Positions 1 to 45,958 of a stretch of 45,958 bases of DNA are shown in pieces. The notes beneath the pieces were generated by a model. It made no database searches, had not been told where the DNA came from, and worked only from the letters and a program-made list of their open reading frames with translations. This DNA is from Calditerrivibrio sp. (GTDB taxonomy: Bacteria > Chrysiogenota > Deferribacteres > Deferribacterales > Calditerrivibrionaceae), in the NCBI GenBank assembly GCA_026415135.1, contig JAOAHS010000024.1:1-45958 (forward strand). Reading direction: 5' to 3'. The stretch's first letter is position 1. Every line of letters begins with the position of its first letter. Both the position numbers and the translations under genes were made by a program.

Positions 1-1754
1 ACCATGAAATATGATCCTGAAGCCGTCTTATAATCTTTTTCAAAAGGCATAACCTCAAGTAATGGTCTGACAGAGTTACCATAGTCCCTCGAATACCCAG
101 TCACCAAACAATCTGCTTCACCATTTAATACCATCATTGCACCAAAATAGTTGGTTACCTTTGTAAGCAAACGATAAGCTTCCACCTCAGTAACACCTTT
201 TCTTTGCCTTAGTTTAAAAAGATCTTTAGCATATTTATCCAATAGATCAGATTTTTCTGGATTTATAATCTCAATACCTTCCAGATTTATATTTAACCTA
301 TCAGCCATCTCTGTGATCTTGACTTCATTACCCAACAAAATAGGTTTACCAAAACCTTCATCCAAGACCTTAACAGCAGCTCTAATAATCTTTTCATACT
401 CACCTTCTGGGAACACAATCTTTTTTGGAGTAAATCTAGCCCTCTGAATGATCTGCCTTGTAAACTCTCTGGCAACAGAGAGCCTTGCCTCCAACTGATC
501 TTTATACTTATCCCAATCTGTGATAACAACCCTTGCTACGCCACTTTCTATAGCAGCTTTTGCTACTGCTGGTGCTACGGTGGTAAGTGCTCTTGGATCA
601 AAGGGTTTGGGTATCAAATAGTCCCTTCCGAATTCCAATTTTTTTACACCATAGGCTCTACATACAGATTCAGGAACATCTTGTTTGGCAAGCTCTGCTA
701 AAGCATAAACAGCAGCCATCTTCATCTCTTCTGTTATCTGCCTTGCTCTAACATCCAGTGCACCTCTAAAAATAAATGGGAAACCAAGAACATTATTTAC
801 CTGATTTGGGTAATCTGATCTACCGGTAGCAACTATAGCATCACCTCTCACCTCATAGACCTCCTCAGGTGTAATCTCCGGATCAGGGTTTGCCATAGCC
901 ATTATGATAGGATCCCTAGCCATCGATTTGACCATATTTTTTGTGACAGCTCCTTTAACGGATAATCCCAAAAACACATCAGCGCCATCCATGGCTTCTT
1001 CAAGGGTCCTTTTATCAGTCTCCGCTGCAAAAAATTCTTTGTATTTGTTCATCCCCTCTACCCTACCTTTATAAATTACCCCTTTTGTATCACATAGTAT
1101 GATGTTTTCTTTCTTTACTCCGGCTCTTATAATCAGATGTCCAGTGGCAATAGCGGATGCACCTGCACCGTTTATAACAACTTTTATTTGATCGATCTTT
1201 TTATGTACTAATTCTAAGGCGTTAATCAAAGCCGCTGTTGCAATAATTGCAGTTCCGTGCTGGTCATCATGAAACACAGGTATATTTAGCCTCTTTTTTA
1301 ACTCCTCTTCTATATAAAAACAATCAGGTGCCTTAATATCTTCAAGATTTATCCCTCCAAAAGTTGGTTCCAACAGTTCACATGCTTTTATGATATCATC
1401 GGGATTTTTAGAGTTTAACTCGATATCAAAAACATCCACATCAGCAAATCTTTTAAAAAGAACACCTTTACCCTCCATTACTGGTTTACCAGCAAGGGCA
1501 CCAATATCACCCAAACCCAAAACAGCAGTTCCATTTGAAACTACGGCTACGAGATTACCTTTAGCAGTGTACTCGTATGCCAGATCTGGATTTTGCTCTA
1601 TTTCTAAGCATGGATATGCTACTCCTGGTGAATAAGCCAAAGAAAGATCCCTCTGGGTAAGAGTAGGCTTAGTTGGAACCACCTCTATTTTCCCTTTTCT
1701 ACCAGTAGAATGATACAATAAAGCTTCTTCCTTAGTAAGCTTTTTTACACCCAT
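1..1754 (-). CDS. maeB: NADP-type malic enzyme with C-terminal phosphotransacetylase-like domain (3' end cut by window)
   Basis: The protein oxidatively decarboxylates malate to pyruvate, linking the TCA pool to pyruvate and NAD(P)H. Translating the minus strand from the ATG at 1754-1752 gives 584 residues before the window ends. It opens [15 protein letters not shown], has the malic-enzyme N-terminal core with [12 protein letters not shown] and [15 protein letters not shown], and [19 protein letters not shown]. The NAD(P)-binding part contains [12 protein letters not shown]. After about residue 440 the sequence ([20 protein letters not shown]) turns into a phosphotransacetylase-like domain, as in the roughly 750-residue MaeB family; in that family the domain is regulatory rather than catalytic. 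A GGAGG lies 8 bases before the ATG. The gene is divergent from deoC and has its own promoter at 1785-1813. The last part lies outside the window. Confidence 0.93.
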
Positions 1755-1784
1755 ATTCAAACCTCCATTTTTGTAGTATAATCT

Positions 1785-1813
1785 ATTATATAGGGATATT
1801 ATATTAAAGTTAA
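1785..1813 (-). promoter_or_regulatory. Sigma-70-type promoter for maeB
   Basis: On the minus strand a -35 TTAACT (1813-1808) and a perfect -10 TATAAT (1790-1785) are separated by exactly 17 bases. Transcription would start near 1778, some 24 bases before the maeB ATG. The surrounding 115-base divergent region is very AT-rich, so alternative -10 registers exist. Confidence 0.55.
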
Positions 1814-1869
1814 CAAAATGTAAAGGAAAAAATCTTTGCTGATTAAAAAAATTTTAAAGAGAGATTCTT

Positions 1870-2526
1870 ATGAATGAAGCTGAAAGTATTATAGAAAAAA
1901 TCGATATAACTTATCTTAAACCAGACTTTACAAAAGATAAGGTTGCACTTTACGAAGATCTTTTTAGGAAATATAATTTTGCATCATTATGTATTCCTAT
2001 AAATTATTTGTTTGATGTAAAAGCAAAACTTGAAAATAAAAATAAGAAACTATGCACTGTAATAGGTTTTCCTTTTGGTTACGAATGTATCGAAACAAAG
2101 AAAAAACAAATAATTGATGCTCTTGATCAAGGGGTAGATGAACTTGATATTGTTTTCAATATAGCTAAATTTTTAGATAATGATTATTTGTATATTAAAA
2201 ATGAACTTGAATCGTTATTAAGTTTAACTAAAGATAAAACAACAAAGATAATAGTCGAAACTTACTATATAAGAGATATTAAATTGTTAAAAGCTGTAGA
2301 GTTAATCGCAGAAGCAAATGCAGATTTCGTAAAGACTTCAACAGGGTTCGCTCCAGAAGGAGCAAGGATAGAAGATATAGTATTGATTAAAAAAAATTTT
2401 GATGGTATAATTAAAATAAAAGCATCAGGAGGTATCAAAACATACGAAATGGCTAAAAGGTTTATAGAAGCTGGTGCTGACAGATTAGGCATGAGTGATG
2501 TTTCGGATATAATATCCAGGGTATGA
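1870..2526 (+). CDS. deoC: Deoxyribose-phosphate aldolase
   Basis: This class I aldolase splits 2-deoxyribose-5-phosphate into glyceraldehyde-3-phosphate and acetaldehyde in deoxynucleoside catabolism. The 218-residue product has the TIM-barrel landmarks of DERA: the Schiff-base lysine K155 in FVKTSTGF, the second lysine K184 in KIKASGGIK, and an ELDIV motif around residue 91-95. Its length matches the short bacterial DERAs. The ATG is preceded by AAAGAGAG at suitable spacing. Its stop overlaps the start of the Xer recombinase gene (ATG at 2523), so the two are probably translationally coupled. It is the first gene of a long plus-strand run reaching era. Confidence 0.93.
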   Translation: MNEAESIIEKIDITYLKPDFTKDKVALYEDLFRKYNFASLCIPINYLFDVKAKLENKNKKLCTVIGFPFGYECIETKKKQIIDALDQGVDELDIVFNIAKFLDNDYLYIKNELESLLSLTKDKTTKIIVETYYIRDIKLLKAVELIAEANADFVKTSTGFAPEGARIEDIVLIKKNFDGIIKIKASGGIKTYEMAKRFIEAGADRLGMSDVSDIISRV

Positions 2527-3413
2527 ATGAATTTGATAAGCTCTTAAAGAACTTCAAAAGCTATTTAAAATATGATCTTTCGTTATCAGAAAATTCTATT
2601 ATAGCCTACCTTAAAGATGCAGAAAATTTTTTATCATATAAAGGCACCTATAAAGTAAGTAATGATGACATAATCTCTTTCATGACTTTTCTTAGAAGAT
2701 CTGGATTATCAATAGAATCGATACTTAGAAAAATGTCCGGCCTATCAACTTTTTTTGACTTTTTAATCACAGAAAAGCTATTTGATAAAAACCCTGTTGA
2801 AAATATCAATAAGCCTAAAAAATGGGAAAAGCTACCTCACTTTCTTAATTTTGAAGAAGTAGAAGCCCTGTTAAATGCACCTGACAAAAGTTCTCCAATA
2901 GGATTTAGGGATTGCATGATATTAAAGACATTCTATTCTACCGGAGCTAGGGTTAGTGAACTTGTTAATATAAAGATATCTGATATAGACTTAAGAAGAG
3001 GTATTGTGTCTATTGTGGGAAAAGGATCTAAGCAAAGATTTTTACCCATTTATGAGTCCCTTCAAGAGGAGTTAAAATGCTATTTAGAAGTTAGACTTCA
3101 GTATTTTGTAAAAAATAGTGATAACGGCTACCTTTTTCTAAACAAAAACGGAACAAAATTGACAAGGGTTTTTTGTTGGATGCTTATAAAAAAGTATTGT
3201 CAAAAAGCTGGAATATCCAAAGATATATCCCCTCATACCCTAAGACACTCTTTTGCAACTCATCTTTTAACCAATGGGGCAGATTTAAGAACTATCCAAC
3301 TTTTACTTGGACATTCAGATATTTCCACAACTGAAATATACACACACATAACAGACAACAAAGCAAGAAATATCTTAGAACAGTTTCATCCAAGATTTAA
3401 AAAAAGATTATGA
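2523..3413 (+). CDS. xerD: Tyrosine recombinase XerC/XerD
   Basis: A site-specific recombinase of the Xer type, which in bacteria resolves chromosome dimers at dif. At 296 residues it has the family length: an N-terminal SAM-like core-binding domain (about 1-100) and a C-terminal catalytic domain. The full catalytic set is visible: R143 (STGARVSEL), K167 (GKGSKQR), H238 and R241 (HTLRHSF), H264 (LGHSDI) and the nucleophile Y273 (EIYTH). It sits between housekeeping genes, with 4-base overlaps on both sides, and shows no flanking att-like repeats, so I read it as a housekeeping Xer protein rather than a phage integrase. Whether it is XerC, XerD or a single XerH-like enzyme cannot be settled from this window. 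Confidence 0.88.
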   Translation: MNEFDKLLKNFKSYLKYDLSLSENSIIAYLKDAENFLSYKGTYKVSNDDIISFMTFLRRSGLSIESILRKMSGLSTFFDFLITEKLFDKNPVENINKPKKWEKLPHFLNFEEVEALLNAPDKSSPIGFRDCMILKTFYSTGARVSELVNIKISDIDLRRGIVSIVGKGSKQRFLPIYESLQEELKCYLEVRLQYFVKNSDNGYLFLNKNGTKLTRVFCWMLIKKYCQKAGISKDISPHTLRHSFATHLLTNGADLRTIQLLLGHSDISTTEIYTHITDNKARNILEQFHPRFKKRL

Positions 3414-6040
3414 AGATAGTGATAACCCATCATAATCCAGATTTTGACGCCTTTGCCAGTGCTTATGCAGCCCTTAAATACCACAACTGCGATAAAATAT
3501 TCATCAGTAATACAGTAGAAAGCAATTTGGCAAAGTACTTGGAAGATTTAGATTTTGGGATACCATATGCAAGGGTATCAGAAAAAAACATACTTGATTT
3601 CTCAGAAGATATCGAATTATTAGTGATTACCGATTGCAAAATGAGAAGTAGATTGAAGTATCTTGCAAATCTTATTGATAAATCAAAAAAAGTTATAATA
3701 TATGATCACCACCATACTGATAACATCGATATTACGGCTAATGAGTTGAACTTAGAAAAGATTGGTGCAACAACTTCTATAATTATTAGGAAGCTAAAAG
3801 ATGCTAAAATTCCATTTACAAAGGATGAAGCTACACTGCTAATGATGGGGATCTATGAGGATACCGGATTTTTAACATTTAACACAACCACTCCAATGGA
3901 TCTTATATGTGCTGCATACCTGCTCGAAAGAGGCGCAAATCTAAATTTTGTATCAGAATATGTAAAAAGAGAACTTAGTAAAGAACAGGTACTAATACTC
4001 AACGAACTTATAATTAACACTACAATATTGATGATTGATAAACTTTTTATTGGGATCACCTATGCTAATACCGATGAGTTTATGGGTGATATAGCTTTTC
4101 TAACTCATAAATTAATGGAGATGGAAAACTTTGATGCTCTTTTTGTTTTAGTAAGGGCAGGTGATAGAATTGTATTGGTTGGAAGAAGTAGAGCTGATAA
4201 GGTTGATGTCTCAAGAATTTTATACTATTTTGGTGGTGGAGGTCATCCTACTGCAGGTAGTGCCATTATAAAAGATATAACCCTTAATGAAGCCATACCT
4301 AAACTAAAAAATCTATTAAACGAACAGATTAACCCAATAAAGTTTGCCAAAGATCTTATGACTTCACCAGTAAAGTATGTTCACACTGGTCAAAAGATGT
4401 CTGATGCTTTAGAACTTTTTATGAAATACAATCTCAATATAATGCCTGTGGTTAAAGATAACAAAACATTAGGGTTAATTTTACGAAGAGATATACTCCA
4501 TGCCATAAAACATGAACTACATGAAGAACCTGTTGACTCAGTGATGCAGATTGAGTTTGAAGTAGCTTCTCCCAATACATCAGTGGAAGAGATAAAGGAT
4601 ATCATGTTATTGAAAAACCAAAAGATGGTGCCGATTGAAGAAAACGGTAAATTGGTGGGGGTTGTGACCCGAACAGATTTATTGAGATTGATGAAAGAAG
4701 AGATGATAAAGATGCCCCGTTTTGTTAATGAAAAAGCTGAAATTGCAGGTTTTTTTAAAACCAGAAATGTAAGTGAGCTTTTAAAAGATAGGCTACCAGA
4801 GGTATACTTCAATATTTTAAATGAGATAGGGATCATCGCAGACGAGTTAGGTTTAAATGCCTATGTTGTGGGAGGGTTCGTAAGGGATCTACTTATGAAA
4901 AATGAAAATTTCGATATAGATATCGTAGTGGAAATAAATGCCATACACCTTGCTAAGGAGTTTGCCAAAAAGAAAAATGGTAGAGTCTCTGTTCATGAAA
5001 AATTCAAAACTGCTGTTGTTATTCTACCCGACAAAATACGAATAGATTTTGCAACCGCAAGAACCGAATATTATAACATGCCAGCTTCTGCACCGGAAAT
5101 AGAGATATCTTCAATTAAAAATGATCTGTTTAGAAGGGATTTTACCATAAATGCTATGGCAATAAAGATAAATCATAAATCTTTTGGTACACTTCTTGAT
5201 TTTTATGGTGGACAAAGGGATATTATCGATAAAAAGATACGAGTACTTCACAATTTGAGCTTTATCGACGATCCTTCAAGGGGATTAAGGGCGATAAGAT
5301 TTGCCGTCAGATATGGTTTTGAGATAGGTCCCCACACTAATAAACTTTTAAAACATGCTGTTCATTTGAAACTTTTTGATAAAATAATTGGTAGCAGATT
5401 CTTCCTAGAAACTAAATATATCCTTAGTGAAGACAACTACTTAGACGGTGTGAAAATGTTGAATAATTATGGAATTATGAAATTTTATATAGAAAAATTT
5501 AAGTTAGATGACTTAAAGATACAAACCTTTGAAAACTTTGAAAAATACTATATTTGGTATTCTGTTCAATGCCAAAAATCTATAGAGCCCTACCTTGTGA
5601 GATTACTAATACTTTTCTCAGATCTCAAACTTTCAGAGTTTGAAAAGATATGTGATAGGTTTGATATGCCAAAAGACTTTAAAAAAGAGATTTGTAACGG
5701 TTTTTCCAGAAGCAAGTATATTGCAAATAAAATTAAGAAATCATCAAACCTAAAAAAATCAGACCTGTATCATTTACTTGACGGTTTAAAAGATGAATAT
5801 ATTTTATTTATGGCATCTGTGTTAGGTGATGAATATGAACATCATATTAGAGATTATTTAACTGAGATTAGAAACATAAGGCTTGAGATAAATGGTAATG
5901 ATCTGATAAACATAGGACTCAAACCATCTAAAAAGTTCCAAGAGATATTTAAAAGATTGACAATTATGAAGCTTGATGGAATAATAAAAAGTAAAGAAGA
6001 TGAACTAAAGTTTGCCAAGCAAATTTACGAGGAAAAATAA
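3410..6040 (+). CDS. DHH phosphoesterase - CBS pair - tRNA nucleotidyltransferase fusion
   Basis: This 876-residue multidomain protein joins three modules. Residues 1 to about 300 are a DHH/DHHA1 phosphoesterase (HHNPDFDAFAS, IYDHHHTDN, and the DHHA1 signature GGGGHPTAGS). About 310-430 is a tandem CBS pair (DLMTSPVKYVHTG, VDSVMQIEFEVASP), a probable adenosyl-ligand sensor. From about 480 on it is a class II poly(A) polymerase/CCA-adding head: VGGFVRDLL, the metal-binding DIDIVV, RRDFTINAMAI, then IDDPSRGLRAIRFAVRYGFE. It should add all or part of the 3' CCA to tRNAs; in some bacteria that task is split between CC-adding and A-adding enzymes, and I cannot tell which applies. The DHH part resembles nanoRNase/NrnA-like enzymes. 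It overlaps the Xer gene by 4 bases. Confidence 0.9.
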   Translation: MKIVITHHNPDFDAFASAYAALKYHNCDKIFISNTVESNLAKYLEDLDFGIPYARVSEKNILDFSEDIELLVITDCKMRSRLKYLANLIDKSKKVIIYDHHHTDNIDITANELNLEKIGATTSIIIRKLKDAKIPFTKDEATLLMMGIYEDTGFLTFNTTTPMDLICAAYLLERGANLNFVSEYVKRELSKEQVLILNELIINTTILMIDKLFIGITYANTDEFMGDIAFLTHKLMEMENFDALFVLVRAGDRIVLVGRSRADKVDVSRILYYFGGGGHPTAGSAIIKDITLNEAIPKLKNLLNEQINPIKFAKDLMTSPVKYVHTGQKMSDALELFMKYNLNIMPVVKDNKTLGLILRRDILHAIKHELHEEPVDSVMQIEFEVASPNTSVEEIKDIMLLKNQKMVPIEENGKLVGVVTRTDLLRLMKEEMIKMPRFVNEKAEIAGFFKTRNVSELLKDRLPEVYFNILNEIGIIADELGLNAYVVGGFVRDLLMKNENFDIDIVVEINAIHLAKEFAKKKNGRVSVHEKFKTAVVILPDKIRIDFATARTEYYNMPASAPEIEISSIKNDLFRRDFTINAMAIKINHKSFGTLLDFYGGQRDIIDKKIRVLHNLSFIDDPSRGLRAIRFAVRYGFEIGPHTNKLLKHAVHLKLFDKIIGSRFFLETKYILSEDNYLDGVKMLNNYGIMKFYIEKFKLDDLKIQTFENFEKYYIWYSVQCQKSIEPYLVRLLILFSDLKLSEFEKICDRFDMPKDFKKEICNGFSRSKYIANKIKKSSNLKKSDLYHLLDGLKDEYILFMASVLGDEYEHHIRDYLTEIRNIRLEINGNDLINIGLKPSKKFQEIFKRLTIMKLDGIIKSKEDELKFAKQIYEEK

Positions 6041-6041
6041 A

Positions 6042-6992
6042 ATGGTAACAAAGAAAATTTACGTTGATGAGTCTATAATACCCCAAATTACAGGGCCGGG
6101 AGATGAGTATATCAGAAAGATTATGTCAAAAATGGGGGTTGAAATTTTTATTAGGAGTGATGAAGTTGCTGTAACTGGTGATACAGACAAAACCAAAAAA
6201 ACAATAGATCTTTTGCTTCAGATTAAAGATATGGCCTTAGCAAAAGCTATCACAATATCTGACATTGAACATGCCATCAATATGGCAGATGCAGATGATA
6301 CATCTGTTATAAAAGAAGTTTTAACTGAGAAAATAAAAGTTTCTGGTAGAGCCAAAGAAGTTACTGCAAAAACGAAAAACCAAAAAAAATACATAGAATC
6401 CATAAGACAGAACGATATTGTTTTTGGTATTGGCCCTGCAGGTACTGGTAAAACTTATCTCGCAGTTGCCATGGCAGTTAATTATTATATTACAAAAAAA
6501 GTAAATAGGATTATATTAACAAGACCCGCTGTGGAAGCAGGTGAAAAATTAGGCTTTCTACCCGGTGATATTGCTGATAAGATTAATCCTTATTTGAGGC
6601 CACTTTACGATGCTCTTTACTACATGTTGGATTTTGAAAGGGTATCAGCTTTAATAGAAAAAGGGGTAATAGAACTTGCACCCCTTGCCTTTATGAGGGG
6701 TAGGACGCTTGATGATGCATTCATAATTCTGGATGAAGCCCAAAATACCACTATGGAACAGATGAAGATGTTTTTAACAAGGTTAGGATTTAATTCAAAG
6801 GCAGTTATCACAGGGGATATCACCCAAATAGATCTGCCCCAGGAAAAAAAATCTGGTCTTGTTTTGGTTAAAGATGTGCTAAAAAATATTAAAGGCATAG
6901 ATTTCGTTGAATTTACAAAGGTAGATGTGGTGAGAAACCCGATAGTACAGAAAATTATAAAAGCTTATGAAATATATGAAAATAAACCGTAG
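6042..6992 (+). CDS. phoH: PhoH family ATPase
   Basis: A PhoH-like P-loop ATPase, which in many bacteria sits next to ybeY and is linked to RNA metabolism; its exact reaction is not established. The 316-residue product has a KH-like N-terminal part, Walker A GIGPAGTGKT at residues 129-138 and a Walker B region FIILDEAQNTT near 225-235. I chose the ATG at 6042 because GAGGA stands 9 bases upstream. A longer reading from a TTG at 6012 would overlap the previous gene and has no ribosome binding site. The next gene, ybeY, follows after 12 bases. Confidence 0.92.
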   Translation: MVTKKIYVDESIIPQITGPGDEYIRKIMSKMGVEIFIRSDEVAVTGDTDKTKKTIDLLLQIKDMALAKAITISDIEHAINMADADDTSVIKEVLTEKIKVSGRAKEVTAKTKNQKKYIESIRQNDIVFGIGPAGTGKTYLAVAMAVNYYITKKVNRIILTRPAVEAGEKLGFLPGDIADKINPYLRPLYDALYYMLDFERVSALIEKGVIELAPLAFMRGRTLDDAFIILDEAQNTTMEQMKMFLTRLGFNSKAVITGDITQIDLPQEKKSGLVLVKDVLKNIKGIDFVEFTKVDVVRNPIVQKIIKAYEIYENKP

Positions 6993-7004
6993 AATGGATT
7001 AAAG

Positions 7005-7451
7005 ATGGATATTGTAATATTTATAGACAACGAAAAAAATTATTCTTATGATGAAGATATGTTTCACGATATTGCATACACTATTTTGAAGGATGAAAAA
7101 ATAAATTACCCTTACAATACAGCTGAAATATCACTTGTCCTAACAGATGATAGCGAGATCCAAGAAATAAATAGACTCTATAGAAAAATGGACAAACCCA
7201 CTGATGTGTTATCTTTCCCAATAAATGAATCAAAAAAACTAAGCTCTCAAATTTTAGGTGACATAGTGATCTCTATGGACAAAGTTAAAAGTCAGGCAAT
7301 AGAAAATGATTGTACAGAAAAAGAGGAGCTTGCGTTCCTTTTTATTCATGGGCTTTTGCACCTATTGGGTTATGACCATGAGGTGAGCGAAAAGGATGAA
7401 GAGGAGATGTTTGAACTTCAAGACTACTTCTTCGATAAATATTTTTCATAA
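7005..7451 (+). CDS. ybeY: Endoribonuclease YbeY (rRNA maturation factor)
   Basis: A metal-dependent endoribonuclease used in 16S rRNA 3' maturation and ribosome quality control. The 148-residue protein carries the family signature HGLLHLLGYDHE, whose three histidines bind zinc, and the upstream conserved PTDVLSFP. Length is typical. It follows phoH closely, the pairing seen across bacteria. No strong Shine-Dalgarno sequence precedes the ATG (GGATTAAAG), so translation may depend on coupling with phoH. Confidence 0.94.
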   Translation: MDIVIFIDNEKNYSYDEDMFHDIAYTILKDEKINYPYNTAEISLVLTDDSEIQEINRLYRKMDKPTDVLSFPINESKKLSSQILGDIVISMDKVKSQAIENDCTEKEELAFLFIHGLLHLLGYDHEVSEKDEEEMFELQDYFFDKYFS

Positions 7452-7521
7452 AAATATTATAGAATTTCTTGAAAAATATGTTAATATTTAATCAAGGAGG
7501 AAGTTAATAGAACCGCATAGT

Positions 7522-8220
7522 ATGAAGTCTAAAAGCTGGTGGAGGTCCCTGGGCTATGCCATCGAAGGGGTTTTATACGCCACCAAGACAGAAAAAAATC
7601 TAAAAATTCATATATCTATATCAATAGCCATACTATTTTTAGCTTTGTTCTTCAATCTAAAATTTTTGGAATATATCATACTTACCATCACTATATCATT
7701 AGTTATTGCAGCCGAGTTATTTAACACTGCCCTTGAATATTTAGTGGATGCTTTAATCAAAGAAAAATCTGATCTTGCAAAAAGGGTCAAGGATGTTAGT
7801 GCTGGGGCAGTATTGATTACAGCTTTTGGAGCAGTATTTGTTGGATATTTTGTGCTTTTCGAGAGAATTAAAAGTGCTTTAAGCTTTAACCTACAAAAAC
7901 TACCTAACCTTCCACATCACATAGCGGTAGTTTCCCTTGTAATAACTGTTGCTTTAGTGGTTGTAATAAAATCTATATTAGGTAGAGGGGAACCATTACA
8001 TGGTGGTATGCCTTCGGGACATGCAGCGGTATCCTTTTCAATACTTATTTCGATAATTTATCTAACGAAAGATGTAGCAGTGTCCCTTCTGGTATTTTTA
8101 CTATGTGTATTGGTTGCTGAATCAAGAGTCAGATTAAAAGTACATAGTACAGCAGAAGTAATCATTGGTGGCATATTGGGAGCTGGTGTAACTTTTGCTA
8201 TATTTAAAATTATATTGTGA
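7522..8220 (+). CDS. Undecaprenol/diacylglycerol kinase fused to a PAP2 phosphatase
   Basis: A membrane protein of 232 residues with two enzymatic halves. Residues 1 to about 118 are a complete DgkA/UdpK-type lipid kinase: N26 and H30 in EKNLKIH, E65 and N68 in AAELFNTALE, then KDVSAGAVLI, with three hydrophobic segments. Residues about 128-232 are a PAP2-type phosphatase: PSGH at 164-167 and SR-x5-H at 201-208, with E212 in place of the usual final Asp, and a weak first motif (KSILGRGEP). It could phosphorylate and dephosphorylate undecaprenyl or diacylglycerol lipids for cell-wall precursor recycling. The best AAGGAGG lies unusually far (about 20 bases) from the ATG, and no alternative start codon fits between them. 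Confidence 0.85.
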   Translation: MKSKSWWRSLGYAIEGVLYATKTEKNLKIHISISIAILFLALFFNLKFLEYIILTITISLVIAAELFNTALEYLVDALIKEKSDLAKRVKDVSAGAVLITAFGAVFVGYFVLFERIKSALSFNLQKLPNLPHHIAVVSLVITVALVVVIKSILGRGEPLHGGMPSGHAAVSFSILISIIYLTKDVAVSLLVFLLCVLVAESRVRLKVHSTAEVIIGGILGAGVTFAIFKIIL

Positions 8221-8231
8221 GGTGAAAAAAA

Positions 8232-9503
8232 GTGGACGTAGGCTCGGGTTATTTTATAGCAATATTCTTGTGTTTACTACTATCTGCATACTTTTCTGCT
8301 AGTGAAACTGCCCTAACCTCATTAAGCGAACTTAAAGCAAAACACATGATACAGGAGATGGGGGAAAGGGGTAAAATTTTAGAGTTGTGGCTTTTACATC
8401 CTAATAAAGTTCTGTACACCCTTTTAATTGGTAATAATATAGTAAATATATTGAGTTCAGTATTAGCAGCTGATGTAGCTTACAAGATATTTAAAGATAG
8501 CTCCATTGCTATTGTTACAGGAATAATGACAGTTTTGATAATATTTTTTGGAGAAATATTCCCCAAAACCTATGCAAAACATAACGCTGAAAAATTCAGC
8601 ATCTTTACTATGTATATTCTTAAAATATTTTTTTGGCTCTTTTACCCCTTTTCCTGGACGTTAAACAAGGTTGTTAAGGCACTCATAAAATTATTTGGTG
8701 GTAAAGTGGAAAATGAAGGACCTAAAATAACCGAAGACGAGTTAGAATTTCTAATCTCTATAGGTGAAAAAGAAGGTGTCTTGGAAAATCAGAAAAAAGA
8801 GATGCTTCATAATATATTTGAAATAAGTGAAACGTCGGTGAAAGAGATTATGGTACCTTTGAATGATGTTACAATGATTGAACTTTCAACACCCATTGAT
8901 GAAATAATAAACGTAATAGCCAAAACCGAATACTCCAGAATACCTGTATATGAAGACAACACTGACAATGTAATAGGTATATTGTATTCAAAAGACATCA
9001 TAAAATACGTGAACAAGGGCTTAGACAAGATCAATATTAAAAATATTCTTAAAAAACCCTATTTTGTTCCATCAACTAAAAGAATAGATGATCTACTCAG
9101 GGAGTTTCAGATAAATAGGATACACCTTGCTCTGGTAGTAGATGAGTATGGGAGCATAGATGGACTTATCACACTGGAAGATATTCTGGAAGAAATAGTT
9201 GGTGAAATCCGGGATGAATACGACAAAGAGGAAGAAGAAGATATAAAACAGATAGGGGAAGGTCAGTATATTATAAAGGGAAGGCTAAATATAGACGATT
9301 TCTGTGAGTATTTTAGTATTCAAAAAACAGAAGATATGGAACAGTATGAAACCATTAGTGGGCTAATATACGATCTGGCTGATAAAATACCTGAAGTTGG
9401 AGAAGAATATGTTTATGATGGCTATAAATATATCGTTGTAGAAAAGGATGGTCGAAAGATACAAAAGATAAAAATGATAAAAATTGAACCAAAACAGGAC
9501 TGA
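8232..9503 (+). CDS. CNNM/CorC (HlyC) family membrane protein
   Basis: A 423-residue integral membrane protein of the DUF21/CNNM-CBS-CorC architecture, a family implicated in magnesium or cobalt transport. The N-terminal DUF21 domain starts YFSASETALTSLSE and has several hydrophobic segments up to about residue 150. A CBS pair follows (VKEIMVPLNDVTMIE; IRIPVYEDNT-like segment SRIPVYEDN; LALVVDEYGSIDGLITLEDILEEIVGEI). The C-terminal 80 residues are the CorC_HlyC domain. The start is a GTG at 8232 preceded by GAGGTG; the previous gene ends 11 bases upstream. The ybeY-kinase-CorC-era order is a widespread cluster. Confidence 0.88.
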   Translation: MDVGSGYFIAIFLCLLLSAYFSASETALTSLSELKAKHMIQEMGERGKILELWLLHPNKVLYTLLIGNNIVNILSSVLAADVAYKIFKDSSIAIVTGIMTVLIIFFGEIFPKTYAKHNAEKFSIFTMYILKIFFWLFYPFSWTLNKVVKALIKLFGGKVENEGPKITEDELEFLISIGEKEGVLENQKKEMLHNIFEISETSVKEIMVPLNDVTMIELSTPIDEIINVIAKTEYSRIPVYEDNTDNVIGILYSKDIIKYVNKGLDKINIKNILKKPYFVPSTKRIDDLLREFQINRIHLALVVDEYGSIDGLITLEDILEEIVGEIRDEYDKEEEEDIKQIGEGQYIIKGRLNIDDFCEYFSIQKTEDMEQYETISGLIYDLADKIPEVGEEYVYDGYKYIVVEKDGRKIQKIKMIKIEPKQD

Positions 9504-9519
9504 TAAAGGAGTTTGTTAG

Positions 9520-10404
9520 TTGAGTTTTAAAACCGGTTTTGTTGCTATAATTGGAAGACCAAATGTAGGTAAATCTACATTGTTAAACGCCATCTTAGGG
9601 GAAAAAATCACTATAACTTCAAACAAACCAAATACTACAAGAACCCAAATAAAAGGTATCTATAACTCAGAAGATTGCCAGATAATATTCATAGATACCC
9701 CAGGAATACATAATGCCCGGGATCAGATCAACAAGCTAATGGTAGAAAAGGCTATAGAAGCCATCGCTATGGTAGATGTTATCTACTTTTTAGTAGAACC
9801 AGGTGAAATAAGAGGACCTGAATATAACAAGATACTGGAAATTATAAAAAAAGAAACTGCAAAAAAGATTTTGATAATAACCAAAATAGATATTTTCGAT
9901 AAAAAGAAGGTTTATGAAACAGCTAAAAAAGTCTTTGATGATCATCAATTTGATCTCGTATTACCAATATCATCGGTTAAAAAAATAAACATCGATCTAT
10001 TAATCGAAGAGACAAAAAAACTACTTCCCGAAGGTGACCCCCTCTACCCTACCGACGAGTTGGTTGACGCCGGTGAAAGATTTATAATTGCAGAGTTTAT
10101 AAGGGAACAGGTTTTTGAAATACTTAAAGATGAAGTCCCTTATGATTCTTTTGTTGAATGCGAAATGGTAGAGGATAGATCTGATAATCTACTTTTCATA
10201 GCTGCAAGCATATTTGTAAAACGTGAGTCCCAAAAAGCAATCATTATTGGTAAAAGGGGATCAACGATAAAAAAGATAGGTCAAAACGCCAGAAAAACAC
10301 TAGAAAATTTTTTTGGTGTTAAGATATATCTTGATCTTTTTGTAAAAGTTAAAGAAGATTGGCAAGCAAGGGATGAGTTTTTAAAACAACAAGGTTTACT
10401 CTGA
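9520..10404 (+). CDS. era: GTPase Era
   Basis: An essential GTPase that binds the 3' end of 16S rRNA and aids 30S assembly. The 294-residue product has G1 GRPNVGKST at 12-20, G3 DTPGIH near 59-64, G4 TKID, and the C-terminal KH domain with IIGKRGSTIKKIG. It starts with TTG; AAGGAG stands upstream at proper spacing, and the next residues SFKTGFVAIIGRP match the usual start of Era. It is the last gene of the plus-strand run. Its 3' end overlaps the convergent MFS gene by 9 bases, and I see no terminator between them. Confidence 0.95.
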   Translation: MSFKTGFVAIIGRPNVGKSTLLNAILGEKITITSNKPNTTRTQIKGIYNSEDCQIIFIDTPGIHNARDQINKLMVEKAIEAIAMVDVIYFLVEPGEIRGPEYNKILEIIKKETAKKILIITKIDIFDKKKVYETAKKVFDDHQFDLVLPISSVKKINIDLLIEETKKLLPEGDPLYPTDELVDAGERFIIAEFIREQVFEILKDEVPYDSFVECEMVEDRSDNLLFIAASIFVKRESQKAIIIGKRGSTIKKIGQNARKTLENFFGVKIYLDLFVKVKEDWQARDEFLKQQGLL

Positions 10405-11784
10405 TTTCTTTAAATTCCCTCTAAAAATAGATGTGAAAATGCCTATAAAGGCAAGTATAGATACCACAATAAAGTTATAATTCATAACTTGAAGGTATAT
10501 GTATGGATTATCGATTATCCTTTTGTCACCTAAGAAAATAGAAATAAAAAATGTAGCCATTCCCATGCTAAACATCTGTCCCAAAAGTCTCATTGTACCC
10601 ATCATGGCAGAAGCAGTTCCATACATATTTTTTTCCACAGAACTCATAATAGCATTGGCATTGGGAGATGAAAAAAAAGCAAAGCCAAGCCCTAAAAACA
10701 TTAATACCAACAAAATATATAATACATGGGTTCTAAAACTTAACAAGGAAAAAAGAAAAAGTGCCAAAGAAGTTATTACCATTCCTAAGGATGCTAACAA
10801 ACCAGGATTTATCTTATCTGATAATTTTCCAGCTATCGGGGAAACTGTAGCCATAACAACAGGTTGAAATAGTAATATTAACCCTGCTTCAGTAGATGAT
10901 ACCCCTTTTATGTATTGCAAGTAAAGGCTCAACAAAAAAGTTACAGAAAATGTTGCAGAATAATTAATCAACGCAGAAATATTAGATAAAAAGAATGTTT
11001 TGTTCTTTAAGAACAGATCTATGTTTAAAACTGGGTTGCTATGACCCCTTTCGTAAAATAAAAATATAACCAATACTACTAATCCAGCTATGAGGAACAT
11101 TTTTCCAATTATATCTGTTATCATACTTAGACCTGACATAACCATGAAAATAGCAATTCCATAAAGTATGGAACCTATTAAATCGAAACTATTTTCATTG
11201 TTAAAGATCCATTCAATATCTACTCTTCTATCAATTAAATATAAAAGGTATACACCCAACGGCACAATGATTAAAAAGATCATTCTCCAACTCAATATTT
11301 GGGAGATATACCCACCAAAAAAAGGTCCAACAGACAACCCTATATAAACCGATGAAACAGTAAAACCTAAAACCTTCCCTCTTTCATCAGGGGGGAAAAC
11401 GGCTGTTAATATCGCAGTAGCTGTACTAAAGATCATAGCCCCACCAATACCTTGTAACATTCTAAAAAGTATAAGCATAGAGCTATTAATAGCCACCGAA
11501 GACAGTAATGAAAAAAAAGTAAAGATCATGATCCCATACTTGAAGACCCTTTTTCTACCTTTTATATCTGCCAATTTACCTGATGGCAGGAGAAACATTG
11601 CAGTTGTTAAAAGATAAGAGGCAGCTATCCAGCTTAAAATAATACTATTACAGTGTAGCTCTTTTGCAATAGATGGTAAAGCAACATTTACCGCAGAAAT
11701 CATAAATGGTGTCATAAAGGAACTAACAATAGAAAGTTTAAGTACTGAAGATTGCAGATCAGAACCACAGTCTTTCATATTCAT
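10396..11784 (-). CDS. MFS multidrug exporter, DHA2 (EmrB/QacA)-like
   Basis: A drug/proton antiporter-type inner-membrane protein of about 462 residues, long enough for the 14 transmembrane segments of the DHA2 family. The motif A segment reads GKLADIKGRKRVF, and the motif C-like stretch GLSVGPFFGGYIS follows in helix 5. Substrate is unknown. The start is uncertain: the ATG at 11784 and one at 11778 are both possible, a TTG at 11802 would add six residues, and none has a good ribosome binding site. The gene stands alone on the minus strand, converging on era. Confidence 0.85.
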   Translation of the reverse strand: MNMKDCGSDLQSSVLKLSIVSSFMTPFMISAVNVALPSIAKELHCNSIILSWIAASYLLTTAMFLLPSGKLADIKGRKRVFKYGIMIFTFFSLLSSVAINSSMLILFRMLQGIGGAMIFSTATAILTAVFPPDERGKVLGFTVSSVYIGLSVGPFFGGYISQILSWRMIFLIIVPLGVYLLYLIDRRVDIEWIFNNENSFDLIGSILYGIAIFMVMSGLSMITDIIGKMFLIAGLVVLVIFLFYERGHSNPVLNIDLFLKNKTFFLSNISALINYSATFSVTFLLSLYLQYIKGVSSTEAGLILLFQPVVMATVSPIAGKLSDKINPGLLASLGMVITSLALFLFSLLSFRTHVLYILLVLMFLGLGFAFFSSPNANAIMSSVEKNMYGTASAMMGTMRLLGQMFSMGMATFFISIFLGDKRIIDNPYIYLQVMNYNFIVVSILAFIGIFTSIFRGNLKKSE

Positions 11785-11857
11785 AAAATAATTGTATATC
11801 AATTATTATCGGAAGGCAATAAGTGAAATAATTAAGCATAAAATATTTAAAAAAATA

Positions 11858-11886
11858 TTTACTTTTGTCAGAAAATGTATTATAAA
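11858..11886 (+). promoter_or_regulatory. Promoter of the tRNA-Arg gene
   Basis: A -35 TTTACT (11858-11863) and a -10 TATAAA (11881-11886) are 17 bases apart. Transcription would begin around 11893, about 5 bases before the mature 5' end of the tRNA, leaving a very short leader for RNase P. Confidence 0.65.
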
Positions 11887-11897
11887 ATCACCCCGTT

Positions 11898-11971
11898 GTC
11901 CCCGTAGCTCAGCAGGATAGAGCAACAGATTCCTAATCTGTAGGTCGCACGTTCGAATCGTGTCGGGGACG
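11898..11971 (+). tRNA. tRNA-Arg (anticodon CCU)
   Basis: A full 74-base cloverleaf can be drawn: acceptor GTCCCCG (11898-11904) with CGGGGAC (11964-11970), D stem GCTC/GAGC, anticodon stem ACAGA/TCTGT with loop TTCCTAA, and T stem GCACG/CGTGT with loop TTCGAAT. The anticodon CCT at 11932-11934 reads AGG. The discriminator is G11971 and the next bases are TTT, so CCA is not encoded and must be added enzymatically. A run of six T follows immediately (11972-11977), and the convergent mqnA gene ends within it. Confidence 0.97.
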
Positions 11972-11975
11972 TTTT

Positions 11976-12758
11976 TTATTGACCTGTAAACTCCAACATT
12001 GGTACTCTTTTTATAAAACTCATCTCATAGGCATATCTGTAAAATAGTAATAGCCCTTCTATATGCTTGTTGGTGAGGTTATAATCTATTATCTCCCAAT
12101 AATCTATTATCTGATATGCACTAAGCCCTTCAAAAATATATTTCTCTATAAGGACAGAAAGATTTTCTTTTGAAAGATTTTTAATTAAAAGAAGGTCGTT
12201 TATAAATTGGTACGCATTATTCACCTTTTCTTTTCTCAACAACCAAAGGGCATATACAAAAGGGTATCCTGTAAATCTATACCATATTTCTCCGAGATCA
12301 TACAGATATTTAAATCTGTTGTTATAGTAGCTAAATAGTGCCTTATCCCCAATATACATAAACGCATCTGCTGCTTTTTCCTCATTTGTAAAATTCACAC
12401 CAATATTATAAAATTTATTAAGAATTATCTTCAATAAGATAACACTTGTGCCTGATTCTTCTGTCACAAAGACAGTTTTTCCATTTAATGATGTTAACTC
12501 ATGATCGGTTAACAACAAGACACTTTTAACTTTTCCCACGGAACTGATGGATATGTCCGGAATAACTAAAAAACTATCAGGATTTTTTGCATATACAATA
12601 CTGCTTAACACAGATGTATCAAGACAACCCTCCAACATCATCTTGTTCAAATAGGAAGGAACACCTTTTATAAAATGATAATCAGGTTTGTTTAATTTCT
12701 TTAGATAATGAAAAATAGGGTAAACGTTTGCGTATTGAATCTCCCCTATTGTAAGCAT
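11976..12758 (-). CDS. mqnA: Chorismate dehydratase MqnA (futalosine menaquinone pathway)
   Basis: MqnA dehydrates chorismate to 3-enolpyruvyl-benzoate, the first step of the futalosine route to menaquinone. The protein (260 residues) has the family opening IGEIQYANVYPIFHYL, a periplasmic-binding-protein-like fold with VFVTEESGTSVILLKIIL, and the segment WYRFTGYPFVYALWLL typical of MqnA. I take the ATG at 12758; a GTG at 12764 overlapping the mntP stop would add two residues. It is the last gene of the regulator-hydrolase-proC-mntP-mqnA operon. It implies a menaquinone-based respiratory chain, but no other mqn gene is in the window. Confidence 0.88.
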   Translation of the reverse strand: MLTIGEIQYANVYPIFHYLKKLNKPDYHFIKGVPSYLNKMMLEGCLDTSVLSSIVYAKNPDSFLVIPDISISSVGKVKSVLLLTDHELTSLNGKTVFVTEESGTSVILLKIILNKFYNIGVNFTNEEKAADAFMYIGDKALFSYYNNRFKYLYDLGEIWYRFTGYPFVYALWLLRKEKVNNAYQFINDLLLIKNLSKENLSVLIEKYIFEGLSAYQIIDYWEIIDYNLTNKHIEGLLLFYRYAYEMSFIKRVPMLEFTGQ

Positions 12759-12760
12759 GA

Positions 12761-13306
12761 TCACACCAAAATAAATTTAAATCCAATACCTATAAGTACC
12801 AAAGCTCCTGCCATCTCAGCAAATCTACCAGTAAACTTTTTACTTATCTTCCCGAAATATACACCGACAACAGTTGCAATACCACAGACAACACCTATAA
12901 TAGATGCAGGTAACAATATGTTACCATTATACAATGCTAACGAAACCCCTACACCTAAAGCATCCATACTTGTCGCCAGAGAAAGTATTACAAGGGATAA
13001 ACCCTTTGTGGGATCTGCAAGGGAACATCTCTCCTCCTCCTTTTTTAGTGCCTCCTTTATCATATGATAAGCTATATAAAAAAGGATGATTGCAGCAATT
13101 AAATCCAGATGGTTTGTCCATTTCATTACAACTTTCCCTATAAAGGCTCCAATAACCGGCATCAAAAATTGAAATAGCCCAAAGTGCCAACCAAGTCTAA
13201 AGTAATGTCTTGGTGTATGAAAGCTACAGCCAATACCAAAAGCAACACTAAAAGCATCTGCACTCATAGCAAAGGCTATTAGAAATATTTCAAAAATAGA
13301 TAACAT
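12761..13306 (-). CDS. mntP: Manganese efflux pump MntP
   Basis: A small membrane exporter of Mn(II). The 181 residues form six hydrophobic segments, with the two conserved aspartate-bearing stretches MSADAFSVAFGIG (helix 1) and TSMDALGVGVSL (helix 4), as in YebN/MntP. It starts 2 bases after the proC stop, with GAG in the preceding AATAGAG as the only Shine-Dalgarno-like sequence. Its placement in an operon headed by an MntR/DtxR-type regulator supports a role in metal homeostasis. Confidence 0.92.
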   Translation of the reverse strand: MLSIFEIFLIAFAMSADAFSVAFGIGCSFHTPRHYFRLGWHFGLFQFLMPVIGAFIGKVVMKWTNHLDLIAAIILFYIAYHMIKEALKKEEERCSLADPTKGLSLVILSLATSMDALGVGVSLALYNGNILLPASIIGVVCGIATVVGVYFGKISKKFTGRFAEMAGALVLIGIGFKFILV

Positions 13307-13308
13307 CT

Positions 13309-14130
13309 CTATTTCTTTTTGCCCAATTCAATAGATCTTTTTGTGGCCGTTTCTACAGCATTTATTAGCGTAGTCCTTAACCCACCTTGTTCTAATGTAT
13401 GTATCCCAGCGATTGCAGTTCCACCTGGAGAAGTAACCATATCTTTTAAAGTACCTGGATGCATTTTAGTTTCGATCTGTAATTTTGCTGCACCCAAAAC
13501 TGTTTGGGCAGCCAACTTCATGGCAATATCTCTTGATAACCCCACCTTCACACCTGCATCACTTAAAGCTTCTATTATCATAAAGATATAAGCTGGACCA
13601 CTACCAGACAAACCTGTAACAGCATCCATCTGATATTCATCCACAATCACAGAAATTCCAACAGCAGAAAAGATCTCCTGCGCTATCTTTAAATCATCCT
13701 CAGTAGCATATTCTCCTGCAGCTATACCAGTAGCTCCTTCCAATACAAGTGCAGGAGTATTTGGCATCGTTCTTATAAACCTTACTTTTTTACCAAGCAT
13801 CTCTTCTACATATTCCGAGGATATCCCAGCTGCTATGGATATAAGTAGCTTATTATCATTTATCCTATCTGATATCTCTTTTAGAACTTTTCCCATGATC
13901 TGAGGTTTGACAGCAAGTATTACTATATCAGAATCATCCACCAACTTTTTGTTGTTTTTGTAGATTATATTTATCCCATATTCATTGCTCAAACTTTCCA
14001 ATTTCTCCATATCCACATCACTGGCATAGATATTTTCAGCTGGGATCATTTCAGATTTAAGGAGCCCTTTAATCAGTGCTGTTGCCATATTACCTGAACC
14101 TATAAAACCTATCTTTTTATTTTTTAGCAT
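13309..14130 (-). CDS. proC: Pyrroline-5-carboxylate reductase
   Basis: The enzyme reduces 1-pyrroline-5-carboxylate to proline using NAD(P)H. The 273-residue product begins MLKNKKIGFIGSGNMATAL, with the Rossmann GxGxxA fingerprint, and has the dimerisation/active-site region GLSGSGPAYIFMIIEAL and TSPGGTAIAGIHTLEQGG. I start it at the ATG at 14130, preceded by GGAGG at good spacing; a longer reading to 14163 lies inside the upstream hydrolase gene and would add residues that do not belong to the family. It overlaps the hydrolase 3' end by 14 bases. Confidence 0.95.
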   Translation of the reverse strand: MLKNKKIGFIGSGNMATALIKGLLKSEMIPAENIYASDVDMEKLESLSNEYGINIIYKNNKKLVDDSDIVILAVKPQIMGKVLKEISDRINDNKLLISIAAGISSEYVEEMLGKKVRFIRTMPNTPALVLEGATGIAAGEYATEDDLKIAQEIFSAVGISVIVDEYQMDAVTGLSGSGPAYIFMIIEALSDAGVKVGLSRDIAMKLAAQTVLGAAKLQIETKMHPGTLKDMVTSPGGTAIAGIHTLEQGGLRTTLINAVETATKRSIELGKKK

Positions 14131-15052
14131 CACCTGCCTCCAACCATTTATATATCTTTTCAAACACGATGTCTCGATCTCTATTTAAAAAATTGGATAA
14201 GATATGTTTTACTGACGGGTTATCGATTAGATAGAGCTCTTTACTTCCATGATAGATATTATAAAATTTTAAGGCTCCATTGTAATCCACTACATCATCA
14301 TATTTAGACTGTACAATAAAAATAGGCGTATTTAATAACTTAACATTATCCCAAGTGTAGTCTATGAGGTATTTAAGATTTACCATCCCTTTAACTGATC
14401 TCTCATTGTAATAAAACTCTTTAAGGTTTGTTGTGTCTGAGTATTCTTTGTCTATACTGTTAACAAAATATTGAACAATCGGAACTAAATTAAATCTCTC
14501 ATCCAGAATCTTAAATGCAGGTGAAAGCAATACGAGACCATCCACTTTATTATAATATGCAATATTTAGTCCCAACAATGCACCTGTTGATTGCCCGACA
14601 ATAAAAACCTTGTCACAGACATTTTTAAGTGTGTAATATCCGTATTTCAAAGAATCGTACCAATCTCTATAGGATAATTTATTAAGATGCTCAGATTTAG
14701 ATCCATGACCAACAATCCTGGCATTGTACACATGATATCCTTTCTTGTTTAAATATTCAGCAAGCTCCTGCATTTCAAAAGGTGAAGCTGTGAAGCCGTG
14801 TATTAAAAGTATTCCTGTTTTGTTGATACCTTTGAGATATTTAGGATGATTTTTCTCGTTTGTGACACCTTCTGAAATCGACCTTTTAAAATCAATGGAT
14901 ATCAACTCATCTATTCTTACATTTGACAGTTCAGGGTATCTTTCCAATTTATATGGTGGTTTTTTATTCATTATAATTACCGCAAAAATTATTATCAAAA
15001 AGAATACCCATGGTATTAAAAACCATTTTAAAATAGCCTTTTTGTTACTCAT
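14117..15052 (-). CDS. Membrane-anchored alpha/beta hydrolase (monoacylglycerol lipase-like)
   Basis: A serine hydrolase of 311 residues whose first 30 residues hold a single hydrophobic anchor (WFLIPWVFFLIIIFAVIIM). The fold signatures are GILLIHGFTASPFEM for the oxyanion loop, nucleophile serine in VGQSTGALLG, the acid in YDDVVD and a histidine in SVKHILS. The pattern is that of carboxylesterase/monoacylglycerol lipase enzymes that remodel acyl lipids; the substrate is unknown. Its ATG directly follows the regulator's stop codon (TAGATG), so the two are likely coupled. Confidence 0.8.
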   Translation of the reverse strand: MSNKKAILKWFLIPWVFFLIIIFAVIIMNKKPPYKLERYPELSNVRIDELISIDFKRSISEGVTNEKNHPKYLKGINKTGILLIHGFTASPFEMQELAEYLNKKGYHVYNARIVGHGSKSEHLNKLSYRDWYDSLKYGYYTLKNVCDKVFIVGQSTGALLGLNIAYYNKVDGLVLLSPAFKILDERFNLVPIVQYFVNSIDKEYSDTTNLKEFYYNERSVKGMVNLKYLIDYTWDNVKLLNTPIFIVQSKYDDVVDYNGALKFYNIYHGSKELYLIDNPSVKHILSNFLNRDRDIVFEKIYKWLEAGDAKK

Positions 15053-15481
15053 CTAATGGCAATAATCTTTCTTGAATTTTTCAATATTAAGACATTTTAA
15101 ATCTGATTCCAGCAAAAATTTTAAAAAAGATGAAAATCTTTTGTATGTTTCCTCACTTATCACATGTTCTACTCTACATGCATCTTCTTCAGCTTTTTGT
15201 GGATCCAAATTTAATACATTTATAAAAAAATCTTTTATTATATTATGCTTTTCTAACACTGCTGTAGCAATTTCGATCCCTTTACTTGTAAGTTTAACTT
15301 CTTTATAGGGGGCATATACTACTAAGTCTTTTTCAGATAGTATTTTTAATGCACTTGTAACCGCCGGCTTTTTGACATTAAGCTTTTCTGCAATATCTGT
15401 TACCCTTGCTGTTCCTCCATTGCCCTGGAGTATTAGTATCATCTCAAGGTAATCCTCGAGACTCTTTGTTAATTCATCCAT
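15053..15481 (-). CDS. MntR/DtxR family metal-responsive repressor
   Basis: A 142-residue metalloregulator: winged-helix DNA-binding domain at about 1-70 (TARVTDIAEKLNVKKPAVTS as the recognition region) and a dimerisation/metal domain at 71-142. It lacks the SH3-like third domain of DtxR, as MntR does. Candidate ligands are D10 in LEDYLE, H79, E98, C102, E105 and H106. D10 is MntR-like (Mn-type), whereas C102 is the DtxR-like (Fe-type) residue. It heads the operon that ends in mntP and mqnA and has a palindrome 17-42 bases upstream of its ATG, suggesting autoregulation by Mn(II) or Fe(II). Confidence 0.87.
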   Translation of the reverse strand: MDELTKSLEDYLEMILILQGNGGTARVTDIAEKLNVKKPAVTSALKILSEKDLVVYAPYKEVKLTSKGIEIATAVLEKHNIIKDFFINVLNLDPQKAEEDACRVEHVISEETYKRFSSFLKFLLESDLKCLNIEKFKKDYCH

Positions 15482-15497
15482 CTAAAAATCTCCAATA

Positions 15498-15523
15498 TTT
15501 TTTAGTATTGAGATACTACAAAA
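15498..15523. promoter_or_regulatory. Palindromic candidate operator of the MntR/DtxR-type regulator
   Basis: A perfect dyad TAGTAT-TGAG-ATACTA (15503-15518) is extended after one mismatched pair by TTTT on the left and AAAA on the right, giving 26 bp centred 29 bp upstream of the regulator's ATG. T-rich left and A-rich right flanks are typical of winged-helix repressor operators. The base runs stand on the wrong sides for a terminator in either direction. It lies in the only gap (53 bp) between the glutamate-synthase run and the mntP operon. Confidence 0.6.
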
Positions 15524-15534
15524 ACATGATTTTA

Positions 15535-16506
15535 TCAAATAATTTTTTCTTTTATTCCCTCTTCAAGCTCCTGAAAAAAAATATCTTTACATGACTCATA
15601 CTTCGGTGCAAAGTGAAAAAATTTTACAAATTTAGAACCAGATTGCCAAAAGATCTCTTTGGCTAGAGGGATTGTAAGATGATTCTTATCTATTGCATGT
15701 ATAATATCACTTTTCATAAACATCGACTCTATCAAAAGGATATAGCTTTTTTCTGCAAATTTTATTGCTCTCTTAAAGTTTTCATAGTTAGGCGCTATGT
15801 CTGTAATAAAGGTGATGTCTTGAGGTTCTGAGTACATAACAAGTTTTTCTTCCAAAAACTTTATTGAAAAAATCTTTTCATCAATCCTAATCTCCCCTTC
15901 CCTCTCACCCTTTAATAACTTATCTTTCAATTGGGTCAACCATGGTCCAGCTTTAAGCCCCATCTCTTCCAAAACCCCTTTCTTAATGTTTACATGAATA
16001 GGCTCTTTAATACGATAACCAACAGAGATAGTTTTATGATCAAAGAATTCATATTCAAACTCAAATCTATCACTTAATAGCTCCTTATTGCTGACATTTT
16101 CATAAAAGACTGGGTTAAAGCCATCCGAAGCAGAGAAAAGAGCTTTTTTAATACCATCAGGAGAGAGTTCATAAGCCTCAAGGACTAAAGGATAACTTTT
16201 TATAAGATTCCAAGTATAAGAAGCAAGCTTACCCATAACATTTTTAATAAAATTAGGGGGACCGTAGAATCTGATAGGTTTTTCTGACCTTAATGTACTT
16301 CTTAATATTCTATCAAATCCGTAAAAATGGTCTATATGGGTATGGGATATGAAAATATCCCTCACATCGAGCATCTCACTATTCGTCAACTCCCCTAATC
16401 TGCCACAATCAAAAAGGATTGCATCCTTTTTATAAATATTTCTAACAAAAAATGCTGTATCGTCAAATGGAGAATTAACTCTTTTTATTATATAATTATG
16501 CTTCAT
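15535..16506 (-). CDS. RNase Z-like metallo-beta-lactamase-fold hydrolase
   Basis: A 323-residue metallo-beta-lactamase protein. The metal motif HTHIDH stands at residues 55-60, preceded by ILFDCGRLGEL, with a later TDIAP aspartate and a C-terminal FFHFAPKYE segment like the HFS-x-RY end of RNase Z. The middle (about 100-220) is long and not recognisable to me. It may process RNA or hydrolyse a phosphodiester or ester, but it is not certain to be the tRNA 3' endonuclease. It overlaps the upstream kinase gene by 11 bases and is the last gene of the glutamate-synthase run. Confidence 0.72.
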   Translation of the reverse strand: MKHNYIIKRVNSPFDDTAFFVRNIYKKDAILFDCGRLGELTNSEMLDVRDIFISHTHIDHFYGFDRILRSTLRSEKPIRFYGPPNFIKNVMGKLASYTWNLIKSYPLVLEAYELSPDGIKKALFSASDGFNPVFYENVSNKELLSDRFEFEYEFFDHKTISVGYRIKEPIHVNIKKGVLEEMGLKAGPWLTQLKDKLLKGEREGEIRIDEKIFSIKFLEEKLVMYSEPQDITFITDIAPNYENFKRAIKFAEKSYILLIESMFMKSDIIHAIDKNHLTIPLAKEIFWQSGSKFVKFFHFAPKYESCKDIFFQELEEGIKEKII

Positions 16507-18049
16507 TTCTGATTTTTTGCTTTAATTTTTCCACAATAATCTGAATATTATCCTCCAGATCACCAATTGTTTCTATCTCTATATCTGCTCCAATATCCTG
16601 AAACTCTTTTTTCTGTTTTTCATAAATCTCAGGTCGACCATCTGAAGCAGAGTCTTTTTCAAATCTTTTTTTCATCCTTTCATACACTATATTCTCTGGA
16701 GCAAAACATTTCACCTTGAAATACTGACCTCCATAAGATCTGGAAAAGATTTCTAAAAATTCTTTTTTTGCAAAACTTGCATCCACTACTATCATTCTAG
16801 AGATGTTCACAGCATCTTTAGCAAGCTCCCCCATATTTTTGTAGACCTTAAAAGACATCTCCTTTGAATATAAACCTTGATTGTAATCGTCTAATACTCT
16901 TTCATAGGGTTCAATACCAGCTAATCTTTTCCTTAAAATATCACTATTAACATATTTAGAAGCAAATCTATCTGAAAAAAATTTACTATTTTTGCTCTTA
17001 CCTGAAGCAATCGTACCATAGAAAATTATAGCTTTGGTTTCAAACATATTTAAGGCATAAGAGAGAGATAGGTTTGACATTTTCTTTACTTCATTTAACT
17101 TATCTGTATAAAACTCCCAGGATTCGTCTTTATCATCAAGCATAAAGCAACCTACCTTAAATCTGACATAAGCTCTATAGCACTTATAAAAATTGATAAG
17201 TTTTTTAGTATTATTATCATCATAAACTGTTAAAAAACCCTTTAATAAAGCATCAGATATATCTATTCTACCATCATAATCAGTTTCCATACATAAAAAA
17301 ACAAAATCTGAAACCACATCATTGTACCTAAACCTTTTATTAAACTCAATACAATCGATCAACCCTATTTTGTCTCCATCAAAATAAACATGCTCAGTCC
17401 TTAGATCTCCATGTCCGTCTATAATAAATCCTTCTTTTAACCTTTTTTCAAAAAGTTCTCTATTTTCTTCTAAAAATCTTATCGTACTTTGCTTGATAAA
17501 ATCGTAATCTGATCTGCTAATATATTTGTCGATATATTTTTCAGTTTGTTCAAAGTTTTCCAGGCAGTTTTTCTTTATAATCTCATAGGAGCCGTTTTCC
17601 CCTGCTGCTTGACTGTTGGTATTGATATTTTTAAAAAGTAAAGCAATCTGTTTACCAATATCAAAGGCTAATTCTTCGCTTATCTCATTGTTCTTTAATC
17701 TTGTTGAGAAAAAATTTTTGTTATCTATCCTCTTCATCTTTAATACATAATCCACCGTAGGTAACGTACTAGTAATAGGAACAAGATCGAAGGATTTGTT
17801 CTTTCTAACAATTTTTAAAAGATCCAGATAAATACCTTTGGAAAATCTCTCATTCAATTCCTTTTCCAGATAACAATAGCTTCTTCTATACTGGGCAAGG
17901 GTAAAATCTAAAAATCCAAAGTTTACAGCCTTTTTAAGCTTGTATACAAAATCATCTTTCACAAAGACATATGAGATATGCGTCTCTATTATTTTGTCTG
18001 GTTTAATAATATCTTTTAGTATCAGTGCATTAGGACTTAACTCACTCAT
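16496..18049 (-). CDS. Bifunctional APH-like phosphotransferase / P-loop kinase
   Basis: A 517-residue two-domain protein. The N-terminal half is an aminoglycoside-phosphotransferase-like fold with the catalytic loop HGDLRTEHVYFD and a metal-binding IDCIEFNKRFRYND. The C-terminal half is a P-loop kinase with Walker A GTIASGKSKNSK, of the gluconate/zeta-toxin-like group. Substrates are unknown; resistance is unlikely to be its natural role. I use the ATG at 18049, which has GAGG 7 bases upstream; a TTG at 18061 would overlap the upstream stop codon and add four residues. It follows the glutamate-synthase subunit gene after 8 bases and runs into the RNase Z-like gene. Confidence 0.75.
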   Translation of the reverse strand: MSELSPNALILKDIIKPDKIIETHISYVFVKDDFVYKLKKAVNFGFLDFTLAQYRRSYCYLEKELNERFSKGIYLDLLKIVRKNKSFDLVPITSTLPTVDYVLKMKRIDNKNFFSTRLKNNEISEELAFDIGKQIALLFKNINTNSQAAGENGSYEIIKKNCLENFEQTEKYIDKYISRSDYDFIKQSTIRFLEENRELFEKRLKEGFIIDGHGDLRTEHVYFDGDKIGLIDCIEFNKRFRYNDVVSDFVFLCMETDYDGRIDISDALLKGFLTVYDDNNTKKLINFYKCYRAYVRFKVGCFMLDDKDESWEFYTDKLNEVKKMSNLSLSYALNMFETKAIIFYGTIASGKSKNSKFFSDRFASKYVNSDILRKRLAGIEPYERVLDDYNQGLYSKEMSFKVYKNMGELAKDAVNISRMIVVDASFAKKEFLEIFSRSYGGQYFKVKCFAPENIVYERMKKRFEKDSASDGRPEIYEKQKKEFQDIGADIEIETIGDLEDNIQIIVEKLKQKIRNEA

Positions 18050-18057
18050 CTGTTTCC

Positions 18058-20766
18058 TCAAACATTAGTTATTGGGATAATCTTCTTAAAACCTTCTAAA
18101 ATATTATCTCTATGCTTTGTATACTTATTTTTAAACTCTTTTAACATATCATTATAATTTTTATCAATATCTATTTTTTCAAAAACAGCGATAAAATCCT
18201 TGATTTCCTTATCTAAAAATTCCTCATCCTCTTGGGTAATATAATCCAGCATTTTAACTCCAACTCCCAATTGATTTTTCTTTATGTCACCCCTTATAAA
18301 TGCAGCACCGGCTGTCATACCACTACAGATATAATACCCTATAGGATTTTTCAAATCAGCTATATTTAAAACAATACCAATGCCTCCCTGAGCATATTCC
18401 ATAAAGTAATCCCCCAACCCTTTTTCAGCGCAAAGACCATATATAGCAACGGGTGGCATCCTTTTCTTGATCTTTTCTTCAAATGTTTTTATAAATCTTA
18501 CCCAACCCATACTTTTCATCTTTGATATCCTTTTTTGATACTTAATCCTAAGATCATTGAGAATCTCCTCATCTTTCATCTCTAAATATTTTTCATAATC
18601 TATATTTTTCCATTCATCTGGTAAGCCAGCTTTCATCAATAGAAGATTCCTCTCACCACCACTTTTGGCCACCCTGAACTTACCACTGACAGAATAAGCT
18701 GCAAAAAGATCTCCCACTGAGCCTGCAATATTAATCTCCGAAGGATTGGAAGTATTAGCAACCCCAACCTGAGCATTGGCTGGAATCGTTGTCTTTAAAG
18801 AGTGATTGGGTAAAACGGTAATCTTTGTCCCATTCACAAATGCAAAGGAATGATTACCCACAAGACCTTTTACAATGATCTCCTCACACTTCACACCTGT
18901 ACCTATTATTCGTTGCCCCACCACATTTTCTAATATAAACCTTTTTACCCCTTTTGATGCAGCTTCTTTCATGAGGGTATTTAAGCCTATACTGTCTATC
19001 TGATCTACTCCTACATCTATTGTAAGGGTATCACCGTTTATATTTTCTAATGTCTTATTAAAAAATTTTATGTTATCTTGCTTGATCTGAACAAGAGACT
19101 TGAATAGCTTGTGATTTGCCTCCCCTAATTTAACATGGGGGACCTGCTTTTCTATTTCCATCCTACCAAATGTTTCAAATAAAAGAGGATCACTACCATG
19201 ATATCTAAATCTTCTTGAACCTACCACATCCGAATGAGTGCTCATCCCAAGTCCAGCAGCAAACCCTTCCATATCTTTAATGAAGCTTTTTACCATACTC
19301 ACTATATATTCACTACCTACCTCTGGATCAATTCTTTCACCATATTTTCTCGATGTTATCCCCCACGCACATTGACCTGTGTGACAACGTTGACAAAGGG
19401 TACATCCAAGTGGGTGGAGAGTCCTCATACCCATCCCCACAAAATCTGCACCTGCCATGAGCACTAAAAACGCTTGAAAACTATCCAAAACGCCACCTTC
19501 TGCAATCAACGAAACATATTCCCTCAACCCTTCCTTTCTGAGTGCTAAATCTGCCATATGGGTGAGATAAACAACATTTAGACCTCTATTTTGAAGATCA
19601 ACCAGATGTGCTGCACCGGTGGAACCATCTCCAGCCTTTATTGTAATGTAATCAAAGCCTGCCTTGGCAAGGGCAACAACTATCTCAGGAAAATTCCAAG
19701 CTGTTCCATAAACATCAGCACCTATAAGTTTTTCATCACCCAAAAGGGCCCTAAGGGACTCTACCCTCATTGGAAGTTCTTCGATAGAATACTGCAAATG
19801 TTGGGGATTAGGTGCTGTAAGATTTCTCAATGCTTCCACACATCGCAAAAGAGCTATCTCAAGGTCATTTTTTTTGGCCTGTAGTCTCCCTCCTTTTCCT
19901 TTTTTTGCATCTTGACCATATTTCATCGATACCCCTGCAAATTTATCAAGTTCAACCCAAGGCCCATACCCACCGGAACCAAATTGAATTATGCAATGCT
20001 TTGCTGCTGCCATCATATCTGGATGGATATAACCTTCTCCAGTAAAGAAAGGTCTACCCAATTTTATGGAAGCCATTAATCTTGCCAAAAATGCCTCATG
20101 ACTATTAGAACCATAGCTCATATGGCAGTCAAATATTGGAGAATGGCAAAGATACCTTGCTGTTTTCTTACCCAAAAAAATATTATCTAAGTTACCAGCA
20201 TACTCATGTAAGTGATCTCTTTGTGGAGATAATATCTCTGCAGCATCTATAAGCCAATCTTCACTAAGTTTGGATGGTGATCCACCCAAATGGGCACTAC
20301 TCAAGGTTGATTGCCCTTCAGCCCTAATAAGACAGTTGTTAATAACTTCAACATTAGTTAGTTTTACACCTATATCATGATAATCGGGATTTTTATAAAC
20401 TTTGATAGCTCTTTGGGGACACATTTTAACACAACGTTTACAATTACAACACTCATCTGGATTGATCCACAATATTTTTTCAATAAGGGATATTTCATCA
20501 TCATTATCTTTAGATACTCTGAAGCCATCTTTATCGTAATAAACTACCTCCATCCTAAAAACACCAAACCCAGCTTCAGGATTTGAAATATTATGGGTAC
20601 ATGCCTCCACACAAGTAGCACAATGGACACAACCCCTACCAGGCTCCTCCTGCTCATCGGTCACTTTTACCCAATACTTTGCTCCTTTTGCATAGATACC
20701 TGTTTGGGTTGGTTCGGTATATTTTATAGTTCTTTTTATAGTAATCTCACACTTTTCTTTTGTCAT
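18058..20766 (-). CDS. Glutamate synthase FMN/Fe-S subunit with GXGXG domain
   Basis: This 902-residue protein carries the synthase half of a split glutamate synthase, which joins ammonia to 2-oxoglutarate. At the N terminus are two ferredoxin-type clusters (C46, C49, C52, C56 and C106, C109, C112, C116-P). The FMN-binding TIM barrel spans about 170-560 and includes FGSGGYGPWVEL and the GltB-type cysteine cluster CTLCQRCHTGQC. A diverged GXGXG beta-helix follows to about 860 (ILENVVGQRIIGTG; QGGIGIVLN; CSGMTAGAAFIRGD). Large fused GltB proteins also hold the amidotransferase; here that part is the next upstream gene, 10 bases away. The electron donor is probably the GltD-like subunit. Confidence 0.88.
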   Translation of the reverse strand: MTKEKCEITIKRTIKYTEPTQTGIYAKGAKYWVKVTDEQEEPGRGCVHCATCVEACTHNISNPEAGFGVFRMEVVYYDKDGFRVSKDNDDEISLIEKILWINPDECCNCKRCVKMCPQRAIKVYKNPDYHDIGVKLTNVEVINNCLIRAEGQSTLSSAHLGGSPSKLSEDWLIDAAEILSPQRDHLHEYAGNLDNIFLGKKTARYLCHSPIFDCHMSYGSNSHEAFLARLMASIKLGRPFFTGEGYIHPDMMAAAKHCIIQFGSGGYGPWVELDKFAGVSMKYGQDAKKGKGGRLQAKKNDLEIALLRCVEALRNLTAPNPQHLQYSIEELPMRVESLRALLGDEKLIGADVYGTAWNFPEIVVALAKAGFDYITIKAGDGSTGAAHLVDLQNRGLNVVYLTHMADLALRKEGLREYVSLIAEGGVLDSFQAFLVLMAGADFVGMGMRTLHPLGCTLCQRCHTGQCAWGITSRKYGERIDPEVGSEYIVSMVKSFIKDMEGFAAGLGMSTHSDVVGSRRFRYHGSDPLLFETFGRMEIEKQVPHVKLGEANHKLFKSLVQIKQDNIKFFNKTLENINGDTLTIDVGVDQIDSIGLNTLMKEAASKGVKRFILENVVGQRIIGTGVKCEEIIVKGLVGNHSFAFVNGTKITVLPNHSLKTTIPANAQVGVANTSNPSEINIAGSVGDLFAAYSVSGKFRVAKSGGERNLLLMKAGLPDEWKNIDYEKYLEMKDEEILNDLRIKYQKRISKMKSMGWVRFIKTFEEKIKKRMPPVAIYGLCAEKGLGDYFMEYAQGGIGIVLNIADLKNPIGYYICSGMTAGAAFIRGDIKKNQLGVGVKMLDYITQEDEEFLDKEIKDFIAVFEKIDIDKNYNDMLKEFKNKYTKHRDNILEGFKKIIPITNV

Positions 20767-20776
20767 ATCTAACCTC

Positions 20777-21934
20777 TCAATGAAGCCTTTTTATACTTTT
20801 GTTATCTATCTTAAAGCCTAAGACCTTTCCAGCATCTGGGTCGTAGAGATTGTCAAGTTCCTCTTCCATAAAATAAGCTGCGGAAACAATAGCCCTCTGT
20901 TCACTACCCATCAAAACAATTCTATCATTATATCCAACACTAAAAGATCTCAAATGATCCCTATCTGTAAACCCCAACAGATAGTCCCCCACCAATACTA
21001 TCGCTGTTGCCGGACCACTTATATTCATTCTCCTTAAGATAGGGTTTTTCATTATCTTATCATATCTTTCTCTATCTTCTTTAGGCATATTTTCAACCTC
21101 TTGGGGAAATCTTCTTGCAATAATCCATTCGATGTCATTAACTGAAAATCCGTTTCTTAGTAGATAGTCTACCTCTCTAAAAATAGCTTCTGAATCGGTA
21201 CCAACATGTAGATGGATACCCAATTGCTCAAGGGCTATGGCATTGGATTTGTCACTGGAAAGGTGTCCATTGTGAATACCTGCTATCTCACCTAATGATA
21301 TGGGCTGTGGCCCCCACCATAAGCCTCTGCCAGAACTGGTAGGCCATCTAAGGTGAATTAAACAAGCTTCGTAATAGTGGTTTTCATATTGGAGAAGATC
21401 ATATATTTTAATTGTATCATGAAGCTCAAATGCTGTAAGGAATGTCCCATTCTCTTTTGAGCTTGAGAATATTCTGGCATCCTCCATGAAAGTTTTATTG
21501 AACCTAGAAACGTTCTTTAAGATAAATTCGTAATCATCCCTTATCCTTTCCCTATACATCATCTCTTCAACAGAAGGTGGAGTAACAAAATATCTTTTAA
21601 TTATTGGCAGATCATATTCATAATAGTATCTTTTCGGTATCATATCATGTTCTTCGATGATATGGACTCCCCAGCTTTCAATTACTGACTCTAACTCCTT
21701 GACCTTCGAATGACTTCTATACATTATATGGAATACGTAAAAATGATTACCTTTATACAACCCTTTTAAGGTAACGCCGGCTCCAGTTCTACCTCTATAT
21801 TGCAAACATCTTGCACTTTTCAATAGCGCACTAAGTTTAAATTCACCTGCAGCAGCCAAAAGACCACATGCTCCGAAAGGTAAACCCTCTTCACCACCAC
21901 AAAAATCTCTAACAGATAACTCTATGTTATTCAT
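20777..21934 (-). CDS. Glutamate synthase amidotransferase (GATase II) subunit
   Basis: The glutaminase part of a split glutamate synthase, releasing ammonia from glutamine. The 385-residue protein has the N-terminal nucleophile fold: C23 in GACGLLAAAGEFKL is the probable catalytic cysteine, so about 22 residues would have to be removed, or else the protein acts without exposing it. RGRTGAGVTLKG, EIAGIHNGHLSSDK and HVGTDSEAIFREVDYLL are the other conserved GATase II segments. It overlaps the gltD stop by 4 bases (ATGA), with AAGGAG inside the gltD end. Confidence 0.85.
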   Translation of the reverse strand: MNNIELSVRDFCGGEEGLPFGACGLLAAAGEFKLSALLKSARCLQYRGRTGAGVTLKGLYKGNHFYVFHIMYRSHSKVKELESVIESWGVHIIEEHDMIPKRYYYEYDLPIIKRYFVTPPSVEEMMYRERIRDDYEFILKNVSRFNKTFMEDARIFSSSKENGTFLTAFELHDTIKIYDLLQYENHYYEACLIHLRWPTSSGRGLWWGPQPISLGEIAGIHNGHLSSDKSNAIALEQLGIHLHVGTDSEAIFREVDYLLRNGFSVNDIEWIIARRFPQEVENMPKEDRERYDKIMKNPILRRMNISGPATAIVLVGDYLLGFTDRDHLRSFSVGYNDRIVLMGSEQRAIVSAAYFMEEELDNLYDPDAGKVLGFKIDNKSIKRLH

Positions 21935-23631
21935 AAAGACTCCTTATCGAATTTTTCATACTGGATACCGATGAGATCTTTAAGGTTTGAATCTTCAGAA
22001 ACCACTGACAATGCAGATCTTGGACAGGCTTCCACACTTTTAAATGTGGAGCCACTCAGTTTTTTAACATCAAACTTATAAAAATAAACGTCAACAGCTT
22101 TATCCCATTGTTTGCTCAACTTAACAATTGAACCATCACTATAAAAATAGCACCAATCACACTGTACACAGATACCACAATAAAAACATCTCGAAGCAAA
22201 ATAAACTGCCGTATCTTCATCCATAGTAGAAATTATTTCATCAAAACCTTTCACCCGCTCTTTTGCTGATAACTTTTCCTCTACATACCTAAATCTTTTT
22301 TGAAAATATTTTGTATTTAGATCGTTGTAAAAAGCTATATTTTTTTCGTGAAGATGTTTTACATCTTCCCCTAAAAACTCCCTAACAGCCAAAACCGTTC
22401 TCTGAGCAGAACCAACCGCCCTTACAACCATCCCCACTAGTTCGGAACTACCCATTGCAGCATCACCAGAGATAAATATTTTGTTTCTATCTCTTTCTGG
22501 TATATCGTGACAACTTAATTTGGGGAATTCATTTACAAAACGGTCCCCCACAAACTCAAGATCAGGTTTATCCCCTACAGCTAATATTATCTTATCAAAA
22601 TAGAAATCTTTTGTTTTACCTTTTATGGGAATGGGTCTGGATCTACCCGTTTCATCAACCGGACCCAATTTCATAACCTGACAGATAAGCTTGAGCTTGT
22701 TATTCTCCTTTTCTATTTTGATAGGTTGCATCAAAAATTCAAATTTAATGCCCTCTTCCTCACATTCCTTTACTTCACCGGGATGGGCTGTCATCTCTGA
22801 AACTGTTCTTCGGTATACTATTGTACTTTTTAAACCTAACCTTACTCCAGATCTTGCCACATCAAAAGCTGTATATCCTCCCCCAATAACCCCAATACTT
22901 TCACCCTTCATCACCCCCAAGGTCCCAATATCACCTGTGTTTACCTCCCTTAAAAATTCAATACCATTTATCACCCCATCTAAGGTTTCTCCTGGTATAT
23001 TCATAATTCCCGGTTTTTGTGCACCAGTTGCCACTATAACTGCATCATACTCTTCGGAGAGATTTAAAAAACTATTTCTATCGATGTTTCTGTTCAGATA
23101 TATATTCACACCTGTTTCTTTAATATAATCCAGTTCTTTTTGGAAAATATTTTTAGGATATCTATAAGCAGGTATCCCTTCAGAAAGCATTCCACCAGCT
23201 ACTGCATGTCTTTCAAATATGTCTATTCTGTAACCCTCCTTAGCTAAGAAGTACCCACAGCTAAGTCCAGCAGGTCCTGATCCTATGATTGCAACCTGTT
23301 TACCGTTCGGGCTTTTAATATTTTTAGGTTTTAGCCCTTTTGAATACCCCCAATCAGCAACAAACCTTTCAAGAGATTTTATATCCACTGGATAGTCAAA
23401 TTTAGCCCTATTACATGCCTTCTCACAAGGATGGTCACAAAATCGACCACAACCAGCTGAAAAAGGGTTTGTCTCCTTTAATATATAAAAAGCCTCCTCA
23501 AATCTTTTCAAGGAAACAAGATAAAGAAATCGTGGAATATCGTTTTTAGCAGGACATCCGTTGTTACCCAAATGGTCTTTTGAATAGCAGGGACTTAATT
23601 TATTGATATAGATTGGATATAATCTTTTCAA
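21931..23631 (-). CDS. gltD: Glutamate synthase small subunit-like NAD(P)H oxidoreductase
   Basis: A 566-residue flavoprotein that would feed NAD(P)H electrons to the synthase subunit. It has the N-terminal 4Fe-4S region (CPAKNDIPRFLYL; CGRFCDHPCEKACNR), FAD site AIIGSGPAGLSCGYFLA, NAD(P) site GVIGGGYTAFDVARSG and the GDAAMGSSELV segment that closes the FAD fold. A C-terminal extension (about 475-566) has an extra cysteine cluster, CFYCGICVQCDWC, not usual for GltD of about 470 residues. The start is a TTG preceded by GGAGG with 7-base spacing, with no nearby ATG. It is the first gene of the glt run. Confidence 0.88.
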   Translation of the reverse strand: MKRLYPIYINKLSPCYSKDHLGNNGCPAKNDIPRFLYLVSLKRFEEAFYILKETNPFSAGCGRFCDHPCEKACNRAKFDYPVDIKSLERFVADWGYSKGLKPKNIKSPNGKQVAIIGSGPAGLSCGYFLAKEGYRIDIFERHAVAGGMLSEGIPAYRYPKNIFQKELDYIKETGVNIYLNRNIDRNSFLNLSEEYDAVIVATGAQKPGIMNIPGETLDGVINGIEFLREVNTGDIGTLGVMKGESIGVIGGGYTAFDVARSGVRLGLKSTIVYRRTVSEMTAHPGEVKECEEEGIKFEFLMQPIKIEKENNKLKLICQVMKLGPVDETGRSRPIPIKGKTKDFYFDKIILAVGDKPDLEFVGDRFVNEFPKLSCHDIPERDRNKIFISGDAAMGSSELVGMVVRAVGSAQRTVLAVREFLGEDVKHLHEKNIAFYNDLNTKYFQKRFRYVEEKLSAKERVKGFDEIISTMDEDTAVYFASRCFYCGICVQCDWCYFYSDGSIVKLSKQWDKAVDVYFYKFDVKKLSGSTFKSVEACPRSALSVVSEDSNLKDLIGIQYEKFDKESL

Positions 23632-23661
23632 AATAACCTCCTTAATGCTCTATTTTTGTAA

Positions 23662-23689
23662 ATCTTAACAGAAAAAGCTAAAAAAACAA
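23662..23689 (-). promoter_or_regulatory. Possible promoter of the glutamate-synthase operon
   Basis: On the minus strand TTGTTT (23689-23684) and TAAGAT (23667-23662) are 16 bases apart, about 30 bases before the gltD TTG. It is the best match in the 83-base gap after the flagellar genes. The T-rich sequence makes chance matches likely. Confidence 0.35.
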
Positions 23690-23714
23690 TAAAAAATATG
23701 GAAACTATTACAAA

Positions 23715-24047
23715 TTAAGCTTTCTTATCAAATAAATTGAGATCATTTTTAATCAACTTAAACTTTTCAGCAATATCTTTTTTCCCCCTTTCTTTAACCA
23801 TATCTTGTTGGATATCCCCTTTTATGATGGATAGATGTTCTATTACATTCCTGTTCAGTTCTTCCATTTTACCAGCTAAGAGCTCTTTTGTAATTACTTG
23901 ATTGGATGTTATGATGGTGATAAGTTGATCAAAAAAGTTGTCATAGATAGGGATAAGTTCCTCGATTATCTCTATAGAGTTTGTATTTATGATTTTGGTC
24001 GCAACATCACTGAGTTGTTTTAAAATGATCTCTGCTTCCTTTTCCAT
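23715..24047 (-). CDS. Small helical protein, possibly FliT-like flagellar chaperone
   Basis: A 110-residue, charged, predicted all-helical protein without signal peptide or membrane segment. It has no motif I can name. Size, helicity and position as the last gene of a fliD-fliS operon match FliT-type export chaperones, which bind FliD, but the sequence alone does not prove it. The ATG at 24047 has only a weak ribosome binding site (GGGG directly before it). Orientation and spacing (18 bases after the small motility ORF) support co-transcription with fliD. Confidence 0.5.
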   Translation of the reverse strand: MEKEAEIILKQLSDVATKIINTNSIEIIEELIPIYDNFFDQLITIITSNQVITKELLAGKMEELNRNVIEHLSIIKGDIQQDMVKERGKKDIAEKFKLIKNDLNLFDKKA

Positions 24048-24065
24048 GCCCCGGTATTACAACTA

Positions 24066-24242
24066 TTATGCGTAAAGGTCAATGAGATTTTTTTGAGCTA
24101 CAGGTTTTGGTACAGACTGTATCAATCTCAAGAGATTGTCACCATCTTGCTTTTGTAGGTCAAGAGCCTTTTTTGCCACATTTATTCCATACGCATACTG
24201 ATACTGAGACATTTTAAAGTTACTGATCTGCTCAATATTCAT
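24066..24242 (-). CDS. Small YjfB-like putative motility protein (58 aa)
   Basis: Found by reading the gap between two flagellar-operon genes. The ATG at 24242 has GGAGG 5 bases upstream, and the frame stays open for 58 codons to a TAA. The peptide starts MNIEQISNFKMSQYQYAYGI and continues NVAKKALDLQKQDGDNLLRL, then a polar tail. The pattern of a short N-terminal helix, then a GI-x-VxKKALDxxKxxGxxLLxL-like stretch, resembles the YjfB family of small putative motility proteins. Good ribosome binding site, clean fit between neighbours and matching composition make it a real gene; function is not known. Confidence 0.7.
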   Translation of the reverse strand: MNIEQISNFKMSQYQYAYGINVAKKALDLQKQDGDNLLRLIQSVPKPVAQKNLIDLYA

Positions 24243-24254
24243 AAAACCTCCATA

Positions 24255-24587
24255 CTATTCAAAAGGATAGAATCTCAGCACCTTATTGGGATCAGCTTTA
24301 CGATGTGCATTGATAGCTTTAGATATATCTTTATCAATTAGCGTTTTAAGCTCATCAATATACCTATAAGCTTCTTTCTGATCCCTTATAAAACCGCTTT
24401 TAGAAGCTAATATGTTCTCCTCGCGCACCTTTAAAAAATTTATTAAAGATAGATCTGTTTTTTTGACAGATCCTTCAGAAGAAGATTTTGCTCCCTCTGA
24501 TGAGTGCTTAGAAGGAGATTCCTTTTTTTCAAGCTTCTGTAATCTATCCTTCAGATTAATTATGGGGCCACCGTCACCTATGACCAT
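24255..24587 (-). CDS. Uncharacterised flagellar-operon protein (110 aa)
   Basis: I do not recognise the family. The 110-residue product has a low-complexity Ser/Lys/Glu stretch (about 18-45) followed by a helical, charged half ending in NKVLRFYPFE. It is soluble, with no signal or membrane segment. It begins 3 bases after the fliS stop and ends 12 bases before the next start, so it is part of the fliD-fliS transcript. A structural or export-related role in flagellar assembly is possible only by position. Confidence 0.6.
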   Translation of the reverse strand: MVIGDGGPIINLKDRLQKLEKKESPSKHSSEGAKSSSEGSVKKTDLSLINFLKVREENILASKSGFIRDQKEAYRYIDELKTLIDKDISKAINAHRKADPNKVLRFYPFE

Positions 24588-24590
24588 AAT

Positions 24591-25019
24591 TTAACCTGCC
24601 ACGTTAAGTTTTATGTTTTCCTGAATTTGCCCTACATTGTTTCTTTCCTGTTCTTCTTTTGTCACAACCTCTTTCCATGCATCCCTCAAAGTTTTCAAAA
24701 TACCTAATACTGGAGTTAACTTTTCCACATCTTTGGTTTTATTAGCTTCCACTAATTGCCAGATCATAAAATCGTATAGCTTAAAAAGGTTTTCAGCTAT
24801 TTCTCCAGCTTCCATATTGAGGGTGCTAAGTAGCTCATATATTATATTCTCAGCCTTTATGATATTTTCATGAGCTGCAACAATATTTTTTTCTTCAATC
24901 CCTTTTATCGCCATATTTACAAATTTTATTGCACCATCATAAAGGAGTAATACCAGCTTACCTTTGGTTGCACCTTCTATTTCATTTTTGAGATATGTTT
25001 TCTGTGCTTGATGGTACAT
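24591..25019 (-). CDS. fliS: Flagellar export chaperone FliS
   Basis: FliS binds the C terminus of flagellin in the cytoplasm and prevents early polymerisation. The 142-residue helical protein has the family landmarks YLKNEIEGATKGKLVLLLYD near the start and helices containing AENIIYELLSTLNMEAGEIAENL (quoted region shortened to its core: ELLSTLNMEAGEIAENL) and LYDFM. It follows fliD after 17 bases, as usual. No flagellin gene lies in the window. Confidence 0.9.
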   Translation of the reverse strand: MYHQAQKTYLKNEIEGATKGKLVLLLYDGAIKFVNMAIKGIEEKNIVAAHENIIKAENIIYELLSTLNMEAGEIAENLFKLYDFMIWQLVEANKTKDVEKLTPVLGILKTLRDAWKEVVTKEEQERNNVGQIQENIKLNVAG

Positions 25020-25036
25020 AACAGATCACCTCCATC

Positions 25037-27631
25037 TTATTTATTACCACCAGTAATAGAAGATATAATGCTTGATAAGGCATTACCTCTTGCCTGTAGT
25101 TTAGCTATATTAGATTCCATATTACTAAAAGCCTGCCAAAGTCTTTCAAAATAGTTATCTACTCTTCTCTGGGTGCTTTCCATCGACTTAGCTATAGTAA
25201 GCAACTGTCTATCAAAAGTACCATAAGATTTAACTTTGTTATAGATTATACCATCCACAGCAGTATAACTCTTGATAACATTTTCATACCTTCTTGTCCA
25301 TCCTTGAGCAGATGAACTATTTTCAGCAAAGAGTTTAAACACATCATCGGGATTGTTAGTAATTGCATTGATAAAAGTATAATTGGACTGCAGTTCTGAT
25401 TTTATGGCATCGATATCTGTAGTATCCTTAACTAAATAACCTTTCTTAAGCAGTTCTAAATCTCCACTACCTGCTATCTTTAGGCCAATCTGGGAGAGAT
25501 TGGTATATTTGCCGGTTATTCCGATCAAATCTGAAAATAGGTTGGCTCTCAGGGAGTTTTTTAAATTTCTAAATTCGGCGCTTTTTCTTATTAATTCATA
25601 CTCGTTAAATTTTTTCCATTTCTCCTCGTAATTTTTCACCTCCGTTTCCGACATTTTATTTTTCTTCTCAGTAGAAAGTGCTTCTAAATATTTTTTATCA
25701 TCCTTTGAAAGTTCTGGTGGATTCAACCTTTCAAGTAACTCATTGTAGTGCTTTATTAGTACAGCAGTATATTCTACAGCTTTTGTGGTATCCACTTTTA
25801 CATCTAAAGTTATTGGTTGATTAGAAGCCGATTTCAGGTTTAAAGAAACACCTTCTATTATATCGTCAATCTGATTTTTGTTTCTTACATATTGAACCCC
25901 ATTTACTTCCACAATAGCGTTCTGACCAGCATAACCTATAGACTGCTCGATTTGGGTATTATCGGTAAGATTTAATGCTTCTAAAAAGTTACTTGTATCA
26001 GAAGTAGATCCAAACTTAATTTTTTGGATACTATTATTTGAGATAATATGGATTTTATCCCTTGTCTGCTCATAACTAATTGATACACCTGCTCCTGAAT
26101 TATTTATCTTATTGATGACATCGTTCAGGGAATCCACAGCTGGGTCAACGTATATTGATATCCCATTTATTGTAAAGATCCCTTTGGTCACGGATGCTGT
26201 CATGCCAGACTGAGTAAGTTTAGCAGATGGATCGATGTTACCCGCAGTCTTTCCGGGAACTGTTTGTGCACCTGATAATACCGTTAATTTCATGATTGAA
26301 AGGATGTTACTCGTATCAGAAAAGTCTCCTAAGGTGATAGTGTTATTACCTGTAGTCGTTGACCTTAGTTCAAAACTTTTTGTTGTGGCATTGTAACTTG
26401 CAACAACTCCAGCACCAGAGGAATTGATCTGAGCTATTAAAGAGTTTACAGAGATTTGGGTATAGTCTGAAATAGTTATCTTCTTACCATTTATTGTAAA
26501 AGTACCATTTGTGGAACTGGAAGGTACAGTGGAAAATCCCGCATTTTGTAATCCAACAACACTTGTGTTTAAAGTACCAGATGTTACTTGGGCTCCATAT
26601 ATGGTTGTATATGTAGCAGCAGATACATTCAAACTTGAGTCTTGAGCAATAGTCATAATTCCTGAAGTCAAAGATGTAGCATTAAAAGTTACTCCCGGGA
26701 TGAGCCCCCCTGTTGAGTTGTTAATTTTTGTCAACAGTGATGAATAGGAGCTATCTACATGATATTTTTTCATTTCAGTTACCGTACTTGTAGATGTTGT
26801 ATTCAAACCCAAACCTGTTTGCAAAGTACCACCTGTTACTGCAAGATTCAATTGTTCTGCTGACGTACTGTAGAATGCTAATTTCCAGTTACCGCCAGCA
26901 TAATCAGCTCTAACAGAAAAGTATTGTATATTTGACGTTTCATATTCAGCATTTAACTGCTGATTTAAAGAGTTTTCTATCTGCTTTGTAACCTTGTTTA
27001 TATCATCACCGCTGTTTATAGAAATATTTATATTAAAATTTGTGGAATCTACTGTGACCTGCAATGTTCCAGATAATGAAGAAGTAAAATTACCTAAGGA
27101 ATCAACAACACCAATATTACCACCGGTAACCTTTTTAAGCTGACTAAGTTCATTGAATTTAAAACTATCTTCAGAAATAAATGTAGTACCATTGTCGTAT
27201 AATTTTACATTATGCACTCCTTCTATAAAATCAGTTGGTTTACCAGATATAGAACTTACACCAACATTGTTCAGTTGTAACTTTGCTCTTGTGTATTGGC
27301 TATACGAATATGAATTTTTAGCTGTTTGTAAAACTTGAACAGAATAACTACCCACTTTTGCATTGGGTGTAACAGTAGCTGAAACAGAAGCTGGATCTGA
27401 AGACTCTATTTTCTTATTTTTAAATGTGGATTCTAATCTAAGATTAAAGAGGTCAGTTCTGATAGTATTCAATTTATCTGAAATCTCTTTGTACAAGTTT
27501 TTTTCAAGGTTTTTAAGATTGTATTTAGCTTCTAAATTATCAAGGGGTATTCGTGCCTGGTTAACAAGTTTTTCAACTATAGAGTTTGTATCCATCCCTG
27601 ATATCGCGCCGCCAATCCTCAATGCGTCCAT
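25037..27631 (-). CDS. fliD: Flagellar filament cap protein FliD, enlarged
   Basis: The cap protein (hook-associated protein 2) sits at the filament tip and folds flagellin monomers. The N terminus GGAISGMDTNSIVEKLV and the coiled-coil C terminus (QRRVDNYFERLWQAFSNME) are those of FliD. At 864 residues it is nearly twice the E. coli length; the extra is a variable, Ser/Thr/Gly-rich central region that would face the medium. Within it two segments of about 75 residues are related (see repeat). The start ATG has GGGAGG upstream and a sigma-28-type promoter 28 bases before it. A Thr/Ser-rich, cysteine-free middle fits an exposed surface. Confidence 0.92.
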   Translation of the reverse strand: MDALRIGGAISGMDTNSIVEKLVNQARIPLDNLEAKYNLKNLEKNLYKEISDKLNTIRTDLFNLRLESTFKNKKIESSDPASVSATVTPNAKVGSYSVQVLQTAKNSYSYSQYTRAKLQLNNVGVSSISGKPTDFIEGVHNVKLYDNGTTFISEDSFKFNELSQLKKVTGGNIGVVDSLGNFTSSLSGTLQVTVDSTNFNINISINSGDDINKVTKQIENSLNQQLNAEYETSNIQYFSVRADYAGGNWKLAFYSTSAEQLNLAVTGGTLQTGLGLNTTSTSTVTEMKKYHVDSSYSSLLTKINNSTGGLIPGVTFNATSLTSGIMTIAQDSSLNVSAATYTTIYGAQVTSGTLNTSVVGLQNAGFSTVPSSSTNGTFTINGKKITISDYTQISVNSLIAQINSSGAGVVASYNATTKSFELRSTTTGNNTITLGDFSDTSNILSIMKLTVLSGAQTVPGKTAGNIDPSAKLTQSGMTASVTKGIFTINGISIYVDPAVDSLNDVINKINNSGAGVSISYEQTRDKIHIISNNSIQKIKFGSTSDTSNFLEALNLTDNTQIEQSIGYAGQNAIVEVNGVQYVRNKNQIDDIIEGVSLNLKSASNQPITLDVKVDTTKAVEYTAVLIKHYNELLERLNPPELSKDDKKYLEALSTEKKNKMSETEVKNYEEKWKKFNEYELIRKSAEFRNLKNSLRANLFSDLIGITGKYTNLSQIGLKIAGSGDLELLKKGYLVKDTTDIDAIKSELQSNYTFINAITNNPDDVFKLFAENSSSAQGWTRRYENVIKSYTAVDGIIYNKVKSYGTFDRQLLTIAKSMESTQRRVDNYFERLWQAFSNMESNIAKLQARGNALSSIISSITGGNK
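25966..26518 (-). repeat. Two related ~75-residue modules inside FliD
   Basis: Residues about 372-448 and 483-554 of FliD share the layout FTINGxxIxV, then IxxINxSGAGVxxSY, then a strand pair, then DTSNxLxxxxLT. Conserved pieces include NSSGAGVVASYNATT against NNSGAGVSISYEQTR and DTSNILSIMKLT against DTSNFLEALNLT. They look like tandem copies of the FliD/flagellin hook-type IN domain. The DNA copies have diverged, so the duplication is old. Confidence 0.65.
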
Positions 27632-27658
27632 AACTAACCTCCCTGTTAGTTACTTTCT

Positions 27659-27685
27659 AAATCGACTCCACCAAAAAAAACTTTA
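27659..27685 (-). promoter_or_regulatory. Sigma-28 (FliA)-type flagellar promoter of fliD
   Basis: On the minus strand TAAAGTTT (27685-27678) is an exact match to the enterobacterial sigma-28 -35 box. After 11 bases, the consensus spacing, follows GTCGATTT (27666-27659) against GCCGATAA, 5 of 8 with the core CGAT intact. Transcription would start about 20 bases before the fliD ATG. It predicts that a FliA-type factor drives fliD, fliS and the small genes behind them. Confidence 0.75.
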
Positions 27686-27722
27686 GAAAAAACTTGCCAT
27701 TTTGAAAAAATTGTCTAAGATT

Positions 27723-28346
27723 ATGCCAATGAACAAGAAATTAGTCATTTATGACTGCGATGGTGTCCTATTTGATAGTTATAATGCTGTAATGGCTTAC
27801 TATGATTTCATCTGTGAAGTATTTGGTGTAAAGAAAATCGACCGTAATGATAAAATTTTGGTCGAAGCAGCCATGACAAAAACCAATGAAGAGATCATTA
27901 GGCTTTTGACAGATGATAAAGAAAAGGTTGCTCAAATTTTAGAGTACGCTAAAAAACAAAATTTTATGAAATTTTTAGATCTCATGGTACCAATGCCTAA
28001 TATATACAAAGCTTTGAAACTATTAAAATCAAAAGGTATCAAACTTGCTGTTTTTACAAACAGGGGCACATCCCTTAACTATCTTTTAAAACATTTTGAA
28101 ATGCAGCAATACTTCGATTACACCGTGAACTCCATTGATTTGGAAAAACCAAAACCAGATCCGGAAGGTCTTTTTAAAATATATAGTTTCTTTAGCTTAA
28201 CCAACAAAGATGCTTTGTTTATAGGTGACTCTATGAATGATTATCTGCCAGCCAAAGCAACAGAAACAGATTTTGTCTCCTATAGAGTAAAACTTGATAA
28301 TTCTCCGGTAATGGATGATCATCTCGAAGTGGAGAGGTTTATATGA
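27723..28346 (+). CDS. HAD-superfamily phosphatase (phosphoglycolate phosphatase-like)
   Basis: A haloacid-dehalogenase-type hydrolase of about 207 residues. Motif I is YDCDGVLFDS with the two catalytic aspartates, motif II is AVFTNRGTS, motif III lysine lies in EKPKPDPEGL, and motif IV is FIGDSMNDYLPAK. The insertion between I and II fits the helical cap of the phosphoglycolate phosphatase group; substrate unknown. Start is uncertain among ATG 27723, ATG 27729 and two upstream TTG codons, none with a clear ribosome binding site. It overlaps the thioesterase gene by 4 bases and diverges from fliD. Confidence 0.8.
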   Translation: MPMNKKLVIYDCDGVLFDSYNAVMAYYDFICEVFGVKKIDRNDKILVEAAMTKTNEEIIRLLTDDKEKVAQILEYAKKQNFMKFLDLMVPMPNIYKALKLLKSKGIKLAVFTNRGTSLNYLLKHFEMQQYFDYTVNSIDLEKPKPDPEGLFKIYSFFSLTNKDALFIGDSMNDYLPAKATETDFVSYRVKLDNSPVMDDHLEVERFI

Positions 28347-29065
28347 TCTATGAGTTCAATTACTCCGTAAACTACAGGGATGCAGATGCTTCAAGATATT
28401 TAAGAATAGATGCTCTTGTTTCCCTTCTACAGGAGTCAGCAATCCTACATTCAGAACTTATTGGTTTTGATGCTGATTATATGTACAAACATAGCTGCGC
28501 CTGGATGCTGAATAAGTTTGCCATAGTAATTTATGAATACCCATTTCTTAGGGATCAAATAACTATAAAAACCTGGTCAAGGGGTCTAAAATCTTTTAGA
28601 GCTTTCAGAGATTTTGAGGTGTTTAAAGGTGATAAGCTCATAGCCCATGCAACATCGTATTGGTTTTTTATTGATACAACTAAAAAAAGAGTCATAAAAG
28701 TACCGGAAGAAGTGCAAAAAATGTACGGTTACCATGACATCACCACAGGTGTTATAATTGATGACTCGGAACCTACAAATATCGATGATTTTTTCTTTGA
28801 AAAAAACCATATAATAAGGTACAGTGATATAGATAGCAATGGACATCTTAACAATGTAGCATATTTGAATATGCTTGAAGATACAATAAAAAACAGTGGA
28901 ACAAACAGTAGGATCAAAGAATACTATATCTCCTTTAAAAAAGAGATAGTCTATGATAGCAATGAAATTAGTGTTTCTATTTTAAAGGCCACAGAAAAAA
29001 GATATTTTTTCTATTTTAACAAGGATGCAGAGATCTACGCCCAGGGAGTTGTTAATCTTTACTGA
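28343..29065 (+). CDS. Acyl-ACP thioesterase (FatA/FatB-like)
   Basis: A 240-residue double-hotdog protein that should hydrolyse acyl-ACP and release free fatty acids. The first hotdog starts YSVNYRDADASRYLRI. The second has RYSDIDSNGHLNNVAYLNML, holding the D-x-N-x-H pattern of the thioesterase active site, and WSRGLKSFRAFRDFEV is the typical conserved tryptophan-arginine region. It starts within the stop of the HAD gene and ends overlapping convergent murI by 14 bases. Confidence 0.85.
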   Translation: MIYEFNYSVNYRDADASRYLRIDALVSLLQESAILHSELIGFDADYMYKHSCAWMLNKFAIVIYEYPFLRDQITIKTWSRGLKSFRAFRDFEVFKGDKLIAHATSYWFFIDTTKKRVIKVPEEVQKMYGYHDITTGVIIDDSEPTNIDDFFFEKNHIIRYSDIDSNGHLNNVAYLNMLEDTIKNSGTNSRIKEYYISFKKEIVYDSNEISVSILKATEKRYFFYFNKDAEIYAQGVVNLY

Positions 29066-29837
29066 TACTATTTAGATCTATCTTAAATGTTGGTATGTCT
29101 CCTATGATAAGATTTTTTAAGTTTTCAAAGGATGATGATTCATCAGTTACGAAGATGTTTCTTATCCCCTTTTCATTTGTATTCAAATGAAGTTTAAGTA
29201 TATAATCTATTATGGCCTCAGAAGAATCCACAAGCTTAATTTCTGGATACAATCTTTTTAGTAAAGGCTTTAATACAGGATAATGAGTACAACCCAGTAT
29301 AAGTGTATCTATACCCTCAGATATTACATCATCTAAATACTCCCTAATAATAATTTCCGTTACTTTGTGCTCAATCTTCCCCTCTTCCACTAACGGTACT
29401 AAAAGGGGACATGCCTTCTGAAAAACGTTTACAGAACCATTTGACAAAGCCCTTAATGTGTTTGCATAAGAACTACTCCTAATGGTGGCTTGTGTCCCTA
29501 TCACCCCTATTTTGCCATTTTTAGTGGAGTTTAATGCAGATAAACAGCCAGGTTCCACAACACCAATGATAGGTATATCAAAATTATTTCTTAGGTAATC
29601 ATAAGCATAAGAAGAGGCAGTGTTACAAGCTACCACTACTAAATCCACATGAAAATTATTAACCAAAAACTCAGTCAATTCCTTGCTATAACGAATAATT
29701 GTATCCATCGATTTGTTACCATAAGGTACCCTTGCTGTGTCACCGATATAATACATATCCACCGTTTTAAATCTATCAGATATCGATTTAAAAACCGTCA
29801 AACCACCAACACCTGAATCAAAGACACCAATCGACAT
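29052..29837 (-). CDS. murI: Glutamate racemase
   Basis: MurI makes D-glutamate for peptidoglycan. The 261-residue protein starts MSIGVFDSGVGGLTVF and has the two catalytic cysteines C71 in VACNTAS and C183 in LGCTHYP, plus YIGDTARVPYG. I use the ATG at 29837, which has AAGGAG 5 bases upstream; a GTG at 29864 would add residues that do not match the family start. It has its own promoter in the gap after the histidine kinase gene. Confidence 0.95.
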   Translation of the reverse strand: MSIGVFDSGVGGLTVFKSISDRFKTVDMYYIGDTARVPYGNKSMDTIIRYSKELTEFLVNNFHVDLVVVACNTASSYAYDYLRNNFDIPIIGVVEPGCLSALNSTKNGKIGVIGTQATIRSSSYANTLRALSNGSVNVFQKACPLLVPLVEEGKIEHKVTEIIIREYLDDVISEGIDTLILGCTHYPVLKPLLKRLYPEIKLVDSSEAIIDYILKLHLNTNEKGIRNIFVTDESSSFENLKNLIIGDIPTFKIDLNSISKD

Positions 29838-29872
29838 AACTCTCCTTAAATTTTTTTCTATCACAAGGTAGT

Positions 29873-29901
29873 AAAATAATCATTAAGCTAACTTTTGTCA
29901 A
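29873..29901 (-). promoter_or_regulatory. Sigma-70-type promoter for murI
   Basis: On the minus strand a perfect -35 TTGACA (29901-29896) is followed after 17 bases by -10 TATTTT (29878-29873). Transcription would start near 29866, about 29 bases before the murI ATG. The -35 begins 4 bases after the histidine kinase stop codon. Confidence 0.7.
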
Positions 29902-29904
29902 CTT

Positions 29905-30873
29905 TCATTTCCCTAAAAATATCACCACCACAAAAACACTCTCCTTTTTTCTCCACTTTATTTTAAAGTTGTTTTTTTTACACAGCATCTCAGCAACGGA
30001 TAAACCAACCCCTAACCCACTACTGTTATTTTCACCATAATCATTTACCAAGATTAAATATTTTTTCCCTCTGAAAACACCATTTTTTACCAAGAAAAAT
30101 TTTCCCGAATATTTAGATATGTTATCAAAAAGTAAAAACACCAAAAACTCTAAATCATAAATATTTACCTCTATTTTTAAATCTTTTAATCTATCTTTTA
30201 TAACCAACTCTTTGGTAAAAAATGTTTTAATGAATCCAGAAATGAATGTTTTAAGATCTACCTCTTGAACGTTCTCAGAATATAGATTTATTTTCTTTAT
30301 ATATTTTTCCATACCCTCCAAATCAGTTCCTAAACTTTTACAGCTTTCTTCTATTCTTTTGGCTGCATTAAGGTTTGAAGATTTAATCAATTCTATATTT
30401 ATTTTTTGAATCGAAAGAAAATTTCTAAGTTTATGGGAAAAAATCATCAATATTGTCTCAAAGCTATTTGCAAGTCTTTTTTGTTTTAACAGCATTTTAT
30501 GTACTGTAAAATAGTAGAGTAAAGATATGGCTAATAATATAAAGAAATCCCAATAGATCATCAAATAAACCTTATTTCTAATCCTTTCAACAAAAAAATC
30601 TTTTTTTACATAAAAGTAGTTAGGTTTATCCACTTCAAAAAGGATAAAGTTTCTAACAGATACCTCGTTTTTAGATATTTTAAGGTAATCTGGGTATTCA
30701 AAAGGGATGTTATTTTTAGAAAGTCTTTTGTAATATATGATCTCCTGACGCAATAACTCTTCTGTCTGAATCTTTATCGATTGAATAAATATAAAATTTA
30801 TCATTGATAAGCCAAGCATAAGTATGAAAAGAATTAAAACAAACGTTTTTGTCTCAAAACTTATATTTTTCAT
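29905..30873 (-). CDS. Sensor histidine kinase (two-component system)
   Basis: A 322-residue membrane kinase paired with the response regulator upstream, which it overlaps by 4 bases. Two membrane helices (about 11-31 and 103-124) enclose a small outside domain of some 70 residues rich in Lys, Asn and aromatic residues. The phospho-acceptor is H147 in FSHKLRNFL. The ATP lid is shortened: N251 (DNISKYS) and D278 (NDYGENNSSGLGVGL) are present, but I see no F box, and the C terminus ends directly after the last strand. The signal is unknown; adjacent murI and murJ could suggest an envelope-linked role, which is inference. Confidence 0.83.
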   Translation of the reverse strand: MKNISFETKTFVLILFILMLGLSMINFIFIQSIKIQTEELLRQEIIYYKRLSKNNIPFEYPDYLKISKNEVSVRNFILFEVDKPNYFYVKKDFFVERIRNKVYLMIYWDFFILLAISLLYYFTVHKMLLKQKRLANSFETILMIFSHKLRNFLSIQKINIELIKSSNLNAAKRIEESCKSLGTDLEGMEKYIKKINLYSENVQEVDLKTFISGFIKTFFTKELVIKDRLKDLKIEVNIYDLEFLVFLLFDNISKYSGKFFLVKNGVFRGKKYLILVNDYGENNSSGLGVGLSVAEMLCKKNNFKIKWRKKESVFVVVIFLGK

Positions 30874-31511
30874 TTCAACTTATACCCTCTTCCTTTATAA
30901 GTTACAATAAAACCTTCCGGCAAAACCCTTCTTAAGTTTTTTATATAAGTCCTAATAGAGTCGGTACCAACACTTTTATCTTTCCAGATATAGTTTAAAA
31001 TCTTTTCCATAGTCACTATTTTTCCCCTATGCTGAGCTAATAAACACAAAAGCTCCCATTCTATTTTAGACAAAATTATCTCCACTCCATCCACCTTAAG
31101 AGATTTTGCAGAGAAATCTATTTCAACATTATCTATGATTAATCTATCCCAACAATAAGTTCTCCTCAATAAAGCATTTATCCTTAAAGCCAGTTCTTTT
31201 GGATCAAAGGGTTTTACCAGGTAATCATCGGCTCCATACCTGAAACAGACCTCTTTTGTTGTTATGTCGTTTTTTGCTGTGATTATCAAGATTGGTTGTT
31301 TTATGCCCCGTTTTCTTATTTCACAAAGTATATGCTCCCCCTTTTTATCCTTTAACATCAGATCCAATAAAATCAGATCATAACCATCTAACTCATAATA
31401 GTCTATTAGATCCAGATCCTTAATTATGTCACAGTAAAACCCTTCTAAGTCTAAATATTCTTTCAAGGATTCAGCTAATGTTGTATCATCCTCAATTAAA
31501 AATATCTTCAC
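30870..31511 (-). CDS. OmpR/PhoB-family response regulator
   Basis: A 213-residue DNA-binding response regulator. The receiver domain has the acidic pocket EDD (7-9), the phosphorylated aspartate D50 in LILLDLML and the lysine in YLVKPFDP. The C-terminal winged-helix domain holds LSKIEWELLCLLAQHRGKIV and the end VTYKGRGYKL. It starts with GTG at 31511 and is translationally coupled to the histidine kinase. Only 6 bases separate it from the upstream MBL hydrolase gene. Confidence 0.92.
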   Translation of the reverse strand: MKIFLIEDDTTLAESLKEYLDLEGFYCDIIKDLDLIDYYELDGYDLILLDLMLKDKKGEHILCEIRKRGIKQPILIITAKNDITTKEVCFRYGADDYLVKPFDPKELALRINALLRRTYCWDRLIIDNVEIDFSAKSLKVDGVEIILSKIEWELLCLLAQHRGKIVTMEKILNYIWKDKSVGTDSIRTYIKNLRRVLPEGFIVTYKGRGYKLK

Positions 31512-31517
31512 TGATAA

Positions 31518-32138
31518 CTAACCTTTTATAAAAGGATTATACTTTTTTTCGTCACCTATTGTTGTCAATTCACCATGCCCAGGAATAACCATTACATCAT
31601 CTGCTAAATTATAAAGCTTTTTTACAGAAATTTCCAATAAGCGAAAGCTACTATAAGGGAAATCAGTTCTACCAACTGAACCAGCAAAAAGAGTATCACC
31701 AGTTATCAACAAATTCAAACTCTTTACAAAAAAAGACAGACCACCAGGTGTATGCCCAGGAGTACTAATAATCTCAATATCTGTGACAATATTATTTAGG
31801 ACAACATCCCCATTTAAATCGATATCTATCTCCGGTGATGCCACAGATGGTAAACCAAAATAACTGGCATGAGCAGATGCCTGATTGACTAAAAACTCAT
31901 CTTTTTTACTCATGGCAAATTTTACACTGTACCGATCTTTCAGTTCTTTAACTGCACCTATATGATCGAAATGGCCATGGGTATTCAATATCATTACAGG
32001 TATCAGATTTTTTGAGGACAAAAACTCATCTATCTTCTCAAAACTACCACCTGGATCAAAAATAAGGGCATATTTATCTTTATAAATTATTATGCAATTT
32101 ACCTGTAATGGCCCAGAGGGTATAACCGCAAAATCCAT
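31518..32138 (-). CDS. Metallo-beta-lactamase-fold hydrolase (glyoxalase II-like)
   Basis: A 206-residue zinc hydrolase with all five metal motifs: HGHFDH, the histidine in STPGHTPGG, the aspartate in ITGDTLFAG, and the final histidine in VIPGHGELT. The short length without the C-terminal substrate domain places it with the GloB-like hydrolases of anaerobes and thermophiles rather than with true hydroxyacylglutathione hydrolase. Physiological thioester or ester substrate is unknown. It lies in the rqcH-murJ-dtd run, 10 bases after dtd. Confidence 0.85.
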   Translation of the reverse strand: MDFAVIPSGPLQVNCIIIYKDKYALIFDPGGSFEKIDEFLSSKNLIPVMILNTHGHFDHIGAVKELKDRYSVKFAMSKKDEFLVNQASAHASYFGLPSVASPEIDIDLNGDVVLNNIVTDIEIISTPGHTPGGLSFFVKSLNLLITGDTLFAGSVGRTDFPYSSFRLLEISVKKLYNLADDVMVIPGHGELTTIGDEKKYNPFIKG

Positions 32139-32148
32139 AATAACCTCC

Positions 32149-32592
32149 TCACAATTTTATTATCATTGTAACAGGTCCATCATTAAAAATACTCACTTTC
32201 ATATCAGCGCCGAAAACACCACTTTTTACATTATCTTCCCCTATTATCCTTTTACAATAGGTGATAAAGCTATCATAAAAAAGCTTAGCCTTTTCTGGTT
32301 TTAAAGCATTAGTAAAATCTGGACGTCTACCTTTACTGACATCACCAGCAAGGGTGAACTGACTAATTATAATAACCTCACCATCAACATCGATCACAGA
32401 TTTTGACATCTTCCCTTGTTCATCCTCAAAAATCCTCAGTTCTATACATTTTTTAGCCATTTTTTCTAATTTTGATTCCTCATCCATATTCTCCATACCG
32501 ATAAGGATATTTAAACCTTTACCTATCTTGGCAACCATTTTACCATCTACCCAAACAGCACTCTCAATAACCCTTTGAACAACCGCTATCAT
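32149..32592 (-). CDS. dtd: D-aminoacyl-tRNA deacylase
   Basis: DTD removes D-amino acids (and glycine from tRNA-Ala) from mischarged tRNAs. The 147-residue protein starts MIAVVQRVIESAVWVDG and has the two active-site motifs SQFTLAGDVSKGRRPDF and NDGPVT (the Gly-cisPro motif). The ATG at 32592 overlaps the murJ stop by 4 bases and has GGAGG 8 bases upstream; the longer frame to 32646 only reads back into murJ. Confidence 0.95.
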   Translation of the reverse strand: MIAVVQRVIESAVWVDGKMVAKIGKGLNILIGMENMDEESKLEKMAKKCIELRIFEDEQGKMSKSVIDVDGEVIIISQFTLAGDVSKGRRPDFTNALKPEKAKLFYDSFITYCKRIIGEDNVKSGVFGADMKVSIFNDGPVTMIIKL

Positions 32593-34073
32593 CTCAAAAC
32601 CTCCATGATTTTCAAACCACTTAACCTTATAAATAAAAAGTAACAAGCTCCAGATATAACCACTGTTATAAGAACGTGAACATGAAAATACCTAAAAAGG
32701 ATTATCATAAGATACATAAGAACCGATGACAAAAATATTCTTATAAGGATTCCACCATATACCTTAAAAGAAAAAACATACCCATCTATCATCTTATAAA
32801 GAAGAAAAGCATTCACCATAGCAACAATTGAAGAAGAAAGTGCAATACCAGCATGTTTATATTTCATCATAAGCAAATAGTTTAAAAGTGCATTTAAAAA
32901 CATCATAAAAAAGGCTATTTTAACAGGTGTTTTGGTATCTTTTTTAGAGTAATAAACCCTCGTAAAAAGTCCTACTAATGAATAAAACAAAAGCCCCACA
33001 GCATACATTTTTAGGGCTTCCGAGGTATAAATAGTCTCCATCTCTCCAAAAGATTTTCTTTTGTATATCAAGGCAGAGATCTCATAGGATAACGACATAA
33101 GACCAACAGTAGCAGGAATGACTATAAAACACAAAGAAATAATAGACTTATCTATAATTTTATATGCTCTCTTATTATCCCCATCAGCAAGAGCTTTGCT
33201 CATTTCGGTAAGAGATACTGAACTGAGAGCAACAGAAAAAACCCCTAATGGAAATTGAAATAACCTATTAGCATAATATAAAAAAGATATGCTTCCCGAA
33301 GATAAAAAAGATGCAAAAATCCTATCTACAACAAAATTTATCTGGCTTATTCCAAGACCTGCTATAGATGGTAGAATAAGAAGAAACGTTTTTTTAAGAT
33401 CTGGATCGTTATCTCCAAACCTAACCAATCGAAAATCTTTCTTAAAAGAATATAAAAAAACATACACAAATTGAAACACCCCACCCAAAAATACGCCCCA
33501 AGCTAAATATAAGATGTTACAACCATTATAATAACCAGCCACAGCACCTAATATCATAAATATATTCAACATAGCTGTGGATGAATAAGGGATATAGTAG
33601 CTTCCCAAAAGGTTTAGATAACCAGTAAGGATAGCCACAGCAGTTACAAAAAGAAGGTATGGCATAACAATTGCAAGCATTATAGCTCCCAAACCCATCA
33701 GATATTTATCATCTACATTACCAGGCATAAACAAACCAAGAATGAATTCAGGGAATACATAAATAATTCCGATAAGAAAAAGTATAATCGTAGAAATAAC
33801 AACTATAAGTTGATTAACATACCTTATTGCAACATCCTTATCATGCTTGTATTTATCAGCCAAAACAGGAATATATGCCGAACTTAAAGCTCCCTCTGCA
33901 AAAAGTGCTCTGAATAGATTTGGTACAGCAAAGGCAACAAAAAAAGCATCGGTAACCTTATTTGCCCCAAAAACAGCTGCCACAACCAAATCCCTTATAA
34001 GTCCCAACAATCGGCTGGTCAAAATACCTGCTGAAGATTTTAAAAAATAATGAAAAAAACTTCTTCTTTTCAC
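32589..34073 (-). CDS. murJ: Lipid II flippase MurJ
   Basis: MurJ moves lipid II across the inner membrane. The 494-residue protein of the MATE/MVF superfamily has about 14 hydrophobic segments. The family start SSAGILTSRLLGLIRDLVVA contains the conserved arginines, followed by ALFAEGALSSAYIPVLA. It starts at GTG 34073, which overlaps the rqcH stop by 4 bases, with GGAGG 8 bases upstream. With murI and the UdpK-like fusion it shows a cell-wall precursor theme spread across the window. Confidence 0.95.
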   Translation of the reverse strand: MKRRSFFHYFLKSSAGILTSRLLGLIRDLVVAAVFGANKVTDAFFVAFAVPNLFRALFAEGALSSAYIPVLADKYKHDKDVAIRYVNQLIVVISTIILFLIGIIYVFPEFILGLFMPGNVDDKYLMGLGAIMLAIVMPYLLFVTAVAILTGYLNLLGSYYIPYSSTAMLNIFMILGAVAGYYNGCNILYLAWGVFLGGVFQFVYVFLYSFKKDFRLVRFGDNDPDLKKTFLLILPSIAGLGISQINFVVDRIFASFLSSGSISFLYYANRLFQFPLGVFSVALSSVSLTEMSKALADGDNKRAYKIIDKSIISLCFIVIPATVGLMSLSYEISALIYKRKSFGEMETIYTSEALKMYAVGLLFYSLVGLFTRVYYSKKDTKTPVKIAFFMMFLNALLNYLLMMKYKHAGIALSSSIVAMVNAFLLYKMIDGYVFSFKVYGGILIRIFLSSVLMYLMIILFRYFHVHVLITVVISGACYFLFIRLSGLKIMEVLR

Positions 34074-35617
34074 CTAATATCCTCCCTATAAAAACCCAAG
34101 TCCTCTGGTGCTGTAGGTGAAACTGCCATTGTTTTAAACCTATCATATATTACAAAACCAGGTGCTCCACCTTTAACTTTTCTAACATACCTCTTCTCAG
34201 TCCAATCTACAAGAACATTTTTTTCACTCTTAAACTTACTAAAAAAAGCAGTAATACTACACACAGTTTTTATTAAATCATCCGTAGGTACACTGTTAGT
34301 GATTTTGAGAACCACATGGGAAGAAGGTGCATCTTTTACATGAAACCATAAATCATCCTTATCCGATAATTTTAATATTTCATCATTACCCAAACTATTT
34401 TTACCAACTAAAAGTATCCAATCATTGCTTCTATATTTGTAGTAATTTTTTGCTCTTGTAATAGGGATTTTCTCCTTCTTTTGTGATGGTTTTAAAATGG
34501 AATTAACAGCATTATGATCTATTAGGCCATTTTCAATGAAGTAGATTAACTCATTTAAATAATCTATTTCCTGTTTTACTGATGTTATCCTCTTTTGAAT
34601 TATCGGTAAGGCTCTCTCAAGTCTTTTCCCTTCATTATAGAGCTCTTCAATGTATTTTTGAATAGGGACTTTCACTTCAAGTTCTAGCTTAACTTTATAG
34701 ATTAACTCCTCATCAAACATGAAAAATTCACCGCTCTTTAAAGCCTCATCTATCCTATATAGATTATTTTTTATCATTTCAGCTTGATCAAGAAAATGTT
34801 GAAAACATTCTGCTGCTTCCAGCTCCTTCTCTACCTTCGATAAGGTAGACAATTTTTGCGAGATCTTATTTTTTATCTGTTTTAAAAGTTGTTGAGCATC
34901 TTTTGACTCATTCGTAGAAGTAGGCGGTATGTACTCATCTATTTTTACAGCCAATAAATCCCCTGTAAGATTAAAGGGATAGGCTTTGCCAAATTCATCC
35001 AGATAAATTGTATCTTCATGTAGATACAACTTCATCAAATCAACAGCATCATCAAAATCCCCCACCACTTCCACTAATTTATTAGCAAAATCTGTAGTTT
35101 TCTTGTAAAAACCTTCATACTTACTAAAATCTTTTTCATTACCAGTGTTATCAAGACTAAATCTTTTGTTTGACTTAAAAGGTTGATATTTTGTGCCAAT
35201 ATTTATCACCCTGTCTGCATCAATATTTTTTCCGGTTAAATTGAATAAAATTATATTTTTTTCATCTAAAATAAAAAAATTGGAGTTCCCACCTACCACT
35301 TCAAACACCAATTTATAGACCTCATAATCTCCAGAAATCTTCTGCTTTGCAACCTTGATATAGAATAGTCTATCATAACCCTTCTGCTTTATTTCAACTA
35401 TCTTTGAGGAATTGACTTTAGAAAATATCTCTTTACCATCAAACTCTTTTTTAAAAAAAATCCACCCATAAGAAACATCAAAAACCAAATAAATCTTCTC
35501 TGAACGTACATAAAATATTAGACAGAGCATATTATGGTTTAAAAGCACCTTGTTTAAACTTTCTATATTTTTTTTCTTCAAAAAATTTATAAATTTGAAC
35601 AACAATAAACCATCCAT
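34070..35617 (-). CDS. rqcH: NFACT family ribosome quality control protein RqcH
   Basis: RqcH/Rqc2 homologues bind stalled 50S-peptidyl-tRNA complexes and add alanine tails. The 515-residue protein has a diverged NFACT-N domain in which the key pair D82-R83 (KGYDRLFYIKV) is kept, an HhH region, a coiled-coil middle (about 245-370) and the NFACT-R end with LWFHVKDAPSSHVVLK and YVRKVKGGAPGFVIYD. Older names for the family (fibronectin-binding protein) are misleading. It heads the rqcH-murJ-dtd run; an AGGTGA precedes the ATG. Confidence 0.88.
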   Translation of the reverse strand: MDGLLLFKFINFLKKKNIESLNKVLLNHNMLCLIFYVRSEKIYLVFDVSYGWIFFKKEFDGKEIFSKVNSSKIVEIKQKGYDRLFYIKVAKQKISGDYEVYKLVFEVVGGNSNFFILDEKNIILFNLTGKNIDADRVINIGTKYQPFKSNKRFSLDNTGNEKDFSKYEGFYKKTTDFANKLVEVVGDFDDAVDLMKLYLHEDTIYLDEFGKAYPFNLTGDLLAVKIDEYIPPTSTNESKDAQQLLKQIKNKISQKLSTLSKVEKELEAAECFQHFLDQAEMIKNNLYRIDEALKSGEFFMFDEELIYKVKLELEVKVPIQKYIEELYNEGKRLERALPIIQKRITSVKQEIDYLNELIYFIENGLIDHNAVNSILKPSQKKEKIPITRAKNYYKYRSNDWILLVGKNSLGNDEILKLSDKDDLWFHVKDAPSSHVVLKITNSVPTDDLIKTVCSITAFFSKFKSEKNVLVDWTEKRYVRKVKGGAPGFVIYDRFKTMAVSPTAPEDLGFYREDIR

Positions 35618-35676
35618 CTCAAATCACCTGTAAATATTAATCATAAAAGAAAAAGAGTTTTTAATTGACTCAGAGA

Positions 35677-36738
35677 TTACTTCTGCTGTAAAAACTTTTC
35701 AAACATCTTTTTATCATTAGCTTTTAAATAAGCTTCTTCTGGTGATATTATTTTATTCATCAAATAGTCCAATATTACCTGATCCATCATCTGCATTCCA
35801 TCTGCTTTCCCCGTTTGCATAATTGAAGGGATCTGAAATATTTTCCCCTCCCTTATAAGGTTTGATATAGCACTGTTCACCACCATAATCTCCAAAGCAG
35901 CAATTCTTCCAGGCTTATCACACCTTTTAAGAAGTTGTTGGGATATGACCCCTTTCAAAGATTCAGAGAGCATTGTTCTTATTTGTGCTTGCTGACCTGC
36001 CGGAAAAGCATCTATTATACGATCCACCGTTTTAGGCGCTGAGTTTGTATGTAGTGTGCCAAACACAAGGTGACCAGTTTCGGCTGCTGTTATTGCAAGC
36101 TCAATGGTCTCAAGGTCCCTCATCTCACCCACTAAAATAACATCTGGATCCTCTCTCAATGCAGCCCTTAATGCTGATGCAAACGACTCTGTCATTGTCC
36201 CAACTTCCCTATGGTTTACAAGACAGCCTTTACTTTCATGGACAAACTCTACTGGATCCTCAATAGTTAAAATATGATCTTTTCTATTTCTGTTAATGTA
36301 ATCAATGATTGCAGCAAGCGTTGTGGATTTTCCACTACCTGTAGGTCCAGTCACTAATACCAGACCCCTTGATAGATTTGCAAATTTTAAAACCTGAGGT
36401 GGAAGACCAAGATCCTCTGCTGAAAGAATCTTAGACGGAATAAGCCTAAATACAGCAGCTATACCCCTTTTTTGATAAAAATAGTTGGCCCTAAACCTTG
36501 CTAATCCAGGTATCTCATAGGCAAAATCAAGATCCTTTTTCTTTAAAAAATATTGTTTTTGTTCTTCTGTGATGATCTCAAATAATAACATTTGTAGAAT
36601 TTCATTTGTTAGTTCCTGATACTTTATCTCTTCAAGCTCACCATGTTTTCTCACTAATGGCTTACACCCACTGCTCAAGTGTAAATCGCTACAATTATTT
36701 TCCATCATATACTTAAAAAAAGCATCTATCTTCGCCAT
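35677..36738 (-). CDS. pilT: Twitching motility ATPase PilT
   Basis: PilT is the hexameric ATPase that retracts type IV pili. The 353-residue product starts MAKIDAFFKYMMENNCSDLH and has Walker A GPTGSGKST, the Asp box TIEDPVEFVH, Walker B GEMRDLETIELAITAAETGH and the His box GTLHTNSA. I use the ATG at 36738, with AGGTGG upstream; the longer frame extends without family similarity into the neighbouring gene. No pilin, PilB or PilC gene is in the window. Confidence 0.94.
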   Translation of the reverse strand: MAKIDAFFKYMMENNCSDLHLSSGCKPLVRKHGELEEIKYQELTNEILQMLLFEIITEEQKQYFLKKKDLDFAYEIPGLARFRANYFYQKRGIAAVFRLIPSKILSAEDLGLPPQVLKFANLSRGLVLVTGPTGSGKSTTLAAIIDYINRNRKDHILTIEDPVEFVHESKGCLVNHREVGTMTESFASALRAALREDPDVILVGEMRDLETIELAITAAETGHLVFGTLHTNSAPKTVDRIIDAFPAGQQAQIRTMLSESLKGVISQQLLKRCDKPGRIAALEIMVVNSAISNLIREGKIFQIPSIMQTGKADGMQMMDQVILDYLMNKIISPEEAYLKANDKKMFEKFLQQK

Positions 36739-36745
36739 AAGCCAC

Positions 36746-37549
36746 CTACTCAAAAACCAAATTTGTACCATCAAATCTTACATAGGGATAACCATACAAC
36801 TTTTCTTCTCTATAAAAAACATAACTTGGACCACAATGCTTCATATTTGTGAAAATTAACCCTTTTTCCGGCCTAACCATGATCATAACCATAAATGAAC
36901 AATTACTACCATGATATTCCTCATAAAAAAGATCCCAATCCTTTGCTAAGCAATGACGAATAGACTCAAAAGTGTCTATGTGTTTATCTAAAAAAATCCT
37001 TTCTTTTCCCGATGGAGCCCACCTATATATCGCTAAATACCCTTGTTCATCAACAAAAAAGTCGTACCTTGTATTCAGTTGAAAATTAAGGTTTGACAAA
37101 ATACCTACAGCCTCCTCAAACTGAACATCTCTAAGGGTATCTAAAATCTCCATTATATTTTCAGCAGATCCCACAGCAAGGGTAACATGTTTTCCTGAAT
37201 ACTTATTGAAATATTCTAAAATCTCGTTATCAAAGGGATCATCAGTAACCACCGTAATAGTTTTATCATCAACAAAAATAGGTATAGCTTTATGTTTTTT
37301 CATAAAAGAGTAAGAAAATCTGTTTATAAGTTCTAAGTCAACCTGCTCCCTATTTATTATTACAAAAGGTAAATCTATCTGTTTGCTTATAACGTAATCC
37401 AACTGAGACTGAGTTATCTTACCCAGCCTAACCAATGCTTCTCCAAGCCTTATTTTCTCTTTTTTTTGAAATTCCAACCCCTCTTCCAAATCTGTATCTG
37501 TTATCAAACCCATCTCCTTTAAGATCACACCCAAATTTCTATTAGCCAT
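36746..37549 (-). CDS. Stand-alone MshEN (GspE/PilB N-terminal) domain protein
   Basis: A 267-residue soluble protein. Residues 5-28 and 34-57 are two copies of the MshEN motif (NLGVILKEMGLITDTDL and RLGEALVRLGKITQSQL, each ending in Q), followed by the rest of a GspE/PilB-type N-terminal domain to about residue 140 (AIPIFVDDKTITVVTDDP). In MshE this tandem motif binds cyclic di-GMP. The usual ATPase half is missing; instead there is a 125-residue tail unfamiliar to me. It lies directly before pilT. The ATG at 37549 fits the GAGG better than the one at 37555. Confidence 0.75.
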   Translation of the reverse strand: MANRNLGVILKEMGLITDTDLEEGLEFQKKEKIRLGEALVRLGKITQSQLDYVISKQIDLPFVIINREQVDLELINRFSYSFMKKHKAIPIFVDDKTITVVTDDPFDNEILEYFNKYSGKHVTLAVGSAENIMEILDTLRDVQFEEAVGILSNLNFQLNTRYDFFVDEQGYLAIYRWAPSGKERIFLDKHIDTFESIRHCLAKDWDLFYEEYHGSNCSFMVMIMVRPEKGLIFTNMKHCGPSYVFYREEKLYGYPYVRFDGTNLVFE

Positions 37550-38534
37550 GCTCATCCTCTATATAATATTTATCTTTTAAAAGATTATCTATGCTATTTA
37601 AATAATAATCAAAAAAACCTGAGCTCTCAAGGGTAGAAATATGATGTTTAACAGTCTTTAATTTAACACTATAATACCTCTCAAGAATGATCGAAAGGTC
37701 CTCATCACCTATGAGATGCAACATAAAATAGGTGTCAGGAATAGCAGCTAATACCTTATCAGAAGCAGAGTACTGAAACTTATTCAAATCGATAAGGATT
37801 TCAGAAAATAGCTTTATCTCTTCCTCATCATAATTTCTAAGTGTCAGAATCTCAACCAAGTGTCTTAAAGCATTTGAATATACCTTAGGCTTGAAAGATA
37901 ATCTGGGTATATTAGAAAAATAATACTTTTTAATATTTTCTTTATAAAAATTTTCAATATCTAAAATAAACTCATATTCATCCTGAAGTTCAGTATTACC
38001 CTGATAGACTGACAAACCGTTTAACAGAATCTCTTTGGCATTAGCAAACCTTTTGTGCAATAAAAGCTCATAAGCAATACGCATATAATCTTTATATCGT
38101 AATGCATGTTTAGAATGCTGTTCTTTATAAAGCATCAATGCATTATCAAAATCGGCCATCATTACTTTATAGGTTATATATAATGTTTGAGCAACATTTT
38201 GATACCCATCATACTGCATAAGCTTTACTATATATTTAAAAGCAGTTTCTGTTTTACCCACATCTAAAAGACTATCAGCTATCAAAAAAACTACCTCTAT
38301 GTCATCGGAAAACGCCTTTTCATAAGCAACGAAATAATCAATGGATTTACTCCGATCACCTTTAAAAAGATGATATTTTCCTAATACTCTACAAACCTTT
38401 TTAAGAAATTCCTCATCCTCACCAAATCTAACAAACATTTTTGTTATTTCATCGTTTGCTTTTTCAAGATCACCTTTTTCTATAGTATTTTCAATATCTT
38501 TAAATAAACGATCTATAAAACTTAATTTGTTCAC
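37542..38534 (-). CDS. TPR-like helical repeat protein
   Basis: A 330-residue protein made of helix pairs like tetratricopeptide repeats (for example FKYIVKLMQYDGYQNVAQTL and FANAKEILLNGLSVYQGNT). There is no signal peptide or membrane segment, so it is likely a cytoplasmic scaffold. I cannot assign a family. It starts with GTG overlapping the exonuclease stop by 4 bases, and its 3' end overlaps the MshEN gene, so the set exonuclease-TPR-MshEN-pilT is probably one transcript and the protein may serve the pilus machine. Confidence 0.65.
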   Translation of the reverse strand: MNKLSFIDRLFKDIENTIEKGDLEKANDEITKMFVRFGEDEEFLKKVCRVLGKYHLFKGDRSKSIDYFVAYEKAFSDDIEVVFLIADSLLDVGKTETAFKYIVKLMQYDGYQNVAQTLYITYKVMMADFDNALMLYKEQHSKHALRYKDYMRIAYELLLHKRFANAKEILLNGLSVYQGNTELQDEYEFILDIENFYKENIKKYYFSNIPRLSFKPKVYSNALRHLVEILTLRNYDEEEIKLFSEILIDLNKFQYSASDKVLAAIPDTYFMLHLIGDEDLSIILERYYSVKLKTVKHHISTLESSGFFDYYLNSIDNLLKDKYYIEDEHG

Positions 38535-39214
38535 TGAAGCTGCTCCTTGTGTAAAGCATAAAGGTCCCTCACAGTCCTATAAGTATCAGAAAGTTGAATA
38601 ATCATCTTGTTAAAGACCTCAGCTGTTGCCATGGCATCACCCAAGGCTGTGTGCCTTCCATTGCATTTTACTTTGTAGAACTCCAATAGGAAATCAAGGC
38701 TAACGTGATCATTTCTCCTTGCTATCCCCCTTGTATAAATAAACATAGTATCGAGGTACTTTTGTTTGAGGCCGCAACCAAAGGTCTCCATTAGCTCTTT
38801 GGATATCATATCGATATCAAACTTTATATGGTGACCAACCAGAATAGATTTCCTTATAAATTTCATAAACTCAGGCATAACCTCTACAACAAATGGCTTA
38901 TTTCTTACCATTTCATCCGTTATACCATGCCATTTTATCGACTCTTTATCAATTTCTTTGCCTGGATTTATAAAAACATTATAATAATCAATGATTTTAA
39001 AATTCCTTATTTTTACAGCTGCCAGATTAATAATCTTTGCAGTAGCTATATCCAGCCCAGTAGTCTCAGTATCCACCACACAAAACTCGGCATCAAACAG
39101 CGATTTATTCATAAAATCTGATTTGTTGTATACATTACATATTTTTACAACATAGTTAATAATCGGATCCTTGTGGGAAAACATCGACTTTGCTTTAAAG
39201 ATCTTTCCTAACAT
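38531..39214 (-). CDS. DnaQ-like 3'-5' exonuclease
   Basis: A DEDDh exonuclease of 227 residues, of the type found in DNA polymerase III epsilon/PolC proofreading domains. Exo I is FCVVDTETTGLDIA, Exo II is GHHIKFDIDM, and Exo III is GRHTALGDAMATAEVF with the catalytic histidine. I use the ATG at 39214 because GGGGGTAAAG precedes it; the ATG at 39226 has no ribosome binding site. No polymerase is fused or nearby, so it may act in repair, RNA turnover or as a separate proofreading subunit. First gene of the operon leading to pilT. Confidence 0.85.
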   Translation of the reverse strand: MLGKIFKAKSMFSHKDPIINYVVKICNVYNKSDFMNKSLFDAEFCVVDTETTGLDIATAKIINLAAVKIRNFKIIDYYNVFINPGKEIDKESIKWHGITDEMVRNKPFVVEVMPEFMKFIRKSILVGHHIKFDIDMISKELMETFGCGLKQKYLDTMFIYTRGIARRNDHVSLDFLLEFYKVKCNGRHTALGDAMATAEVFNKMIIQLSDTYRTVRDLYALHKEQLQ

Positions 39215-39283
39215 CTTTACCCCCATAACAAATTAAATGAAATTAAGTCTTTTAGCAAGAAATTTTTTTTACATAAAATCCTA

Positions 39284-39312
39284 TTGACTAAAAGGCCCAT
39301 AAAAAGTAATAA
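39284..39312 (+). promoter_or_regulatory. Possible promoter of the YbgC-like thioesterase gene
   Basis: TTGACT (39284-39289) and a weak -10 TAATAA (39307-39312) are 17 bases apart. Only 6 bases lie between the -10 and the ATG at 39319, which also lacks a Shine-Dalgarno sequence, so the transcript could be leaderless. The -10 is only 3 of 6 to consensus. Confidence 0.4.
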
Positions 39313-39318
39313 AAAGCT

Positions 39319-39714
39319 ATGACACAATATCAATATACTGGAAAGATTGAAGTAAGATACTCCGATTTGGACGCTTATGGCCACGTAAACCATGCTACCT
39401 ACTTTACCTATTTAGAAACTGTAAGGACAAATATTTTTATCAATGAATTCGAAGAATTACTTAAAAATGATATCCATCTCATAATAGTAAGTGCAAGCTG
39501 TGACTATAAAAAGCCTATACATCTCGGGAATGATGTTTTCGTTTCTTTTTGGACTAAAGAGATAAAAAAAACATCTTTCACACTTCAATACCACATACAC
39601 GATGGAAAAGGGGTAAGTTACGCTTCCGCTGAAACCACATTGGTCGCCTTTGATAATAAAAAAAAGAAACCCACACTACTACCATCTATCATAACAAACA
39701 AAATCATTACATAA
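39319..39714 (+). CDS. Acyl-CoA thioesterase, YbgC/4HBT family
   Basis: A single-hotdog thioesterase of 131 residues. The active-site signature is YSDLDAYGHVNHATYFTYLE with the catalytic aspartate and the conserved GHVN. It would hydrolyse short or aromatic acyl-CoA thioesters; substrate unknown. It is a second, unrelated-length thioesterase in the window besides the FatA-like one. It stands alone, divergent from the exonuclease operon and followed by a small-RNA candidate. Confidence 0.85.
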   Translation: MTQYQYTGKIEVRYSDLDAYGHVNHATYFTYLETVRTNIFINEFEELLKNDIHLIIVSASCDYKKPIHLGNDVFVSFWTKEIKKTSFTLQYHIHDGKGVSYASAETTLVAFDNKKKKPTLLPSIITNKIIT

Positions 39715-39734
39715 CAATAAAATACAAAAAACTC

Positions 39735-39763
39735 TTGCATTTAAAATAAAATTGCGTTATATT
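39735..39763 (+). promoter_or_regulatory. Promoter of the small RNA / lipoprotein unit
   Basis: TTGCAT (39735-39740) and TATATT (39758-39763) are exactly 17 bases apart, giving a start near 39770, right at the first base of the structured RNA that follows. Confidence 0.65.
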
Positions 39764-39769
39764 CAAAAT

Positions 39770-39830
39770 ATAGCCCGGCTATCTAATGCTTCATAATCCT
39801 CCCCTTTAAGAAGCTTGCCGGGATTTTTTT
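39770..39830 (+). ncRNA. Candidate small RNA with C-rich loop (or leader of the lipoprotein gene)
   Basis: About 60 bases run from the predicted start to a T7 tract. Outer stem CCCGGC (39774-39779) pairs with GCCGGG (39817-39822); inner stem GCTTC (39788-39792) pairs with GAAGC (39810-39814). The apical loop ATAATCCTCCCCTTTAA exposes CCUCCCC, complementary to Shine-Dalgarno sequences, as in C-rich-loop regulatory RNAs. An alternative 5' hairpin ATAGC-CCG-GCTAT (39770-39782) would occupy the left arm of the terminator stem. It matches no family I can name; a transcription attenuator in front of the NlpC/P60 gene is the alternative. Confidence 0.55.
39774..39830 (+). terminator. Intrinsic terminator before the lipoprotein gene
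   Basis: A 6-bp all-GC stem CCCGGC/GCCGGG with an inner GCTTC/GAAGC stem is followed by A and seven T (39824-39830). The GC-rich arms stand out sharply against the AT-rich surroundings. It would end transcripts coming from the thioesterase gene and the short RNA started at 39770. The lipoprotein TTG lies only 21 bases downstream, so that gene needs read-through or a start inside this segment. Confidence 0.7.
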
Positions 39831-39851
39831 AAATACACCTTGGAGTAAATA

Positions 39852-40595
39852 TTGAAAACTAAGGTTTTGGTTTTATTTAGTTTTGTTTTGTTGATATTTT
39901 TAAGTACAGGTTGTTCCACTAAAGGTTTTGTCAAAGCTGATAAGATTCAATATACCATACAAGCTGGAGCATTTTCTAATTTTGACAACGTTCAAAAATT
40001 TATGGATAAGCTCGCTGCAAAAGGGTTAGACCCCTATTATTTTAAAGATGACAATGGCTTATATAAGGTAAGATTTGGTAATTTTTACACATTAGAAGCT
40101 GCAAAATGGACTGCTGAAAAATTAAAAGAAGATTTGGTAATTGAGGAATACGTTATAGTTACACCCGATAGTTTTAGATATCAAAAGATAGATAACAATG
40201 ACTTGAGGGAACAGATCATAAATACCGCCATGAACTATTTAGGTACACCCTATATGAGAGGTGGTAATAGTGAAGATGGATTTGATTGTAGTGGTTTTGT
40301 CCAAACTGTATTTAGGTTAAACGGTATAGAATTACCCAGAACATCCAAAGAACAATTTGCCAAAGGTGATACCATAAGAGATGAACTCAGACGTGGAGAT
40401 TTAGTTTTTTTTAAAATTAATGGGAAAAACATATCCCATGTTGGCATATATATTGGTGATGGTAAATTTATCCATGCCCCAAGAGTAAACCAAAAAGTGA
40501 GAGTAGAAGATCTGGACCTACCTTATTATAAAAAACGCTATGTGGGAGCAAAAACCTATCTAAATGACATATCCATTAACACAGCCAATAAATAA
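39852..40595 (+). CDS. SPOR and NlpC/P60 domain lipoprotein (peptidoglycan endopeptidase)
   Basis: A 247-residue envelope lipoprotein. A signal peptide ends in the lipobox LSTGC with C21 as the lipidated residue. Residues about 32-105 form a SPOR domain (YTIQAGAFSNFDNVQ; LYKVRFGNF), which binds denuded glycan at division sites. Residues about 118-240 are an NlpC/P60 cysteine peptidase with C146 (GFDCSGF), H196 (ISHVGIYIG) and H208 (FIHAPR). It should cleave peptide cross-links in peptidoglycan. The start is a TTG preceded by GGAG at 7-base spacing; no ATG fits the signal peptide. Confidence 0.9.
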   Translation: MKTKVLVLFSFVLLIFLSTGCSTKGFVKADKIQYTIQAGAFSNFDNVQKFMDKLAAKGLDPYYFKDDNGLYKVRFGNFYTLEAAKWTAEKLKEDLVIEEYVIVTPDSFRYQKIDNNDLREQIINTAMNYLGTPYMRGGNSEDGFDCSGFVQTVFRLNGIELPRTSKEQFAKGDTIRDELRRGDLVFFKINGKNISHVGIYIGDGKFIHAPRVNQKVRVEDLDLPYYKKRYVGAKTYLNDISINTANK

Positions 40596-41178
40596 TAACC
40601 ACCTTCTATCTACAGAAGATATAAATCGACTTGATGTAATAAGGTTTGAAGGTATTATTCATTACATCGATACCGATGAAAAATTAGACCTTTGTGCCTT
40701 ACCCCTTGTAAAACATGTAGGTTTTGATACAGAAACAAGACCTTCCTTTAAGAAAAACCTTCACTACGATATATCATTAATCCAAATAGCTACTGATGAG
40801 GAAGCCTTTCTTTTTCATATCTCCAAAATTAAAAACAATAAAAAGATCTTTGATTACCTCAGAGACACCAGTATAACTAAAATAGGTGCAGGAATAGATG
40901 ATGATTTAAGAAAACTAAACAACAAAGCCATACCCAATTTAAATAAAATCTCATTTTTAGATATACAAAAATTAGCAAAAAAATTACATTTACCAAAATC
41001 TAATCTAAAATATTTAACCGCAGTTTTTTTAAATAGAAGAATCATAAAATCATCCCAAACATCCAACTGGGATAGGCATCCCCTCACAGAAAAACAAAAA
41101 TTATATGCAGCTACCGATGCTTGGGTATGTCTAAAGATTTTTAACGAGATGAATAAAATTTTAGAAACTTTGCAATAA
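40564..41178 (+). CDS. RNase D-like 3'-5' exonuclease
   Basis: A 204-residue DEDDy exonuclease: Exo I is VGFDTETRPSF, Exo II is KIGAGIDDDLRKL, Exo III is YAATDAWVCLKIF with the tyrosine of the DEDDy type. It has no HRDC domain, unlike full RNase D, and may trim small RNAs or short DNA. The ATG at 40564 lies inside the lipoprotein gene (32-base overlap) and has no clear Shine-Dalgarno, but no other start codon occurs before the conserved part. Its 3' end overlaps convergent pcrA by 38 bases. Confidence 0.82.
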   Translation: MTYPLTQPINNNHLLSTEDINRLDVIRFEGIIHYIDTDEKLDLCALPLVKHVGFDTETRPSFKKNLHYDISLIQIATDEEAFLFHISKIKNNKKIFDYLRDTSITKIGAGIDDDLRKLNNKAIPNLNKISFLDIQKLAKKLHLPKSNLKYLTAVFLNRRIIKSSQTSNWDRHPLTEKQKLYAATDAWVCLKIFNEMNKILETLQ

Positions 41179-43174
41179 TTGTTTTTATCCCAAAATGTTC
41201 AAAGTTTACAGTTACCTTAGAGTTTTCACCACTACCTTCAATTTTAATTATTTTCCCATCTCCAAATTTTTCATGGGAAACCCTATCATAACCGATATCG
41301 CTTTTTATCATATTATGTTTGATCTCAAAAATGAAAGGTGACGGTTTTAGTATCTGGGGTTTTCCATAAAAAAGCCTTCTATTTACATGGCTTATAAAAA
41401 GCATTTCTTTCGATCTCGTAATACCTACATAACACAGTCTTCTCTCCTCTTCCATTTCCAAATCGTTGTCTATTGCCTTATATAGAGGGAAAACACCTTC
41501 TTCTAACCCAGTGAGGAAAACTGTATGAAACTCCAATCCCTTAGCAGAATGAATCGTCATCAATTTAATAAAACCTGTAGCATCCTCATCATTACTTGTA
41601 TACAAAGTGGCATCCGAAAGAAAATCTTTTAGTGTAAGTTCCCCATCTTCCTCTTTTTGCACAGCAGCATTTATAAGTTCATTTATATTGTCCATCCTTC
41701 TTTCAACTTCGTACATATCTTCATACTGAGATAAAAAATTTTCATACTCTATTTTGTCCACAATATTTTTGATCATCTCAGAAACTTTTAAATGTTCAAA
41801 TCCGTCAAACAGAACGATAAACTCATCAAAACTTTTTTTAACCCTGTCTGTAAATGTATTATAAAGCTCTTTTATAGATGTCAAAATATCTACACCATTT
41901 TCTAAGGTGAAAGCAGATACCTTTTCAATGGTTGCATCACCGATGTGTCTTGGTGGTATCTTTATAGCCCTTTTAAAAGACTGAATATCATAAGGGTTTG
42001 AGTAAAACCTTAAAAAAGCAAGTATATCCTTTATCTCTTTTCTTCCATAAAAACCTACGCTTCCTATTACTTTATAGGGTAATCTTTTATTGTTTAGCTC
42101 CACTTCAAAGTTTCTCGATTGGGCATTTGCTCTATAGAGAATAGCAATATCGTTGAGTTCTACTCCCAAGTTAACAAGCTCTTGAATTTTATTGGCAACA
42201 AAAGCAGCTTCCTCAATTTCATTCTCAAAACATTGTATTACCACATGCCCCATCTCCTTTTTATAGGATTGTAGCTCTTTAACCCTTCTATACCGATTAT
42301 TAGAAATCAGACAGTTGGCTGCATGAAGTATATTAAATCCGCTTCTGTAATTATCTACTAATTTTACAATTTTTACACTTGGGAAATACTGATCAAAGTT
42401 CAAAATATTCTTTATTTCAGCACCTCGCCAACCATAAATAGATTGATCATCATCTCCAACAGCAGTAACCCTTCCATCACTATCGGATAGATTTATGAGA
42501 AATTCCAATTGAATCCCATTCGTATCCTGAAACTCATCCACCAGTATATATTTAAAAAGTGTTTTGTAAAAGTACTTCACCTCAGGAAATCTTTTTAATA
42601 TTCTTAGGGCTAAGGAAAGCATATCATCGAAATCTATCATAGACATAGATTTCAAAACAGATTGATAGTTAGCAAATACTTCATCAAATTTGTACTCATC
42701 AAAAGATAAATTAACTTCGTTAACAAATTCCATAGTATTTTTAAAGTTACTGATCGAACTGAGATATATTTTTGGTGGGTATTTTTTAGAATCTATATTA
42801 AGATTTTTAAGAATGTCCCTTAAAATAGAAATTCTATCATCCTGATCTATTATCCCAAAATTAGGCGGTAAATCTATAAGATAACCATCCCTTCTTAACA
42901 TCTTTAAAGCTATTGAATGAAAAGTTCCTATCCAGATACCCCTACTCCTGTTTCCCGTCAAATTTGTTACCCTTTTGGACATTTCATCAGCAGCTTTGTT
43001 TGTGAATGTCATAGCCAAAATATTTTCTGGAGCAATGTTTAACTCTTTGATAATATAAGCAATCTTATGAGTAATTACTTTAGTTTTGCCTGTACCTGCA
43101 CCAGCAATAACCAACAATGGCCCATCATTATAAAGAACTGCATCTTTTTGAGACTGATTCAAATCGTCTAACAT
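41141..43174 (-). CDS. pcrA: UvrD/PcrA/Rep-type superfamily 1 DNA helicase
   Basis: An ATP-dependent 3'-5' DNA helicase for repair and replication-transcription conflict. The 677-residue protein begins LNQSQKDAV (Q motif), with Walker A VIAGAGTGKTKV, motif II VDEFQDTN, motif III VGDDDQSIYGWRGAE, motif V TIHSAKGLEFHTVFLTGLEE and motif VI RLCYVGITRSKE. The last 50 residues (SHEKFGDGKIIKIEGSGENS) match the Tudor-like RNA-polymerase-binding tail of PcrA/UvrD. Its ATG overlaps the speA stop by one base (TGATG). Confidence 0.93.
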   Translation of the reverse strand: MLDDLNQSQKDAVLYNDGPLLVIAGAGTGKTKVITHKIAYIIKELNIAPENILAMTFTNKAADEMSKRVTNLTGNRSRGIWIGTFHSIALKMLRRDGYLIDLPPNFGIIDQDDRISILRDILKNLNIDSKKYPPKIYLSSISNFKNTMEFVNEVNLSFDEYKFDEVFANYQSVLKSMSMIDFDDMLSLALRILKRFPEVKYFYKTLFKYILVDEFQDTNGIQLEFLINLSDSDGRVTAVGDDDQSIYGWRGAEIKNILNFDQYFPSVKIVKLVDNYRSGFNILHAANCLISNNRYRRVKELQSYKKEMGHVVIQCFENEIEEAAFVANKIQELVNLGVELNDIAILYRANAQSRNFEVELNNKRLPYKVIGSVGFYGRKEIKDILAFLRFYSNPYDIQSFKRAIKIPPRHIGDATIEKVSAFTLENGVDILTSIKELYNTFTDRVKKSFDEFIVLFDGFEHLKVSEMIKNIVDKIEYENFLSQYEDMYEVERRMDNINELINAAVQKEEDGELTLKDFLSDATLYTSNDEDATGFIKLMTIHSAKGLEFHTVFLTGLEEGVFPLYKAIDNDLEMEEERRLCYVGITRSKEMLFISHVNRRLFYGKPQILKPSPFIFEIKHNMIKSDIGYDRVSHEKFGDGKIIKIEGSGENSKVTVNFEHFGIKTIIAKFLKFYSSR

Positions 43175-45024
43175 CAGTTCTGTTCTTTGTAACTTACTAA
43201 TGTTTTTAGATAAGCATTCTCACTTAAATAAAGATATAGCCTGCCCAAGACATCCTTCCTTTTATCGTCACTTATATAGTCAGACTCTTCAATCAATTGT
43301 TTAAGCCTTCTTTCTATGTCCTTAATATCATAGTCAAGATCGTCAAGTATATCTAAAATATTCTGAGCCTCCAAAAGATTGGTTACCTCGTAATTACCCT
43401 CATCATCGAATACAACAGAAAACTCAGTGGGGTGCGTAAAAAGATTGTGTTGCATACCCAATATCTCCTGATAAGCACCAACAAGAAAGAAAGCCAAAAA
43501 ATACTCCTCTTTGTTTACATCCACATCATGTAAAAATAATGGTTTGCGTATATCAAATGCTATCTCTCCATCACTATCACAAGTTATATCCCACAAACTA
43601 GCAGACCTTGTCGGTTTTTCATTTAGTCTATCAAGGGGTGCAACAGGAAAAGTCTGACCCAATCCCCAATAGTCCGGTAAACTTTGAAAAAATGAGCAGT
43701 TTAATAAATATTTTTCCTGTATCATATTTTGGATAGTGAGTATCTCATCATATTTTTTATTTTTTAGTAAATCTACAGCTTTCTTGATAATAAGATGAAC
43801 CAATATCTCCGTATTACTTCTATCCAATAAATCGATGTAACCTAAATCAAAAAGTGTAAGCAACGATTCCATATGATCCAAACTGTCGTGCAGATACTCT
43901 ATCGCATTTTTTTCATTCATAAGATTGTAAAGCTCATAAAGCTCATCAATCAAAGGCGGATTTTTTGGCTTCAGCTGAAGTTCTCGTTGGTCATATTCCT
44001 GCGAAAAAAGCTCCAAAACCGGAGCAACCAATACCGCATGCTTTGCAGCCACAAACCTACCAGCTTCAATAAAAATATCTGGATCTGGGACATGCTTGTT
44101 ATGGGCAATGGTTTTTAATAGGAAAACTACGTCACTAGCATATTCTTCTAATGTATAGTGTCTATGGGCCAATCCTTCGTGTTGAGCATACTCCACGGCA
44201 AGGCCTCCACCAAGATCGATAGCTTTTAGATTGTGGGCTCCCATCTTGTATAGCTCTGCATGAATATTACCAGCTTCCCTCAAAGCTTTCTTTAAAGGTG
44301 AAATCTCACTGATTTGTGATCCAATATGGAAATGTATCATTGTAAAATATTCCAGCATATTACCATTTTTCAGCATGTTCATAGCTTCCAACAACTCTGT
44401 GGATGTAAGCCCAAACTTAGAATTTATACCACCACTTTTTGCCCAGATTCCTATACCAGAACTATGAAGTCTTATTCTAAGGCCTATTTTTGGATAGGGT
44501 TTGCCCATCTCTTTTGCTACAGTTAAAATGGTCTCAAGTTCGTTTAATCCTTCAATTGTAATGGTTATATCGTGCCCCATCTTTGCTGCGATAAACCCAA
44601 GTGAGATCATCTCTTTGTCCTTAAAACCGTTTACCATAATGGGACAACCACTGTTATTATAAGCCATAGCGATTATCAACTCCGGTTTACTACCAGCTTC
44701 CAAACCATAAGGCATACCTTTTGTCATCTCCATTAGGGGAATCACAAAATTTGGAAACTGATTGACCTTTAGAGGAAAAAGGGCATTAAAAGAACCTTGA
44801 TAACCATACTCCTTCATAGACTTTTTAAATGTTTTAAAAAGCATATCTATCTGCTCTTTCACAAGATGTGGGAACCTAATTAGTAAAGGTCCTTTATAAC
44901 CTTCATCCCTTATCTCCTTTACAATATCTATGATAGCCGGTTTTTTCCCATAATTAACCACAATCTTACCTTTTTCTATCTTAAAGTCCTCATCAGACCA
45001 GATTTTTATACCATAATCCATCAT
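43174..45024 (-). CDS. speA: Biosynthetic arginine decarboxylase
   Basis: SpeA converts arginine to agmatine for polyamine synthesis. The 616-residue protein is a PLP alanine-racemase-fold decarboxylase: K86 in LFPLKVNQF is the PLP lysine, and IHFHIGSQI, IDLGGGLAVEY and IFIEAGRFV are the binding segments; the C-terminal WDITCDSDG carries the conserved cysteine. A GGGGG-TAG precedes the ATG. On the minus strand a TATAAT lies at 45061-45056, some 32 bases before the start, but with no good -35. The gene diverges from the aro leader. Confidence 0.94.
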   Translation of the reverse strand: MMDYGIKIWSDEDFKIEKGKIVVNYGKKPAIIDIVKEIRDEGYKGPLLIRFPHLVKEQIDMLFKTFKKSMKEYGYQGSFNALFPLKVNQFPNFVIPLMEMTKGMPYGLEAGSKPELIIAMAYNNSGCPIMVNGFKDKEMISLGFIAAKMGHDITITIEGLNELETILTVAKEMGKPYPKIGLRIRLHSSGIGIWAKSGGINSKFGLTSTELLEAMNMLKNGNMLEYFTMIHFHIGSQISEISPLKKALREAGNIHAELYKMGAHNLKAIDLGGGLAVEYAQHEGLAHRHYTLEEYASDVVFLLKTIAHNKHVPDPDIFIEAGRFVAAKHAVLVAPVLELFSQEYDQRELQLKPKNPPLIDELYELYNLMNEKNAIEYLHDSLDHMESLLTLFDLGYIDLLDRSNTEILVHLIIKKAVDLLKNKKYDEILTIQNMIQEKYLLNCSFFQSLPDYWGLGQTFPVAPLDRLNEKPTRSASLWDITCDSDGEIAFDIRKPLFLHDVDVNKEEYFLAFFLVGAYQEILGMQHNLFTHPTEFSVVFDDEGNYEVTNLLEAQNILDILDDLDYDIKDIERRLKQLIEESDYISDDKRKDVLGRLYLYLSENAYLKTLVSYKEQN

Positions 45025-45104
45025 GAGCTACCCCCTATTTTACTTCCACGAAAATATTATATAAAAAATTCAAAAAGTCTATCGTTTTTTAAACAACATA
45101 GATA

Positions 45105-45133
45105 TTGACTTTAGTGACAAAACTGTATATAAG
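45105..45133 (+). promoter_or_regulatory. Promoter of the aro leader and DAHP synthase gene
   Basis: TTGACT (45105-45110) and TATAAG (45128-45133) are 17 bases apart. The predicted start, around 45140, coincides with the ATG of the leader peptide. The rest of the 115-base gap towards speA is AT-rich and holds nothing else that I can recognise. Confidence 0.65.
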
Positions 45134-45139
45134 TAGCCT

Positions 45140-45262
45140 ATGAATTGGAATATAGCCCATAAAACAAAAATCTGTAAAATTAATCCCTGTTACTCAGATA
45201 TCTATTCTTACTTTTTCTTCTTCTTTTACTTTTTCTTTTTTGGAGGATACCGCTTGAGGTGA
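45140..45262 (+). CDS. Phe/Tyr-rich leader peptide (40 aa) controlling the DAHP synthase gene
   Basis: An ORF from ATG 45140 to TGA 45260-45262. After a neutral start (MNWNIAHKTKICKINPCY) come SDIYSY, then five Phe, Tyr, four Phe, then GGYRLR. In all, 9 of 40 codons are Phe and 5 Tyr, with both TTT and TTC used. This is the hallmark of a leader peptide that senses charged tRNA-Phe and tRNA-Tyr. An in-frame TAG at 45134-45136 rules out an upstream start, no Shine-Dalgarno sequence precedes the ATG, and the promoter predicts a leaderless transcript. Regions that overlap its last codons can pair with the downstream terminator. Confidence 0.82.
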   Translation: MNWNIAHKTKICKINPCYSDIYSYFFFFFYFFFFGGYRLR

Positions 45263-45298
45263 TACCTGTTTACATTGGAAAACAGGAGCCGCAGGCGG
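45250..45298 (+). promoter_or_regulatory. Antiterminator pairing of the aro attenuator
   Basis: CCGCTTG (45250-45256), inside the last codons of the leader peptide, can pair over its full 7 bases (one G-U) with CAGGCGG (45292-45298). That second segment includes part of the left arm of the terminator, so the two structures exclude each other. A ribosome at the leader stop would cover the first segment; one stalled early in the Phe run would leave it free. Between them CCTGTTT/AAACAGG (45265-45271 with 45280-45286) can form a third hairpin. Confidence 0.6.
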
Positions 45299-45326
45299 GA
45301 GATCCCCACTTGCGGCTCTTTTTTTT
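45286..45326 (+). terminator. Attenuator terminator upstream of the DAHP synthase gene
   Basis: GAGCCGCA (45286-45293) pairs perfectly with TGCGGCTC (45311-45318). The stem continues through G-U and G-C pairs and an inner GGG/CCC closed by AGAT, and eight T follow (45319-45326). It lies 24 bases after the leader stop and 30 bases before the DAHP synthase ATG, so it can only act on this gene's own transcript. Confidence 0.9.
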
Positions 45327-45356
45327 ATATCTATAAACTTATAGGAGGTATTATAT

Positions 45357-45958
45357 ATGATTGTTGTAATGCAAATTGGTTCAAAAGAAAATGAGTTAAA
45401 TGAAGTTTGCAAAAAAGCAGAGTCTTTAGGTTTTACCCCACATATTATTTATGGAAAAGAGCGCAACGTAGTGGGACTGGTGGGCCTTGGAGATAGAGAA
45501 AACGTTAGAATAATTGAAGATTTACCTGGTGTAGATAGAGTTGTCCCCATTACAAAACCATACAAATTATCAAGCAGAGAAGTTAAAAAAGAGTCCAGTA
45601 TCGTTGAAGTAGGTGATGTAAAATTCGGAGGCGAAGAGATCGTTGTAATAGCAGGACCATGTTCTGTAGAATCTGAAGAACAAATAGTAAAAACTGCTGA
45701 ATATGTAAAAGCCGCCGGTGCAAAAATGCTTAGAGGAGGTGCATTCAAACCAAGAACCTCTCCCTATGCTTTTCAAGGCTTAGGTGAAGAAGGTCTAAAA
45801 CTTTTAGCCAAAGCAAGAGATATTACGGGATTACCAGTGGTCACAGAAGTAGTAAATCCAAAAGATGTAGATCTTGTTTACAAATACACTGATATGTTCC
45901 AAGTAGGAGCGAGAAATATTCAAAACTTTGCCCTTTTAACCATGTTAGGACAGACAGG
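45357..45958 (+). CDS. aroF: 3-deoxy-7-phosphoheptulonate (DAHP) synthase, N-terminal part
   Basis: DAHP synthase condenses phosphoenolpyruvate and erythrose-4-phosphate, the entry of the shikimate pathway. The ATG at 45357 has AGGAGG at 9-base spacing; 200 codons are visible before the window ends. Residues 1 to about 70 (MIVVMQIGSKENELNEV) form the ferredoxin-like regulatory domain of type I-beta enzymes, which gives feedback inhibition in the Thermotoga enzyme. The barrel follows: VIAGPCSVES, KMLRGGAFKPRTSPYAFQG and MFQVGARNIQNF. Expression should be limited by the Phe/Tyr attenuator just upstream. Confidence 0.93.
   Translation, partial: MIVVMQIGSKENELNEVCKKAESLGFTPHIIYGKERNVVGLVGLGDRENVRIIEDLPGVDRVVPITKPYKLSSREVKKESSIVEVGDVKFGGEEIVVIAGPCSVESEEQIVKTAEYVKAAGAKMLRGGAFKPRTSPYAFQGLGEEGLKLLAKARDITGLPVVTEVVNPKDVDLVYKYTDMFQVGARNIQNFALLTMLGQT

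Follow-up and report, generated by a model that had tools for sequence, protein, structure and literature searches.

The DNA analysed here (the window, 45,958 nucleotides) comes from the heat-loving bacterium Calditerrivibrio sp. of the phylum Deferribacterota, whose genome assembly comprises 1.98 Mb in 63 contigs and which belongs to the same genus as Calditerrivibrio nitroreducens (G001). Towards its end, an intergenic span of 332 bases separates two divergent genes: an arginine decarboxylase-type gene on the minus strand (43174-45024) and, on the plus strand, aroF (45357-45958), which is cut by the contig end. All parts of the putative attenuator described below lie on the plus strand. The leader promoter has a -35 box TTGACT (45105-45110) and, after a 17-nt spacer by which it was placed, an imperfect -10 box TATAAG (45128-45133). 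The -35 box keeps its position in 19 of 24 orthologous loci. In the window's genus the -10 box is weak, and in the window it was not called by a consensus promoter scan. The promoter proposed in an earlier note on this DNA thus stands as regards its -35 box, with a less convincing -10 box. The predicted transcription start, about 45140, coincides with the A of the leader ATG. Sequence, ORF translation and orthologue comparison define here a leader peptide ORF of 40 codons (45140-45262; YSYFFFFFYFFFF, = MNWNIAHKTKICKINPCYSDIYSYFFFFFYFFFFGGYRLR) with the C-terminal end ...YSYFFFFFYFFFFGGYRLR, in which 11 consecutive control codons read Tyr-Phe5-Tyr-Phe4 (45209-45241), as the earlier note had it. 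The Shine-Dalgarno sequence of aroF, AGGAGG, lies at 45343-45348, and the start codon of the gene at 45357 follows the end of the terminator after only 30 nt.

Downstream of the control codons, two mutually exclusive RNA structures can form. The intrinsic terminator (regions 3:4; 45285-45326) pairs 45285-45299 with 45305-45319 in a stem of about 14 pairs with one mismatch, followed by a T8 tail (45319-45326). Its energy is about -26 kcal/mol if the A:U extension is left out and -30.0 kcal/mol with flanks (z = -5.9). A terminator with T8 had been noted at this very place, with a stem length of 8 bp that proved too short. The antiterminator pairs region 2 (45250-45271) with region 3 (45280-45298), of which 45285-45298 are shared with the terminator, so that only one of the two structures can exist at a time. 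Its helices are 45250-45256/45292-45298, the pairing noted earlier, which is correct and forms only part of a longer stem, together with 45258-45260/45288-45290 and 45265-45271/45280-45286. The full antiterminator fold reaches -23.4 kcal/mol (z = -5.4), and the duplex is better than in shuffled sequences (p = 0.004). The leader stop codon (45260-45262) lies inside the 5' side of the antiterminator.

As the intergenic region is AT-rich and the genome holds six other seven-codon TWY runs, the hairpin could in principle act without regulation, as a simple terminator or an insulator of the divergent genes, and the Phe/Tyr ORF could be a translated T-rich accident. However, when 45025-45356 was shuffled 20,000 times with dinucleotides preserved, no 11-codon stretch of an ATG-started ORF held more than 8 Phe or Tyr codons, compared with 11 of 11 in the window. 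In a genome-wide run scan, 45209-45241 was the only leader-type seven-codon run; the others were rejected as leaders because they run antisense to genes or fall in chance frames. Moreover, the divergent orientation of the upstream gene means that the terminator is not the 3' end of an upstream operon, leaving only the leader RNA itself to be terminated.

To follow the locus through evolution, we searched the AroF sequence in 60 relatives and assembled an order-level set of 24 Deferribacterales aroF orthologues (at least 68% identity; L002-L025, the window's own included). In all 24, an ORF with a Phe/Tyr run precedes aroF, and a strong T-tailed hairpin follows the leader. The leaders differ at their N-termini even between congeners, whereas the Phe/Tyr run is kept and remains close to the stop codon, a pattern of preserved frame and run with drifting flanks that the earlier note had named as support for its reading. 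Across the last 12 leader codons, Phe and Tyr make up 69% of codons in frame, while the two alternative frames give 34% and 30%. Because frame, run and stop position persist across families whose flanking sequences have diverged, conservation largely refutes the idea of an unregulated terminator beside an accidental ORF, to which we give almost no chance. One congener (L003) has a leader with 11 Phe and no Tyr codons, which suggests that the main signal is probably Phe, with Tyr as an optional addition. The joint sensing of Phe and Tyr proposed earlier is therefore not universal. At another locus (L019), aroF is set apart from the terminator by some 110 additional bases whose ends are inverted GTCATTCTGAA / CTCAGGATGAC; this stretch resembles a small inserted repeat element.

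Base-pair conservation was counted in 12 well-aligned loci only, because a single 24-locus alignment misregisters region 3 in one family (f5). In the terminator, 97% of cells were paired and four pairs had changed on both sides; such both-side changes occupied 14 cells versus 4.9 in shuffles, and none of 500 shuffles scored as high. The antiterminator core was almost invariant, with 88.5% of cells paired compared with 29-45% when the strands were slid against each other, and its covariation within these 12 closest sequences did not exceed shuffle level. We ascribe this to region 3, which serves two partners and hardly varies. Of the compensatory changes anticipated for both stems, those in the terminator were thus found and those in the antiterminator core did not rise above shuffles, although the region 2:3 duplex itself was better than dinucleotide shuffles at p < 0.05 in 21 of the 24 loci. 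Combined over nine lineages, and without phylogenetic correction, the duplex yielded p ~3e-12. Likewise, regions 2 and 3 from the same locus paired better than lineage-swapped ones (mean -23.6 versus -18.3 kcal/mol; permutation p 5e-5, ancestry uncorrected).

The spacing of these elements also matches a ribosome-based switch. Region 2 mostly starts 8-18 nt past the last control codon, roughly as far as a stalled ribosome would extend. The leader stop codon falls within region 2 in 24 of 24 Deferribacterales loci. We also considered another cis-regulator acting on aroF, such as a T-box, a riboswitch or a protein-bound leader, since T-boxes control aromatic genes in Firmicutes. Such an element would leave both the leader ORF and the stop-codon geometry unexplained, and no Rfam family matched at gathering score, the weak matches being chance-like; we therefore consider it highly improbable. 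The enterobacterial Phe_leader family of Rfam likewise gave no match, either at gathering score or in a permissive scan.

Some leader-peptide attenuators, those of trp and phe among them, in addition carry a protector pairing (1:2), formed here by early leader codons. This pairing was significant in family f5 and in two of three f2 loci (third p 0.09); within f8 it was significant only in L010. In the window's family, f1, it was not significant (p 0.25-0.65), nor was it in f7. In the window, only the ribosome thus appears to separate region 2 from region 3, and without a supported 1:2 hairpin, read-through is tentatively predicted when the leader is not translated. Apart from this optional hairpin, every feature that we tested fits a leader-peptide transcription attenuator, as judged from sequence analysis.

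We then asked how translation of the leader might start. In 19 of the 24 loci, representing 7 of 8 lineages, the distance from the first T of TTGAC to the leader ATG is 35 or 36 nt, which together with a 17-nt spacer places the transcription start on the A of the ATG or one base before it. The leader is thus predicted to be leaderless, that is, without a 5' UTR. Alternatively, attenuation might be of the ordinary kind and differ only in initiation, the leader then having a longer 5' UTR with a ribosome-binding site at which translation begins. Such an arrangement is seen in the exceptions, a single genus-level clade (L021-L024, L015) in which a GGAG-type site is present and the promoter precedes the ATG by 50-63 nt, and Chrysiogenes-type loci also look Shine-Dalgarno-led. 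In the window, however, no Shine-Dalgarno sequence precedes the leader ATG, the TTGAC distance is 35 or 36 nt in all 19 loci outside this clade, and in an independent set, the trpE leaders of the same genomes, TTGAC stands 34-36 nt from the ATG in each of the 12 cases where it is present. For the window, initiation from a ribosome-binding site is therefore unlikely, and a leaderless start is the preferred reading. In C. nitroreducens (G001, loci L176-L192), TTGAC promoters with an ATG at 34-36 nt mostly precede long ORFs, which suggests that leaderless genes are probably normal in this species and common in the genus.

The regulated gene encodes a type I-beta DAHP synthase with an N-terminal ferredoxin-like regulatory domain. 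The aroF enzyme of Corynebacterium glutamicum belongs to another DAHP synthase subtype, and the DAHP synthase of Thermotoga maritima is inhibited by Tyr and Phe. Pfam domains PF18152 and PF00793 were found both in the partial product of the window's gene and in that of its congener, confirming the feedback domain that had been ascribed to the enzyme. As the window gene is partial, we used the full-length AroF of the congener for comparison, which matches the T. maritima enzyme (1rzm/3pg9). In relatives, aroF stands alone or as first gene, mostly alone. A second DAHP synthase copy lies in a pheA-hisC-aroF2-tyrA operon, at which no Phe/Tyr leader was found. That the attenuated gene encodes the pathway entry enzyme, and that the leader occurs only at this DAHP synthase copy, lends further support to regulation. 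An unsystematic look at pheS, leuA and hisG in the same genome, covering their surroundings and, at the first two, the DNA upstream, brought no leader to notice. A MAG labelled Thermodesulfovibrionales SKW34 (L032) carries a 75% identical AroF directly behind another gene and without a leader, as if the gene had been moved into another operon or the contig wrongly binned.

Upstream of trpE in the window's genome (G000 contig C40, L144; minus strand, 1432-2913), we observed a WWW leader, MMYCRVLNNRRNWWWTADII, which has the promoter-to-ATG spacing seen at aroF and is followed by a terminator ahead of trpE; relatives have it as well (L146-L168). Its WWW motif resembles that of Streptomyces trpL1 (RNWWWTA).

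Beyond the order, the Chrysiogenes-type loci L026-L028, from another class of the phylum, have aroF leaders with FFWQYYFR, YFWQFYFF and YFWQYYFF, combining Trp, Phe and Tyr codons. These leaders (YFW-Q-(F/Y)-YF) apparently start from a Shine-Dalgarno sequence, and each could possibly sense all three aromatic amino acids. Inspection of 80 more distant DAHP synthases, which belong to other phyla, revealed no comparable Phe/Tyr run ahead of a terminator.

Together, these data make it very probable that the window carries a ribosome-mediated transcription attenuator of a monocistronic aroF. Transcription would begin at the leader AUG or one base before it, and a ribosome would initiate on the leaderless 5' end. 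When charged tRNA-Phe is plentiful (and tRNA-Tyr, where Tyr codons exist), the ribosome would reach the stop codon inside region 2 (45250-45271) and mask this region, such that regions 3:4 fold as the terminator and the RNA ends near 45326. Upon shortage of Phe (or Tyr), the ribosome would instead stall in the run with its leading edge just before 45250, allowing region 2 to pair with region 3, so that no terminator forms and aroF is transcribed. By analogy with the Thermotoga enzyme, these amino acids may in addition inhibit AroF activity through the ferredoxin-like domain. The anatomy of the locus, its conservation, the terminator covariation and the mutual exclusion of the two pairings are direct observations, whereas the start site, leaderless initiation, stalling, termination and the direction of the response are what we infer from them.

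The mechanism itself is already known in other bacteria, even at this gene, and the present locus adds a case from a phylum new to it. Its closest counterpart in the literature is C. glutamicum aroR-aroF, where a leader with Phe-Tyr-Phe precedes a DAHP synthase gene (PMC4046766) and aroF transcription rises under Phe limitation, Tyr availability reportedly having no effect (Neshat et al. 2014, as cited in PMC11802643). In its features, this system is likewise a Phe/Tyr leader at a DAHP synthase gene in a non-proteobacterium, but it belongs to an actinobacterium, its control run is much shorter and Tyr is reported to be irrelevant there. In view of this case (PMC4046766, PMC11802643), the earlier note's picture of aromatic-gene attenuation as essentially enterobacterial was too narrow, while its guess of a non-proteobacterial lineage was right, the organism being a member of the Deferribacterota. 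Enterobacterial pheL-pheA and pheM-pheST share with the window a Phe codon run, mutually exclusive antiterminator and terminator, and a stop codon near region 2; unlike here, they act on other target genes, use a conventional ribosome-binding site and have the 1:2 hairpin. Leaderless attenuator leaders have been described for Sinorhizobium meliloti trpL (PMC7298713), for Streptomyces lividans trpL1, leuL and ilvL (PMC8079986) and, according to a reference in PMC4046766, for the C. glutamicum ilvB leader. Like the window's leader, these have their AUG at the transcript 5' end or no ribosome-binding site, but they come from other phyla and mostly sense other amino acids, and their starts are experimental whereas ours are predicted.

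According to a paper of 2010, leader-peptide systems had until then been shown only in Proteobacteria and Actinobacteria, to which it added Firmicutes (PMC2965389). Our literature search, which covered few subscription papers, found no published report of leader-peptide attenuation in Deferribacterota, so the present locus would extend this mode of regulation to a phylum without a report in the literature searched. Somewhat more speculatively, although we favour it, leaderless attenuators may be a standing design of the Deferribacterota, acting at aroF (Phe/Tyr) and trpE (Trp) with the ATG as transcription start; in the window's genus, the switch would do without a protector hairpin and the ribosome alone would decide, and in Chrysiogenes-type relatives a single leader would read all three aromatic amino acids. 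These loci, found in relatives that range from the same genus to a different class, form a natural series in which control codons, protector hairpin and mode of leader initiation vary independently, which makes it testable whether ribosome-polymerase coupling is as effective with a leaderless leader.
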